Source of the DNA: Verrucomicrobiota bacterium
Lineage (GTDB): Bacteria > Auribacterota > JABMQX01 > JAFGEW01
Direction: 5' to 3'
Assembly: GCA_016931415.1 (NCBI GenBank)
Contig: JAFGEW010000060.1
Span: forward strand, 1 to 57,784
Length of the DNA: 57,784 nucleotides
The notes under the pieces are model-generated. The model made no database searches and had not been told where the DNA came from. It saw only the letters and a list, made by a program, of their open reading frames with translations. How positions within the stretch are numbered: the stretch's first letter is position 1; every line of letters starts with the position of its first letter. Made by a program: the position numbers and the translations under genes. Shown here one piece after another: positions 1 through 57,784 of this stretch.

Positions 1-3000
1 AAGCCCCAGGTTCGCCGCCGTATCGCTCCCCGCATCCACGCACGGGCTATTCGCCGCCTGCCCCGCCGCCGTCTGGCTCAGGTAGTACTTGTGCAGCGGA
101 CCGGCAACAAAGAGCGGCGCCGCCTCAATACAGCCGGTGCCGGACCACGACTGATCCGTGCTTCCCTGAATGTTGCAGTAGCTCACGACCGGATCGCCAG
201 AGAGAGCCTCGATCTCGTCCGGGTCGTTGCCCCAGAGAATGGTGTTCGTGATCGTCGTGTTGCAGTTCCACGAGTAGTATCCGCCCCCGCCGACTGCCGC
301 TGAATTGCCAGTGACCGTGCAGTTGACGATCGAGGGGCTGACCGGGCCGTAGCAGTTGATGCCCGCGCCCTTGCGCGTCGCCGTGTTGCCGCTGATCATG
401 CAGTTGGTCACAGTCGCCGGGCTGTTGTCAAAATCGAGCGCGCCGCCGTAGTAGGCTTGGTTGCCCTCGAAGACGCAGTTTCGGATGGTCGGGCTACTCG
501 CGTTGCAGCCGATTCCGCCGCCGCACCATTCCACTGTGTTGGAGATGAAGCGACAGTCCTGGATCGTCGGGCTGCTCCCCTCGCAGTAGATGCCTCCGCC
601 CTTGTCCTCGTCGGCTGTGCCGGACACCCTCGCGTTCGTGATCGTGAACCCGTCGAGGACGGATTTGGATGTCTCGCCTGAGTGGAAGCTGAAGCCGCGA
701 CCGAGACCCGCGCAATCAATGATCGTGACGAGCGGGCCGACCGAGGAGCGCACTGTCATGGCCTTCCCGCCGAAGTCGAGGTCGCGGTTGCCAGGGCCTG
801 TGTACGTGCCTGGCAACACGATCACTTCCCCGCCATCACCTGCGGCATCAATCCCCTTCTGGATGGCGTCGAACGGATGTTCTGCGCTGCCATCTTCAAG
901 AGGATCGCTCACTGTCGGATCGCCGGGTCCGGGATCACTCGGGGCATCGTCATCCACATAGATCACCACTGGCGCATGGTAGCCCATGTCCACAATGCCA
1001 GAGTCAGGCACGCCATCGGTCCGCGTCGTGAGATGGTCAAGCCCGAGGTTCACCGCCGTGTCACTACCGGCGTCCACGCACGGGCTGTCCACCGCCTGCC
1101 CCGCAGCCATCTGGCTCAGGCAGTAATCATGCAGCGGCCCGCTGACAAACAACGGATTCGCGTCGATGTTCGTCTCGTCCAATTCGATTGTGCAGAGGGG
1201 TCCGAGGGAGACCTCTGCTTCACCGCCTTGGATGTCACAGTATTGAATAGTAAGGTTCGGGCAGTAGATCTCCCAATCCAGGTAGGGTTCCAGCGCGATC
1301 TCGTGACCTGTCGGTGCGGCGTTGCCCCACAGGATGCTGTTCGTGATGGTCAGATGGCTACCTGCATAGCAGAAGATGCCGCCACCAGAGGAGCTGCTCG
1401 TGTTACCCGTAATCGTGCAGTTGATGATGGTCGGATTGCCGGTCCAACAGTAGATACCGGAGTTGGTATTGTCCGCAATGATGCAGTTGGTAATCGTCGG
1501 GCTGCAGTCTGAATAAGTCTGGCTTGCGTCGTGGCAATAGACGCCGACGCCATCATTGCCTGTGATCGAGCAATTGATGATTGTCACGTCACCGTGACTC
1601 ACGCAATGAATGCCGCTCCCGGTGTTGCCCGTGATGGTGCAGTTGGCAATGGTCGCGTTTGTACAGCTGCAGAAGATGCCTCCCCCATAATTGACCAGGT
1701 AGGCATTCGTGATCGTAAAGCCATCGAGCACGGACGCCGCTGTCTCGCCCGATTCAAAGGTGACCCCGCGACCGGCACCCTCACAATCGATCACGCATGC
1801 AGCGGCGCCATTCTCGCTCTGGACTGTGATCGCTTTGCCGCCGAAGCTAAGATCCTTGTTCCCTGCACCCGTGTAGATGCCGTCAGCGACGATCACCGTG
1901 TAGTCCCAACCGGTGATCGTGGCGTCAATACCAGCCTGGATCGTCAGTTTCGGTCCGTGGGTCCCGTCCCAAGCGATTGCCAGGCCGTCGTAAGCATCGC
2001 TTCCCGTTGCGCCGTCGACGTAGTAGGTCTTCTCGGCGTTGTCCGGATAGAGTGGATTGGTTCCGTCAGTGATTTCCTGACCATCCGTCCGTCCATCGGT
2101 GTCTGTATCTGCATTGATGGGGTTGGTGCCGTTCTCATACTCCTCGATGTTGGTTAGGCCGTCGGGCTCCTCGTCGGCTTCCGGGTCGGCGGCCGTCGCT
2201 GAACCGAAGTACTCGAACTCCCACCAGTCGGGCAATCCGTCACCGTCGCTGTCCATGTACTCGTCGGCGCCCATGTCATATGTGTCTACGCCTTCGTTGC
2301 CGACACCCGGTACATCATATGGCCGTGCATTCCCCTCGAAATCTTCGGCCGGTCCTGTCGGGCATCGATCGATGCACGGCGAACTCGGCATCAGATACCC
2401 GCCGACCGATAGGAGCGGATTCACATCGATGTTTGTGCCGTTCAAGTCCAAGGTGGAACCGGATTCGATATACGCCTCCCCGGCTGCTCCCTCAACATCG
2501 CTGTACCTGACGATGAGTGTTGACGGACTGTTGTACGAGTAGAGGGCGATCTGGTCACCTTCAAACGCCGTGTTGCCCCACAGGATGCAGTTCGTCATCG
2601 ATGCGCTGCTGCCATTGTCGCAGCGGATACCACCGCCCCTGCCAGATGCTTCGTTATCCGTAATCGTGCAATTGGTCAGGCCTGCGTAGGATGATATATC
2701 ACATGAGATACCGCTACCGGTGGAACTCGAGTTGCCAGAAATCACGCAATTCGTGATGGTCAGATCACAGTGAAAAGAACAGACGATGCCACCAGCATTG
2801 GCCGTGATCGTGCACTTGGTGATTGTCGCGTCGCAGTACTCATCGCAGCTGATGCCTGCCCCTAAGTTGTTACTAATCGTGCAGTTGTCGATCTGCAGAT
2901 TGCATCCGCGACAGCTGATGCCTGTCTCAGTGTTGGTGCTGACGATGCAGCTACTGATGGATAAGTTGGGGCTGAAGGTGCAGTCAATGCCCTTCTTGTT

Positions 3001-3609
3001 ACCTATGAGTGTGCAGGCATTGATCGTTGCGCTAGTTGAATTGCAGTAGATACCACTTCGGGTGTTCCCGCTAATCGTGCAGCCGGTGATTGTTGGACTG
3101 CCATCCATGGTGCACTCAATGCCGTAGTCATTGCCGGTGATGATGCAGTCGCTGATCGTCGGGCTGCTGAAGTCGCAGTCGATGGCACCGCCGGTTCCTA
3201 TAGGACTGTTCGTGATTGTGAATCCATCAACAATGGACACCGCCGTTTCATCCGAGTGGAAAATGAAACCGAGGCCGGCGTTCTGGCAATCGATGATGCA
3301 TGTGTCCGCCCCGTTCTCACTCTGGACTGTGACTGCCTTACCGCCGAAGCTGATGCCCCGGTTGCCGACGCCGGTGTAGGTGCCATCCTTGACCAGCACT
3401 GTGTCTCCAGCAACCGCCGCGTTGATGCCTTCCTGGATCGCATCGAACGGATGGTCCTCGCTTCCGTCCTCGAGTGGATCGCTCACGCCCGGATCACCCG
3501 GCCCGGGATCATTCGGCGCATCGTCGTCGACGTACATCGTCGCCGCCCACAGCGCAGGCGAGCACACGACAGCCGCAACCACAACAGAAGCGACAACCAG
3601 CAGCCTCAC
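1..3609 (-). CDS. Giant secreted right-handed beta-helix protein, C-terminus cut by window edge
   Basis: One frame stays open for 1,203 codons from a GTG at 3609 to the window edge; sampled codons at 3535, 2065, 1075 and 37 are all in frame. GTG is preceded by a strong GGGAGGAAG ribosome site. The N-terminus (VRLLVVASVVVAAVVC...) is a signal peptide ending near SPALWAA. The body is three successive parallel beta-helix modules made of short turns such as CTITGNxxxGIYC and FDAIQEGINAA; modules 1 and 3 open with almost the same text (YVDDDAPNDPGPGDP and YVDDDAPSDPGPGDP). Modules close with SPCID.../VDAGSDTA text typical of choice-of-anchor Q domains. Between modules 1 and 2 lies a calcium-binding-like linker (DTDTDGRTDG). 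Such proteins are extracellular or surface-bound in PVC-type bacteria; substrate unknown. The C-terminal sorting signal would lie outside the window. Confidence 0.9.
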   Translation of the reverse strand, partial: MRLLVVASVVVAAVVCSPALWAATMYVDDDAPNDPGPGDPGVSDPLEDGSEDHPFDAIQEGINAAVAGDTVLVKDGTYTGVGNRGISFGGKAVTVQSENGADTCIIDCQNAGLGFIFHSDETAVSIVDGFTITNSPIGTGGAIDCDFSSPTISDCIITGNDYGIECTMDGSPTITGCTISGNTRSGIYCNSTSATINACTLIGNKKGIDCTFSPNLSISSCIVSTNTETGISCRGCNLQIDNCTISNNLGAGISCDEYCDATITKCTITANAGGIVCSFHCDLTITNCVISGNSSSTGSGISCDISSYAGLTNCTITDNEASGRGGGIRCDNGSSASMTNCILWGNTAFEGDQIALYSYNSPSTLIVRYSDVEGAAGEAYIESGSTLDLNGTNIDVNPLLSVGGYLMPSSPCIDRCPTGPAEDFEGNARPYDVPGVGNEGVDTYDMGADEYMDSDGDGLPDWWEFEYFGSATAADPEADEEPDGLTNIEEYENGTNPINADTDTDGRTDGQEITDGTNPLYPDNAEKTYYVDGATGSDAYDGLAIAWDGTHGPKLTIQAGIDATITGWDYTVIVADGIYTGAGNKDLSFGGKAITVQSENGAAACVIDCEGAGRGVTFESGETAASVLDGFTITNAYLVNYGGGIFCSCTNATIANCTITGNTGSGIHCVSHGDVTIINCSITGNDGVGVYCHDASQTYSDCSPTITNCIIADNTNSGIYCWTGNPTIINCTITGNTSSSSGGGIFCYAGSHLTITNSILWGNAAPTGHEIALEPYLDWEIYCPNLTIQYCDIQGGEAEVSLGPLCTIELDETNIDANPLFVSGPLHDYCLSQMAAGQAVDSPCVDAGSDTAVNLGLDHLTTRTDGVPDSGIVDMGYHAPVVIYVDDDAPSDPGPGDPTVSDPLEDGSAEHPFDAIQKGIDAAGDGGEVIVLPGTYTGPGNRDLDFGGKAMTVRSSVGPLVTIIDCAGLGRGFSFHSGETSKSVLDGFTITNARVSGTADEDKGGGIYCEGSSPTIQDCRFISNTVEWCGGGIGCNASSPTIRNCVFEGNQAYYGGALDFDNSPATVTNCMISGNTATRKGAGINCYGPVSPSIVNCTVTGNSAAVGGGGYYSWNCNTTITNTILWGNDPDEIEALSGDPVVSYCNIQGSTDQSWSGTGCIEAAPLFVAGPLHKYYLSQTAAGQAANSPCVDAGSDTAANLGL

Positions 3610-3672
3610 GGGTCTTCCTCCCTCGGCATGTGGAGACAGTGTCCAGAGTCCCTGCCAACTCGCACAGGTCAT

Positions 3673-3701
3673 AGGTTACCACACTGCACGCGGTTCGTCA
3701 A
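3673..3701 (-). promoter_or_regulatory. Sigma70-type promoter of the beta-helix gene
   Basis: On the minus strand TTGACG (3701-3696) and TAACCT (3678-3673) are separated by exactly 17 bp. A start near 3666 would leave a leader of about 57 nt ahead of the GTG at 3609. The -10 box is only a half match, so this is a prediction. Confidence 0.45.
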
Positions 3702-3786
3702 TACCTTCTCGTCGTGTGCATTACGGTAACCCCCGATGCCCGATTTCCCCTGAACCCCCGCGCCCCCCGTGGTTGGAGAGAACCAG

Positions 3787-3917
3787 ACAGGATCAATGCG
3801 ATGGTGTGGCCGACACGACAGGATCAACCGGATCGACCCAGCCCCTCCGCTCCAGCCTATCCTGTCAATCCTGTCTGATCTCTTCGTGCTCTCCGTGTCC
3901 TCAGTGGTTGATCCTGT
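3787..3917. repeat. Inverted ACAGGATCAA repeats in gene-poor spacer
   Basis: The 3702-3965 spacer has no credible ORF. ACAGGATCAA occurs at 3787-3796 and 3818-3827, and its reverse complement TTGATCCTGT at 3908-3917; related CCTGTCAATCCTGTC text lies at 3860-3875. It lies between the 3' end of the terminase gene and the promoter of the beta-helix gene. It may be a degenerate hairpin or a decayed dispersed element. No U-tract typical of a terminator is visible. Confidence 0.5.
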
Positions 3918-3965
3918 TCTGCTCGATCCGTCCCATCTGTGCAGATCAGTGGCCCATTCCTCCCC

Positions 3966-5507
3966 TCACGCCCCTGCGATAAACGACATGCTGACCGCCC
4001 GCCGTGGCACGTTCCTCAACTGCCAGGCAATGGCCGCCGCGATCACGCGGTCGTCGCGGCACCCCGCCTGCGCGCCCGTCGCCCCGCGCTCGTCATAGAC
4101 GTACGTCAGGCATTCCTTGATCAGCTCGGCGCTGTTCGCGCCCAGAAGACCCTCCGCCAGCGCCTCGGCCAACCCGTCAACCATCAGCGGCTTCGTTTTC
4201 GCGTTCGTCTCCCAGCCCAGGCGCGACCGGCTTGCGCCCTTCGCGTCGTAGTCGCGGTGCGTATAGAGCGTAGGGTAGGCGTGCTGCGCCCCGAGCAGCG
4301 CGAGCACCGTATGCCCGTGGTTGTTGCGCTCCACGCCGACGAGCGCGTCGTTGTACAGCCGGCCCAGCTCATCGAGCTTCTTCGCGAACGCGTGCACCGG
4401 CCACTGCCCGTGCAGCTCGGCCGCCTGCTCGCCCGACTCGCGATCGAGCACGACCGCGCACGACGCGTCTCCGCCCGGCACGCCCTCCGCCACGTCCGCG
4501 CCGATCACGTACGCGCGACCACGTTGCGGCCGATGCCACACGACAAGCCCGCAGCGGTGCTCAGCCGGCTCGACCGCGTGCGCCCGCGTCAGCATCCGAG
4601 CAAGGATCCCGGTATCGAACACAGCGCGTACGCTCGTCAGGAACGCCTCCGTGTCGTTCGCCGGATACTCTTGAGGGAAACGGTCGCGCAACTCGCGCCG
4701 CTTCGCCAGCATCCACTTGAGCTGCGCACGGTCGAGCCCGTACGCCTCCATCAACACCTTGTCCCCGTCGCTGAGCGGCAGTTGTTCGTCCTCCCTCGTC
4801 TCGATTCGGCACGCGGGATCCTCGAACCACGCGAAGAAGTGCGGTGCGAACCGGCTCTCGCCCCGCTTGGCTTCCTCCCACTCGACGTGGAAGGCGTTGA
4901 AGCCGTCGGCGGTCGATTCGATGCTCGCCTTGCCGCCCGTCCGCAATGCTTGGAGCGCGCCCGCCTTGATCCGCTCCGGCCGGGGATAGAACGCGTACTC
5001 GCTCAGATGGAGGTTGTCGATGTCCTTGCCGCGCCCGAAATCATACGTGCCCGCCGTCCCGACCGTGTACTTGCTGTTCAGCTCCTCGCAGAACGGCGTT
5101 GACTTGAGAATGATGTCGCGCTCGCGATTGCGCTTCAGCGCCGGCTTGAGAAACTCGGGCAGCCGCTCGACGAACAGCCGCACCTTCTCGAACAGCTCGA
5201 TGGTCGTGTCGAGATTGTGCGCGATCACCGTCGAGTTCGTGTTCGGCCGGAATAGCGTGTCGTGGAAGTACTCGGCGCACTTGTAGGTCGAGATTCCCAC
5301 CTTGCGCGACTTGAGGATAATGTCGAATCGCGTCTTGGCCGCGTGATAGCGCGCCTGGACCGGGTTGAGCTCGAACCGCACCAGCTCGCGTCGCCGGTCC
5401 ACGATCCACAGGTACTTCCCGGCGAAGTACTCGAAATCCGCCGCGCAGCGTGCCGCCTCGTCCCTCTCCTCATTCGTCACCCCGCCGTCCGTCAACCGGA
5501 TCGCCAT
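3966..5507 (-). CDS. Phage-type terminase large subunit, solitary
   Basis: A 513-residue protein starting at ATG 5507, chosen over an upstream in-frame ATG because GAGGTGG lies just ahead. The N-terminal ATPase half has a T4-type deviant Walker A (LKSRKVGIST, residues about 65-74) and an acidic Walker-B-like strand (NLHLSEYAF, about 165). The C-terminal half has the RNase-H-like nuclease acids: D in VIGADVAEG (about 338), E in GVERNNHG (about 393) and D in CRDDRVIAAAIA (about 485). In phages this protein cuts concatemeric DNA and pumps it into the capsid. Here no portal, small terminase, capsid, tail or integrase gene is adjacent. All nuclease acids remain, so the ORF is not visibly decayed. 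It may be a prophage remnant or a domesticated gene. Confidence 0.85.
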   Translation of the reverse strand: MAIRLTDGGVTNEERDEAARCAADFEYFAGKYLWIVDRRRELVRFELNPVQARYHAAKTRFDIILKSRKVGISTYKCAEYFHDTLFRPNTNSTVIAHNLDTTIELFEKVRLFVERLPEFLKPALKRNRERDIILKSTPFCEELNSKYTVGTAGTYDFGRGKDIDNLHLSEYAFYPRPERIKAGALQALRTGGKASIESTADGFNAFHVEWEEAKRGESRFAPHFFAWFEDPACRIETREDEQLPLSDGDKVLMEAYGLDRAQLKWMLAKRRELRDRFPQEYPANDTEAFLTSVRAVFDTGILARMLTRAHAVEPAEHRCGLVVWHRPQRGRAYVIGADVAEGVPGGDASCAVVLDRESGEQAAELHGQWPVHAFAKKLDELGRLYNDALVGVERNNHGHTVLALLGAQHAYPTLYTHRDYDAKGASRSRLGWETNAKTKPLMVDGLAEALAEGLLGANSAELIKECLTYVYDERGATGAQAGCRDDRVIAAAIAWQLRNVPRRAVSMSFIAGA

Positions 5508-6271
5508 CACGCCCACCTCATATTCGCATGGAAAAGAACGCAGCGCCGGAAGCGCGCCGTCCGAAAACAACGGCGGCGACTCCGCCCGGAATCGCCGCCT
5601 CCATCAGTCCCTCGATTGTGCACCCATTATACCACGAAAGCGCTTCGCCCGCAACCGTCGTCTCCCCCCAGATCGGCGGGAAGCAGTCGTCAGGTGGAGC
5701 CTGGAAGCTCCGTCAGGAGCGTTTGGCAGTGGCCACGCGCTATAGCCCGCGGAGCGGCGTATTACGCGACGTTCAAAGCCCCTCAAGGCGCTCGGAACGT
5801 TTCTCGTTGCGTTCCGCCCCACGGGTCCGCACCCGTGGCTACTCCCAGCCGCTTCGCCAAGGCGGGGCTTGCCCTCCTCCGTAGGGCACACCCATCGGGT
5901 GAAGGGCTTCTCGACGAGGAAGGCCCGCTATCCGAAAATCCGGGTTCCCCCGCGCTCCCCGTGGCTGAAGAACCAGACGGGCAGAACCAAGGCGTCCACC
6001 GGGAGCACGGCGCACTCGAGAAGCAACTGCCGGGTGCGGGATCAGGCCGATGGTGCCGCCGTCTACCTCGCGAAACTTCTGCTTTGGTGCGGACCGCCAT
6101 TGTGGTATACTCGTAGCGTCTGCCGGTGGATTGGAGGCGGTTGAAGGCACCTTCGGGCTGGCGTGTGCAGCAGGGCAGGTGCGCCGCGCTCCGGATGGGG
6201 TCCACCTCTGAATCGGGTCACGCATCCGCCGGACGCGCAATGACGCGCCCGCCGAATGCGGGGAGGGTGTC
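5508..6271. other. 764-bp spacer with palindromes and a probable promoter
   Basis: No convincing gene. It carries GC-rich inverted words of the dispersed family described elsewhere in this window: CACGGGTCCGCACCCGTG around 5820-5837, GGAACG/CGTTCC around 5793-5814, and GGGC/GCCC words to about 5920. TTGGTG (6084-6089) and TATACT (6106-6111), 16 bp apart on the plus strand, make a plausible sigma70 promoter. That would give the PEP-CTERM gene at 6272 a leader of about 150 nt, in which I recognise no known riboswitch. Confidence 0.5.
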
Positions 6272-6997
6272 ATGCGTATCTCACTGGGAATCCTTGTCTT
6301 CTGTCTGACCGCCGGGCTTGCTCTGCCCGCGCTGGCACAGCGCTCGCCGGTCATCAACGAGTTCGTCTTCAACCACGCGGGGACGGACGACTACGAATTC
6401 ATCGAGGTCTTCGGCGAACCGGGCGCCGATCTCTCGGCGTTCTGGATCATCGGCATCGAGGGTGACAGCGGCGGCCCCGGCGTCGTCGACAACGTCTTCA
6501 ACGTCGGCACGACCGACGCGAGCGGCTTCTGGACCACGGGCTTTGTGCCGGCCAACACGCTCGAAAACGGGACACTGTCGCTCCTGCTCGTTGTTGACTT
6601 CCTCGGCAATGTCGGCGAGGACCTTGATGCCAACGACGACGGCGTCCTCGACTCCACGCCCTGGGGCTTCATTGCCGACGCTGTGGCTGTCTTTGACGGC
6701 GGGATCAGCGACTGGGTCTACACTCCCGTCCTGCTCGCGCCGGACTTCGACGGCGGGTCGTTTGCGGTCGGCGGCGCCTCGCGCATCCCCAACGGCCTGG
6801 ATACTGACACCGTTGGCGACTGGATGCGCAACGACTTCGACGGAGCGGGGCTTCCGGGCTTGATCGGGACGCCTGTTGTGGGCGAAGCTCTCAACACGCC
6901 GGGAACCTGCAATCTCCCAGTGATTGCCGAGCCGGCGACGCTCGGGATCGCAGCGCTCGGCGGGCTGGCGGTTCTGCTGAGAAGAAGGCGCGCATAG
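6272..6997 (+). CDS. PEP-CTERM protein with lamin-tail-like N-terminal domain
   Basis: A 241-residue exported protein. Residues 1-22 are a signal peptide (cleavage after LPALAQ). The start of the mature part, SPVINEFVFNHAG...YEFIEVFG, resembles the opening of lamin-tail (LTD) domains found in bacterial secreted proteins. The last 23 residues are a PEP-CTERM sorting signal: an EPATLG box, a hydrophobic helix and an RRRR tail. By analogy it is translocated by Sec, cleaved by an exosortase encoded elsewhere and released or anchored on the surface. ATG at 6272 follows GGGAGGG. It stands alone, with long spacers on both sides. The biological role is unknown. Confidence 0.9.
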   Translation: MRISLGILVFCLTAGLALPALAQRSPVINEFVFNHAGTDDYEFIEVFGEPGADLSAFWIIGIEGDSGGPGVVDNVFNVGTTDASGFWTTGFVPANTLENGTLSLLLVVDFLGNVGEDLDANDDGVLDSTPWGFIADAVAVFDGGISDWVYTPVLLAPDFDGGSFAVGGASRIPNGLDTDTVGDWMRNDFDGAGLPGLIGTPVVGEALNTPGTCNLPVIAEPATLGIAALGGLAVLLRRRRA

Positions 6998-7480
6998 ACC
7001 CGGGACTTGGAACGATCCTTCTCGCCACGCGCAAACGCGACGACGGCGACACCGCGTCTCGCCAGCCTCGATGGCTTGCGCGACGGGGTATCGCCGTCGT
7101 CAATGCCGGCCTCTAGAATCGCCGCCCCGTTTAGGCCGTCCCTCCTCCGCAGGTTCGTTCCCCCAAGGGAGCCCCAACGGAATCGCTGCCGGCTCGGCAA
7201 CGCCCATCTCTGGCGACTGAACGCCAGAGATCCGGCCACTACGGGCTTCGACTAATTCCGGGCATACTATAGCGCACTAAGCCCTTCGTTGTCAAGGAGA
7301 AACGCACAAAAGTCAATGCCACCGACGACGCGTTCGTAAGCGCGGCATTTACACGCGCTTAGCGCCCATGGCCACAAGTAGATTCACAGGTCGGTCATGA
7401 TTGTGCGCAGTCACGGATATCACATGAACATGCGTCTTCTAAGTCGTTCGTCGCCGAGACATTACCGCCGCTGCACGAGA
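6998..7480. other. Spacer without recognisable gene
   Basis: About 480 bp between the PEP-CTERM gene and the end of msrB. Small open frames on both strands lack ribosome sites and protein-like composition. A weak inverted word (GCGCGGCATTTACACGCGC) occurs near 7340-7360. I see no terminator with a U-tract and no structured RNA that I can name. Confidence 0.5.
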
Positions 7481-8065
7481 TCAGTCCTTCGGCACCAGCT
7501 TAAGTGAGACCGAGTTGATGCAGTAGCGCTTGCCCGTCGGTCTTGGCCCGTCGTCGAACACGTGGCCGAGGTGCGAATTGCACCGCGCGCACACTACCTC
7601 GACGCGCTGCATGCCCAGGCTGCTATCGGCGTGCGACGCCACGCGTCCGGCGGCGATCGGCTCGGTGAAGCTGGGCCAGCCAGTGCCGGACTCGAACTTC
7701 GCCTCCGAACTGAACAGCTCGTTGCCGCATCCCGCGCAGACGTACGTTGCCGGCGTGTGTGTGTCCCAGTACTGACCCGTGAACGGGCGTTCGGTCCCCT
7801 TCTCGCGGAGCACGCGGTATTGCTCCGCCGTCAGCGTCTCTCGCCACTCCGCGTCGGTCTTCACTACGTCCGGGCCCATCCCTCGCTCTCCCTTCGAGGC
7901 GGCCGTGCGCTCCGAGCGCGCACCCGTTCCCCCAAAGTTGCATACGTCCTTGTTGTTGCACCCAGCCGTGAGCAGGCTCAGGAACATGACAAAGGCGGCC
8001 CCCTTCATCGGCCGCCACATCGCAACACAAATCCAGAGGCCGACATGTCTCACGTCCGACATCAT
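7481..8065 (-). CDS. msrB: Lipoprotein peptide-methionine (R)-S-oxide reductase
   Basis: A full MsrB domain reduces methionine-R-sulfoxide in proteins. Visible are the two zinc CxxC pairs (CAGCGNELF and CARCNSHLGHVF), the GTGWPSF substrate loop and the catalytic cysteine in RYCINSVSL near the C-terminus. The N-terminus carries a hydrophobic stretch ending in a lipobox (LLTAGC), so the enzyme is probably lipid-anchored outside the cytoplasmic membrane. ATG at 8065 is chosen because GGAGG lies 6 nt upstream; an internal ATG at 8008 would also keep the lipoprotein signal but has a poor ribosome site. The downstream partner MsrA is not in the window. Confidence 0.92.
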   Translation of the reverse strand: MMSDVRHVGLWICVAMWRPMKGAAFVMFLSLLTAGCNNKDVCNFGGTGARSERTAASKGERGMGPDVVKTDAEWRETLTAEQYRVLREKGTERPFTGQYWDTHTPATYVCAGCGNELFSSEAKFESGTGWPSFTEPIAAGRVASHADSSLGMQRVEVVCARCNSHLGHVFDDGPRPTGKRYCINSVSLKLVPKD

Positions 8066-8382
8066 CACCGGCCTCCGGTCTGTTTTCTCTAGCCGACCTC
8101 TACCTAACCCTTTGCTTTCTTGAACAACATCGATCCGCGCCAAGTTCCGGAGTATTCAGAATGCCTTCCACAGAAGTACCAACGCGCACAGCCATGCAAG
8201 AGCAACAAGAAGAGCGTCTCTCGCCGAGGCACAGCGCTGGGAGAGGATCATGACGGAACCCGGATCGGCATGCCGTGGATCCGGCCGACAGGTACGGCCT
8301 CCCTCATCGCTCCAGACGGGGACAAGGAAGGCGAGCCGGCCTTGTCGCGGCGGCGAAGAACAGACGAGACTGGCTTGAGGCC
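8066..8382. other. Spacer without recognisable gene
   Basis: About 317 bp between the cyclase stop and the msrB start, both on the minus strand. It should hold the msrB promoter, but I see no close match to consensus boxes. Short open frames here have no ribosome sites. Confidence 0.4.
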
Positions 8383-9624
8383 TTAGTCTGGCTCCAGTGA
8401 CCATACAGTGCATCGCTCAGGCAGGCCTCTGATCTCGGAGTCGGCATGCTCCGCCCATTCAAGTTTGGAGTGTCGTCTCGCATGCTCCTGCTCGATGTGC
8501 TCCTTCGTGGCGGCGCTCACCCGGATCTGATTCGGTCCCGCTTGTTGGCAGAGCCGTGTGGCAATGCTGAAAGTCTGGCTCGCGTACTCCGGCTTGTCTG
8601 CGCGTATTGGCCCAACGTGAATGCCAAGTCTCACCGACACGCGTTCGTGACCGGGATCTCTGCGAAACGCCAACGCAAAGTCGAGCGCTTGCGGGGCAGA
8701 CCGAAAGGCGGAGACGGTGGCGTCTCCTCGTAGATCTACGGGGTAGCCTTCTCCCGTCTCGATCAGCTCCTCGGCATGAGCGAAATGATCACCGATCACT
8801 TGACGCATACCTTCCTCGCCCAGCTCCCGGCCTAATGCCGTTGAGCCCACCACGTCAGAAACCACAATCGCAAGAGTAACTTCCTTGCCCCCTGCCCATG
8901 TCTCAAAACCCTCGCTGCGCGTCTCCTCCACAGCTGAGCTGACCATCGTCTTGGCGTCAGTCTCTGTGTCAAGTTCATCTACTGGAGGCCGCGTAGGCGA
9001 CCCCGGGTAATCGTCAGTTGCTTCCAGTCGGCGCTTAATTCGTCGCATCACATCCGCGTACATGTCCTCCACTGCTTGCCGCCTGTCCCGGTAGGAGGGC
9101 ATGTCGCCTTTGTGCCATCTTGCCCTCCACTGCCAGAGCTTCCCGTAGGGATTGGGGTTTGCGAGGCCGAGCTCCTCCAAGCCGGCATCGATTACATCGT
9201 GCCTGTCCTCGTACTCCACGGGGGCCGACGCGTCAACGCCGATCCCAGTTGCGTCGGCGATCATGGTGAGCTTCTGTGTCTCGATGGCTTGTTGCAGTGC
9301 CCTAAGGTCTCGTGTGTCATCAAGCAGTGTAGCCGTGTCGATGACCCACTCAATGTTGGTGATCTCGATCCTTCCTGTACGTGGTGGATATACCTCGTGC
9401 ATTGCCTGGAAGATGGTCTCGTAGTCATCTGCTGACAAGGCCTTCAGCCGGTCGCAATCCTCGATGGGCGAATGTACCACTGCCGTACGCAGCTCGGAGA
9501 AAACCACATTATACATTGAGATGTTGCTGGGTATGAGCTCCAGGCGGGAGTTGGCCAGGAGCTTGGCAAGGTCACTGCGCTTCCGGTGCGCCAGGACCTT
9601 TCGAACTGGTTCAAGCGATTCCAT
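8383..9624 (-). CDS. Divergent class III nucleotidyl cyclase with unassigned N-terminal half
   Basis: 413 residues. About 247-410 is a class III adenylate/guanylate cyclase domain: first metal Asp in VVSDVVGST (about 257), second in RGDATVSAF (about 301), GIHVGPI strand, and transition-state Arg in IATRLCQQA (about 357). The position usually holding a base-selecting Lys before GD is not Lys (VDLRGD), and the Asn normally preceding the Arg motif is Ser, so base specificity is doubtful. The first 240 residues are soluble and unassigned; a segment around 155-190 (NPNPYGKLW...PSYRDRR) looks like a distinct conserved module. No membrane segment. ATG 9624 is used; an in-frame GTG at 9633 is the alternative, and neither has a strong ribosome site. 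The gene stands 170 bp downstream of a four-gene run. Confidence 0.85.
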   Translation of the reverse strand: MESLEPVRKVLAHRKRSDLAKLLANSRLELIPSNISMYNVVFSELRTAVVHSPIEDCDRLKALSADDYETIFQAMHEVYPPRTGRIEITNIEWVIDTATLLDDTRDLRALQQAIETQKLTMIADATGIGVDASAPVEYEDRHDVIDAGLEELGLANPNPYGKLWQWRARWHKGDMPSYRDRRQAVEDMYADVMRRIKRRLEATDDYPGSPTRPPVDELDTETDAKTMVSSAVEETRSEGFETWAGGKEVTLAIVVSDVVGSTALGRELGEEGMRQVIGDHFAHAEELIETGEGYPVDLRGDATVSAFRSAPQALDFALAFRRDPGHERVSVRLGIHVGPIRADKPEYASQTFSIATRLCQQAGPNQIRVSAATKEHIEQEHARRHSKLEWAEHADSEIRGLPERCTVWSLEPD

Positions 9625-9807
9625 GGCGAGCACTCAATTACGGAATCCCTGCCAATGACACACGCGTGGTGTTTCGTCCCAAAGGGGCCCTTAGCCGCTA
9701 GTCAACACGCGGAGCCCATCAGGCAGAGTATGCCAGAATGCTGGCGAGCAATCAAGGGCCGTTGGATGCAGCTTCCGGTCCTCAAGCGGCTCCGCAGCCC
9801 AAACGGT

Positions 9808-10110
9808 TCAAGGCTGCAGCAGCTCCGACACCTTCCGCCCGTCGACGGACGCGACACGGACCTGGTCCGAGCAGAACCGGCCGATCTCTCCGTCGAGCGT
9901 GGCAACGGCCGCCATCGGGTATGCGCCGGACTTCTCGTCGGGCATCCAGTTGCCCAGGAACAAGCCCGGTCGCTCGCTTCGATATGCTCCGTACCCGGTC
10001 CCGATGAGCACGTACCGGTCCAGCGTTCGCTTGTTCTCAACGACAATCGCCACTTCCTCGTCCTTCCTCGTGTTCGTTCCTCTCTCTGCCAATCCTAAGC
10101 GAAGGCGCAT
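9808..10110 (-). CDS. Conserved-looking 100-residue hypothetical protein
   Basis: Starts 4 nt after the stop of the PNPOx-like gene and on the same strand, so it is probably co-translated. The sequence is soluble, with protein-like composition (VENKRTLDRYVLIGTG, GLFLGNWMPDEK, GEIGRFCSDQVRVASVDG) and no signal peptide. I do not recognise the family. A longer reading from 10173 overlaps the previous gene and is less likely. Confidence 0.6.
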   Translation of the reverse strand: MRLRLGLAERGTNTRKDEEVAIVVENKRTLDRYVLIGTGYGAYRSERPGLFLGNWMPDEKSGAYPMAAVATLDGEIGRFCSDQVRVASVDGRKVSELLQP

Positions 10111-10114
10111 TGTC

Positions 10115-10522
10115 TCAGAGCTTGGCCACCAGCGTGCCCGCAGTGGCACTGCGAGCGGCGTCGTACACTTCACTTACCTTGACCACGACAACGCCTCGGA
10201 AGCTCTTCTCCGGCTTCTTCCGATGGAGGTCCTCGTTGGCGAAGTCATATTCAGGTCCCGAAGTCTTGTAGACCGCGGTACCCAGGAACTTGTAGCTCTC
10301 ACCCGTCTCGTCGTGCCACACGCACCACGAGACTTGGCCGGTGGCCTCGACGTTTGCCCGCGTCGCCTTCATGAACAAATCGCCCACGATCAGCGAATCG
10401 TCGCTCCACCACCAGTACTGGAGCATGGGGGCGCAGTTCGGTCGCCCATCGGCCGACACGGTGGCGAAGCCGATCGTCCGACCCTGTTCCATCAATACCT
10501 TGGCTTTCTCGGGGATTCTCAT
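10115..10522 (-). CDS. Pyridoxamine 5'-phosphate oxidase-like flavin-binding protein
   Basis: 135 residues matching the short PNPOx-like split-barrel family: MRIPEKAKVLMEQGRTIGFATVSADGRPNCAPM is read from positions 10522 down to about 10424, followed by DDSLIVGDLFMKATRANVEATG. Members bind FMN or F420 and reduce or sequester small molecules; the exact substrate cannot be deduced. ATG 10522 follows GAGGACAGG. It is third in a tight minus-strand run after the Cys-rich miniprotein and the BtrH-like gene (53-nt gap) and is followed at 4 nt by the 100-residue hypothetical. Confidence 0.85.
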   Translation of the reverse strand: MRIPEKAKVLMEQGRTIGFATVSADGRPNCAPMLQYWWWSDDSLIVGDLFMKATRANVEATGQVSWCVWHDETGESYKFLGTAVYKTSGPEYDFANEDLHRKKPEKSFRGVVVVKVSEVYDAARSATAGTLVAKL

Positions 10523-10575
10523 GATTGACCTGTCCTCAGTTGATGATGCCTTTACAGCTTAGCTTGAAATCTTCC

Positions 10576-11553
10576 CTACAATGCGCCGGCGATTTGCCGC
10601 AGCGCGCTCAGGCCGACCTGTTCGGCCATCTTGGCCGATCGCAGATGGAGCAGTCCGCCGGCGCAGCGGTCGGGGTCGTTGACGTGCTCCTCCTTCTCCT
10701 CGTCGCCAACGAGGAGCGGGAACAGCTCGGTCACCGCGCGCAGGTTGTCGGCCACCACGCCGTAGGCCTCGATCGCGGCATCGAACACCTTGGCGGGAAC
10801 CTTGACGCCCCCGACATCGAGCCGTACGCGCGCCTCGACGAGAAACTGCGCCGCGAACGCGCGGCATTCGTGCCACACCGCCGCGTTGTATGCTGTGCCG
10901 AGGCCGCCCGCCCGGCCCTCTTCGAGCGCCTTGGTCCACCAGTCGTAGGCCTCGAGGCCCATGGTGTATGGCCCATCGGCATACTTGCGCGGGTCGTCGC
11001 GCACGGCCACGGCGAACTCGAGCGCCTGCTTGACGAGCGGCGCGTCGCCTTTCGCTTCGCCGCGCCGCACGACGTGCAGAGCGAGCCAGCCGATCTCCGA
11101 CACACCCAACTCGCGCCATGGCTTGGGTCCCGCGCCGTCGTGGCCCGATGGCCCGTTGAAGTAGTAGCCCCCGGTGTCGTAGCCGTTCACCACGTAGTAC
11201 TCGGGCATGGCGAGCTCCCAGCCGTAGACGGGAATCCGGTCGTGCAGCGCGCGCCGCGCCGCCTCCCAAGCCTGCTCTTGCACCTCGGCGAAGTCGGGCC
11301 GGTCCTTGTGCGTCTGGAAGGTCTCGACGCAGTAGCCGGCCGCCTCGCCCAGTTCGTGCAGCACGTCGCTCTTCCACGCCGTCGGCCCGCTTGGGCACAA
11401 CGCCTCGTGGATATTCATTACGAACGCATGCCCCGTCGCCCCGTACAGCCACGCCTCCGAAACCTCGACCCCCAGATACTCCAAGCACCCCGCCAGACAC
11501 CCGAGATGCGACACCCACCTCGGCTTCCACCGCAACCCGTCAAGCATGGTCAT
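10576..11553 (-). CDS. BtrH-N/cysteine-peptidase-like protein of unknown function
   Basis: 325 residues, cytoplasmic. The N-terminal 60 residues hold a Cys-rich entry motif (SHLGCLAGCLEYLG) and a His in YGATGHAFVMNIHE, followed by CPSGPTAW. The layout recalls the butirosin BtrH / papain-like fold, in which Cys and His form an acyl-transfer or protease site. The C-terminal 120 residues are helical and have no motif I can name. ATG 11553 is preceded by GAGGGG and overlaps the stop of the 62-residue upstream gene as ATGA, so the two are translationally coupled. Family assignment is from memory of motif style and is tentative; the gene itself is sure. Confidence 0.8.
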   Translation of the reverse strand: MTMLDGLRWKPRWVSHLGCLAGCLEYLGVEVSEAWLYGATGHAFVMNIHEALCPSGPTAWKSDVLHELGEAAGYCVETFQTHKDRPDFAEVQEQAWEAARRALHDRIPVYGWELAMPEYYVVNGYDTGGYYFNGPSGHDGAGPKPWRELGVSEIGWLALHVVRRGEAKGDAPLVKQALEFAVAVRDDPRKYADGPYTMGLEAYDWWTKALEEGRAGGLGTAYNAAVWHECRAFAAQFLVEARVRLDVGGVKVPAKVFDAAIEAYGVVADNLRAVTELFPLLVGDEEKEEHVNDPDRCAGGLLHLRSAKMAEQVGLSALRQIAGAL

Positions 11554-11738
11554 GGCCTGCCCCTCGTCTTCGTCCCAGCTTCTTCTTCTCGATCCAGGGT
11601 CGGCGCCTGGCACGGCGAGTTTTTCGGCACGAGCTTCTTCAGGCGCTTGCACCAGACGGCTGCCACGGTGCGGCAGGCGCCTTCGAGCGCCTCCTCGGGG
11701 AACGCCGCGTCCTTGCAGTTGTAGTCACACCACTTCAT
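11550..11738 (-). CDS. 62-residue cysteine-rich miniprotein, coupled to BtrH-like gene
   Basis: Five cysteines at residues 4, 8, 22, 30 and 43 (C-x3-C-x13-C-x7-C-x12-C) in the first 43 residues, then a charged tail. ATG 11738 follows CAGGAAC, and the stop overlaps the next start (ATGA), which strongly supports a real gene. The pattern suggests metal or Fe-S binding, or disulfides; there is no signal peptide, so metal binding in the cytoplasm is more likely. I cannot name the family with certainty. Confidence 0.75.
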   Translation of the reverse strand: MKWCDYNCKDAAFPEEALEGACRTVAAVWCKRLKKLVPKNSPCQAPTLDREEEAGTKTRGRP

Positions 11739-11803
11739 GTTCCTGCATCATGATACACCAACCCGCGAACGATCGCGCACTCCTTTTCCCGCTCCACTGC
11801 GAT

Positions 11804-11865
11804 CTCTGCGAGCTCTGCGAGAAACAGGAAAGAGGATCTCGCGCAGAGTCGCAAAGCTCGCAGAG
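11804..11865. repeat. Inverted repeat of CTCTGCGAG words upstream of rnf
   Basis: Arm CTCTGCGAGCTCTGCGA (11804-11820) pairs with 11849-11865 at 16 of 17 positions, loop 28 nt. It lies between the divergently oriented miniprotein gene and the rnf promoter. It looks like the purine/pyrimidine-biased dispersed repeats of large bacterial genomes, not an obvious operator. It could act as a barrier or terminator. Confidence 0.6.
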
Positions 11866-11893
11866 GGCTCGATACCTGTGCGGCGCATTCCTC

Positions 11894-11922
11894 TTGACAT
11901 GGCGGACGTGCTTCGTTATAAG
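11894..11922 (+). promoter_or_regulatory. Near-consensus sigma70 promoter of the rnf operon
   Basis: TTGACA (11894-11899), 17-bp spacer, TATAAG (11917-11922). Predicted start near 11929 gives a leader of about 80 nt before the rnfC GTG at 12009. The best promoter match in the window. Confidence 0.75.
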
Positions 11923-12008
11923 GCGCGCCGTTACCGAGACCCGCGCGGGGTTATCTCGCCCGTCGACGGGTCAGTCCGCGCCGCATGTGATTCCGTCGAG
12001 GACTGGAT

Positions 12009-13337
12009 GTGATAACCTTTCGCGGGGGCGTTCATCCCCCTGCACACAAGGGGCTGACAGACGAGCTCGCGCTCGACGACGCCGCGCCGCCCGCGGTGGT
12101 CAGGGTCCCTTTGCAGCAGCATATCGGCGCGCCGGCCAAGCCGGTCGTCGAGAAGGGCGCCGCCGTTAAGCTCGGCCAGACGATCGCCGAGCCGGGCGGC
12201 TTTGTCAGCGTGCCGCATCATGCGCCCGTCTCGGGCACCGTCAAGGCGATCAAGGAGTACCCGCACGCCTCCGGCCGCGCGCTTCTGGCCATCGAGATCG
12301 AGAACGACGGCCAGGATACGCCCGCCGACGAGCTCGAACCGATGCCCGACTGGCGTGCCGTGCCCGTCGAGGCGCTGCGCGACCGCGTGCGCGCCGCCGG
12401 CATCGTGGGCCTTGGCGGTGCGGCGTTCCCGACGCACGTCAAGCTCTCGCCGCCCAAGGACAAGCCCATCCATACCGTCATCATCAACGGCGCCGAGTGC
12501 GAGCCGTATCTGACGTGCGACTACCGTCTCATGATCGAGACGCCCGACGCCGTGCTCGTCGGCGCCGACATCGTGCGCCGCTGCGTCGGCGCCGAGCGCG
12601 TGATCGTCGGCATCGAGGACAACAAGCCGCGCGCCGTCGAGATGATGGAACGCAACGCGCGCGACCTCGACAAGGTCGAGATCGCCGCCGTCCATACGAA
12701 GTACCCGCAGGGCAGTGAGCTTCAGCTCATCCGCGCCGTCGCCGGCGCCGAGCTGCCCAAGAGCAAGCTGCCGATGGAGGCGGGTGTCGTGGTGCAGAAC
12801 GTCGGCACCGCCCTCGCCATCTATGAGGCCGTCGTGGGCGGCAAGCCGCTCGTCGATCGCGCCGTCACGGTCACCGGCCCCGGCGTGGTGAGCCCGCGCA
12901 ACCTGCGCGTCCGCCTCGGCACGCTCTGCAACGAGCTGATCGAACAAGCCGGCGGCATGACACCCGATGTCGGCCGCGTCATCATGGGCGGTCCCATGAT
13001 GGGACTCGCCATGCCGGGCGCCGACGTGCCCTGCATGAAGAGCACCTCGGGCCTGTTGCTGCTCCTGCGCCACGATCTGGTCAGCTACGAGCTCAATCCC
13101 TGCATCCGCTGCGGCAAGTGCGAGACCCATTGCCCGGCCGGTCTGGCGACGGCGCGCATCGGCCTCGCCGTCGAGCTGGGCAACATCGAGCGCGCCGAGG
13201 CGCTCGCCGTGCTCGAGTGCATTGAATGCGGCTGTTGCTCGTACGTCTGCCCGGCACGCCGCCCGATGACCCAGCTCATGCGCGTCGGCAAGAGCAAGGT
13301 GCTCAAGGAACGGGCGAGGAGGAAGATCGGTGCCTGA
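12009..13337 (+). CDS. rnfC: Rnf complex electron-transport subunit RnfC
   Basis: 442 residues, peripheral NADH/FMN subunit of the ion-pumping ferredoxin:NAD+ oxidoreductase. The N-terminal RnfC signature ITFRGGVHPP opens the protein and is followed by the barrel-sandwich region (PVSGTVKAI). The Rossmann/FMN part includes GLGGAAFPTHVKL and NGAECEPYLTCD. Two 4Fe-4S motifs lie near residues 364 (CIRCGKCETHCPAGL) and 403 (CIECGCCSYVCPA). The GTG start at 12009 is set by the ITFRGG signature and by GAGGACTGG upstream. Shorter than RnfC of gamma-proteobacteria, which have long Ala-rich tails; it matches the short clostridial form. First gene of rnfCDGEAB. Confidence 0.97.
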   Translation: MITFRGGVHPPAHKGLTDELALDDAAPPAVVRVPLQQHIGAPAKPVVEKGAAVKLGQTIAEPGGFVSVPHHAPVSGTVKAIKEYPHASGRALLAIEIENDGQDTPADELEPMPDWRAVPVEALRDRVRAAGIVGLGGAAFPTHVKLSPPKDKPIHTVIINGAECEPYLTCDYRLMIETPDAVLVGADIVRRCVGAERVIVGIEDNKPRAVEMMERNARDLDKVEIAAVHTKYPQGSELQLIRAVAGAELPKSKLPMEAGVVVQNVGTALAIYEAVVGGKPLVDRAVTVTGPGVVSPRNLRVRLGTLCNELIEQAGGMTPDVGRVIMGGPMMGLAMPGADVPCMKSTSGLLLLLRHDLVSYELNPCIRCGKCETHCPAGLATARIGLAVELGNIERAEALAVLECIECGCCSYVCPARRPMTQLMRVGKSKVLKERARRKIGA

Positions 13338-14364
13338 CGCGACCCGCGTAACACAACGCGACTTGCTCAGCGTCTCGTCGTCGCCCCACGTGCGCGCGCG
13401 CGAGGACGCCGGCCGCATCATGCGCGACGTGATCATTGCGCTCGTGCCGGCGCTCGTCGCCTCGTACTTCTTCTTCGGCATCGCGGGCATCATGCTCACG
13501 GCGATCGCGTGCATCGCCGCGCTGGCCACGGAGATCGCCTTGCTCGCCTGGCGCGGCCGCAAAGTGGACCACGCGGCCGTCTACTCGGCGCTCGTGACCG
13601 CGGTTCTCATGACGTTCTGCGTCTCGCCGCTCGTGCCGTGGTGGATGGTCGTCGTCGGCGCGGTGGTTGCCATCGGCATCGGCAAGCACGCCTTCGGCGG
13701 GCTCGGGCACAACATCTTCAACCCGGCCCTCGTCGGGCGCGCGTTCCTTATGAGCGCCTACATGGTGCCGATGACGACGTGGAAGTTGCCCGACGGAATC
13801 AGCGGCGCCACGCCGCTCGCGCACATGAAAATCGGTGCCTACGATAAGCTGCCCAGCCTGTGGCATCTCGCGCTCGGCGACATCGGCGGCTGCATCGGCG
13901 AGACCTCGGCCATCCTGCTGCTCGCCGGCGCGGCCTACCTCCTCGTGCGCCGGGTTATTACCTGGCACGTGCCGGTCGCGTACCTCGGCGCGCTCGCCGT
14001 GTTCGTCTGGATCTTCGGCGGCACGACGAAAGGCGGCGCCGGCCTCGACGTGCACGTGTTCAACGGCCTCGGTCCGATGAACCTTGGCGCGATTCCCGTT
14101 CACTTGCTCGCCGGCGGCGTCATCCTCGGTGCCTGCTTCATGGCCACCGACTATGTCAGCAGCCCGATGACGCCGAAAGGCATGATCATCTTTGGCGTCG
14201 GGTGCGGGATCCTCACCGGCGTTATTCGTATCTTCGGGGGCTATCCCGAGGGCACCTCGTACGCGATCCTGCTGATGAATATGACCGTGCCGTTGATCGA
14301 CCGCGCCACCATGCCACGGCTGTTCGGCGCGCGAAGGCTGATGAAGAAGAAAGGCGCCGCATGA
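13330..14364 (+). CDS. rnfD: Rnf complex membrane subunit RnfD
   Basis: 344 residues with about ten hydrophobic segments (for example IIALVPALVASYFFFGIAG). The covalent-FMN attachment threonine lies in DGISGATPLAH (about residue 160). The GTG start at 13330 overlaps the end of rnfC by 8 nt and is preceded by GAGGAAG, so the genes are translationally coupled. With RnfG, it passes electrons through the membrane and forms part of the Na+ or H+ channel. Intact. Confidence 0.96.
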   Translation: MPDATRVTQRDLLSVSSSPHVRAREDAGRIMRDVIIALVPALVASYFFFGIAGIMLTAIACIAALATEIALLAWRGRKVDHAAVYSALVTAVLMTFCVSPLVPWWMVVVGAVVAIGIGKHAFGGLGHNIFNPALVGRAFLMSAYMVPMTTWKLPDGISGATPLAHMKIGAYDKLPSLWHLALGDIGGCIGETSAILLLAGAAYLLVRRVITWHVPVAYLGALAVFVWIFGGTTKGGAGLDVHVFNGLGPMNLGAIPVHLLAGGVILGACFMATDYVSSPMTPKGMIIFGVGCGILTGVIRIFGGYPEGTSYAILLMNMTVPLIDRATMPRLFGARRLMKKKGAA

Positions 14365-15056
14365 ACGACGCGCTGAAAGCAAAACCCGTCATGCTCGTCG
14401 TTGTGCTCGGCGCGGTCTGCGCCGTCGCGGCCGTTGTCCTCGGCCTCGTCTACGGCGCGACCAAGCCGCGCATCGAGGCCGAAGAGGTCAAAGCCAAGGA
14501 GCAGGCCCTGCGCGACGTCCATCCCGGCGCCATGCGTTTCGAGCAGATCACGACCGAGCATGCTGTCGACGGCACGCCGTTCGTCTATTATGAGGCGTAC
14601 AACGCGGACAACGTGCTTGTCGGCTATGCGTTCGAGGGGCACGCGAACGGCTACAGCAGCACGATCGAGCTGACCGTCGGCCTCGACAAGGACGAGCAGA
14701 CGATCACCGGCATCAAGATCACCAAGCAGCAGGAGACGCCCGGTCTCGGCGCGAACTGCGTCAAAAGCGGCGGGTCGAAGTACATCTGGGAGATCTTCTC
14801 GCGTGCCGAGGCGGCCGGAGAGGACACAGGCTTTCAGAGCCAATTCTCCAATCTCGCCGTCAACGCGCTTGGAGACGACGGCATTCCGTCGAATGTCCGC
14901 GCCCTGAGCGGCGCGACGATCACGACCAATGCCGTCCTGCGCGCCCTGCGCACGGCGATCTCGGATTACCAGGTCGCGAGTGGCCGCGACTCCAAAATGA
15001 CTGTAAGCGGCGCGACACAGAAAGACCACGTTGACGGGCCAGGGGACGGACAATGA
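14361..15056 (+). CDS. rnfG: Rnf complex flavoprotein subunit RnfG
   Basis: 231 residues. One N-terminal membrane anchor (VMLVVVLGAVCAVAAVVLG), then a periplasmic FMN-binding domain with KITKQQETPGLGANC and the flavinylated threonine in LSGATITTNAV (about residue 185). ATG 14361 overlaps the rnfD stop (ATGA). A longer open frame to the 5' side is excluded because it runs through rnfD. Flavinylation by ApbE, not seen in this window, would be needed. Confidence 0.96.
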   Translation: MNDALKAKPVMLVVVLGAVCAVAAVVLGLVYGATKPRIEAEEVKAKEQALRDVHPGAMRFEQITTEHAVDGTPFVYYEAYNADNVLVGYAFEGHANGYSSTIELTVGLDKDEQTITGIKITKQQETPGLGANCVKSGGSKYIWEIFSRAEAAGEDTGFQSQFSNLAVNALGDDGIPSNVRALSGATITTNAVLRALRTAISDYQVASGRDSKMTVSGATQKDHVDGPGDGQ

Positions 15057-15724
15057 GCGCACGACCCTTGAGCGAACTCACGAAGGGCTTCATGAAGAGC
15101 AATCCCGTCTTCGTGCTGCTCCTCGGCCTCTGTCCGACGCTGGCGGTTTCGACGACGGTCAACGACGCCATTGGCATGGCGCTCGCCGCCACGTTCGTGC
15201 TCGTCTGCTCGAACGTCATCATCTCGCTCACGCGCGACTTCATTCCGGACAAGGTGCGTATTCCGTGCTTCATCGTCGTGATCGCCACGTTCGTCACCGT
15301 CGTTGAGCTTGTGATGCAGGCCTACCTGCCGCCGCTCTACAAGAGCCTCGGCATCTTTGTCCCGCTCATCGTCGTGAACTGCATCATCCTGGGTCGCGCC
15401 GAAGCGTTCGCGTCGAAGAACACGGTGCTCCCGTCGCTGCTCGACGGCTTGGGCATGGGCCTCGGCTTCGGCATCGCGCTGTTGATCCTCTCGACGATCC
15501 GCGAGGTGCTCGGCAACGGCTCGTTCCTCGGCTACCGGCTCATTCCAGGTTTTGACCCGAACAACTTCAGCGGCGTCAAACCGGCCGACATGCCGAACGT
15601 GCCGCCGACGCCGGCGCTCATCATGATCCTGGCGCCCGGCGCGTTTCTCTGTCTTGGCCTGATCCTCGGTTTCATCAGTTGGCGGCGCCTGCGCAAGAGC
15701 GCGGCACGCGAGGGAGCGATGTAG
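15053..15724 (+). CDS. rnfE: Rnf complex membrane subunit RnfE
   Basis: 223 residues, six predicted membrane spans, opening with the family signature ([20 protein letters not shown]) and holding [14 protein letters not shown] typical of RnfE/NqrD. It is homologous to RnfA and forms a pseudo-symmetric pair around a membrane Fe-S cluster. It starts with an ATGA overlap onto rnfG. The C-terminus has a short extra loop ([15 protein letters not shown]) before the last helix. Confidence 0.96.
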
Positions 15725-15788
15725 GCACGACGAAGTATCAGCGCGAATCTGTGCAAGCAGCGGCTCATCCATTGCGAAAGAACAGACC

Positions 15789-16445
15789 ATGGGCATCGGC
15801 GAAGCATTTACAATCCTGATCAGCACCATCTTCGTCTACAACTTCGTGCTGTCGCGATTCCTCGGCCTGTGCCCATACATGGGCGTGTCGAAGGACACGA
15901 GTTCGGCCATCGGCATGGGCATGGCCGTCATCTTCGTCATGACGCTGGCGTCCGCCGTCACGTGGCCCGTCTATCGCTTCCTGCTTGCGCCTTCGACGTC
16001 CAACTTGTGGTACCGCCTCTTCGGCGGCAGCCCCGCCGATTACGACCTCACGCGCGTGCTCCGGACGATCTCGTTCATTCTTGTCATCGCCGCGCTTGTG
16101 CAGTTCGTCGAGATGTTCATCCGCAAGGCGAGCCCCGGCCTCTACCGGTCGCTCGGCATCTACCTGGCGCTCATCACGACCAATTGCGCCGTCCTCGGCG
16201 TGGCCGTGCTCAACATCGACATGTTTTTCCAGAACGCGCAGCCCGTGCCCGGCTCGTACCTCAAATCAATCCTCCAGGGCTTCACGGCCGGCGTCGGGTT
16301 CACGCTTGCCATGGTGCTCATGTCGTCGATCCGCGAACGACTCGAAATCGCCGACGTGCCCGAACCGCTGCGCGGTATCCCCATCGCGCTGATCGTCGCG
16401 AGCATCATGTCCATGGCGTTCCTCGGCTTCGCTGGCTTGATCTAG
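15789..16445 (+). CDS. rnfA: Rnf complex membrane subunit RnfA, with an extra loop
   Basis: 218 residues, against about 190 usual. The core motifs are intact: [49 protein letters not shown]. The added length sits between transmembrane segments 2 and 3 (about residues 69-90, [20 protein letters not shown]), where the canonical protein has a short turn. It is 64 nt downstream of rnfE, the first real gap in the operon. ATG 15789 is set by the conserved N-terminus; the ribosome site ahead of it is weak. Confidence 0.95.
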
Positions 16446-16573
16446 CGGTGTAGGGCGGGCGCCCCGCGCCCGCCGCAGCCCCCTTCAGGGGGCGATTGGA
16501 AGTAGGCACGGGCGCAAGCCCGTGGAAGACGATACAACAAGGGAATCCGGAAGCCCCCTTCAGGGGGCGACTG
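16446..16573. repeat. Palindromic repeat cluster between rnfA and rnfB
   Basis: Three GC palindromes inside an operon: GGGCGGGCG/CGCGCCCGCC near 16453-16475, CACGGGCGCAAGCCCGTGG at 16507-16525, and AGCCCCCTTCAGGGGGCGA twice (16477-16495 and 16552-16570) as perfect direct copies. The P1 plus P2 order recurs at 30307-30369. Transcribed, these would form stable hairpins and could tune rnfB expression or mRNA stability. Confidence 0.85.
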
Positions 16574-16589
16574 AGAACAACCGTGTCCT

Positions 16590-17492
16590 ATGATGGAAGC
16601 GTTACTCGCAGATAACCTCCTCGCCGTCTCCACGATCGTGCCGGCCGTCATCGGCTTGGGCGGGCTGGGCATCGTGTTCGGCATCGTCCTCGCTGTCGCG
16701 TCCGAGCGGCTCGCCGTCAAGGTCGATGCGCGCGTGAAGCAGGTACTCGACATTCTGCCGGGCATCAACTGCGGCGCGTGCGGCCAGCCCGGCTGCGAGG
16801 GCTACGCCGACAACGTCGTCGCCGGCAAAGCGGCGCCGACCCTCTGCGCGCCGGGCGGGCCGGAGGTCGCGCAGAAGATCGCGGAGGTTCTCGGCCTTGC
16901 CGTTGAGGCCGGCGAGCGCCTCGTGGCCTTCTGCCACTGCAAGGGCGGCAAGGACAGCGAGTGGAAGTACGATTACGACGGCATCCCGACCTGCGGCGCC
17001 GCCGCGCTGATCGCCGGCGGCCCGATCGCCTGCAATTACGGCTGTATCGGCTTCTACGACTGCATCGCTGCGTGCAAGTACGACGCCTTCCTCATCGCGC
17101 CCAACGGCATGCCCGTCGTGAACGCCGAGAAATGCGTCGCCTGCAAAGCGTGCGTCAATGCCTGCCCGCGTGGCCTGTTCGAGTTGGTGCCCATATCACG
17201 GAAGGTCCACATCCTGTGCTCGAACCTCGACAAAGGCAAAGCGGTCAAGGACGTGTGCCAGGTCGGCTGCATCGGCTGCACGCGCTGCGTCAAGAAGTGC
17301 GACAACGGCCAGATCTCCATGAAGGACGGCCTCGCCGTCATTGACTACTCGAAAGGCGAGGTCAACATCGAAGCCGTCGAGAGCTGCCCTGTCGGCGTTA
17401 TCCACCACTACGCCTACCAGGACCCCATCACCTGGCAGCCGCCCGTCAAGGAAGCGCTCAAAGGCGCGGCCGAACCCGTCCAATCTGCCTGA
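16590..17492 (+). CDS. rnfB: Rnf complex ferredoxin-accepting subunit RnfB
   Basis: 300 residues. One N-terminal membrane helix (VPAVIGLGGLGIVFGIVLAV), the Fe-S motif of the family (GINCGACGQPGCEGYA), then several 4Fe-4S ferredoxin motifs: CNYGCIGFYDCIAACKY, CVACKACVNACPRG and CIGCTRCVKKCDNG. RnfB takes electrons from reduced ferredoxin. It is longer than the E. coli protein (about 190) and matches the clostridial type with extra clusters. ATG/ATG at 16590; an in-frame ATG one codon later is equally possible. Last gene of rnfCDGEAB. Confidence 0.96.
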   Translation: MMEALLADNLLAVSTIVPAVIGLGGLGIVFGIVLAVASERLAVKVDARVKQVLDILPGINCGACGQPGCEGYADNVVAGKAAPTLCAPGGPEVAQKIAEVLGLAVEAGERLVAFCHCKGGKDSEWKYDYDGIPTCGAAALIAGGPIACNYGCIGFYDCIAACKYDAFLIAPNGMPVVNAEKCVACKACVNACPRGLFELVPISRKVHILCSNLDKGKAVKDVCQVGCIGCTRCVKKCDNGQISMKDGLAVIDYSKGEVNIEAVESCPVGVIHHYAYQDPITWQPPVKEALKGAAEPVQSA

Positions 17493-17513
17493 GGAACCCC
17501 CGCAGGGGGCGGC

Positions 17514-17678
17514 ATCCTGTAGCCTCGGGCGTCAGCCCGTGGTAGGCGGAGCACAGAAAAACTCAAGCCCCCGCAGGGGGCGACATCTGGGTTACCTTAG
17601 AGCCGGATGTCGCCCCCTGCGGGGGCTTGGTTCCCTTTGTATTCGCTTTCCACGGGCTGACGCCCGAGGCTACAGGAT
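17514..17678. repeat. Nested perfect inverted repeat (29 bp and 24 bp arms)
   Basis: The outer arm 17514-17542 is the exact reverse complement of 17650-17678 (29 of 29). The inner arm 17564-17587 is the exact reverse complement of 17606-17629 (24 of 24), with an 18-nt loop. Less perfect GGGGG/CCCCC words extend the symmetry outward on both sides. It lies between convergent rnfB and the exonuclease gene, so it can act as a two-way terminator, though it lacks U-tracts. Each arm itself contains a smaller palindrome (CGGGCGTCAGCCCG, GCCCCCGCAGGGGGC). Confidence 0.9.
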
Positions 17679-17715
17679 ATCGCCCGCTGCGCGGGCTTGG
17701 AATATAGGAGTAAGG

Positions 17716-18702
17716 CTATACCTCTTTTCCTTGTTCCACGCGTGTGTAGAAGAACCGATCGAGCACGCGGTCCCAATCGGTGAATGCCGCCTCCGGGTCG
17801 CGCACGTTGGCGATGGCCTGCGCGACGTGCTGCACTTTCGCGTCGAGATCGTCAATGTAGTGGAGCAGGACCGCCTCCGTGAACAGCGGCACGACGGGGC
17901 TTTTCCATTCGAGCCGCCCCTGGTGGCTCAGCACGAGGTGGCCGATCTGGTCGCGCAGCTCCTGCGGAAAGCCGTCGATCCGCTCGATCTTCTCCTCGAC
18001 CATCCGGTACCCGAGTACAATGTGGCCGATGAGCTGCCCGGGCGTCGTGTAGCCCGACGTCACGCCGCTTTCCAGCTCGGCGATCTTGCCGATGTCGTGG
18101 AGCACGGCGCCCGTGATGAGCAGATCGCGGTTCAGCCCACGTCCCTCGTTAAGGTCCGAGTAGTGGTCGGCCAGCGTCGCGGCGATCTTCACGACCGACA
18201 GCGTGTGCTCGATCAGCCCGCCGACGTACGATTGGTGGATCGTCTTCGCCGCCGGCGAGACCTTGAACCGTGCCACGAACGATTCGTCGGCAAAGAACGC
18301 CGCGAGCAGCTTGCGCAGCCACGCATTCTTGACGGTTCGCGCGAGCGTCTTCAGCTCGTCGAGCATGTCGTCCGAGTCGCGCGCGCTCGTCGCCATCAGC
18401 TCGTCGAGCACGACGTCCTGCTCGCGCTTGACCGCCAGGTGCGCCGCCTTGAGCTGAAGCCGGTTGTTGAACGACTCGACCGAACCGTTGACATGCACGA
18501 ACTGCGCGCCTGCCAGGTTCGTATTGATGGCCTCGGCCTCGTCCCAGACCTTCGTCTCGATCCGCCCCGTCCTGTCGCGCAGCATGAGCGTCAGGTATGG
18601 CTTGCCCGATTTCGTCGTCCCGAGCGACTTCGACTCGAGCACGAACACCTCGCTGACCGCCATCCCCTCGGCGAGATCCTTCACATACGCACTCCGCCCC
18701 AT
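17716..18702 (-). CDS. YhaM-type 3'-5' exoribonuclease (OB-fold plus HD domain)
   Basis: 328 residues, usual for the YhaM family. The N-terminal OB fold (residues about 10-95, MAVSEVFVLESKSLG... to FVHVNGSVESFNNRLQL) binds nucleic acid. The C-terminal HD phosphohydrolase has EHTLSVVKIA and the metal motif AVLHDIGK (about residue 205), then GHIVLGYR and LSHQGRLEWKSP. The family trims RNA, and some members trim ssDNA, from the 3' end. ATG 18702 is chosen because of GGGAGAG upstream; the open frame extends further but without protein-like sequence. Single gene, 136 bp downstream of fic. Confidence 0.93.
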   Translation of the reverse strand: MGRSAYVKDLAEGMAVSEVFVLESKSLGTTKSGKPYLTLMLRDRTGRIETKVWDEAEAINTNLAGAQFVHVNGSVESFNNRLQLKAAHLAVKREQDVVLDELMATSARDSDDMLDELKTLARTVKNAWLRKLLAAFFADESFVARFKVSPAAKTIHQSYVGGLIEHTLSVVKIAATLADHYSDLNEGRGLNRDLLITGAVLHDIGKIAELESGVTSGYTTPGQLIGHIVLGYRMVEEKIERIDGFPQELRDQIGHLVLSHQGRLEWKSPVVPLFTEAVLLHYIDDLDAKVQHVAQAIANVRDPEAAFTDWDRVLDRFFYTRVEQGKEV

Positions 18703-18838
18703 GACGCTCTCCCTCTCTCGTTCATCGCACGTGTGTCGTTCCCCTGCAGCCGCATCAACATTGCAGGGCGGGCTTTCAACGTGCGCCGTTGCTGACCGTC
18801 TCGGCCATGTCCATGCCGGGCCGGCGGTGCCACGAACC

Positions 18839-20005
18839 CTACAGCGGTCGTTCGATGGCCGCCACGATCTCCGGCGCAGCGTATATCCTGTTGCGCAGCC
18901 GGCCCGAGACTTCCCTGAGTATACCGAGCCGGACAAGCTTGCGCACGTTCTGCGTCGCCGCCCGATGCGTTACGCCCATCTGCCGGGCCGCGCCTCCGAT
19001 CGTGATTACCGGCAGATCGAACAGCGCATCGACAAGCCCGAGCAGGCGCGCCGGCGCCCGCGTCGTCTGCACGCGCTCGCGGTACTCGCGCCACAGATTG
19101 AGCAGCACGCTCGTGCGCACCGCCGCTTCACGCGATTGCTCCGCCACCCCGTCGAGGAAGAAGGCAATCCATCCGGTCCACGCTCCCGCGCGACTCACAT
19201 CGAGCAACCCGCGGTAGTACTCCTCACGCCGTTGTTCAAAGTACGCGCTCAAGTTCAGCACGGGATCGGGCAGCAAGCCCCCGTGACACAACTGCAGCGC
19301 AATCAGCAGCCGTCCGATGCGCCCGTTCCCATCGAGGAACGGGTGGATTGCCTCGAACTGGTAATGCACCAGGGCCAGGCGGATCAGCGGCGGCAGATTG
19401 TCGTGCTTGCCGAGGTATTCTTCGAACGCTGCCAGTGCCTGCTGCATCTCGTCGGGTGGGGGAGGCACGTAGACCGCGTCCGCCAACGTGCAGCCGGCCC
19501 GGCCGATCCAGTTCTGTATGCGCCGGAACTCGCCCGGTACCATTCGCCCGCCCCGCACGCCCTGCATCAGCTTCCCATGCAGCTCGCGGATGACGTCGAG
19601 TCCGAGCTTGCCCGCCCGTAGCCGCCTCAGGCCGTACTCCATGGCGATGACATAGTTGGCCACCTCGCGCACGTCAGGTGGCGGCTCATGTCCCGCCGGC
19701 GGATTCAGCTTCGGTGCTGCCTCGTAGAAGAACAGGTCCGACAGCGACGCCTGTGTTCCCTCGATCCGGCTCGACAGCACCGCCTCGCGTCTCACGAACG
19801 GCCCAATCAGCAGGTGGGGATTGGGCAGCCCGCGCGCCGAGCCCGCCAACTCCGCAAGCGCCCGGTCGGCTGCTGAGAGCTTCCCTGTGAGCGCCCACGT
19901 GAGTTCCAGCTTCGGCGGCAAGGCATTCGGTACAAAACCAACGGCCTCATCCTCAACTGGAACAAGGCGGCCCCAGCTATCTGCCGTAAAATCAGATGCT
20001 TGCAT
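18839..20005 (-). CDS. fic: Fic-domain AMP-transferase-type protein with C-terminal winged helix
   Basis: 388 residues. The Fic core has the catalytic motif HPFLDGNGRIGR (His about 221), so transfer of AMP from ATP onto a protein hydroxyl is the expected reaction. An N-terminal inhibitory helix motif SSRIEG (about 78-83) marks a class II self-inhibited Fic protein. The C-terminal 60 residues (IGGAARQMGVTHRAATQNVRKLVRLGIL) form a winged helix-turn-helix, common in this subgroup and suitable for binding its own promoter. All catalytic residues are present. There is no antitoxin partner adjacent, as expected for class II. Confidence 0.93.
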   Translation of the reverse strand: MQASDFTADSWGRLVPVEDEAVGFVPNALPPKLELTWALTGKLSAADRALAELAGSARGLPNPHLLIGPFVRREAVLSSRIEGTQASLSDLFFYEAAPKLNPPAGHEPPPDVREVANYVIAMEYGLRRLRAGKLGLDVIRELHGKLMQGVRGGRMVPGEFRRIQNWIGRAGCTLADAVYVPPPPDEMQQALAAFEEYLGKHDNLPPLIRLALVHYQFEAIHPFLDGNGRIGRLLIALQLCHGGLLPDPVLNLSAYFEQRREEYYRGLLDVSRAGAWTGWIAFFLDGVAEQSREAAVRTSVLLNLWREYRERVQTTRAPARLLGLVDALFDLPVITIGGAARQMGVTHRAATQNVRKLVRLGILREVSGRLRNRIYAAPEIVAAIERPL

Positions 20006-20039
20006 CTCTAATGCTACTCAAGTACTATAGGCGCGACCA

Positions 20040-20088
20040 TGTGATACTTATCTGATATAAAGTATCACAAGGAGGGCGGTTGTGTCAA
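20040..20088 (-). promoter_or_regulatory. fic promoter with 10-bp palindromic operator
   Basis: TGTGATACTT (20040-20049) and its exact reverse complement AAGTATCACA (20060-20069) flank a 10-bp AT-rich spacer. On the minus strand TTGACA (20088-20083) and GATACT (20066-20061), 16 bp apart, form a promoter whose -10 box lies inside the right arm, so a bound repressor would block it. The AT-rich block is unlike the GC-rich surroundings. Confidence 0.75.
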
Positions 20089-20107
20089 TTCGCTTCCGTT
20101 ACGCAGT

Positions 20108-20302
20108 TCAGGAGTCTCTGCGCGCCTGCCGGTCAGCCACCAGCTCGCCGTTGACGCCTACGTTTTCAGGCGAGTTCTCTTTGATGAGCACAACGATGTT
20201 CTTGATCGCGTAGACGTCCACGGCCACGTCGGTCAGCCGCTTCACCAAGTCGCGCTTTTTCGCCACGTCGATGCGCGGCCCCTCGACGGTAATGGTTGGC
20301 AT
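20108..20302 (-). CDS. 4-oxalocrotonate tautomerase family protein
   Basis: 64 residues after Met removal gives Pro-1, the catalytic base of the family (MPTITVEGPRIDVAKKRDLV). The C-terminal part VVLIKENSPENVGVNGELV is the expected second beta-alpha unit. ATG 20302 has GGAGGGG upstream. Members tautomerise 2-hydroxymuconate-like enols, but many are of unknown substrate. It sits between fhs and fic on the same strand, without operon-like spacing. Confidence 0.92.
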   Translation of the reverse strand: MPTITVEGPRIDVAKKRDLVKRLTDVAVDVYAIKNIVVLIKENSPENVGVNGELVADRQARRDS

Positions 20303-20309
20303 AGCGCCC

Positions 20310-20405
20310 CTCCATTGTAGCGCCGGCATCTTGCCGGCTGTATGGAGGGCATCTTGCCCTCCAGCCAATAACCATGTGGCGACAGGATGCCGCCGCGACA
20401 GCTGG
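20310..20405. repeat. Palindromic words around a CATCTTG core
   Basis: GCCGGCATCTTGCCGGC (about 20325-20341) and GGAGGGCATCTTGCCCTCC (about 20344-20362) follow one pattern: a GC arm, ATCTT, then the mirrored arm. Further CGCCGGCG words run to 20420. It separates the fhs stop from the tautomerase start and overlaps the ribosome-site region of the latter only marginally. Same style as the other dispersed palindromes in the window. Confidence 0.65.
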
Positions 20406-20425
20406 CGGGACGCCGGCGGTACAGT

Positions 20426-22123
20426 CTAGAACAGGCCGACCACCTTGCCGTCTTTGTCGATATCGACCTTTGTGCCGCCGGGGATGCTGGGCAGGCCGGG
20501 CATCGTCGGGATCGCCCCGCAGAGCACCGAGAGGAACCCCGCGCCGATCGAGGCGCGCACCTCGCGCACCGGCATGCGGAAGCCCGTCGGGCGGCCCTTG
20601 AGCGCCGGCTCGTGGCTCAGGCTCAGGTGAGTCTTGGCCATGCAGATCGGCAGCTTATCGAGCCCGTTCTGGTTGAGCACCTTGATCTGCTTCTCCGCCG
20701 CCGGCTCGTAGAAAACCTCGCCCGCGCCGTAGAGCTTGTGTGCAATGATGTCGATCTTCTCCTTGATCGGCATCTCGATGGGATAAAGGAAATCGAACGT
20801 GTTGGGCTTCGACGCGGCCTTGACCACCGCTTCGGCCAGCGCCGCGCCGCCTTCGCCGCCCTTGGCATGGACTTCGCTCACCTCGACCGCTTCAGCGCCC
20901 GCCTCGAGCGCGGTGGCCTTGATGAAGTCGATCTCGGCCGCCGTATCCGTCGCGAACGTGTTGATCGCCACCACAACCGGCAGGCCGAAGGTGCGGATGT
21001 TCTCGATGTGCTTGAGCATGTTGGCGCTGCCCTTGCGCAGCGCGGGGATGTTCTCCTCCACCAGCCCCTTGTCCAGCGGCTTGCCCGCCACGACCTGGAA
21101 CAGCCCGCTGTGCGCCTTGAGCGCCCGCACGGTCACGACGAGCACCACCGCATCCGGCCTCAGCCCGCTCGTGCGGCACTTGATGTCGCAGAACTTCTCG
21201 AACCCCATGTCGGCGCCGAACCCGCTCTCGGTCACCACGTAATCGGCAAGCTGCAGGGCCACCAGGTCGGCCAGGATCGAGTTGTTGCCGTGCGCAATGT
21301 TGGCAAACGGCCCAGCGTGCACAATACATGCGGTCCCTTCCAGCGTCTGCATCAGGTTCGGCTTGATCGCGTCCTTGAGCAGTACGGTCATCGCCCCGGC
21401 GCACCGCAGGTCCTCGGCGGTCACCGGCTTGCCGTCCTTGTTCATTCCCACCACGATCCGGCCCAAGCGCGCGCGCAGGTCGTGCAGATCGCTTGCCAGC
21501 GCGAGGATGGCCATGACCTCGCTCGCCGCCGTGATGTCGAAGCCCGTCTCGCGCGGGATCCCGTCGGCGAGCTTGTTGCCGAGCCCCGTCACCACGCTGC
21601 GCAGGGAGCGGTCGTTCACGTCGACGACGCGCTTCCACGAAATTGTAAACGGGTCGATGCCCAGCTCGTTGCCCTTCTGTACGTGGTTGTCGATGAACGC
21701 CGCGAGCAGGTTGTTGGCCGCGCTCACCGCGTGGAAGTCGCCTGTGAGGTGCAGGTTGAACTCCTCCATCGGGATCACCTGCGAGCGCCCCCCGCCGGCC
21801 GCGCCGCCCTTGATGCCGAACACCGGACCCAGAGACGGCTGGCGCAGCGTGCAGATCGCCTTCTTGCCGATCGCGTTCAGCCCGAGCGCCAATCCGATCG
21901 TGGTGACCGTCTTGCCCTCGCCCAGCGGCGTCGGCGTGATCGCCGTGACGTCGATGTACTTGGCCTGCTTGCGCCGCGCGCCCTTCTTGAGCACGTCGAG
22001 CTTGATCTTGGCTACGTGCTGCCCATACAGCTCCAGGTCGCTCGCCTTGAGCCCGAGCGATTCGGCGATCTCCACAATCGGTTTCGGGGTGACGGACTGC
22101 GCAATCTCGAGGTCCGACTTCAT
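20426..22123 (-). CDS. fhs: Formate--tetrahydrofolate ligase
   Basis: 565 residues, the usual length. ATP-dependent ligation of formate to THF, giving 10-formyl-THF for C1 metabolism or the Wood-Ljungdahl methyl branch. The ATP loop TPTPLGEGKTVTTIGL (about residue 60), the family signature GIKGGAAGGG(Y/R)S-like segment, and FANIAHGNNS are visible. ATG 22123 begins the conserved MKSDLEIAQ text and follows AAGGGAGAAG. No other C1 gene (FolD, MetF, CODH) is nearby. Its function could be biosynthetic; acetogenesis cannot be inferred from this gene alone. Confidence 0.97.
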   Translation of the reverse strand: MKSDLEIAQSVTPKPIVEIAESLGLKASDLELYGQHVAKIKLDVLKKGARRKQAKYIDVTAITPTPLGEGKTVTTIGLALGLNAIGKKAICTLRQPSLGPVFGIKGGAAGGGRSQVIPMEEFNLHLTGDFHAVSAANNLLAAFIDNHVQKGNELGIDPFTISWKRVVDVNDRSLRSVVTGLGNKLADGIPRETGFDITAASEVMAILALASDLHDLRARLGRIVVGMNKDGKPVTAEDLRCAGAMTVLLKDAIKPNLMQTLEGTACIVHAGPFANIAHGNNSILADLVALQLADYVVTESGFGADMGFEKFCDIKCRTSGLRPDAVVLVVTVRALKAHSGLFQVVAGKPLDKGLVEENIPALRKGSANMLKHIENIRTFGLPVVVAINTFATDTAAEIDFIKATALEAGAEAVEVSEVHAKGGEGGAALAEAVVKAASKPNTFDFLYPIEMPIKEKIDIIAHKLYGAGEVFYEPAAEKQIKVLNQNGLDKLPICMAKTHLSLSHEPALKGRPTGFRMPVREVRASIGAGFLSVLCGAIPTMPGLPSIPGGTKVDIDKDGKVVGLF

Positions 22124-22681
22124 CTCTGACTTCTCCCTTGGTCGAATGGCGCTCTGCACGACATGTTGTCCTCCTTGTGCAGAGACGGGAATAGGGACGC
22201 ATGCTAACAAAGCTGGTACGACTGCGCAACCTCCTGGATGCCTGTCTCCTAGGTGCATGGCGTTATCGCTGCCGCATTTCCCGCCGCTCTGCAAGCGCAG
22301 TGCCGGGATGGTCGCGGCGTCCACTGCCCGGGGATAGCGCGCAGCCTGCCAGTGCCCCGCAAGCGAAGGGGGGACAAACGCCATGAGAGGTCGTTGCCGC
22401 CATCCCTTTGGGTGGGGCACCTTCGCCGACTGGTCCATGGGCGGGGGCGACTGGTTCAGCAGAATAGACGCTTCTTCCCTGCGCTTGCCCGTGATGCCCG
22501 GCACGCCGGTCATCCTGTCCTCGATGAACCCCGGCTTTGCCTTACTCGGCGACGTGTGCCGCCTTTGCCTCCGGGCGTGCACTGCCCGGAGCATTCCCTC
22601 CGAGAGCTGACGGCTGTCCTGCCTTTGACCATATTACGTCCCCGTTCGGCAGAGTTTTCTGCGCAATCCGCAGTAAAAAGG
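22124..22681. other. Spacer upstream of fhs with palindromic words, no gene
   Basis: No protein-like ORF on either strand. GC-rich mirrored words such as GTGCCGGG...CCCGG and CCGGGCGTGCACTGCCCGG (about 22571-22590) recur. The fhs promoter should lie at the left end, but no clear boxes were found. Confidence 0.45.
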
Positions 22682-22711
22682 TTGACAATGCATAGCATGT
22701 CGTGCTATAAA
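22682..22711 (+). promoter_or_regulatory. Strong sigma70-type promoter far upstream of a PEP-CTERM gene
   Basis: TTGACA (22682-22687), 18-bp spacer, TATAAA (22706-22711), both near-perfect. Predicted start about 22718. The first credible start codon on this strand is at 23066, so either a leader of nearly 350 nt or a separate small RNA is made. Confidence 0.65.
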
Positions 22712-23065
22712 GGCGACGATATGGGTATCGGGAGTGGTGCATTCCGGCACCTGAAGCTTTCCTAGGTCGTGCTCGCGCGACGTGAAGGGTGTTGCGCTGC
22801 ATGTTGAAGGAAGCCGGAAGCACACCTCTTCTCCCCGCGAAACGTCTCCGGGGCAGAAGGTCTCTCTAGGGGTTGACACTGCTCAGGATAGCTGTCGCGG
22901 GCCGAAGGACCGCCTCCTCGGCGGTGGCCGTTCGACAGAAGGCAAGCGCCTCATGGCGCCCTTCCTTGGTCTCTCCGTTACCCATGCTTGGCGTGCTCTT
23001 GGGCACGATTGGGAATAAGTGACTATGGGTATACGTCACGGATGAGGTAAGGAAGGGATAAAGCT
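22712..23065 (+). ncRNA. Possible long structured leader or small RNA
   Basis: The 354 bp downstream of the strong promoter hold no convincing ORF. Several local hairpins can be drawn: CCCCGCG...CTCCGGGG (about 22836-22856), GGACCGCCTCCTCGGCGGTGGCC (about 22908-22930) and AAGGC...GCGCC...CTT (about 22941-22965). No class of riboswitch or known RNA was recognised. Whether this is a leader of the PEP-CTERM gene or an independent RNA is open. Confidence 0.25.
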
Positions 23066-23656
23066 ATGAGATCGTTTGTCGCAACCGCAGTCATTCTCTT
23101 ACTGCTCCTTGCCTGCTCAGCGGCGCAGGCTTACACGTTCACGCCGCCCGATCCTGACATCGGCGATCTGGCTCACCAGTACTACTATGTCTGGGGCATC
23201 GAGGTGACCTGGGACGTCAACCCGGATCCGATCTACGAGTGGGTCAATGGGGCATCGCTGTTCATCCACAGCATCTGGAACTGGGACAACGCTCCGAACG
23301 ACCTGTGGATTCATCTGCTCGATGATGCACCCATCGGCCTGACGACAGGCTACGACGACCAGGACGGCGTCGACCAGTTTCTCGTCGAGGGCATCCTGCT
23401 CGTCCACTACCAGGACCTGAGCATGACGCCCCAGGATCTGTGGTACTTCTTCACCGCAGAGCAGAGGGACACGCTCAACGCCTACGCGGCTGACGGCGTT
23501 TTTGCCATCGCGTTCGATCCCGACTGCCACTTCTACAACTGCGGGATCTCGCTCGACGTGGGCACCGAGAGGATCGAGATCCCTGAGCCGGGGACGCTGA
23601 CGCTCATCGGCCTCGGTCTCGCGGCGCTCGGTCTGATCCGCTTGCGCAAGGGGTAA
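23066..23656 (+). CDS. PEP-CTERM protein of unknown function
   Basis: 196 residues. Signal peptide 1-22 (AVILLLLLACSAAQA). The mature part has no domain I recognise; it is rich in Asp, Trp and Tyr (WGIEVTWDVNPDPIYEW, FIHSIWNWDNAPNDLW), suggesting a beta-sandwich. The C-terminal 25 residues form a textbook PEP-CTERM signal: IPEPGTLTLIG, hydrophobic helix, RLRKG. ATG 23066 lies behind AAGGAAGGGA. Exported and then processed by an exosortase encoded elsewhere, as inferred for 6272-6997. A hairpin terminator follows. Confidence 0.9.
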   Translation: MRSFVATAVILLLLLACSAAQAYTFTPPDPDIGDLAHQYYYVWGIEVTWDVNPDPIYEWVNGASLFIHSIWNWDNAPNDLWIHLLDDAPIGLTTGYDDQDGVDQFLVEGILLVHYQDLSMTPQDLWYFFTAEQRDTLNAYAADGVFAIAFDPDCHFYNCGISLDVGTERIEIPEPGTLTLIGLGLAALGLIRLRKG

Positions 23657-23701
23657 CCGTCTCAGCCGCTCGCGCGGCACATCGACATGCGGCAGCAGAG
23701 C

Positions 23702-23736
23702 ACGCGCCGGTGGGGATTCCTTCCCCGCCGGCGCGT
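23702..23736 (+). terminator. Hairpin terminator after the PEP-CTERM gene
   Basis: ACGCGCCGGTGGGGA and its mirrored arm TCCCCGCCGGCGCGT form a 15-bp stem with one G-T wobble and a very short loop. Only a weak T-rich tail (TTCGTGTTG) follows, so it may stall transcription without being a perfect intrinsic terminator. Confidence 0.6.
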
Positions 23737-23942
23737 TCGTGTTGACGGGCACCCTCGGAGCTGAGCGGCAGGCAACCGGCCGTCGCAGGCTCCGCGAGCG
23801 GCGACTCGCCTCAGCGCGCAACGGGGAAGGGGCGTGGGTGCTTACCGGTCGGTCCCATCTGGCTCAAGACGCGCTCGACATGTCGAGATCGTCGTGCTAG
23901 TCTCCCATCGTTGAGGTGCCAAGGCAGTAAGGAGGACTGCCC

Positions 23943-24395
23943 ATGCCCGGCTCAAGAGCATACCTGACGGCCGAGCGCGCGGTGCGCTTGAAGGCGAACA
24001 CGAAGGCCGAGGCGCTCGACGAGCTCATTGACCTGATCGCCGCCGCGCCCCAGGTCCACGACCGCAATACGCTCTGGCGCGGCATCCATGACCGCGAGTC
24101 GATCATGAGCACCGGCATTGGTGTCGAGATCGCTGTGCCGCACACCAAGCTCATCTCGGTGGAGGACTTCGTCATCGCCGTGGGCATCGCCCCGGGCGGC
24201 ATCGAGTGGGACGCCATCGACGGCAAGCCGGTCAGGATTGTCGTAATGATCGCCGGCCCGACCAATCGCCAGGAGGACTACCTGCGCCTCCTGTCGCGCG
24301 TCGTCCTGCTGCTCAAGAACCCAAGTCACCGACAGAGACTGCAGGTCACCGAGTCAGCCGGCGAGATCGCCCAGTTCTTCCACCGTGTCGGCTGA
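23943..24395 (+). CDS. Stand-alone PTS EIIA (fructose/nitrogen-type) domain protein
   Basis: 150 residues, a single EIIA-2 domain. The phospho-accepting His is residue 67 in GVEIAVPHTKL. Other family marks are GIAPGGIEWDAIDGKPVRIVVMI and LLSRVVLLLKNP. No EIIB/EIIC permease, HPr or EI gene is adjacent, so a regulatory role of the PtsN kind is more likely than sugar uptake. ATG 23943 has AAGGAGG upstream. Single gene between the PEP-CTERM gene and convergent hom. Confidence 0.9.
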   Translation: MPGSRAYLTAERAVRLKANTKAEALDELIDLIAAAPQVHDRNTLWRGIHDRESIMSTGIGVEIAVPHTKLISVEDFVIAVGIAPGGIEWDAIDGKPVRIVVMIAGPTNRQEDYLRLLSRVVLLLKNPSHRQRLQVTESAGEIAQFFHRVG

Positions 24396-24685
24396 GCAAG
24401 CCACCGCCGGCATTCTCCTTCCTGACACCGTCCGGACCGCACAACGACGATGAGTAATCCGCGTCGGCAGCGATGCGGGAGAGGGTCAGGTTCGGCCGCG
24501 CGGAGCCACGACGTCACTGCCATCGTCACCGACAACGAGGCCGCAGGCGCCACCCGCGACGACCTCAAAGGCGCGGCATCGACTCAGACGCCCCCGCCAT
24601 TGCCCGCGTCGTCCCGCTCCCCATCGAGGAGCTGGCAGAACGCGGGCGCAATCCGGCACACGAGCGATGGAAGCGGTGTGACTGC
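24396..24685. other. Convergent spacer without gene
   Basis: 290 bp between the PTS gene (plus) and homoserine dehydrogenase (minus). Open frames here lack ribosome sites. No clear terminator hairpin was found. Confidence 0.4.
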
Positions 24686-25996
24686 CTAGAGGATCCGACT
24701 GAGCAGGGGGATGGCGTAGACATCCTCAGGCCGGTCGACGGCCTCGCGGAGCTTCTGGACGGCGCGGCGCGCGTTAACCTCGCGCACCTCACCCGTAATT
24801 GCCACCGTGAAGTCGCCCTCGGCGCTGAGGCGGAAGACCTCCTCGGCATCGGCGTAGCAGGTCCGCAACGTATCCACGAGCAGCTTCTTGCGCCCGCGCT
24901 TGACGCCGGGCACGCGCAGGCTGTAGCGCCGCTCGACGGTGGACGTGTCGGCGAGCGGCAATGCTTTCTTGAGGTCTGGCCACCCCGGGTTGACGATCTC
25001 GGCGCCTATCGTGATGGTCCTGGCGATCTCGATCACGTCGGCCGCCACCGCGCTTGCCGTCGGGATCATACCTGCGCCCTTGCCGAACAGCCGCACCTCG
25101 CCGACGAAGTCGCCATGGAGTTCGATGCCATTGAATGCCCCATCGACCTGTCCAAGATGGTAGGCCTTCGGCACGAGCATTGGACCGACGCGCACGTCGT
25201 ACGCGACGTCCGCCCCGCGAGTGCCTTCCTCACACGCGTGCGCCATGGCGATGAGCTTGACGTGATGGCCCATGCGCTCGGCGGCCGCGATGTCGGCCGG
25301 CGTGATCCGCGTAATGCCCTCGATGGGGATCTTTGTGAAGTCACACCACTGACCGAACGCGAACGTCGAGAGCAAGGAGATCTTGTGCGCTGCGTCCGTC
25401 CCGTTCAAATCGAGCGACGGATCGAGCTCGGCGTAGCCTTCCTTCTGCGCCACCTTGACCGCATGCTCGAGGTCCATCCCCTCGCTCGCCATGCGAGTGA
25501 GCACGAAGTTCGACGTCCCGTTGAGGATGCCTGTGATCGAGTCGATCCGGTTTGCCCGTAATGACTCGGTGAGCACCTCCACCACGGGCATTCCGCCGCC
25601 GACGGCCGCCTCGAACCGCACGAGCACGGCCGCCCTTCGGGCGGCTTCGAGAATCTCGCGGCCATGCGTGGCGAGCAGCGCCTTGTTCGCCGTCACGATG
25701 TGCTTGCCCGCGGCGATCGCTTCGAGCACGATGTCCTTGGCCACCGTCGTGCCGCCGACCGTCTCGACGACGATTCGGATACGCGGATCCGAGATCACGC
25801 TTGCCGAGCTCGTCGTCATCAACTTGCGGTCGACCCGGAACGCGCGCGGGCGATCGAGGTCGATGTCGCACACCGCGCGCAGGCCAAGCTCGATGCCGTA
25901 GCGCTCGCGGTAGAGCTTCGACTTCTCGATCAGGTTCTTGGCCGTGCCCGAACCGACCGTGCCGAATCCGATAATACCGACGCCGACCTGCGCCAC
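24686..25996 (-). CDS. hom: Homoserine dehydrogenase with C-terminal ACT domain
   Basis: 436 residues. NAD(P)-binding motif GIIGFGTVGSGTAKN at the start, catalytic region GILNGTSNFVLTRM and EGYAELDPSLDLNGTDAAHK, then a C-terminal ACT domain (about 355-436, YSLRVPGVKRGRKKL...) that in this family senses threonine. It reduces aspartate semialdehyde to homoserine on the way to Thr and Met. The GTG start at 25996 is preferred because GGAGG stands 7 nt before it and the NAD motif begins at once; the open frame continues upstream to 26065 without family similarity. It is 164 bp downstream of eutN. Confidence 0.95.
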   Translation of the reverse strand: MAQVGVGIIGFGTVGSGTAKNLIEKSKLYRERYGIELGLRAVCDIDLDRPRAFRVDRKLMTTSSASVISDPRIRIVVETVGGTTVAKDIVLEAIAAGKHIVTANKALLATHGREILEAARRAAVLVRFEAAVGGGMPVVEVLTESLRANRIDSITGILNGTSNFVLTRMASEGMDLEHAVKVAQKEGYAELDPSLDLNGTDAAHKISLLSTFAFGQWCDFTKIPIEGITRITPADIAAAERMGHHVKLIAMAHACEEGTRGADVAYDVRVGPMLVPKAYHLGQVDGAFNGIELHGDFVGEVRLFGKGAGMIPTASAVAADVIEIARTITIGAEIVNPGWPDLKKALPLADTSTVERRYSLRVPGVKRGRKKLLVDTLRTCYADAEEVFRLSAEGDFTVAITGEVREVNARRAVQKLREAVDRPEDVYAIPLLSRIL

Positions 25997-26160
25997 GAGC
26001 CGCCTCCGGTTGCGTAAAACGATCGAGTACACCCTCAAGCAAGAACTGGGCCGGGAGAGTCGCACGTCGAGTCGCGCCTGTCAAGCACACCGGGAAGGCA
26101 GGAGGAGGGGGGAACAGCGGCGCCTCGGTCTGATCCGGGCAATCCGCACAGATCAGGAGT

Positions 26161-26433
26161 TCATCCCCGAACATCAACCTCATCGACGACGCCGACGATG
26201 ACCGACCGCACGGGTGCCTGAGCGTCGCCCACCATCTGGCGTCCCGAGTTGCCCTCGTTAACCACGAGTACGCGGTCGCCCATGCCCGCGTTGACGAAGT
26301 CGAGCGCGATGTACGAGTTGCCGTGCTCGCGTCCGTCGAGGCCGAGCGGCTGCACCACGAGCAGCTTGTGCCCGTCATAGACCGGGTGGCGCACTGTTGC
26401 CACCACGTTGCCGATCACACGTGCGATGTGCAT
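26161..26433 (-). CDS. EutN/CcmL-family bacterial microcompartment vertex protein
   Basis: 90 residues, typical length. The family start MHIARVIGNVVATVRHP and core LDGREHGNSYIALDFVNAGMGDRVLVVNEG are unmistakable. These proteins form pentamers that cap the vertices of microcompartment shells. No shell hexamer (BMC-H/T) or enzyme cargo gene is in the window. It starts 3 nt after the glycosyltransferase stop and thus appears to be the last gene of a pgsA-flavin reductase-glycosyltransferase run. It could belong to a split BMC locus or serve another role. Confidence 0.93.
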   Translation of the reverse strand: MHIARVIGNVVATVRHPVYDGHKLLVVQPLGLDGREHGNSYIALDFVNAGMGDRVLVVNEGNSGRQMVGDAQAPVRSVIVGVVDEVDVRG

Positions 26434-26436
26434 GAC

Positions 26437-28059
26437 TCAAGTCCCATTTGGACACGTCACGGACGTATCACCGTCAGGCGGCATGTCGAGGCGCTGTCGC
26501 ATGTCAAAGATGATGTAGTCCCTTGTTTCTTGATAGACCGCGTAGCGCCTCTCCAACAAGGCGGCCAGATCAGGCTGTTCACGGTACTCCCCGAGCCATC
26601 CGATGATGAAGAACTCGGGGGCCTCTTCTCTGATCATCTTGTCGAGGCGCTCCTCTGCGCTCATATCCGGGAGCCCGATATCCCGTAGCACCTTCAGATC
26701 GCCTCGAGTATACCAACGGCTCCCCGCGAGCTTCGCGTGGTAGGTGAGGATCGCACCGTAATAGTAGTCGAGACTGATGGTCTTCATACTATGGTTCACG
26801 ACCGTGCCGATTTCCTTGCGGACCGCGATGTCGTGTTGATACTTCGGATTCGCCCGTTCCCACACGAGCGGTTCAACAGAGACCAAGATCATTACGACCA
26901 GCGCACTCCACGTGACCAAGCGCTGCCATCTCGGATTCGGTAAGTGGCGAAGCCAGTCCAAGAGCAACTTGATGAGCGGGACAAGACTGAGAGCAGAGAT
27001 GGGGATCAGCATGAGCTGATACCGATCGTGCGTGTAGATCTTCCACGAGAAGGTCAGGCCAAGGACGATGTAGCCGATCCAAAGCCCGAGCAGCATCGCC
27101 CGGAAACGCTTGACCGGACACAGAAAGGCGCCCAACAATCCCCCAGCAACGAGCGGGAACCCAATCCGCGACCCGATCTTCTCAAGCCAGCCGTGCCAGA
27201 AAAGGGGATACAGGTACAACGAAGGTCGGAAATTCCTCTCGGCTACCCAGTGAATATACGTCTCCGAAAACATCCGGTGGGTGACATAGAACAGCGTTGG
27301 GATCGCAACGACGACGAAGAAGAACACGTAGCGCCATCTCACGCATCGCGCGACCGACTTCTCATGCTGGAGCATCAACGCGATGAAGGCCACAAAAACC
27401 GGACACGCATTGACCCCCGGTTTGAGGAACACGGCCACAGCAGAGACTGCTGCCGCGCCGACCAGCCAGCCCCATGATTGCCTCTCAGAATACGAGTAGA
27501 TGGTCCAGAGACTGACCAGCAGGGAGAAGATGAGCAATGGACCGGGAATCAGGCCTCGACTTCCTTGAATCCCGTATGGGGCAAAAAGGTACAGGACTGT
27601 TGAGAGAAACGCCGCATCCCGAGACGCAACTCGACGGACCAGGCTATGGAGGAACGCTCCGCCGATGACCCAGAAAAGGATCGACCAGGAACGCGCGAGC
27701 CAGAGGTGCTCGCCGCCGACGATGGCATAGACGCACGCAGAAAGGTGCTCAATAATCGGCGGTTCGAGAAACGGTGTGGCCACCAGATTCGCCGCGGCAA
27801 CTTCGCGTTCCCACTTCGGGATGGACTCGTTATCCCGGTAGTAGAACGCGCGGGCAATGAGGGCGGACCGGTACTGGCGCTGACAGTCGATCTCGATTCG
27901 CTCGGCGTGGTAGTCCATCGGCGGGCTGGAAATCCGGTCGAACCGAACGGCAAGCGCCGCGACAACAAATGCGCCGATCACGAGAAACCGGGCCCATCGT
28001 CTGCGCGGGAGAAGAGACGATCGTGCAGACTCATCCGGCGTGTTTGATGCCACCATCAT
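26437..28059 (-). CDS. GT39/ArnT-like polytopic membrane glycosyltransferase
   Basis: 540 residues with about ten membrane segments. The first periplasmic loop has SPPMDYHAERIEID followed by QYRSALIARAFYYRDN, where the dolichol-phosphate mannosyltransferase superfamily carries its acidic catalytic residues. A C-terminal soluble part of about 150 residues follows the last helix (WERANPKYQHDIAVRKEIG onward). It probably transfers a sugar from a polyprenyl phosphate donor to an exported acceptor; specificity unknown. ATG 28059 (next codon also ATG) overlaps the stop of the upstream deleted paralogue, with AAGGAGACG ahead. Confidence 0.9.
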   Translation of the reverse strand: MMVASNTPDESARSSLLPRRRWARFLVIGAFVVAALAVRFDRISSPPMDYHAERIEIDCQRQYRSALIARAFYYRDNESIPKWEREVAAANLVATPFLEPPIIEHLSACVYAIVGGEHLWLARSWSILFWVIGGAFLHSLVRRVASRDAAFLSTVLYLFAPYGIQGSRGLIPGPLLIFSLLVSLWTIYSYSERQSWGWLVGAAAVSAVAVFLKPGVNACPVFVAFIALMLQHEKSVARCVRWRYVFFFVVVAIPTLFYVTHRMFSETYIHWVAERNFRPSLYLYPLFWHGWLEKIGSRIGFPLVAGGLLGAFLCPVKRFRAMLLGLWIGYIVLGLTFSWKIYTHDRYQLMLIPISALSLVPLIKLLLDWLRHLPNPRWQRLVTWSALVVMILVSVEPLVWERANPKYQHDIAVRKEIGTVVNHSMKTISLDYYYGAILTYHAKLAGSRWYTRGDLKVLRDIGLPDMSAEERLDKMIREEAPEFFIIGWLGEYREQPDLAALLERRYAVYQETRDYIIFDMRQRLDMPPDGDTSVTCPNGT

Positions 28060-28847
28060 TCCTCGTCGTCTCCTTTCGGCAGCCTCGTGACGTGGTCTTG
28101 GTCGATGCGCTTCCTGATGTCGTAGATGATGCAATCGGCCGTGTCATGGAGTTTGTGGTATTGTGTCTCAAGAAGCGCGCGAAGGTCTGGCTGGTTCGAG
28201 AAGCCCTTGATGATGAGGATGACAAAACAGTCGGCGCAATGCGCCTGCCTCTTCTCGTCGAGGAGCTTCGCCGTGGAGGGGAAAGGCACTCCCAAACGTC
28301 TGCGGGTTTCGATGTCGTGGCTCGTCGGCCACCACGAGCCGGCTACGCCCCCGCAATAACGCAGGATGTCGCCATACTCCAGGTCCAGGATGATCGTTCT
28401 ATCGCTGTGATTAATCAGCTCCCCGACCTCACGCCGCACATCGGCAGCGTGTTTGTCCGACCTGTTGGTGTTGGTCCAAAGCACCGGCTCTACGGCGTCG
28501 GCAACGGCAACAAGTATTGCACCCCGTGCGGCCACTGGGATCTCCAGCTTACGCGTGCGCTCCAGTCCATCTGCCCCGATGCGATGCCCCTGGTCGGACG
28601 CGTCGTATGCTCGAATCCAGTAGAAGGACTGGGCCAGAACAGCCGAACGGAGTTGGCGTTGCGCGCTGAAATCCAGGGGTGGTCCTGCTGTCCTGTAAGC
28701 TTGGACGGCGAGGGTCGCCATGCAGAAGACAAGGAGGAGTACAAGACGCCAGAGCTGGCTGGAAGGCAGGAGAACGGTTGGGCCATTGTTCAGAGCACCC
28801 TCTGGTTTTGAGACGTGCAACGCGACACCTCTGAGCCGGTCAACCAT
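28056..28847 (-). CDS. Internally deleted paralogue of the adjacent glycosyltransferase
   Basis: 263 residues. The N-terminal part (one membrane helix, then GPPLDFSAQRQLRSAVLAQSFYW) matches SPPMDYHAERIE...QYRSALIARAFYY of the next gene. The C-terminal part (AVEPVLWTNTNRSDKH, VRREVGELINHSDRTIILD, YGDILRY) matches SVEPLVWERANPKYQH, VRKEIGTVVNHSMKTISLD and YGAILTY. The roughly 270 residues between, which hold the polytopic membrane core, are missing, in frame. The result is a plausible one- or two-helix protein with a soluble C-terminal domain. ATG 28847 overlaps the flavin reductase stop by 8 nt and its own stop overlaps the next start, so it is still translated in register. The start lacks a strong ribosome site, consistent with coupling. 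Confidence 0.8.
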   Translation of the reverse strand: MVDRLRGVALHVSKPEGALNNGPTVLLPSSQLWRLVLLLVFCMATLAVQAYRTAGPPLDFSAQRQLRSAVLAQSFYWIRAYDASDQGHRIGADGLERTRKLEIPVAARGAILVAVADAVEPVLWTNTNRSDKHAADVRREVGELINHSDRTIILDLEYGDILRYCGGVAGSWWPTSHDIETRRRLGVPFPSTAKLLDEKRQAHCADCFVILIIKGFSNQPDLRALLETQYHKLHDTADCIIYDIRKRIDQDHVTRLPKGDDEE

Positions 28848-29472
28848 GGTGTGATCTGAAGACACCGCGTGGATGCTTACGTTTGAGGCGCTCGGTGATC
28901 GGCACGAACCAGTCGCCGGCGAGCCGGCCAATCGGGCTGAACTTCGTCACGTCCGGCTTGCCGCGCGTGAGGAGGGCATCGTCGACGTGAATGACGACCA
29001 CCTTGCCGATCGTGAGCACGTTGCCGCCCTTCTGGGTCAGTTTGCTCAGCGGAATCTGGCGCCACAGGCGGCACTCGAGGCTCACGGGCGACGCGGCGAT
29101 CCGCGGCGGATGCACGGCCGACGATTTCACCGTCTTGAGCCTGGTCATTTCGAGCTCGCTCACTTCACTCGTGTGGTGTCCGCTCGCCGCCACCACATCG
29201 TTGAGCAATTCCTCGGTCACCACGTTGACGACGAACTCGTTCGACGTCTCGATGTTGAGCACCGTGCAGATCTTGCCGAGCTCGCGCGTGCCGGCGCTGA
29301 ACGCCACCATCGGCGGGTCTTCGTTGACGACCGTGAAGAAGCTGTGCGGCGTTGCCCGGACAATGCCCTCAGGGCTCACCGTCGTGATGAACGCGATCGG
29401 CCGCGGCACGACAACCGTCTCGAGAATCTCGTACGCCCGTTTCGGTGAGAGGTCTTCTGCCTTGTAGATCAT
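28840..29472 (-). CDS. Flavin reductase-like FMN-binding split-barrel protein
   Basis: 210 residues. The family text VVVPRPIAFITTVSPEGIVRATPHSFF and PPMVAFSAG..., TSNEFVVNVVTEELL is intact, followed by ECRLWRQIPLSK and VVVIHVDDALL. Such proteins bind FMN and reduce it with NAD(P)H, or serve as flavoreductases for unknown partners. ATG 29472 has GGGAGCACGAGG upstream. It sits between pgsA (59-nt gap) and the deleted glycosyltransferase (8-nt overlap), an unusual setting for it. Confidence 0.92.
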   Translation of the reverse strand: MIYKAEDLSPKRAYEILETVVVPRPIAFITTVSPEGIVRATPHSFFTVVNEDPPMVAFSAGTRELGKICTVLNIETSNEFVVNVVTEELLNDVVAASGHHTSEVSELEMTRLKTVKSSAVHPPRIAASPVSLECRLWRQIPLSKLTQKGGNVLTIGKVVVIHVDDALLTRGKPDVTKFSPIGRLAGDWFVPITERLKRKHPRGVFRSHHG

Positions 29473-29531
29473 CCTCGTGCTCCCAGGGTGTATCCATTCC
29501 CGTCAGTACGCGGCCGTGTCTCGCGACGGCC

Positions 29532-30155
29532 TTATCCATCCTCCCGCTTCTCGCGGATCGCCATGAGCATCGGCCAGTTGCCGAGCACGTACTCGATGCC
29601 GGAGAAGAAAGTCACCAACGTCGCCACGAGCATGAGCCACCACGAGATCGTCTGCACTCTGATCCACGCCGGCTCCCACCCGACGATCTGCGTGAACACC
29701 ACCAGCGCGATGATCAGGTTGACCACCGTGCCCTGGACGATGGCCTTGAGCTTGCCGCTCCAGCGCGCCGCGATCACCACGTTGCTCAGCACCCCGAAGT
29801 TACGCAGCACGGCCACCGTAATGTCGCGGTAGAAAATGATGGCCAGCATCCAGATTTCGGCTAGCCCGCTCGCCAGGAAGCACAGGAACGCCGTGAACCG
29901 GAACATCGTGTCGGCGAACGGATCGAGCAGCTTGCCGATATTGGTTACGATCCGCCACCGCCGCGCCAGCCGCCCGTCGAGCAGGTCGGACGCCTCGGCC
30001 AGCACCACGACAACGAATGCGCCGATCAGCCACCCGTTCGGCGCCGGCCTGGCCGTCCCGCCCGTACGAACGAGCATCCCGCCAGCGTACCAGAACGCGA
30101 CGAAGATCGGGCTCAGCACGATGCGAATCGCCGTAATGGAATTCGGGAGGTTCAT
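29532..30155 (-). CDS. pgsA: CDP-alcohol phosphatidyltransferase, PgsA type
   Basis: 207 residues, about six membrane helices. The family motif D-x2-DG-x2-AR-x8-G-x3-D-x3-D is complete as DLLDGRLARRWRIVTNIG then KLLDPFAD. The N-terminal MNLPNSITAIRIVLSPIF is typical of phosphatidylglycerophosphate synthase, first step of phosphatidylglycerol and cardiolipin synthesis. A phosphatidylinositol-type enzyme is less likely. ATG 30155 has AGAGGA ahead. First gene of the minus-strand run ending with eutN. Confidence 0.88.
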   Translation of the reverse strand: MNLPNSITAIRIVLSPIFVAFWYAGGMLVRTGGTARPAPNGWLIGAFVVVVLAEASDLLDGRLARRWRIVTNIGKLLDPFADTMFRFTAFLCFLASGLAEIWMLAIIFYRDITVAVLRNFGVLSNVVIAARWSGKLKAIVQGTVVNLIIALVVFTQIVGWEPAWIRVQTISWWLMLVATLVTFFSGIEYVLGNWPMLMAIREKREDG

Positions 30156-30306
30156 ACCAGTCCTCTCACACCCGCCTCACGGCGAGAATGTACGCGACCC
30201 GCGTAATGCTGTCAATGACGAGCAGGAGCCCAGATCGTCGAAAAGAGCTGGCTGGCCGGCTGGATAGACTCGTATCAGCCCTGCCAGGGACGTGTGGGAA
30301 TAGCTG

Positions 30307-30369
30307 CGGGCGCAAGCCCGTGGGGCAAGGCCAAACGAAGCATCCCGAGCTCCCTTGAGGGGCGATTGA
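30307..30369. repeat. P1-P2 palindrome module in the pgsA-aspS spacer
   Basis: CGGGCGCAAGCCCG (30307-30320) and AGCTCCCTTGAGGGGCGATTGA (30348-30369) are separated by 27 bp, the same order and similar spacing as at 16507-16570. The rest of the 30156-30683 spacer holds AG-rich tracts (about 30430-30480) and CT-rich tracts (about 30510-30550) and no credible gene. Confidence 0.8.
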
Positions 30370-30591
30370 TCCCTCGCCTCGACGAGAAAGGCCCATCATC
30401 CGGAAACCTGAGCGCGGCCGGATGTGCAGGCAAGGAGGGGGTAGAGGAGCAGCGGAATCCGATACGCAGGTAAGAGGAGAGCAGGGAGCCCGCCTTTTAC
30501 GCCCGGTTCTGTTCCATCCTTCCTCGTTCCTGCTTCCGCTCTCTCCTCTGCCCGTTCACGTGTTCGCCTCCCAACCGCTTCCACTAAAGCG

Positions 30592-30620
30592 TTGACACCT
30601 GAGCAGCCTTCTCCTAAACA
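30592..30620 (+). promoter_or_regulatory. Sigma70-type promoter of aspS
   Basis: TTGACA (30592-30597), 17-bp spacer, TAAACA (30615-30620). Start near 30627, leader about 57 nt to the GTG at 30684. The -10 box is only a half match. Confidence 0.5.
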
Positions 30621-30683
30621 TGGCGCTCTGTCGATGGCCCAGGGGGCCGACACGACGAGACACAGCCATCTGGAGGCATCACG

Positions 30684-31985
30684 GTGGAGCGCACGCTGAC
30701 AAATCAGGCCAAGGAGCATATCGGCCACACGATCCTGCTCAAGGGGTGGGTGCATCGCATCCGCGCGCTCGGCGCGGTCAACTTCCTCATTCTGCGAGAC
30801 CGCAAGGGCCTTATCCAATGCGTGTGCGACAAGAAGACCATCGACCTGGTCGGCGTCGGCCACGAATCCGTCGTTGAGGTCGAGGGCGAGGTCAAGGCCG
30901 ACGAGCGCGCCTTCGGCGGCGTCGAGATCGTGGTCAGGAAGCTCAGCGTCATCGTCGCCGTCAAGGAGACGCCGCCCATCGAGGTCAACCAGAAGCTCGA
31001 GATCAGCAAGCTGGGCCTCGAGACCATGCTCAACTACCGGCCGATCAGCCTGCGCCACCTCGACGTTCGCGACATCTGGCGTGTCGAGGCGGAGTTCATC
31101 TGGGCCTTCCGCGAATATCTCAAGAGCGAGGGCTTCATGGAGGTCAAAACCTCGAGGATCGTCGGCGGCGCCACCGAGGGCGGTGCCAACGTCTTCGAGA
31201 TCAAGTACTTCGGGCGCAAGGCGTACCTGGCTCAGTCACCGCAGTTCTACAAGCAGATCATGGTCGGCAGCGGCTTCGAACGCGTATTCGAGGTCGGCAT
31301 GGTCTACCGCGCAGAGCCGCATGCGACAGCGCGCCACCTTAACGAGTACATGTCGCTCGACTACGAGATGGGCTTTATTCGCGACGAGCAAGACGTGATC
31401 GACATGGAGATCGCCTGCCTCAAGCACATGTTCAGGCACGTCGAGGCCACCTGCGCCGATGTGCTCGAGAAGTTCGGCGTCAAGGTGCCCACCTTTGAGA
31501 CCATCCCGCGCATCAAGCTCAAGGAAGCGTTCCAGATCCTCATTGATGAGTTCGACTACAAGCAGGAAGACGTCCACGACCTCGACCCCGAGAGCGAGCG
31601 CCTGCTCTGCCAGCACTTCGGCAAGACTCACGGCGCACCGCTCGTCTACGTGTCGAACTACCCGATCGAGAAGCGGCCCATGTACACCATGCCCGACTTC
31701 GACGACCCCGGCACAACGCGTTCGTTCGACCTGCTTTACAATGGGCTCGAGATCACCACGGGCAGCCAGCGTATCCACGAGTATCAGATGCTCGTCGACA
31801 ACATGCGCAAGTTCGGTCTCAACCCGGACGATTTTTCCGACTATCTGATGACCTTTAAGTACGGCATGCCGCCGCACGGCGGGCTCGCCATCGGCGCCGA
31901 GCGCATCACCGCGCGCCTGCTCGAACTGCCTAACATCCGTGAGGCGTCGCTCTTCCCGCGCGACCTCAACCGCACGACGCCCTAG
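30684..31985 (+). CDS. aspS: Archaeal-type (probably non-discriminating) aspartyl-tRNA synthetase
   Basis: 433 residues, the archaeal/eukaryal length, lacking the large GAD insert of bacterial AspRS (about 590). N-terminal OB fold (ILLKGWVHRIRALGAVNFLILRD). The class II core has motif 2 as FEVGMVYRAEPHATARHLNEY and motif 3 as GGLAIGAERITARLLELPNIREA. These match archaeal AspRS better than AsnRS. Such enzymes often charge both tRNA-Asp and tRNA-Asn, with the amidotransferase GatCAB correcting Asp-tRNA-Asn; GatCAB is not in the window. GTG 30684 follows TGGAGG. An AsnRS assignment remains possible. Confidence 0.88.
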   Translation: MERTLTNQAKEHIGHTILLKGWVHRIRALGAVNFLILRDRKGLIQCVCDKKTIDLVGVGHESVVEVEGEVKADERAFGGVEIVVRKLSVIVAVKETPPIEVNQKLEISKLGLETMLNYRPISLRHLDVRDIWRVEAEFIWAFREYLKSEGFMEVKTSRIVGGATEGGANVFEIKYFGRKAYLAQSPQFYKQIMVGSGFERVFEVGMVYRAEPHATARHLNEYMSLDYEMGFIRDEQDVIDMEIACLKHMFRHVEATCADVLEKFGVKVPTFETIPRIKLKEAFQILIDEFDYKQEDVHDLDPESERLLCQHFGKTHGAPLVYVSNYPIEKRPMYTMPDFDDPGTTRSFDLLYNGLEITTGSQRIHEYQMLVDNMRKFGLNPDDFSDYLMTFKYGMPPHGGLAIGAERITARLLELPNIREASLFPRDLNRTTP

Positions 31986-31986
31986 C

Positions 31987-32001
31987 GGGGCGCTGCGCCC
32001 C
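31987..32001 (+). terminator. Short GC hairpin after aspS
   Basis: GGGGCGCTGCGCCCC forms a 6-bp stem with a 3-nt loop directly after the stop at 31985. No U-tract follows, so it is at best a weak pause or terminator. Confidence 0.35.
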
Positions 32002-32042
32002 TGAGCAGACGTCACCTGGAGCGCATCGCGCCCTCTCGTTCC

Positions 32043-32058
32043 TGGCACAGAACGTGCA
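32043..32058 (+). promoter_or_regulatory. Possible sigma54 promoter of the histidine kinase gene
   Basis: TGGCACAGAACGTGCA keeps the GG and GC pairs ten bases apart that define -24/-12 promoters; it differs from the usual TTGC box by one base. The predicted start near 32068 leaves a leader of only about 13 nt that still holds the GAGG ribosome site at 32071. Prediction only. Confidence 0.4.
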
Positions 32059-32081
32059 TTTCCGACCGCCGAGGTCGTGAT

Positions 32082-34547
32082 ATGCCAACGGACGACGCCC
32101 AGACGGTCAACATTGCCGACATGGTCGGGGAAGCCGCCTCCATCCTGGAAGCGCTCCCGCAGCCTGCCTTCATCAAGGACGCCGCCTCCGTCTACCTCTG
32201 GGCCAGCAAGGCCTGGGCTGGCCTGATGGGACTCGATCCTGCCCAGATCGCCGGCAAGACTGACGCCGAGCTCTTCCCGTCCGAGGTGGGGCTGGCCCAC
32301 AGCGAGCCGGCCCGGTGCGCGCTCCGGTCGGGTCATTCCTGTCAGAAAGTCATCGTCCTGGAGATGCACACCCGCGGCAAGCAGCATGTCCAGGTCACCG
32401 CCTCGCCGATCCCCGGGCCTGACGGCATCCCGATCGGCGTGCTTGGCACGGCACGCGACGTCACCGAGTCGTTCGAGCCGGCCGGCGAGCTCCCGAGCGC
32501 CACCGGCTACCGCGACGCTATGGCGCTCTGCACCCGCTCGCTGCTCATGTCCACGGCCTCCGGCGAAGCCATCACCCGCTTTCTCCAGCACTTGGGCGAG
32601 ATCAGCCGCGTCCACGCCGTCACTGTCTTCGAGCACTTCACCACGCCTGAGGGCGAGCTGTGCTTCCGGCCCCGCTACAACTGGACCAGTCGGGCATGCA
32701 GACGCACCTGCCGCGAACGCGCCGCCGGCGCCTACGGCCCCTGGCTGGTGCGCTGGCACGAGATGCTCTCGATGGGGCTGCCCGTGCAGGGCACGCTCGA
32801 GACGCTCCCGCCCGAGGAGAGCGCTGTCCTGGCCGACGAAGGCATTCAGTCCGTCCTGCTCTTGCCGCTCGAGGTCAACGGCCGCGCCTGTGGCTTCATC
32901 CGCCTGGTCCACTGCGCGGAGCCGTACCACTGGGATGATGCCGAGGTTCAACTGCTCTCAATCGCCGCCGAAAGCCTCAGCGCCTTCCTGATGCGCATGG
33001 AGTCCGACAAGGCGCTCCGCGCCAAGATCGAGGAGCAGGAAGCCCTCTGGCGAGCCACGCCCGACCTGCTCCATATCAAGGACAAGGACTCGGTCTACAT
33101 CATGGCGAACCGAGCCTTCGCCGAGTTCCTCGGCACCCCCCTCGATGAGATCGCCGGCAAGACCGACTTCGATCTCTTCCCCTGCGACAAAGCGAGCAAG
33201 TTCCGCGGCGAGGACCGCGCCGTCCTCGAGACCGGTGTCACGCTCCGCAACCTCGACGAGACGCTCGTGGGCGCAGACCATCAGCCCATCCGTGCCATCA
33301 CAACCAAGGTACCGCTGCGCGACGCGAACGGCGCCGTAACCGGGGTCATTGGGATCACGCGTGACGTGACCGAGCGGGCCGAGCTCGAACGGCAGGTCCG
33401 TTTGGCGCAGAAAATGGAATCGATCGGCACGCTCGCCGCGGGCGTCGCGCACGACTTCAACAACCTGCTCACCTCGATCCTCGGCTTCGCCCATCTCTCC
33501 CTGCCCAGGCTCGACGAGGCCGATCCCGTGCATCGCTACATGAGCCACGTCGTGAGCGCCGGCACCCGCGCCCAGGACCTCGTGCGACAGCTTCTTACCT
33601 TCAGTCGCCAAGTCGAGGCCGAACGCAGGCCGATCCTGCTCACGCCCATCCTCAAGGAGACCGTCAAGTTCCTCCAGAGCACCCTGCCGGCCAATGTCGA
33701 GATCGTCACCCGCTTCCCCGAGGACGTGCCGCGTATCGAGGCCGATCCAACCCACATGCACCAGGTGCTGATGAACCTGTGCGTCAACGCCGCCCATGCC
33801 ATGCCCGACGGCGGTACACTGACCCTGCAGCTCGACGTTGACATCTGCACGACGGCACCTCCAGCCGGCAACGCGCCGGCACCCCGCTGGGTCGTGCTGA
33901 AGGTTCGGGACACCGGCTGCGGCATGGACGAGGCAACCCGGACCCGCATCTTCGAGCCGTTCTTCACCACAAAGGCACCGGGGACCGGCACCGGCCTGGG
34001 CTTGTCGACCGTCTACGGCATTGTCGAGGACACCGGCGGCACCATCGAGGTGGAGTCCGCGCCCGGCCAGGGCACGACCTTCACTATCCGAATGCCCGCG
34101 GCGGCCGAGGGCGCGCGAGTCGAGGACAAGGAGGAACACACGCCCTCCAGGGGCGGGACCGAAACCGTGCTGCTTGTCGAGGATCAGCCCGACGTGCTCG
34201 AGCTCGGACGCGAGACCCTCGAGCAGGCCGGCTATACCGTCCTCACCGCCGCCGACGGCGCGGAGGCGCTCTCGATCTACGAACAACGCGGTACTGAGAT
34301 CGACCTGCTCGTTACCGACGCCACCATGCCGCGCATGACGGGCACCCAGCTCATCCATCACGTGCTGATGGCCCTCAGAAGCGACGCCAAGATTGTGCTC
34401 TGCAGCGGGCACATCGTCCGCGAGGACGACCGCCGCACCATCGAGCAGGCCGGCGGGACGATCCTCCACAAGCCCTTCATCCCTGCTCAGCTCCTCGCTG
34501 CCGCCCGCCACGTGCTCGATGCGCAGCCGGCCGTACGAGAGCCTTGA
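32082..34547 (+). CDS. Hybrid sensor histidine kinase (PAS-GAF-PAS-HisKA-HATPase-REC)
   Basis: 821 residues, no membrane segment, so it senses a cytoplasmic signal. PAS 1 about 15-135 (PQPAFIKDAASVYLWAS), GAF about 145-320, PAS 2 about 325-440 (HIKDKDSVYIMANRAF). The phosphorylated His lies in GVAHDFNNLLTSILG (about 460). The ATPase has NLCVNAAHAMPDGG, RDTGCGMDE, FFTTK and GTGLGLSTVYG. The C-terminal receiver (about 697-815) has EDQPD and phospho-Asp in LLVTDATMPRMTG (about 745), plus the conserved Lys in ILHKPF. No DNA-binding output is fused, so phosphotransfer to another regulator, or receiver-based feedback, is expected. ATG 32082 follows GAGGTC. Confidence 0.95.
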   Translation: MPTDDAQTVNIADMVGEAASILEALPQPAFIKDAASVYLWASKAWAGLMGLDPAQIAGKTDAELFPSEVGLAHSEPARCALRSGHSCQKVIVLEMHTRGKQHVQVTASPIPGPDGIPIGVLGTARDVTESFEPAGELPSATGYRDAMALCTRSLLMSTASGEAITRFLQHLGEISRVHAVTVFEHFTTPEGELCFRPRYNWTSRACRRTCRERAAGAYGPWLVRWHEMLSMGLPVQGTLETLPPEESAVLADEGIQSVLLLPLEVNGRACGFIRLVHCAEPYHWDDAEVQLLSIAAESLSAFLMRMESDKALRAKIEEQEALWRATPDLLHIKDKDSVYIMANRAFAEFLGTPLDEIAGKTDFDLFPCDKASKFRGEDRAVLETGVTLRNLDETLVGADHQPIRAITTKVPLRDANGAVTGVIGITRDVTERAELERQVRLAQKMESIGTLAAGVAHDFNNLLTSILGFAHLSLPRLDEADPVHRYMSHVVSAGTRAQDLVRQLLTFSRQVEAERRPILLTPILKETVKFLQSTLPANVEIVTRFPEDVPRIEADPTHMHQVLMNLCVNAAHAMPDGGTLTLQLDVDICTTAPPAGNAPAPRWVVLKVRDTGCGMDEATRTRIFEPFFTTKAPGTGTGLGLSTVYGIVEDTGGTIEVESAPGQGTTFTIRMPAAAEGARVEDKEEHTPSRGGTETVLLVEDQPDVLELGRETLEQAGYTVLTAADGAEALSIYEQRGTEIDLLVTDATMPRMTGTQLIHHVLMALRSDAKIVLCSGHIVREDDRRTIEQAGGTILHKPFIPAQLLAAARHVLDAQPAVREP

Positions 34548-34614
34548 CCGCAGCATGTTCCTCTCCCTAGAATGAGGAGGCTGGAACAAGCCAGTGGCTG
34601 GCCGGGGTGAAGCC

Positions 34615-35409
34615 ATGAGACAAGGACTAGCCTGTACGATCCTGCTCGTCGGGGGACTCCTCCTCTCGGGATGTCTCAGCTCCTACTCGAGGGAGTATGT
34701 AACGCGGATTACCATTAACTCGGAGCCGCAGGGGGCCGAGTTCCGCCCGTGTATGGTTAGCGGACAAACCGGCCCTGTTATTGCCACGACGCCTTTTGCC
34801 ATGAACGTCTGTGTGAAGGTGTTCGGCAGCGGGATGGTGGAAGACGCACACTCCCGGGTCTGGGGATCGGCGGGCACGGTTGTGGCCCCCTTCAGCAGTT
34901 GGTCTTTGGCTAGGGGCAACGTCTACAACCTGGCCCTGTCCGGCTTTGTCGAGAAAGAAGGCCACGAACGGGTCCGCTTCCACGAGATCCATCACAACAA
35001 GGACCTGGACTCCGATTTCACGCTCCCGTACCAGGGCATCGCCGAGTTCTCGAACCGCAAAGCCCCGCCCCGCTGCATTACCGTGACGGTTCAGCTCATC
35101 CCCGCGAGCAACGCGCCGTCCGCCGCTGCCAAGAGAGAGCAGCCCGCGCAGTTGGCCGTCTCCTACGACCGCGCCGATGCAATCCCGCCGCGTCTGGGTA
35201 CGCTCGTTGTCACCAGTGATCCCCCGGGCGCTCTCGTCTATGTCGATGACAAGCTCGTGGGCGAGACCCCCTGCACGCTGACTCCTTTTGACGGTTTCTA
35301 CGACGTGCACGTTGTAGACCAGGAACGAGGTGAGTACCGGCAGACGGTTCGGGTCGTCGCCGACACCGAGGTCTGTGTCCAAGCGTCTTGCACGCCGCCG
35401 GGCCAGTAG
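34615..35409 (+). CDS. Lipoprotein with C-terminal PEGA domain
   Basis: 264 residues from ATG 34615, chosen because it opens directly into a signal peptide ending in a lipobox (VGGLLLSGC). The middle (about 40-150) is unassigned; a stretch (GSAGTVVAPFSSWSLARGN) may be membrane-proximal. A PEGA domain closes the protein: LGTLVVTSDPPGALVYVDDKLVGETPCTL, read in nucleotides about 35198-35284. PEGA domains are common in surface proteins. It is 67 bp after the kinase gene and might be co-transcribed. Function unknown. Confidence 0.88.
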   Translation: MRQGLACTILLVGGLLLSGCLSSYSREYVTRITINSEPQGAEFRPCMVSGQTGPVIATTPFAMNVCVKVFGSGMVEDAHSRVWGSAGTVVAPFSSWSLARGNVYNLALSGFVEKEGHERVRFHEIHHNKDLDSDFTLPYQGIAEFSNRKAPPRCITVTVQLIPASNAPSAAAKREQPAQLAVSYDRADAIPPRLGTLVVTSDPPGALVYVDDKLVGETPCTLTPFDGFYDVHVVDQERGEYRQTVRVVADTEVCVQASCTPPGQ

Positions 35410-35510
35410 CTGCGAGCATTCCACCGCGTCACCAGCAGAGGCAGCGGCCCTGCACCCCGTGTCCCCCGTCTTTAGTGTGCGCGATCAGGGTCTGCGATGC
35501 GGTGGCCCCG

Positions 35511-37406
35511 CTATTCTGTCGGGGCCTCGCCGCCAAAACGCTGCGGCGAGATCATGTTCCCGAATCGCGCGCTGGCGTCGAGAAGCCGCTCACGTTGTTC
35601 GGCCAGGATGCGGAGCAACTCGGGCGGAGCATCGGCGACGTGTTCGCGATGAAACTTCTCGACGCGGTCCAGTTTTGCCAGGTTCTCTTCGACGCGGATG
35701 GTGAACTGCCTCTCATAGTCCTCGGGCGTGTACTCCTGGTTGAGGACTTCCCTGAACAGGCGGCGAAGGTCCTCGAAGCACGGAATGCTGCCGGTCGGGG
35801 TGTGAACGCAGCCCACCTCGTCGTGCACGCGCAACTCCATCCACTTGACCCAGACGTGCTTGTCGCGGATGCCGTTGACGAATCGGCCTTCCTTGTCGCG
35901 CAGGAAGTAGTTGACGCCGAACACGAGCGGCGGTCTCCCGAGCCTTCCGCCGAACTCCAGGTTGTTGCGGATGTATTTGCCGAGCGAGATGGCCACGAAG
36001 TCCTGAATGCTCATCAGGTTGATCTCGGGCACGCCCTCCCGGCCGACGGTGGCAAAGGTGGTCTCCGTCTCGAGCGAAGCGCCGTAGGCGATGATCCCGT
36101 GTTGCCATGAGAAGCTCTGCTGGCAGGGGACATAGGCTTTGGCGTCGCGCCCGCCGTACATGATTCCGGCCAGCGGGACCCCCTGGGCGTTGTCCAGTTC
36201 CTGGTCGCAGTTGGCCATTGCCTTGAGCGACAGGGCGTACCGGGCGTTCTTGTGGGCGCACGGAATCTCGACGCCCTTTGCGTCTTTCTTCCCTTTGTGC
36301 CAGCGACCGGAGAAGTTCTCGCCGTCAGCCGGGACGTCGACGCCCATGCCGAGCCAGTACGGCCTTCCGTCCTTGACCAGCACGTTAGAGAAGACCACGT
36401 CGCCGGGTTTCGTCAGCGCGTCCCAGATCGCCGGGTCGTCTTTGGCGTTGACATTCTGAAGAATACCGAAGATGCCCGCTTCGGCGTTGGCCGCCATGCA
36501 GCGGTCACCGACGGCACGGAGGTAGGCGATGTCGTCTCCGAGGATGGTTTCGCCACGGAGCATGGCCGTCGAGGTCTTGCCGCACGCGCTGGGGAACGCG
36601 CCGGCCAGGTACGTCTTGCGTCCGCCGGGCCCGCGCACCCCCAGGAGGAACATGTGCTCAGCCAGCCACCCCTCGCGGTCCGCCTTGCGGATCGCGAGCC
36701 GAAGCGCCAGCTTCTTCAGCCCCACGGTATTCCCCGCGTACTGGGTGTTGACGCTGTACACCGTGTCCGTGGTGTAATCGATGTAGATGCGTTTCTTGTC
36801 CGGCTCGCTGCTGACCATCCGGTCATCGAGCTTCCCGCTCGAGTGCAGCGTGGCGAAGGGCCGGGCGGCGGCCCCGAGCCGCTTGAACAGCTCGTAGCCC
36901 GGGCGATAGAGCAGGCTCACGCTGTGGGAGACGTAGAAGGAGTCGGTGCACTCGACGCAGGGGATGCTGAAGTCCGAATCGGCCGGGGCCAAGGTCATGA
37001 AGCGCACAATCATCGTGCGGCCCTTCATGGCGCCCTCGAGCAGTCCGCGCACCTCCGCAAGGCCCTCCTCGCGTTCGATCTGGTTGACCGCCTTGCTGAG
37101 CGTGTCGGTCTGGGGCACGAGGTACCTGGTGACCTCACGGTCGCGGCCCTGATCCTCCATCCCGTCGAAATGAACCGTGTGGCCCGGTACCGCGAGCGCC
37201 TTCTCCTCGCCAAGCTCGATGGCCATCCGGCGGCCGTACGCGATATCCTCGGCCGAGTCGGTGCTGACCCACACTGCTTCCGGCATGCACAGCTCGACGG
37301 CGTCGGCGATGAATGCGTGAAGGAGTTCGTTCTCAATGGCCGCGAGCCTCCGGAGGCTTTCCGCGTCCACTCTCGATTTCAGTCGTTCCAGATGTGTGTT
37401 CATCAT
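35511..37406 (-). CDS. pckG: GTP-type phosphoenolpyruvate carboxykinase
   Basis: 631 residues, typical of PckG. Oxaloacetate + GTP gives PEP + CO2 + GDP. The GTP-type P-loop FPSACGKTSTAM (about residue 275), TYLAGAF ahead of it, GDDIAYLRA metal loop, and the C-terminal VFGVNYFLRDKEGRFVNG are visible. ATG 37406 (next codon also ATG) has AGGACACAGG upstream. Divergent from the ATP-type gene pckA at 38177. Reaction direction cannot be told from sequence; gluconeogenic use is usual, and carboxylation is known in some anaerobes. Confidence 0.97.
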   Translation of the reverse strand: MMNTHLERLKSRVDAESLRRLAAIENELLHAFIADAVELCMPEAVWVSTDSAEDIAYGRRMAIELGEEKALAVPGHTVHFDGMEDQGRDREVTRYLVPQTDTLSKAVNQIEREEGLAEVRGLLEGAMKGRTMIVRFMTLAPADSDFSIPCVECTDSFYVSHSVSLLYRPGYELFKRLGAAARPFATLHSSGKLDDRMVSSEPDKKRIYIDYTTDTVYSVNTQYAGNTVGLKKLALRLAIRKADREGWLAEHMFLLGVRGPGGRKTYLAGAFPSACGKTSTAMLRGETILGDDIAYLRAVGDRCMAANAEAGIFGILQNVNAKDDPAIWDALTKPGDVVFSNVLVKDGRPYWLGMGVDVPADGENFSGRWHKGKKDAKGVEIPCAHKNARYALSLKAMANCDQELDNAQGVPLAGIMYGGRDAKAYVPCQQSFSWQHGIIAYGASLETETTFATVGREGVPEINLMSIQDFVAISLGKYIRNNLEFGGRLGRPPLVFGVNYFLRDKEGRFVNGIRDKHVWVKWMELRVHDEVGCVHTPTGSIPCFEDLRRLFREVLNQEYTPEDYERQFTIRVEENLAKLDRVEKFHREHVADAPPELLRILAEQRERLLDASARFGNMISPQRFGGEAPTE

Positions 37407-37753
37407 GATGCGACCTGTGTCCTTTCTCTGATCTGGCTGCTCCTGACCTTGGGCCTGTCTTGTCGCCTCATTTGCACAGTGAATCCCGCCATTGTTGCGG
37501 GAACGCCGGATCCTCAGATTCGCCAAGGCGGTCGAGACGACCAACCCCGGAACACTCACGACCCTCCGCCGAGGCAGCTCCGGCCGTCACCTGTAGGGCA
37601 CAGGACGGCCGCACATCGGAGGAGAGAGGGCAGACCTACACCTTGCGTGAAAGACCGTAGCAGGAACACGCCGTGGTCCGTCAAGACAAAACGTCAGAAA
37701 GACTGCGGCGATCCCGCCACCCGGTCACGGACCGTGCGCTGTCGGCCGCGGAC

Positions 37754-37905
37754 GCCGCCGAGGTTGTGCTGTTCAGCGACCACGCTGTCCACGAGGACGG
37801 CCGCGGCGCCAACGAGCAGGCCGGTGGGACGATCCTCCACAAGGCCTTCATCTCTGCCCGGATCGTCGCCGGCGTCAGCCGCATCTGTGACGTCAAGGAG
37901 CAGGA
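37754..37905 (+). pseudogene. Fossil of a receiver-domain C-terminus
   Basis: Read in the plus frame, EVVLFSDHAVHEDGRGANEQ followed by AGGTILHKAFISARIVAGVSR lines up with KIVLCSGHIVREDDRRTIEQ and AGGTILHKPFIPAQLLAAARH at the end of the kinase at 32082-34547. The similarity also shows at DNA level (GAGCAGGCCGG(T/C)GGGACGATCC shared). No receiver N-terminus or phospho-Asp lies upstream, and no proper start. This looks like the 3' end of a duplicated receiver gene left between the two PEPCK genes. The surrounding 37407-38176 spacer otherwise holds no gene that I can support. Confidence 0.7.
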
Positions 37906-38176
37906 CCGGCGTCTTGCCTTGGCGCTGAGGCTCACCCAACGGTCGGATGTGCGCCCCGCAACACGCGCCTGTGCAGACGCGTCAGCGTCATGGACGCCGG
38001 CGACGCAACGCCGTCCCGCACTTCGCTGTTTACAGCACGCGCCATCTCGTATATGGTCATCCAGGGTGCGGTCGCACCCGTGTGCGGGCGCCGTGCCGTG
38101 AGTCGTGTGCGCCTCTGAAGAGAAACACACCCCGGATCGTGAGCAGGGGCAGAGCTCCGCCCAGGGAGGGCATGTT

Positions 38177-39691
38177 ATGAAGATCCTCGACTTCGACTTC
38201 ACGCCGAAGAAGCTTATCGCAAACCCGAGCGACGCCGAGTTGCGGGAGATGTGCTTGCGCCAGGATGGCAAGATCACCCAGTTCGGCAACATCGCCGTCA
38301 TCTCGCGTGTGCGCAACCGCAGCGCCAAGTTCACCGAGGTCATCTGGGACAAGCTCGACGCCGACGATCGCGAGACGCTCACCGAGGCGTTCCGTGCGAT
38401 CGAAGAGAAGACCATCATCCAGCTCGATAAGACGATGTGCACGGACAAGCGGTTCAAGAAGGCATGCCGCCTGTACGTCGACGCCAAGTTCGCTCGGCTG
38501 CCGCTCATGTGGGGCAGCACGCTGTTTGCAGGCGAGGACGGCGAGCCCGACTTCATCACCATCGCCCTGCCCGACTGGCGCGAGCGCCGGGTCTATGTTT
38601 TCCCCGACCGCGGCATCACCATCGTGCTCGGCAGCGACTACAAGGGCGAGATCAAGAAAAGCATGCTGCGCCAGATCATGTATACGGTCAAACAGCAGAA
38701 CTGCCTTGGCCTGCACGCCGGGAGCAAGATCCTGCGCATTAGGAAGGGCGGCGACGGCGCCGATGCACGCCGTCTCCACGACGTCGGCTTTCTTTTCTTC
38801 GGCCTGAGCGGCACGGGCAAAACCTCGCTCTCGTGCCATCACCACTGGCTGCGCTGGCCCGAGGGCGTGGTGATCCGCCAGGACGACGTGGTTATTCTCG
38901 AGCCGACTGGCCGCGCCGCCGGCACCGAGGCGTGTTACTACATCAAGACCGAGGGGCTGCGACCCGACGACCAGCCGCTGCTGTACGCGGCCGCCATTTC
39001 GCCGCGCGCCATCCTCGAGAACGTCCAGGTTTCCGGCGAGAACAACGTTGTCAACTTCGACGACGCGTCGCTCACCTCGAACGGCCGCGCCATGGTCAAC
39101 CGGCACGACATCGCGTTCACCGACGGGTCTGTTGACCTCGACGCCGTGCATAACCTGGTCTTTATCACGCGCCACTTCCACATCGTGCCGCCCGTGATGA
39201 AGCTCTCGCCTGAGTGGGGCGCCGCCGCCTTCATGCTTGGCGAGTCAGTCGAGACCTCCGCGGGCGATCCGACCCAAGCCGGCAAGTCCAAGCGCGTCGT
39301 TGGCACCAACCCGTTCATCGTCGGCAGCGAGGCCGACGAGGGCAACATCTTCCTCGACATCCTCCGGAAGAATCCCGGCATGCAGTGCTACCTGCTCAAC
39401 ACCGGCTGGGTCGGCGGCGAGCACCGCGGCGTCAAGATCAGCGTCAAGGACAGCGCCCGCATCATCGAGATGATCGCGCGCGGCACGATCACCTGGAAAC
39501 CCGACGAGTTCTGGGGCTTCGAAGTCCCCGAAGAAGTCCCCGGCCTCGACATGAGCCGCTTCGACCCGAGGAACTTCTACGCCCAAGACGAGATCGATCG
39601 TGCCAGCCGCGAACTTCGGGATGAACGCCGCCAATGGGTCGCGGGCTTCAAGGACCTCGACCAGAGCGTCGTCAACGTGTTCGCCAAGTAG
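38177..39691 (+). CDS. pckA: ATP-type phosphoenolpyruvate carboxykinase, divergent short form
   Basis: 504 residues, about 30 shorter than typical PckA. The ATP-type P-loop FFGLSGTGKTSLS (about residue 217), an RSAKFTE stretch in place of RSPKDK, LGSDYKGEIKKSML, the metal-His LHAG, and NTGWVGGEH are all present. The usual GDDEHxW metal motif appears as RQDDVVIL, keeping the Asp pair. So activity is likely, but the substrate pocket is atypical. It would convert oxaloacetate + ATP to PEP + CO2 + ADP. ATG 38177 is preferred over an upstream in-frame start because GGGAGGG lies 6 nt ahead and conserved sequence starts there. Confidence 0.9.
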   Translation: MKILDFDFTPKKLIANPSDAELREMCLRQDGKITQFGNIAVISRVRNRSAKFTEVIWDKLDADDRETLTEAFRAIEEKTIIQLDKTMCTDKRFKKACRLYVDAKFARLPLMWGSTLFAGEDGEPDFITIALPDWRERRVYVFPDRGITIVLGSDYKGEIKKSMLRQIMYTVKQQNCLGLHAGSKILRIRKGGDGADARRLHDVGFLFFGLSGTGKTSLSCHHHWLRWPEGVVIRQDDVVILEPTGRAAGTEACYYIKTEGLRPDDQPLLYAAAISPRAILENVQVSGENNVVNFDDASLTSNGRAMVNRHDIAFTDGSVDLDAVHNLVFITRHFHIVPPVMKLSPEWGAAAFMLGESVETSAGDPTQAGKSKRVVGTNPFIVGSEADEGNIFLDILRKNPGMQCYLLNTGWVGGEHRGVKISVKDSARIIEMIARGTITWKPDEFWGFEVPEEVPGLDMSRFDPRNFYAQDEIDRASRELRDERRQWVAGFKDLDQSVVNVFAK

Positions 39692-40037
39692 CGCGCGGGC
39701 AACCTAATGTCGTAGGGCGGAGGCCGCCGTGGCCGCCGTGTTCTTTCCGTACGCGCAGTTCGATCCTGCCGCCTGCGTGTTCGTGATAGCCTCGGCGAAG
39801 GCAGAAGCCCGGCAAGGCGGTCACGTGGGTAGCCACAGGCGTAAGGGTGTGTTGGAGAATCGCGCACCGGGCCCTCTCGGGCCTGCCCAGAGGGCGCGAC
39901 ACCTCCACCTGTTGCCCCTCCCGGGGGGGGCAACAGGATTGCAGAAGCCGCGCCTGTGGCCTCACCCCCTCGGCAAATCGCCTTCGCCTTGGGCCGGCGG
40001 GAGAGTTCTCGGCGCGTGAAGCGGCTGTCGGCCGCAC
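39692..40037. other. Convergent spacer with GC palindromes
   Basis: 346 bp between pckA and glnA, no gene. GGGCCCTCTCGGGCC (about 39868-39883) and CTGTTGCCCCTCCCGGGGGGGGCAACAG (about 39909-39935) can form hairpins and may serve as the terminator of both convergent genes. GGCACGCC-type words of the dispersed family also occur. Confidence 0.5.
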
Positions 40038-41543
40038 TCAGGAGCAATGGAAGAAGTCGTCGACGAGTTTCCGGATCTCCTCGCCCTTGCCGTAGAAGCG
40101 TTCGCTCAGATCTTCGTCCCCGTAGGCCTTGAGGATCCTGGCCAGACCGTCGATCACGATGGGGGAGAACACTCCGTTGCGCTCGTAGATGGCCCGGTCC
40201 TTAAGCAGGCGCTCGGCCGATTCCCAGCACGACGTGGGCAGTTGCGGCAGCCTGGCCTGGATCTCCTTGTGCTCGGGCGCGAAGATGTTGACGTCAACGT
40301 AGAGATCGCGCGCGTAGTCGAGCGCGTTCTCCATCTCGAGGCCGTGTCCGGCGGCCACGGCGAGCCCGGCGAGCAGGAAGTGGATGTTGGCCGAGCCGTC
40401 CGGGCAGCGGAACTCGACCGTCTGACTTTGGCTCAGGTCGCCGACGTCGGACTGCTCCAGGGGATTGGCGTCCTGGATCATGTTGCCGATATGTGTCCAT
40501 CCCAGCGGCACGCGCACGAGGACCGAGCGGTTGCGGTCGCCCCAGCAGATGTTCGTGGGCGCTTCCTGATGCGGCACGAGCCGGAGGAACGAAGTCGGCA
40601 CCGTGTTGCCGAAGGCTGTGAGCGACGGGGCAAGCCGGAGGTAGCCGGCGATGGCCTTCCGGGCCGCGTCGCTCAACCCGCCCTTGTCGACCATCATGTT
40701 GCGCCCGTCCTTGACGAGCCGCGTGTGGATATGCAGTCCGCTGCCGGCGTGGCCGACCACGATCTTGGGCGCGAAGCTGATCACGACGCCGTATCGGTTG
40801 CCGAGCATTCTCAGGACCCACTTGGCAATCACGATCTGGTCCGCGGCGTCCTCGAGCGGCACGGGCATGAACTCGATCTCGTGTTGCTCCATCGTTCCGT
40901 CGTCGCCGCGGATGTTGCCGACCTCGGAATGACCGTACTTGATCTGGCCGCCTGCCTGGGCGATCGCCTGCATCGCCTCGTACCGCAGGTTCTCCCAGTG
41001 CGAGAAGGGGGCTGATTCCTGGTACCCCTTCTGTGCCGGTGTGGGGTAGGGGCCCGTCGAGCTGTGCACCACGTAGTACTCGAGCTCGCCCATCGCCTCC
41101 AGGCTCATCCCCGTGCCGGCTTTGAGCGCCTCGTGTGCCTTATGGACCGTGTACTCGGGCGCACTCGGCAGGGGCGTGCCGTCCTTCGTGTAGTACGAGC
41201 AGAGGATGTCCACGGTCGGGATCGTGGCGAACGGGCTGACGTATGCGGTCCTGTACCGCGGCAGGACGTAGAGGTCGCTCGACGCCGCGTCGATGTACGA
41301 GAAGAGGCTCGATCCGTCCACGCGCTCGCCCGCCGACAGCAGCCGGTCGAGCTGAGGCTTGCCGGTGATGATGAAGTTCAGCGTTTTGAGCCGCCCGTCG
41401 CCCGCCACGTACCGGAAGTTGACCGACTGAATGTCGTTCTTCTCGATGAAGTCGATCAGGTCAACCTTGGTGAACTCCTCCGCCGGCTTGCCGACGTGCT
41501 GAACGATCTTGTTTGGATTCAGGGCAACGCGTTCGTTCTTCAC
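40038..41543 (-). CDS. glnA: Glutamine synthetase (type I-like)
   Basis: 501 residues, longer than classic GlnA (about 470). The metal and nucleotide loops are recognisable: GELEYYVVHSS, HEIEFMPVPLED, the GHAGSGLHIHTRLVKDG loop, NxxSFLRLVP(H)xEAP-type segment (TSFLRLVPHQEAPTN), RNRSVLVRVPLG and EFRCPDGSANIHFLLAGL. ATP-dependent amidation of glutamate. An obvious C-terminal adenylylation Tyr motif (NLYxLPP) is not seen. GTG 41543 is chosen because GAGGAG stands ahead of it. Located just downstream of gltBD, same strand, as part of ammonia assimilation. Confidence 0.94.
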   Translation of the reverse strand: MKNERVALNPNKIVQHVGKPAEEFTKVDLIDFIEKNDIQSVNFRYVAGDGRLKTLNFIITGKPQLDRLLSAGERVDGSSLFSYIDAASSDLYVLPRYRTAYVSPFATIPTVDILCSYYTKDGTPLPSAPEYTVHKAHEALKAGTGMSLEAMGELEYYVVHSSTGPYPTPAQKGYQESAPFSHWENLRYEAMQAIAQAGGQIKYGHSEVGNIRGDDGTMEQHEIEFMPVPLEDAADQIVIAKWVLRMLGNRYGVVISFAPKIVVGHAGSGLHIHTRLVKDGRNMMVDKGGLSDAARKAIAGYLRLAPSLTAFGNTVPTSFLRLVPHQEAPTNICWGDRNRSVLVRVPLGWTHIGNMIQDANPLEQSDVGDLSQSQTVEFRCPDGSANIHFLLAGLAVAAGHGLEMENALDYARDLYVDVNIFAPEHKEIQARLPQLPTSCWESAERLLKDRAIYERNGVFSPIVIDGLARILKAYGDEDLSERFYGKGEEIRKLVDDFFHCS

Positions 41544-41746
41544 GGTTTCTCCTCTCTCGGCCTGGATGATCCGGCAGAAGCTGGGACCGCACACGCCCTC
41601 ATCGGGAATCCTGCCCCTCGCGCCGCATACTAGGCGAGCGAGCCGAGCGTGTCAAACAAAGGGTAATGCGCGGCCGGCAGACGAGGCCGAAGTTCACGCA
41701 CGCCGCCCCGCGTAGCGCGCTCGTCGGGCAACGCACGCGATCGAAG

Positions 41747-43213
41747 CTACACCTTCGGCAGGTCGCCTTCGCCTTTGGTCGGGAGGAAGGTGCCGCCCAT
41801 GAGGTGGATGTCGACGGCGCGGGCGCATTCGCGGCCCTCAGAGATGGCCCAGACGACGAGCGACTGGCCCATATGCGCGTCGCCGGCGGCAAAGATGTCG
41901 GGGACGTTGGTCGCGTAGTTCGCGCCGGTCTTGACGTTGCCGCGCGTGTCGAGCTCGATGCCGAGCTCTCTTCGGAGATTGCCCGGATCCGGCCCGGCAA
42001 ACCCGAGCGCCAGCAGAACGAGGTTGGCGGGCCATTCGCGTTCGCTCGCGGGGATTTCGGTCATTTCGGTCCACGCACCCTCGACGAGCTTGAACTCGAC
42101 GTTGACCGTGCGCAAGGCGCTCACGCGGCCGTCCTTCCCGGCGAATTCCTTGGTCAGGACCGACCACTCGCGCTGCACGCCCTCTTCGTGCGACGAGCCG
42201 GTCCGCAGCCGCATCGGCCAGTACGGCCACGGTTGATGCACCGGCCGATCGAGCGGCGGCTTGGGCAGCAGCTCGAACAGCGTCACCGACTTGGCGCCCT
42301 GGCGGTTGGCCGTGCCGACACAGTCGGCGCCGGTGTCGCCGCCACCGATGATGATCACGTTCCTACCCGCCGCGCTCACAGGCTTGATCCACGACGCGGC
42401 CGGCTTGCCCGCGATCACCTCGTTCTGCTGCACGAGCAGCTCCATCGCGAAGCGGATGCCGTCAAGCTCACGCCCGGGGAGCGGCAGGTCGCGGGGGACC
42501 GTCGAGCCGATACAGACGACGACCGCGTCGAATCGCTTGAGGTCCTTGACAGGGAGGTCGCTGCCGACCTCTATGCCCGTCCTGAACTCGATCCCTTCCT
42601 CGCTCAGGATCGCCAGGCGGCGGTCGAGCGCGTGCTTGTCGAGCTTGAAGTCCGGGATGCCGTAGCGCAGCAGCCCGCCGGCGCGTTCGGCGCGTTCGAA
42701 GACAGTCACAATGTGCCCCGCGCGGTTGAGCTGTTGGGCGCACGAAAGCCCCGCCGGACCCGAGCCGATGACGGCGACCGCCTTGCCCGTGCGTTCCTTC
42801 GGCGGTTGAGGCTTGACCCAGCCGCGTTTGAAGGCCTCCTCGACGATGCGCAGCTCGATCTGCCCAATCGTCACCGCGGGGTTCGTGATGCCGAGCACGC
42901 ACGCCTCCTCGCACAGCGCGGGGCAGAGGCGCCCGGTGAACTCGGGGAAGTTGTTCGTGGCAAACAGCCGGTCAGCCGCTTCCTTCCAGCGGCCGTGGTA
43001 GACGAGATCGTTGAAGTCGGGGATGAGGTTGCCGAGCGGACAGCCCGCGCTGCAGAAGGGCACGCCGCAGTCCATGCACCGCGCCGCCTGCTGTCGCACC
43101 TTCGCCTCGGGGAAGCGTTTGGTGATCTCGCGGTAGTCCTTGATCCGTTCTTCGGCGGGGCGCTTCTGCGGCACCTCGCGTGGGAACTCGATGAATCCTG
43201 TCGGCTTGCCCAT
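41747..43213 (-). CDS. gltD: Glutamate synthase small subunit
   Basis: 488 residues. Four cysteines CMDCGVPFCSAGC (46-58) for Fe-S clusters, then GRLCPALCEEACVLG. FAD site AVIGSGPAGLSCAQQL (about 148), second nucleotide site IIIGGGDTGADCVGTA (about 285), C-terminal FAD contact FAAGDAHMGQSLVVWAI. It feeds electrons from NAD(P)H to GltB. ATG 43213 gives the conserved GKPTGF start; its ribosome site is poor. 364 bp of palindrome-rich spacer separates it from gltB, unusual for a normally tight pair. Confidence 0.97.
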   Translation of the reverse strand: MGKPTGFIEFPREVPQKRPAEERIKDYREITKRFPEAKVRQQAARCMDCGVPFCSAGCPLGNLIPDFNDLVYHGRWKEAADRLFATNNFPEFTGRLCPALCEEACVLGITNPAVTIGQIELRIVEEAFKRGWVKPQPPKERTGKAVAVIGSGPAGLSCAQQLNRAGHIVTVFERAERAGGLLRYGIPDFKLDKHALDRRLAILSEEGIEFRTGIEVGSDLPVKDLKRFDAVVVCIGSTVPRDLPLPGRELDGIRFAMELLVQQNEVIAGKPAASWIKPVSAAGRNVIIIGGGDTGADCVGTANRQGAKSVTLFELLPKPPLDRPVHQPWPYWPMRLRTGSSHEEGVQREWSVLTKEFAGKDGRVSALRTVNVEFKLVEGAWTEMTEIPASEREWPANLVLLALGFAGPDPGNLRRELGIELDTRGNVKTGANYATNVPDIFAAGDAHMGQSLVVWAISEGRECARAVDIHLMGGTFLPTKGEGDLPKV

Positions 43214-43319
43214 GGTGTCGCTCTGGCTTTCGAAGCTCTTGGACTGCTTCTCTCTTACCTTAGCACGCTTCCATACGCTCGGAAGCCATGAATCACGGTG
43301 TTGCTGTCAGTATGTTGTG

Positions 43320-43501
43320 CCACCGGCTTCAGCCGGTGGTTCCAGGATCTTGTTGTTCACGCTCAAGCCGGCTTGAGCCGGCTTCTCGACAAGCGCCTCT
43401 AGGCATGACGGCAGATGGCTGAAGCCTTTTGTCGCGAAGCACGCTGAAGCGTGCTTGCACTGCCTTCCCGCTGACTCCCCACCACCGGCTCAAGCCGGTG
43501 G
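43320..43501. repeat. Palindromes inserted between gltB and gltD
   Basis: CCACCGGCTTCAGCCGGTGG (43320-43339) and CCACCGGCTCAAGCCGGTGG (43482-43501) are 20-bp palindromes differing at the centre only. Between them lie CAAGCCGGCTTGAGCCGGCTT (43364-43384) and a GCACGCTGAAGCGTGC word (about 43439-43454). The 43214-43577 spacer has no gene. Transcribed, it forms at least three hairpins inside the gltBD transcript. Confidence 0.85.
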
Positions 43502-43577
43502 CATTAGCCGTTTCTCAGAGCCCTCCCGCTCACGCGCGCTCCCCTCTGAACTTGGGGTGAATGAAGCAGCATTCCCC

Positions 43578-48209
<4,632 letters not shown>

Positions 48210-48768
48210 TTCGTTCTCCGTTCACCCTCAGCCTCTGCAGCGCCGCCCCGCGCCCCTCGGGCACAGGACTCCTGTTTGCTGATGCTCTTCTCAGTGATTC
48301 GAGCCTTCTGACCTTGAAACGACGATCTTTGCAGGACGATCCCGGTCAGCAAGCTCTCAGAGGAAGCTCCTGTGGCCTCGAAGGCTAGACGCTAGCAGCT
48401 GGACAATCCACAGGCAAGCGCTTTTCACAATATGTGTCGTCATTGCGGGGAATGCTCGGCAATGCACTCACCTTGTGGTGTTGTGTTGAGCGCTGCTCGT
48501 GACATCTGAGTATTCACGGACAAGACGCTTGCGAATGCGACGGGCGTATGTTAGCATGGAGGAAATAGGGGCCCGCATGCCCGAGCTCGGCTCCGGGTCC
48601 TGTTCAATCACCGTCCCCCTGGTCCTGCCGGCCGGGGGCAAGAGCTCGCGTCAAACACGCGCGGGTGGGGCCGCTGGCCGGCCCACACGCTGCGCGGGCA
48701 CCTGCCTCGCCCGCTGTCGCCGACGTGCGCATAACACTTGGCTGTTAACCCGTGAGGAGGGTGCATCT
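48210..48768. other. Divergent control region between gltB and ablA
   Basis: 559 bp without a gene that I can support. It must hold both promoters. TTGCGA (about 48530) with TAGCAT 17 bp on is a weak candidate for ablA. A run of ATTGC(G)GGGAATGC words near 48440-48470 could be regulatory. An in-frame ATG at about 48556 would extend ablA by 71 residues, but that sequence has no family similarity. Confidence 0.4.
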
Positions 48769-50085
48769 ATGGGCATCATGTCGACCCGTCAACAGGAAGT
48801 CGCCGACCTGCTCGGCCGAGACGCCGCTTCGACCAAGTGGCACGACTGGAAGTGGCAGCTCAAACACGCGATTCGCGACATCGACACGTTTCAAGAGCTG
48901 CTTGGCGTGGAGTTCCCGCCCGGCAAGCGCGCGCAGATCGAGGAGACCGTCGCCCGGTTCCCCATGTCGATTACGCCGTACTACCTGTCGCTGATCGATG
49001 TCGACAACGCTGACAACGATCCAATCTACAAGCAGGCGTTCCCATCGCCCGAGGAACTCATCGTGGCGCGCCACGACATGCTCGACCCGCTTGCCGAGGA
49101 CAAGGATAGCCCCGTGCCGGGCGTCACGCATCGTTATCCCGACCGCGTGCTGCTCATCGTGAGCAACTTGTGCGCTATGTACTGCCGTCATTGCACGCGC
49201 AAGCGGCGCGTCGGCGACATCGAAAGCATCCCCGACCGCGCCACCATCCAACGCGGCCTTGAGTACATCAGCAACACCCCCGCGGTGCGCGACGTGCTGC
49301 TCTCCGGCGGCGACCCGTTCCTGCTGCCCGACGACTACCTCGACTGGATCCTGGGCGAGTTGCGCGCCATCCCGCACGTCGAAGTCATCCGCATCGGCAC
49401 GCGGACGCCCGCCGTGCTGCCGTACCGGATCACCGACGAGCTCGTAAGCATGCTCAAGAAACACCACCCGCTGTGGATCAACACGCACTTCAACCATCCG
49501 CGCGAGATCACGACGTCGTCGCGCGAGGCGCTGCGCAAGCTGGCTGACGCCGGCATCCCGCTCGGCAACCAGTCCGTGCTCCTCGCCGGCGTCAACGACT
49601 GCCCTCGCATCATGCGCGCGCTCGTGCACAAGCTCGTCCAGAGCCGCGTGCGGCCCTATTACCTGTACCAGTGCGATCTCTCCGAGGGCCTGGCCCACTT
49701 CCGCACGCCCGTCGGCAAGGGCATCGAGATCATGGAGAGCCTTATCGGCCATACGAGCGGCTTCGCCGTGCCGACCTATGTGATCGACGCCCCCGGTGGG
49801 GGCGGGAAAATCCCTATCATGCCCACCTATCTCATCTCATGGTCGACCAACAAGGTGATCCTCCGCAACTACGAGGGCCTCATCACCACCTACCGCGAGC
49901 CCGATTCCTACGAACCAATCTTCTGCGACCGCAACTGCGACGCCTGCAAGCTCCAGCTCAAGCTCGATGGTGCCGAGGAATCGCGTTCCATCGGCATCGA
50001 GAAGCTGTTGTGCGATCACGACGCGACGATCTCGCTTGTTCCCTCGGGCAACGAACGCCACGAGAGGCGAGGTGATGATGAGTAG
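48769..50085 (+). CDS. ablA: L-lysine 2,3-aminomutase
   Basis: 438 residues. Radical SAM Cys motif CAMYCRHC (135-142), PLP-binding Lys in APGGGGKIP (347), and zinc-binding cysteines near the C-terminus (CDRNCDACK). Converts L-alpha-lysine to L-beta-lysine. ATG 48769 is chosen for the AGGAGGG ribosome site 8 nt before it and for the conserved N-terminus. It overlaps the next gene by 11 nt. With ablB two genes further on, the product is the osmolyte precursor rather than a lysine-fermentation intermediate; kamD/kamE are absent here. Confidence 0.96.
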
Positions 50086-51553
50086 GCCATGGAGACCGTT
50101 GCGGGCGGCGCTCGCATGCGGGCTCCTCGCTGTGCTGACGCTTCTGGCGGGCGCTTTCGACAGCTATGCCGCCAATGAACCGGGTCCCTTCCGCGTCGCC
50201 CTCACAGGCAAGTACCCGCCGTTCAGCATGCCGGGCGACCGGGGCGAGCTTATCGGCTTCGATGTCGACGTCTCGCGCGAGGTGGCCGAGCGGCTCGGCC
50301 GTCCGCTCAGCCTCGTGCAGACCGAGTGGGACGGCATTCTCCCTGGGCTGCTTGCGGGCAAGTATGACGCGATCATCGGCTCGATGGCTGTCACGCCGGA
50401 ACGGCGCAGTCAGGTCGATTTCTCGATGCCCTACTACCAGTCGGGAGCGCAGCTGTTCATTCACGAGCGGCATGTGGGCACGATCAAGAGCATCAACGAT
50501 TGTGCCGGCCTGCGCCTCGGCGTCGTGCTCGGTGAGACCTTCGAGCGCTACCTGCGCGAGAAACGCCCTGAGATCAACGTCGTCACCTACAAAGATACCA
50601 ACAGCATCTTCCTCGATGTGAACAATGGACGGCTTGCCGGCTTCGTCAGTGATCGGCTCCTGGGCGCTTACCAGATCAAGACGGCCGGACAACCATTTGT
50701 GCCGGTGGGCGACCTGCTCTACCGCGAGACGATGGCGGTCCCCGTGACCAAGGACAACACGGTGCTGCTCGATCGGATCAACACGGCCCTTGACGAGATG
50801 TGGGCGGACGGCGTGATCAACACCCTTCACCAGAGGTGGTTCGGCGTCGAGGCCGTGAGGCCGGAACTGCTCGACGGGACGCCCGCCGAATCGACGGGCA
50901 TGCGCACCGGCACCATCGCGCGCCTGCTCGGCAAAGGCTTCGCGGTCACGCTCGGCGTGGCGCTCGCGTCGATTCTCATCGGGTTCGCGCTCGCCGTGCC
51001 GGGCGGCCTTGTATTGAACAACCCGGGGATCCCGGGTCATCAAGTGTTGCGCGCGGTCAACGATTTCATCCGTGGCACGCCCGTGCTCATTCAGCTCTTC
51101 TTCGTCTACTTCGGGCTGGGCTCGAAGCAGGTCGGCCTCAATCTGTCGCCGATCAGCGCGGCGATCGTTACGCTTTCGATCAACGCATCGGCGTACATGT
51201 CCGAGGTCGTGCGCTCTGGGCTCATGGCCGTTGACCGAGGACAGACGCTGGCCGGCCGGGCACTTGGCTTAAGCCGCACCCAGGTGTTCGGCTCCGTCGT
51301 ATGGCCGCAGGCCTTCAGGATCGCCCTGCCGCCGCTAATGAACTCGGTCGTTGCGCTCATCAAGGACACGGCGCTCATTTCCGTCATCGCCGTCGGCGAG
51401 GTCATCCGCGAAGCGCAGTCGATCATCGCGGTCACCTTCAATCCGTTGAAGTACTATCTGATCGTGGCCGTGATGTTCTTCATCGTGACGTTCCCGCTCA
51501 TGAAGCTCGCCAGCCGGCTCGAACACGCTATCAAACGAAAGGGATTCGCATGA
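50075..51553 (+). CDS. Amino-acid ABC transporter: fused substrate-binding protein and permease
   Basis: 492 residues. Signal-anchor ([17 protein letters not shown]), periplasmic type 3 binding domain (about 35-265: [46 protein letters not shown]), then a permease domain of about five helices with [17 protein letters not shown], the EAA-like loop [24 protein letters not shown] and [15 protein letters not shown]. Such fusions occur in polar amino-acid importers. The binding motif D-x-DV and R in TPERR suit an alpha-amino acid, plausibly lysine or beta-lysine, by context only. Starts as ATGATG inside the end of ablA; overlaps the ATPase gene as ATGA. Confidence 0.93.
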
Positions 51554-52257
51554 TCCAGGTCCAGAACGTTTCGTACCGATACCCGAGGGGCACCGTAGCC
51601 CTTGACGACGTGAGCATCGACTTTACGCCCGAGCACATCTTCGCCGTGCTCGGCGAGAGCGGCTCGGGGAAGACGACGCTGCTGAAGTGCATCGGCCGCT
51701 TCCTGCGGCCGCAGCGCGGCACCATCGCCTGCGACGGCATGAGCATCTACGACATGCCTCGAGCCGCCTTCCGCATCGCAATCGGCATCGTCTTCCAGCA
51801 GCTCTACCTGTTTCCCCACCTCACTGTGCTCGGCAACATGACCCTCGCGCTGCGCAAGGTGCTTGGCCGCGTGCTATCCGAGGCCGAGACCGAAGCGCGC
51901 GCCATGCTCGAGCGCCTCGGCATCGACGCTCTCGCCGACAGCTACCCGGCCGAGATCAGCGGCGGGCAGGCGCAGCGCGCCGCCATCGCGCGCGGCCTCG
52001 TGCTCCAGCCCGCCTACATGCTGCTCGATGAGCCGACCTCGGCTCTCGATGCCAACACGACCGACGACTTCGCCGCGTGGCTTGTCGAGTTGAAGGCTTC
52101 GACGCACTTCGTCATCGTCACGCATGACATCCTGTTCGCGCGTAAGGTGGCCACCCAGGGCGTCTACCTGTCCGAGGGCCGTGTTGTCGACACCGGCCGC
52201 ATCAACCAGATCATCGACCACATGCACGCCGGCGGACTCGCCGGGTCTGCGAGGTGA
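51550..52257 (+). CDS. Amino-acid ABC transporter ATPase
   Basis: 235 residues. Walker A GESGSGKTTL (about 35), Q-loop VFQQLYLFPHLTV, signature ISGGQAQRAAIARGL (the usual LSGGQ is ISGGQ), Walker B YMLLDEPTSALD, switch His in VIVTHDILFARK. Energises the fused permease directly upstream, which it overlaps by 4 nt (ATGA). No second permease is needed if it works as a homodimer of the fusion. ablB follows after 3 nt. Confidence 0.95.
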   Translation: MIQVQNVSYRYPRGTVALDDVSIDFTPEHIFAVLGESGSGKTTLLKCIGRFLRPQRGTIACDGMSIYDMPRAAFRIAIGIVFQQLYLFPHLTVLGNMTLALRKVLGRVLSEAETEARAMLERLGIDALADSYPAEISGGQAQRAAIARGLVLQPAYMLLDEPTSALDANTTDDFAAWLVELKASTHFVIVTHDILFARKVATQGVYLSEGRVVDTGRINQIIDHMHAGGLAGSAR

Positions 52258-52260
52258 CTT

Positions 52261-53133
52261 GTGCGCGACACCGTTGCGCCGCTCGGGCGCTCGCTTATCC
52301 AGCACGGCAAGCAGAGCGACCGCGTCTACCTGATGAAGCTCGATCCGGTCGATCTGCCGGGCCTTATCGATGAGATCGAGATGCTGGCCCGTGACCACGG
52401 CTACACGAAGATCTTTGGCAAGATACGTGCCTCGGCGCGCGCCGCCTTCGACGAGCGAGGCTACGTCGAGGAGGCTGCTATCCCGCACTTCTTCAACGGC
52501 GCCGATGCCGCTGTGTTTGTCGCCAAGTTCCTTGACGCCCAGCGCGCCGTCGAGAAGCAGAGCGAGCGTATCGCCACGAACCTCGAGCTTGCGCGAGCCA
52601 AGTCCGACCAAGGCCTTCCGGACGGCCAAGAGGATAGCACGCGGACGCAAGGGTCTCGGGACTGCTCGACGAGCCCCGCCGACGTCGAGGAGATGAGTCG
52701 TGTCTACCGCGAGGTGTTCCCGACCTATCCGTTCCCCATCGATGACCCGGCCTACCTGCTCAAGACGATGGCCGCCAACGTGCAATACTTCTGCGTGCGC
52801 GATGAAGGGCGCATCGTCGCCCTCGCGTCGGCCGAGAAGGACCTTCACGCTTCCAACGCCGAGATGACCGACTTCGCCACCCTGCCCGCATACCGTCGGC
52901 GAGGTTTCGCCGTCTACCTGCTTGACCGCATGGAGCGCGAGATACGCGTCCAGGGCATCCGCACCGCGTACACCATTGCCCGTGCGCTGTCGGCCGGCAT
53001 GAATATCACCTTTGCCAAGATGGGCTACGCTTTCGCCGGCACACTCGTCAACAACACAAACATCGCCGGCAAGATCGAGAGCATGAACGTCTGGTACAAG
53101 CACCTCGAGTCGAACGCGACCCGAGAGGAATGA
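52261..53133 (+). CDS. ablB: Beta-lysine N-epsilon-acetyltransferase (GNAT)
   Basis: 290 residues. The opening GRSLIQHGKQSDRVYLMKLD and YTKIFGKIRASARAAFDERGY match the AblB N-terminal domain of methanogens and bacteria. The GNAT domain (about 145-285) has the acetyl-CoA loop LPAYRRRGFAVYLLDRM. It acetylates L-beta-lysine to N-epsilon-acetyl-beta-lysine, a compatible solute. GTG 52261 stands 3 nt after the ATPase stop with GAGGTG ahead. Last gene of the operon. A linker of about 25 polar residues (KSDQGLPDGQEDSTRTQGS) between the two domains looks variable. Confidence 0.94.
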   Translation: MRDTVAPLGRSLIQHGKQSDRVYLMKLDPVDLPGLIDEIEMLARDHGYTKIFGKIRASARAAFDERGYVEEAAIPHFFNGADAAVFVAKFLDAQRAVEKQSERIATNLELARAKSDQGLPDGQEDSTRTQGSRDCSTSPADVEEMSRVYREVFPTYPFPIDDPAYLLKTMAANVQYFCVRDEGRIVALASAEKDLHASNAEMTDFATLPAYRRRGFAVYLLDRMEREIRVQGIRTAYTIARALSAGMNITFAKMGYAFAGTLVNNTNIAGKIESMNVWYKHLESNATREE

Positions 53134-53172
53134 CCAAGCATGGCCGCGAGGGCGGCTCGGCTTGCGGCCTCT

Positions 53173-53376
53173 CTACTGAACGGGAACGAGCCGACAGAGC
53201 ATGGGCTCCTTCTCCAAAGACGCCGCGGAGGGCATGCCCTCCTTGCCTTCGACGAGGCGATCGAGCAGTCCCTTGAGCTCGTGCGGCAGCCGCCGAGAAC
53301 GGGTCGTTCCGGCCGAGCATCCCCATGCGCGCGCACTCAGCCAGGGCTACCTCTCGACACCGCGACGGGCGAGCGC
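53173..53376 (-). pseudogene. Frame-broken protein remnant
   Basis: On the minus strand one frame reads EVALAECARMGMLGRNDPF, and after a frame change another reads LPHELKGLLDRLVEGKEG then MPSAASLEKEPMLCRLVPVQ and a stop at 53173. Both halves look protein-like and together resemble the C-terminal end of one protein with an indel between. No start or family could be assigned. It lies between ablB and the end of the next gene. Confidence 0.35.
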
Positions 53377-55914
53377 TTACTGCGCCTTGGACTCGACGGT
53401 GAACGTGACGCTCTCCGGCGTCGTCTCGCCCAGCGGACCCATGCCGATCACCTCGACCTCGTACGTGCCGTCCGCGGGGAACTTGATCAGGACGAACGGG
53501 CCGGGGTTGCCGCCTTGCCACTCACCGTCCAGGCCGTCGCTTGCCCGGAGGCGGTAGAAGAACCGCCAGCCCTCCTGCGCCTGGCCGTCGTGGACCACGC
53601 TCGCCTTGAGGCTGGTCCGGTCCCCCGCGGTTGTGGGCGGCGTAGTCGTATCGAGCCTGAAACCGGCCACCCGCCTGACGAACACGTGACGCACGGCGCC
53701 GTAGAAACCGCCGTAGACGCCCGCGTCGAACCAAACGTTGTGTGCCTTGTCCTCGAGCACGTCGAAGATGAGCATCGCCTCGAGGGGCGAGCCCTCGCGT
53801 GCGAGCGGCAACGCCCGCCCGCCGAAGTAGCGCACACCCGTTGTTCCCTCATTGCTTCGCGCCCAATGCCCGCCGTAGAGGCCGGGCGTCAGCGCCGTGT
53901 GCGTCGGGGGCGGCACCGCGTCGCCGCGCTCGAACGTGATCGAGCCGTCGGCTCCGCGCACAGGGACGGCGAGGTAGTAGTTGCCGCCTTCGGAGTAGTC
54001 GATCACGACGTACTCGTTGGGCGCCGCCTCGTAGAGCTTCGCCTCGAACGGCTGGAGCCCGTTGCGACCGAGCAGCCAGCGCGACCCCGGCCCGGGCTTC
54101 GGCGCGAGCTTGTGGAGGTCGTCGCCCTTGTAGACGTAGAACTCGTCCTGGGTGTCCTGCGTCATGATATCGTGCTTGGCGCTCGACATCATGCTGAGCA
54201 CCTGGCCGTTGTCGCTGTACATGATCTGGCGGTCGCCGTGATCGAAGCGGTAAACCCAGTTCACGGCCGCCTGCCGCATCCAGATCACCCCCGCGGCGTC
54301 GACGTAGGCGTCGCGATCGAAACGCGTCGCGCCGCGTGTGACGGCGGCCTCGAGCGTGGCCTGGATCGTCTCATACCGCTCGACGCCCGTTGCTGAGAGG
54401 TCGTAGCTGAGGCAGTCGTTCTGGGGCCGCCTCATCTGGATCAGCACGTGGCCTGTATCGTCGGCGACGGCGACCTGGGCCTCACTCATATCGAACGACA
54501 GATCGAGATGGCTCCACTGCGTGCCATCCCAGAGCGACATCGTCTCCGAGTCCTCGACGGACGAGATCCAGATGTTGCCCGCCGAATCGCGCACCGGGCG
54601 CAGCGTCCACGTCAGATACTCGTCCCACGCCGCGGCCCAGGCCGGTGCTGGAAGTGCCTCGTCGCGGTGGAATGCATGCACGCCCGCCTTGTCGACGGCG
54701 TACAGCGCGCCGTCGGGCCCCGCGGCGACCGACGAGCAGATGCCCACCCCGTCGCGCCAACCGAATTGCCGGACCCGGCCTTTCTCGATCAAGACCAGTC
54801 CGCCGTGCGGCTGCGCAAGCCAGAACGATCCATCTTCAAGCGGCAGCACTGGGTGCTCGCTCGACTGCGCGTAGCCCCAGTCGATCGTGCCCGTGTCCTC
54901 GAGGGCAAACGCGTCGCCCTCCGGCGTGAGCATGAACAGGACGTGGCCCTCGGCCCCCTTCGTCCAGAGCCACGCCACGCCGTCGGGTCCCGTGAACGCG
55001 TCTCGGACGGCGCGCCCCTTCAGGGCGTCCGCCAGCCCCGAGGTGTCCACCTCCTTACCGGTCGTGAGATCGTGCGCGAGCAGGGTCGTTGTGAGCGGGT
55101 GCATGTTGGAGCGGAAGAACAGGATGCAGTTGCCCCAGAGCACGCTTGTGTTCATCCACGAGTTCCGCTCTTCCGGCGCGATGGCCGTCGGGAACTCGCG
55201 CATCGTGATCCGGCCGTCCTTGTCGACCCGGCACAACTGATCGCTGCAGAACACGAAGAGAGTCTCGCCGTCGTCGAGGAACGCAGTGCGGTACCGATCA
55301 AGCCCCATCGCCTGATCGTGCCACGTGCCGTCGTGGAACACGCTGAGCCCCTTCGACGTCCAGCGGATGATCAGGCCCGAGCGTGACACGTAGAACCACG
55401 GCGTGCCGGACTCACGTGGCACATCGTACTCGGTGACGAACTTCGCCTTGCCGTCCTCCAGCCGGTAGAGGGCGCTGCGGCTCGGGCTGTTGATCGACTG
55501 CGTGAGATAGAGGCCGCGGTTGTATCCGCCCACCAGCTCGCCACCCACCAACGGCAGACGGGAGTAGGCGTTCTCATCGGGCGCCCGTTCCATTCTCACG
55601 AAGGCGGCGCCGTCCCAGCAGTACGTCCGGTCGTACGTCATTGTGAGGTAGAGCAGACCGGCGGCGTCGGCGCCGGTCCGGACCTTCGGCTCCGGCATGT
55701 GCTCGAGGCGGCGGGGCTCCGTCGGCAGCGGCCGTACCTCGCAGTGCGCCATCGGCTTCGCCGCATCCTGAGGCCCCGCGTGCACCGCGCCCGCCACCAA
55801 CAGGGCTGGAGCGGCCAGGATGGCCAAGACGCGCAAGCGCGAACGCCGGATGGCAACCGGCAGATTGAAGCCACTCTGGACCATGCGAGAGCGAAAAGAA
55901 TGAACCGTTCCCAT
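53377..55914 (-). CDS. Secreted propeller-like protein with C-terminal Ig-like domain
   Basis: 845 residues. Signal peptide (LRVLAILAAPALLVAGAVHA, ends about residue 47). The body has many beta-blade-like units with text such as DGVAWLWTKG, PDGALYAVDKAG, DSAGNIWISSVED, GVIWMRQAAVNW and DKAHNVWFDAG, resembling the periplasmic ligand-binding propellers of hybrid two-component sensors. The last 90 residues (SLKASVVHDGQAQEGWRFFYRLRASDG...TFTVESKAQ) match the Y_Y_Y/Ig-like strap seen after such propellers. No kinase or membrane segment follows, so it is a free secreted relative. ATG 55914 follows AAAGGACG. Function unknown. Confidence 0.85.
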   Translation of the reverse strand: MGTVHSFRSRMVQSGFNLPVAIRRSRLRVLAILAAPALLVAGAVHAGPQDAAKPMAHCEVRPLPTEPRRLEHMPEPKVRTGADAAGLLYLTMTYDRTYCWDGAAFVRMERAPDENAYSRLPLVGGELVGGYNRGLYLTQSINSPSRSALYRLEDGKAKFVTEYDVPRESGTPWFYVSRSGLIIRWTSKGLSVFHDGTWHDQAMGLDRYRTAFLDDGETLFVFCSDQLCRVDKDGRITMREFPTAIAPEERNSWMNTSVLWGNCILFFRSNMHPLTTTLLAHDLTTGKEVDTSGLADALKGRAVRDAFTGPDGVAWLWTKGAEGHVLFMLTPEGDAFALEDTGTIDWGYAQSSEHPVLPLEDGSFWLAQPHGGLVLIEKGRVRQFGWRDGVGICSSVAAGPDGALYAVDKAGVHAFHRDEALPAPAWAAAWDEYLTWTLRPVRDSAGNIWISSVEDSETMSLWDGTQWSHLDLSFDMSEAQVAVADDTGHVLIQMRRPQNDCLSYDLSATGVERYETIQATLEAAVTRGATRFDRDAYVDAAGVIWMRQAAVNWVYRFDHGDRQIMYSDNGQVLSMMSSAKHDIMTQDTQDEFYVYKGDDLHKLAPKPGPGSRWLLGRNGLQPFEAKLYEAAPNEYVVIDYSEGGNYYLAVPVRGADGSITFERGDAVPPPTHTALTPGLYGGHWARSNEGTTGVRYFGGRALPLAREGSPLEAMLIFDVLEDKAHNVWFDAGVYGGFYGAVRHVFVRRVAGFRLDTTTPPTTAGDRTSLKASVVHDGQAQEGWRFFYRLRASDGLDGEWQGGNPGPFVLIKFPADGTYEVEVIGMGPLGETTPESVTFTVESKAQ

Positions 55915-56041
55915 GCCACGTCCTTTCACCCAGCCCGGAAGAACGAACAATACACGTCGCCACGGCATGGGCAGGACGCCCACGCTCTAGGCGAGCGGGA
56001 CGCGGGCGTACCGCCGCGTCCCACCGACCCTAAGCGCCGCC

Positions 56042-56440
56042 TCAGCTCGTTGCCAGGCGAGCCTTCATCTTCTCGTGGACTAGGCGCGACAGGTTCTCGT
56101 CGCCGAACACGCCGACCCGGATGCGGATCTTGGTCACCGTGTCGCTCTGGCGTTCGAGCGAGATGCCGATGTCGGTGCCGCGCGCGGTCTCCGCGCGGAC
56201 CTTGCCTTCGTAGGCGTCCGCATCGGCGGTCAGCAGCTTGAACTCGAGATCGTCAATGGCGCCTTTCGCGGCCTCGAAGACGCGGCTGATCGATGCCTCT
56301 TCGGTCACCTCAAGCTCGCCGCGAACGTAGGCCACCGCGCCCGCGCCTGCCGCCGCGCCCGCTACAACCGCCCCGCATCCTGCCGCCGCGATCAGCAGCA
56401 CGCCGACGGCGACAAGGCCAAACAATCGCTTCCTTCTCAT
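56042..56440 (-). CDS. DUF3568-type small lipoprotein
   Basis: 132 residues. Signal peptide with lipobox LIAAAGCGAVV, then the family's Gly/Ala hinge (VAGAAAGAGAVAYVRGELEVT) and a compact domain (FEAAKGAIDDLEFKL, DIGISLERQSDTVTKIRIRVGVFGDE) that looks like a two-layer alpha/beta fold. ATG 56440 follows GGAGAGAG. Known from PVC-type genomes; role unknown, probably in the outer membrane. Confidence 0.85.
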   Translation of the reverse strand: MRRKRLFGLVAVGVLLIAAAGCGAVVAGAAAGAGAVAYVRGELEVTEEASISRVFEAAKGAIDDLEFKLLTADADAYEGKVRAETARGTDIGISLERQSDTVTKIRIRVGVFGDENLSRLVHEKMKARLATS

Positions 56441-56477
56441 GACTCTCTCCTTCGCCGACAAGATGCAGCGTCGTCCA

Positions 56478-56493
56478 TGTTCCACGTGGAGCA
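56478..56493. promoter_or_regulatory. parS-like 16-mer
   Basis: TGTTCCACGTGGAGCA differs from the perfectly palindromic parS variant TGTTCCACGTGGAACA at one position. It is intergenic, between the DUF3568 gene and the epimerase. parS sites bind ParB and cluster near replication origins. I found no second copy, and parA/parB are not in the window. Confidence 0.5.
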
Positions 56494-56570
56494 AACCACA
56501 CCGCGCCAGCCGCGTCAATGGCCTGGACAGGCGAGGCGGCGCTGTCCCGGACAACTACATCCCAGGCCAC

Positions 56571-57623
56571 TTAGCTTCTGCCCCTACCGGCGCCGCGTTT
56601 CGCACGAGCCTTTGGCGCGCCTTTCTTCCTGGGCGTTCTCCGCTTCGCGGGCCCCTTGGGCCTCGCGGCCTTCTTCGCCTTCTTTGCGGGCTTCTTCGAC
56701 CTCACGGGTGCCGCTTGGCGCCTGCTCGGGACGGACGGCGCGACCTCCCGGCCCTTGGCCAGCTCGCGCCGCGTCTTCGCCTCGACGCCCTTGAGGTACC
56801 TCAACCCCTCCGCATACAGGTAATCGGTCGACGGCGCCAGCGTCCGCCAGATACAGGTCGACGCGCGCAGCGCCTCGGTCAGTTCGATGAACGATTCGAG
56901 CCCCACCATGCCCGTATAGTCGCACTCGACGAGCGCGCGGTAGATGCCCTCCCAGTCCACCGTGCCCGTGCCAGGCACGCCTCGATGGCTCTCGCTCAGG
57001 TGTACGTGGCACACGTAAGGCGCGGCCAGCTTTGTCGGTGTGTAGAAGTCGTTCTCCTCGATGTTCATGTGGTAGGCATCAAGATGAATGCCGACGTTCG
57101 GCTCATCGATCATCTTGACCAGCCGGACCGCCTGCTCGGCCGTGTTGATGAGGAACGTCTCATAGCGGTTCACCGGCTCGAGCCCGATCGTAACGCCGAA
57201 ATCCTGCGCGTACTTCGCCACGCGCTTGAGGTTCTTCGCAGACCGCTCCCAGTACCGCTCGTCGGGCTTTGTCTCGAGCTTGCGCCCGATGGCCGAGTAC
57301 GTCACGCCCGTCATTACGGTCGCACCCATCTCGGCGGTCGCCTTGATGCAGCGTTTGAGGTACTCGACGCCGCGCTCGCGCGTCGCCTTGTCCTCGGCCG
57401 TGATGTCCGTCGCCTCCGAGATCGCCAGCGAGCCGATCACGCCGATGCCGGCCGCCTCGCAGCGCGCCCTGATGCGCGGCGCATCGACCTTGTCGATCTC
57501 CATGATCGGGATCTCGAGCAGGTCGAATCCAAGCTCCTTCGCCTTGTCGATCAACCCGAGCGTCTCATTGCTCCAGCTCGACGTCCACCCGTACGCATGC
57601 GCCGAATACTTGATCTGCCCCAT
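56571..57623 (-). CDS. Sugar phosphate isomerase/epimerase with histone-H1-like basic tail
   Basis: 350 residues. Residues 1-290 are a xylose-isomerase-like TIM barrel of the tagatose/psicose 3-epimerase group; metal ligands line up as E149 (GLEPVNRYE), D182 (HLDAYHMN), H208 (HVHLSES) and E243 (GLESF). The last 55 residues (about 296-350, nucleotides 56574-56738) are almost only Lys, Arg, Ala and Pro (KKPAKKAKKAARPKGPAKR), like a histone H1 tail. The open frame is unbroken and codon use stays GC-rich. ATG 57623 follows AAAGGGG. The tail may bind nucleic acid or polyphosphate. No partner genes of a sugar pathway are adjacent. Confidence 0.93.
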   Translation of the reverse strand: MGQIKYSAHAYGWTSSWSNETLGLIDKAKELGFDLLEIPIMEIDKVDAPRIRARCEAAGIGVIGSLAISEATDITAEDKATRERGVEYLKRCIKATAEMGATVMTGVTYSAIGRKLETKPDERYWERSAKNLKRVAKYAQDFGVTIGLEPVNRYETFLINTAEQAVRLVKMIDEPNVGIHLDAYHMNIEENDFYTPTKLAAPYVCHVHLSESHRGVPGTGTVDWEGIYRALVECDYTGMVGLESFIELTEALRASTCIWRTLAPSTDYLYAEGLRYLKGVEAKTRRELAKGREVAPSVPSRRQAAPVRSKKPAKKAKKAARPKGPAKRRTPRKKGAPKARAKRGAGRGRS

Positions 57624-57776
57624 CGTCGTGCCCCTTTCGCACTAAGTGCAACCAACCCCCCCTCATTATCCCAGATCGCCACACCGCCGCCAAGTCCGCG
57701 AATCAAGCCGTCTAAGACCTTACCGGACGAGGTATCGTCGCGCCATTTGCGATCTTACCGGCGGAGGAGACGCACG

Positions 57777-57784
57777 ATGGCGGG
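57777..57784 (+). CDS. Start of a plus-strand gene cut by the window edge
   Basis: ATG at 57777 is preceded by GGAGGAG (57763-57769), the best-formed ribosome site near the edge. Only two codons and a partial third are visible, so no product can be named. Divergent from the epimerase. Confidence 0.45.

Follow-up and report, generated by a model that had tools for sequence, protein, structure and literature searches.

Among described glycosyltransferases, those of the GT-C fold come closest to the gene pair analysed here. The C-terminal domain of one of them, ArnT, is periplasmic (PMC5377068), and D158 in its second loop contacts the acceptor and forms a salt bridge with K203 (PMC7801869). GT-C subunits also pair, as in Pmt1-Pmt2, and the helices that form the PMT dimer interface are missing from the short protein described below (PMC12705809). 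On short GT-C paralogues, our literature search found nothing specific. In the window, by which we mean the whole stretch of 57,784 nucleotides that was analysed (contig JAFGEW010000060.1), a gene for an ArnT-like protein is overlapped at its start by a much shorter paralogue. This short-long locus is a single-genome oddity inside a known enzyme superfamily.

Gene arrangement and the missing core

On the minus strand, genes for a CDP-alcohol phosphatidyltransferase, a flavin reductase, the short protein, the long protein, a microcompartment vertex protein and a homoserine dehydrogenase follow one another (Table 1), in what looks, from the reading frames, like one operon with overlapping translation. 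The stop of the flavin-reductase gene and the start of the short ORF overlap by 8 bases (28840-28847), the short ORF ends and the long ORF begins within the same ATGA, and just 3 bases separate the long gene from the vertex gene. A sequence-only reading had placed the short ORF in this frame, overlapping genes on both sides, and its coordinates, the frame and both overlaps are real. Near its 3' end, the short ORF contains an AAAGGAG about 10 bases ahead of the ATG of the long gene. Only one promoter-like site, a consensus match only, was seen on the minus strand between 26000 and 30700, ahead of the first gene.

Table 1. Features of the short-long locus and its neighbours in the window.
Feature	Position	Strand	Basis
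CDP-alcohol phosphatidyltransferase-family gene	29532..30155	-	Pfam PF01066 E 1.8e-30; first gene of probable operon
Flavin-reductase-like gene	28840..29472	-	Pfam PF01613 E 1.8e-17
Short paralogue, 263 aa	28056..28847	-	BLASTP, two-piece profile match, alignment, tree
Long paralogue, 540 aa, GT-C / PMT_2 (ArnT-like)	26437..28059	-	Pfam PF13231 E 4.1e-11, fold matches, conservation
EutN/CcmL-type microcompartment vertex protein gene	26161..26433	-	Pfam PF03319 E 1.5e-26
Homoserine dehydrogenase gene	24686..26065	-	Next after vertex gene
ATGA overlap of short ORF stop and long ORF start	28056..28059	-	Sequence
SD-like AAAGGAG region for long gene	28067..28076, approximate	-	Sequence; function inferred
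Deletion joint in short ORF, ~residues 103-110	28523..28541, approximate	-	Alignment and profile match; exact point uncertain by several codons
Promoter-like site ahead of CDP-alcohol phosphatidyltransferase-family gene	30215-30187	-	Consensus match only

Two features of the surroundings may be recorded in their own right. The EutN/CcmL-type vertex gene directly after the long gene stands alone, no second shell gene having been recognised among the scanned proteins of the window, and two more copies of this type are present in the genome, on contigs C82 and C109. Genes for a GTP-type (35511-37559, minus strand) and an ATP-type (38105-39691, plus strand) phosphoenolpyruvate carboxykinase lie close by each other in the window.

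The short and long proteins are paralogues. BLASTP aligns their C-termini with 38% identity over 152 aa (E 4e-31) and their N-termini, comprising the helix and first loop, with 30% identity over 109 aa (E 6e-10), and the two matches are collinear. The sequence-only reading had proposed an internally deleted paralogue in translational overlap with its neighbour, lacking about 270 residues; the pairwise alignment, significant at both ends, bears this out. Against a profile of full-length family members, the short ORF covers positions 15-95 and 377-513 and has four residues in the middle, leaving some 280 contiguous positions absent as one block; a multiple alignment with 43 relatives (44 sequences, L-INS-i) has the same single gap. 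Nearly all of the long protein's PMT_2 match (residues 99-257) lies inside this block, and therefore a Pfam scan of the short protein gave no match. Lacking both the PMT_2 region and the transmembrane core, the short protein is filed here, on sequence grounds, as a derived fragment and not as a PMT_2 / ArnT-like GT-C member. The claim that it retains both ends of its neighbour held for helix 1, the first loop and the C-terminal domain, all of which match, but the catalytic-loop text is worn: His has become Ser, two near-invariant Arg have become Gln and a near-invariant Pro has become Ile. The in-frame codon score of the short ORF is above that of all five other frames.

The genome is a draft of 134 contigs, and an assembler might have collapsed a full-length upstream paralogue into the short ORF; there is a single assembly, and the locus was seen in no second genome. 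We consider such an artefact very improbable, however, because the junction is in frame between collinear parts, 38% protein identity is too low for collapse, and the rest of the genome yielded no core fragment of a further copy. The genome does hold a third family copy (contig C67, L009:6833-8389), which is full length and 34% identical to the long protein.

Structure models of both proteins were built from just 4-5 aligned sequences. The model of the long protein is helical (pLDDT 65), and its PDB matches are STT3, ArnT, PglB and AftA with a Foldseek probability of 1.00, so that its predicted fold is that of a GT-C enzyme. For the short protein, only the C-terminal alpha/beta domain is modelled with confidence; the best PDB match of this domain, the C-terminal globular domain of AglB, is not significant (E 0.05). 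Searching PDB sequences with the family returned nothing.

Origin, age and constraint of the short form

In a tree built from columns shared at the N- and C-termini, the short protein is sister to the long one (SH-aLRT/bootstrap 97.9/100), and the third copy stands nearby; judged by these columns, each gene is the nearest relative of the other. The duplication that produced them was therefore both old and local. The short branch is about twice as long as the long one (1.12 vs 0.51), and 68% of third codon positions differ between the two genes, which is near saturation. We rejected the idea that the short gene was copied locally and recently from the long one, identity in the C-terminal domain (38%) being too low. 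The earlier suggestion of a recent duplicate on its way out likewise survives in one part only: the duplication is not recent, although the deletion may be.

With the third copy as outgroup, unique changes in the N-terminal part number 22 in the short and 8 in the long protein (p 0.016), as against 19 and 16 in the C-terminal domain (p 0.74). With the family majority as outgroup, neither part shows a significant rate excess (p 0.42 and 0.39), so the N-terminal excess is a hint only. Under a three-taxon codon model, omega = 1 is rejected both for the short branch (by 10.2 log units) and for the long one (by 7.0 log units); because synonymous sites are saturated, the omega values themselves are meaningless, and we use only the rejection. 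Most of the short branch may predate the deletion, and selection before and after that event is inseparable with the present data.

Judged by the absence of stop codons alone, strictly neutral drift after the deletion can have reached no more than about 0.12 substitutions per site (P = 0.05). Consequently, either the deletion is young, or the frame has been held open by selection, whether on the protein or on uninterrupted translation into a coupled long gene. The argument that an ORF in frame is not simply decaying thus gains some weak support, in that neutral drift beyond this limit is excluded, but a younger deletion or selection on the open frame alone would look the same. The C-terminal domain of the short form keeps 11 of 14 strongly conserved positions, and codon scores, weak in both genes of the window pair, are near-normal there. 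GC3 of the pair is 0.70-0.72 (0.70 in the short gene), as against 0.81-0.92 in most recognisable genes around, and 0.86 in the third copy, a typical value; the low GC3 and weak codon scores of the pair may reflect foreign origin or relaxed constraint.

We searched for other short forms. None was found in 43 other genomes of the phylum or in 396 Anaerolineae genomes, a sample that includes no close relative of the organism, and the same genomes yielded no short-long pair, the check that the sequence-only reading had itself put forward. The phylum genomes gave distant family matches only. Clear relatives came from Chloroflexota, in Leptolinea and another Chloroflexi genome of a species collection, and the family is present in 30 of the 396 genomes of the class of Leptolinea, the Anaerolineae. 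When the short protein was the query against the same 396 genomes, matches fell only inside open frames of about 500 residues, and so the short form is unique among the genomes searched; at a looser threshold, three weak matches in shorter frames appeared among the family-bearing genomes. The short query found no relatives in a collection of genome contigs. The family members that were read are all full length, apart from one that ends at a contig edge (L050). An empty-site comparison was sought through the flanking genes: the vertex gene has relatives, and the phylum yielded none of the flavin-reductase gene.

We suggest, with a probability of roughly 0.55, that the short ORF is the non-catalytic relic of a duplicate that arose in tandem, and that it is kept open by the youth of its deletion and by translation that serves the start of the long gene. 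On this view, the gene for an ArnT/PMT_2-like (GT-C) membrane protein was duplicated in tandem in this lineage long ago, and a single in-frame deletion later removed about 280 residues from the upstream copy, a stretch that runs from transmembrane helix 2 almost to the last helix. The short product, if made, would be an N-terminal anchor helix followed by the C-terminal soluble domain, and no sugar transfer is expected of it. Two things most likely explain the open frame: the deletion is young in evolutionary terms, and ribosomes passing through the short ORF serve a coupled start of the long gene; no role of the short form as a protein would be needed. This reading is favoured by the two collinear matches with one clean gap, the deleted core, the sister placement with a longer short branch and the lack of short forms in the genomes searched, together with the lost first-loop R, R, P and H, the N-terminal excess of change, the low GC3, the weak codon scores, the ATGA overlap and the SD-like site inside the short ORF. 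Against a relaxed remnant count the rejection of omega = 1, a C-terminal domain evolving no faster than that of the long copy, its retained positions and near-normal codon scores, the 263 codons that stand open and the loss of significance of the region effect with the family majority as outgroup. If the short form is a relaxed duplicate, which we think likelier, the locus is a clear case of an in-frame core deletion whose reading frame persists in a coupled operon, and it warns against equating 'in frame' with 'functional'.

The long protein and possible roles for the short one

The long protein scores 43.8 bits against Pfam PMT_2, for which the cut-off is 26.1, and keeps the acidic residue of the first loop, its PPMDYH lining up with the family's PLDFH. 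Where 39 of 40 Chloroflexota relatives have the second-loop Asp of FQPDP, however, it carries Gly, and Arg replaces the first Tyr of THxYY, which all 40 share. Further changes in FQPDPxM are FQ to LI and M to L, a further invariant site has Cys in place of Phe, and seven inserted residues unique to this protein, ERIEIDC, separate the His from the RQ of the first-loop H-x-x-RQ motif. The third copy has an acidic residue, Glu, at each of the two loop positions. In a weak profile alignment (E 0.014), the second-loop Asp falls on the LDP motif of E. coli ArnT, which makes it a tentative counterpart of D158. To judge from these residues, the long protein, earlier called the full enzyme, is not a textbook one and may be inactive or changed in function. 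Since it too has lost family-invariant residues, relaxation possibly affects the whole pair. The altered conserved residues and first-loop insert of the long protein, and the atypically low GC3 of both genes, are what is new here.

The short form had also been proposed as a regulatory or dimerising mini-partner. In its most explicit version, a maintained accessory subunit would carry an extracytoplasmic C-terminal domain on a membrane anchor, be made in fixed ratio to the long protein through coupled translation, and bind it to help acceptor binding or assembly. The best evidence for this is the even rate of the C-terminal domain, which is as conserved as that of the long copy; a neutral short branch is rejected, the overlap with the long gene is tight, relatives in Chloroflexota are often paired, and Pmt1-Pmt2 offers a precedent for GT-C pairing (PMC12705809). 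Such a subunit is the main rival to the remnant, though we regard it as less likely. It occurs in no other genome searched, it lacks the helices of the PMT dimer interface (PMC12705809), and the partner itself has altered pocket residues. Its topology is also questionable: a second hydrophobic stretch, residues 101-123, is weak (hydropathy 1.6) and holds Arg, Asp and Glu, and if it spans the membrane, the C-terminal domain would lie in the cytoplasm. A more specific proposal, an asymmetric GT-C unit of undescribed kind in which a coupled, core-less paralogue supplies a core-altered partner with a second extracytoplasmic C-terminal domain, is an outside chance. Were the short form a maintained partner, it would mean that a GT-C C-terminal domain can work in trans once separated from its enzyme, which gives a testable idea on acceptor choice by these enzymes.

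The short protein could instead have taken on a role without the long one, for example as a membrane-tethered binding domain in an operon with a flavin reductase and a vertex protein. The surroundings are not a glycan locus, the C-terminal domain is retained, and a long branch fits a change of role. We consider this improbable, however, because no new domain or motif is present, the operon partners are unrelated to each other and nothing hints at a ligand, and the best fold match, though non-significant, is to a GT-C C-terminal domain.

Comparison with known GT-C systems

Several Chloroflexota genomes carry two family members close together, mostly from two different clades (L017:5998-9041; L063, L065-L070, L074). 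In Leptolinea and in one further genome (G314) they stand directly in tandem with a 4-base overlap, and elsewhere they are about 1-2 kb apart; GT2 neighbours occur at the family members whose surroundings were read. In Chloroflexota, this arrangement suggests that the full-length enzymes may act as pairs or one after the other. The window pair resembles those of Anaerolineae, such as that of Leptolinea (L017), in belonging to the same family and in having adjacent genes with a 4-base ORF overlap. In contrast, both members of the Anaerolineae pairs are full length, come from two clades and lie in glycan clusters with GT2 genes, whereas the window pair arose by a separate duplication.

With PMT_2 (PF13231) / ArnT-like GT-C enzymes, the long protein shares its Pfam match and its ArnT and STT3 fold matches, and the short protein shares ancestry at both ends. 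However, the short protein, without the PMT_2 region, cannot have a catalytic pocket, and the long protein differs in the missing second-loop Asp and the first-loop insertion. The Pmt1-Pmt2 and EmbA-EmbB dimers likewise bring two paralogous GT-C subunits together and serve as an analogy for a partner role only: both of their subunits keep the transmembrane core, whereas the short form would be just an anchor and a C-terminal domain.
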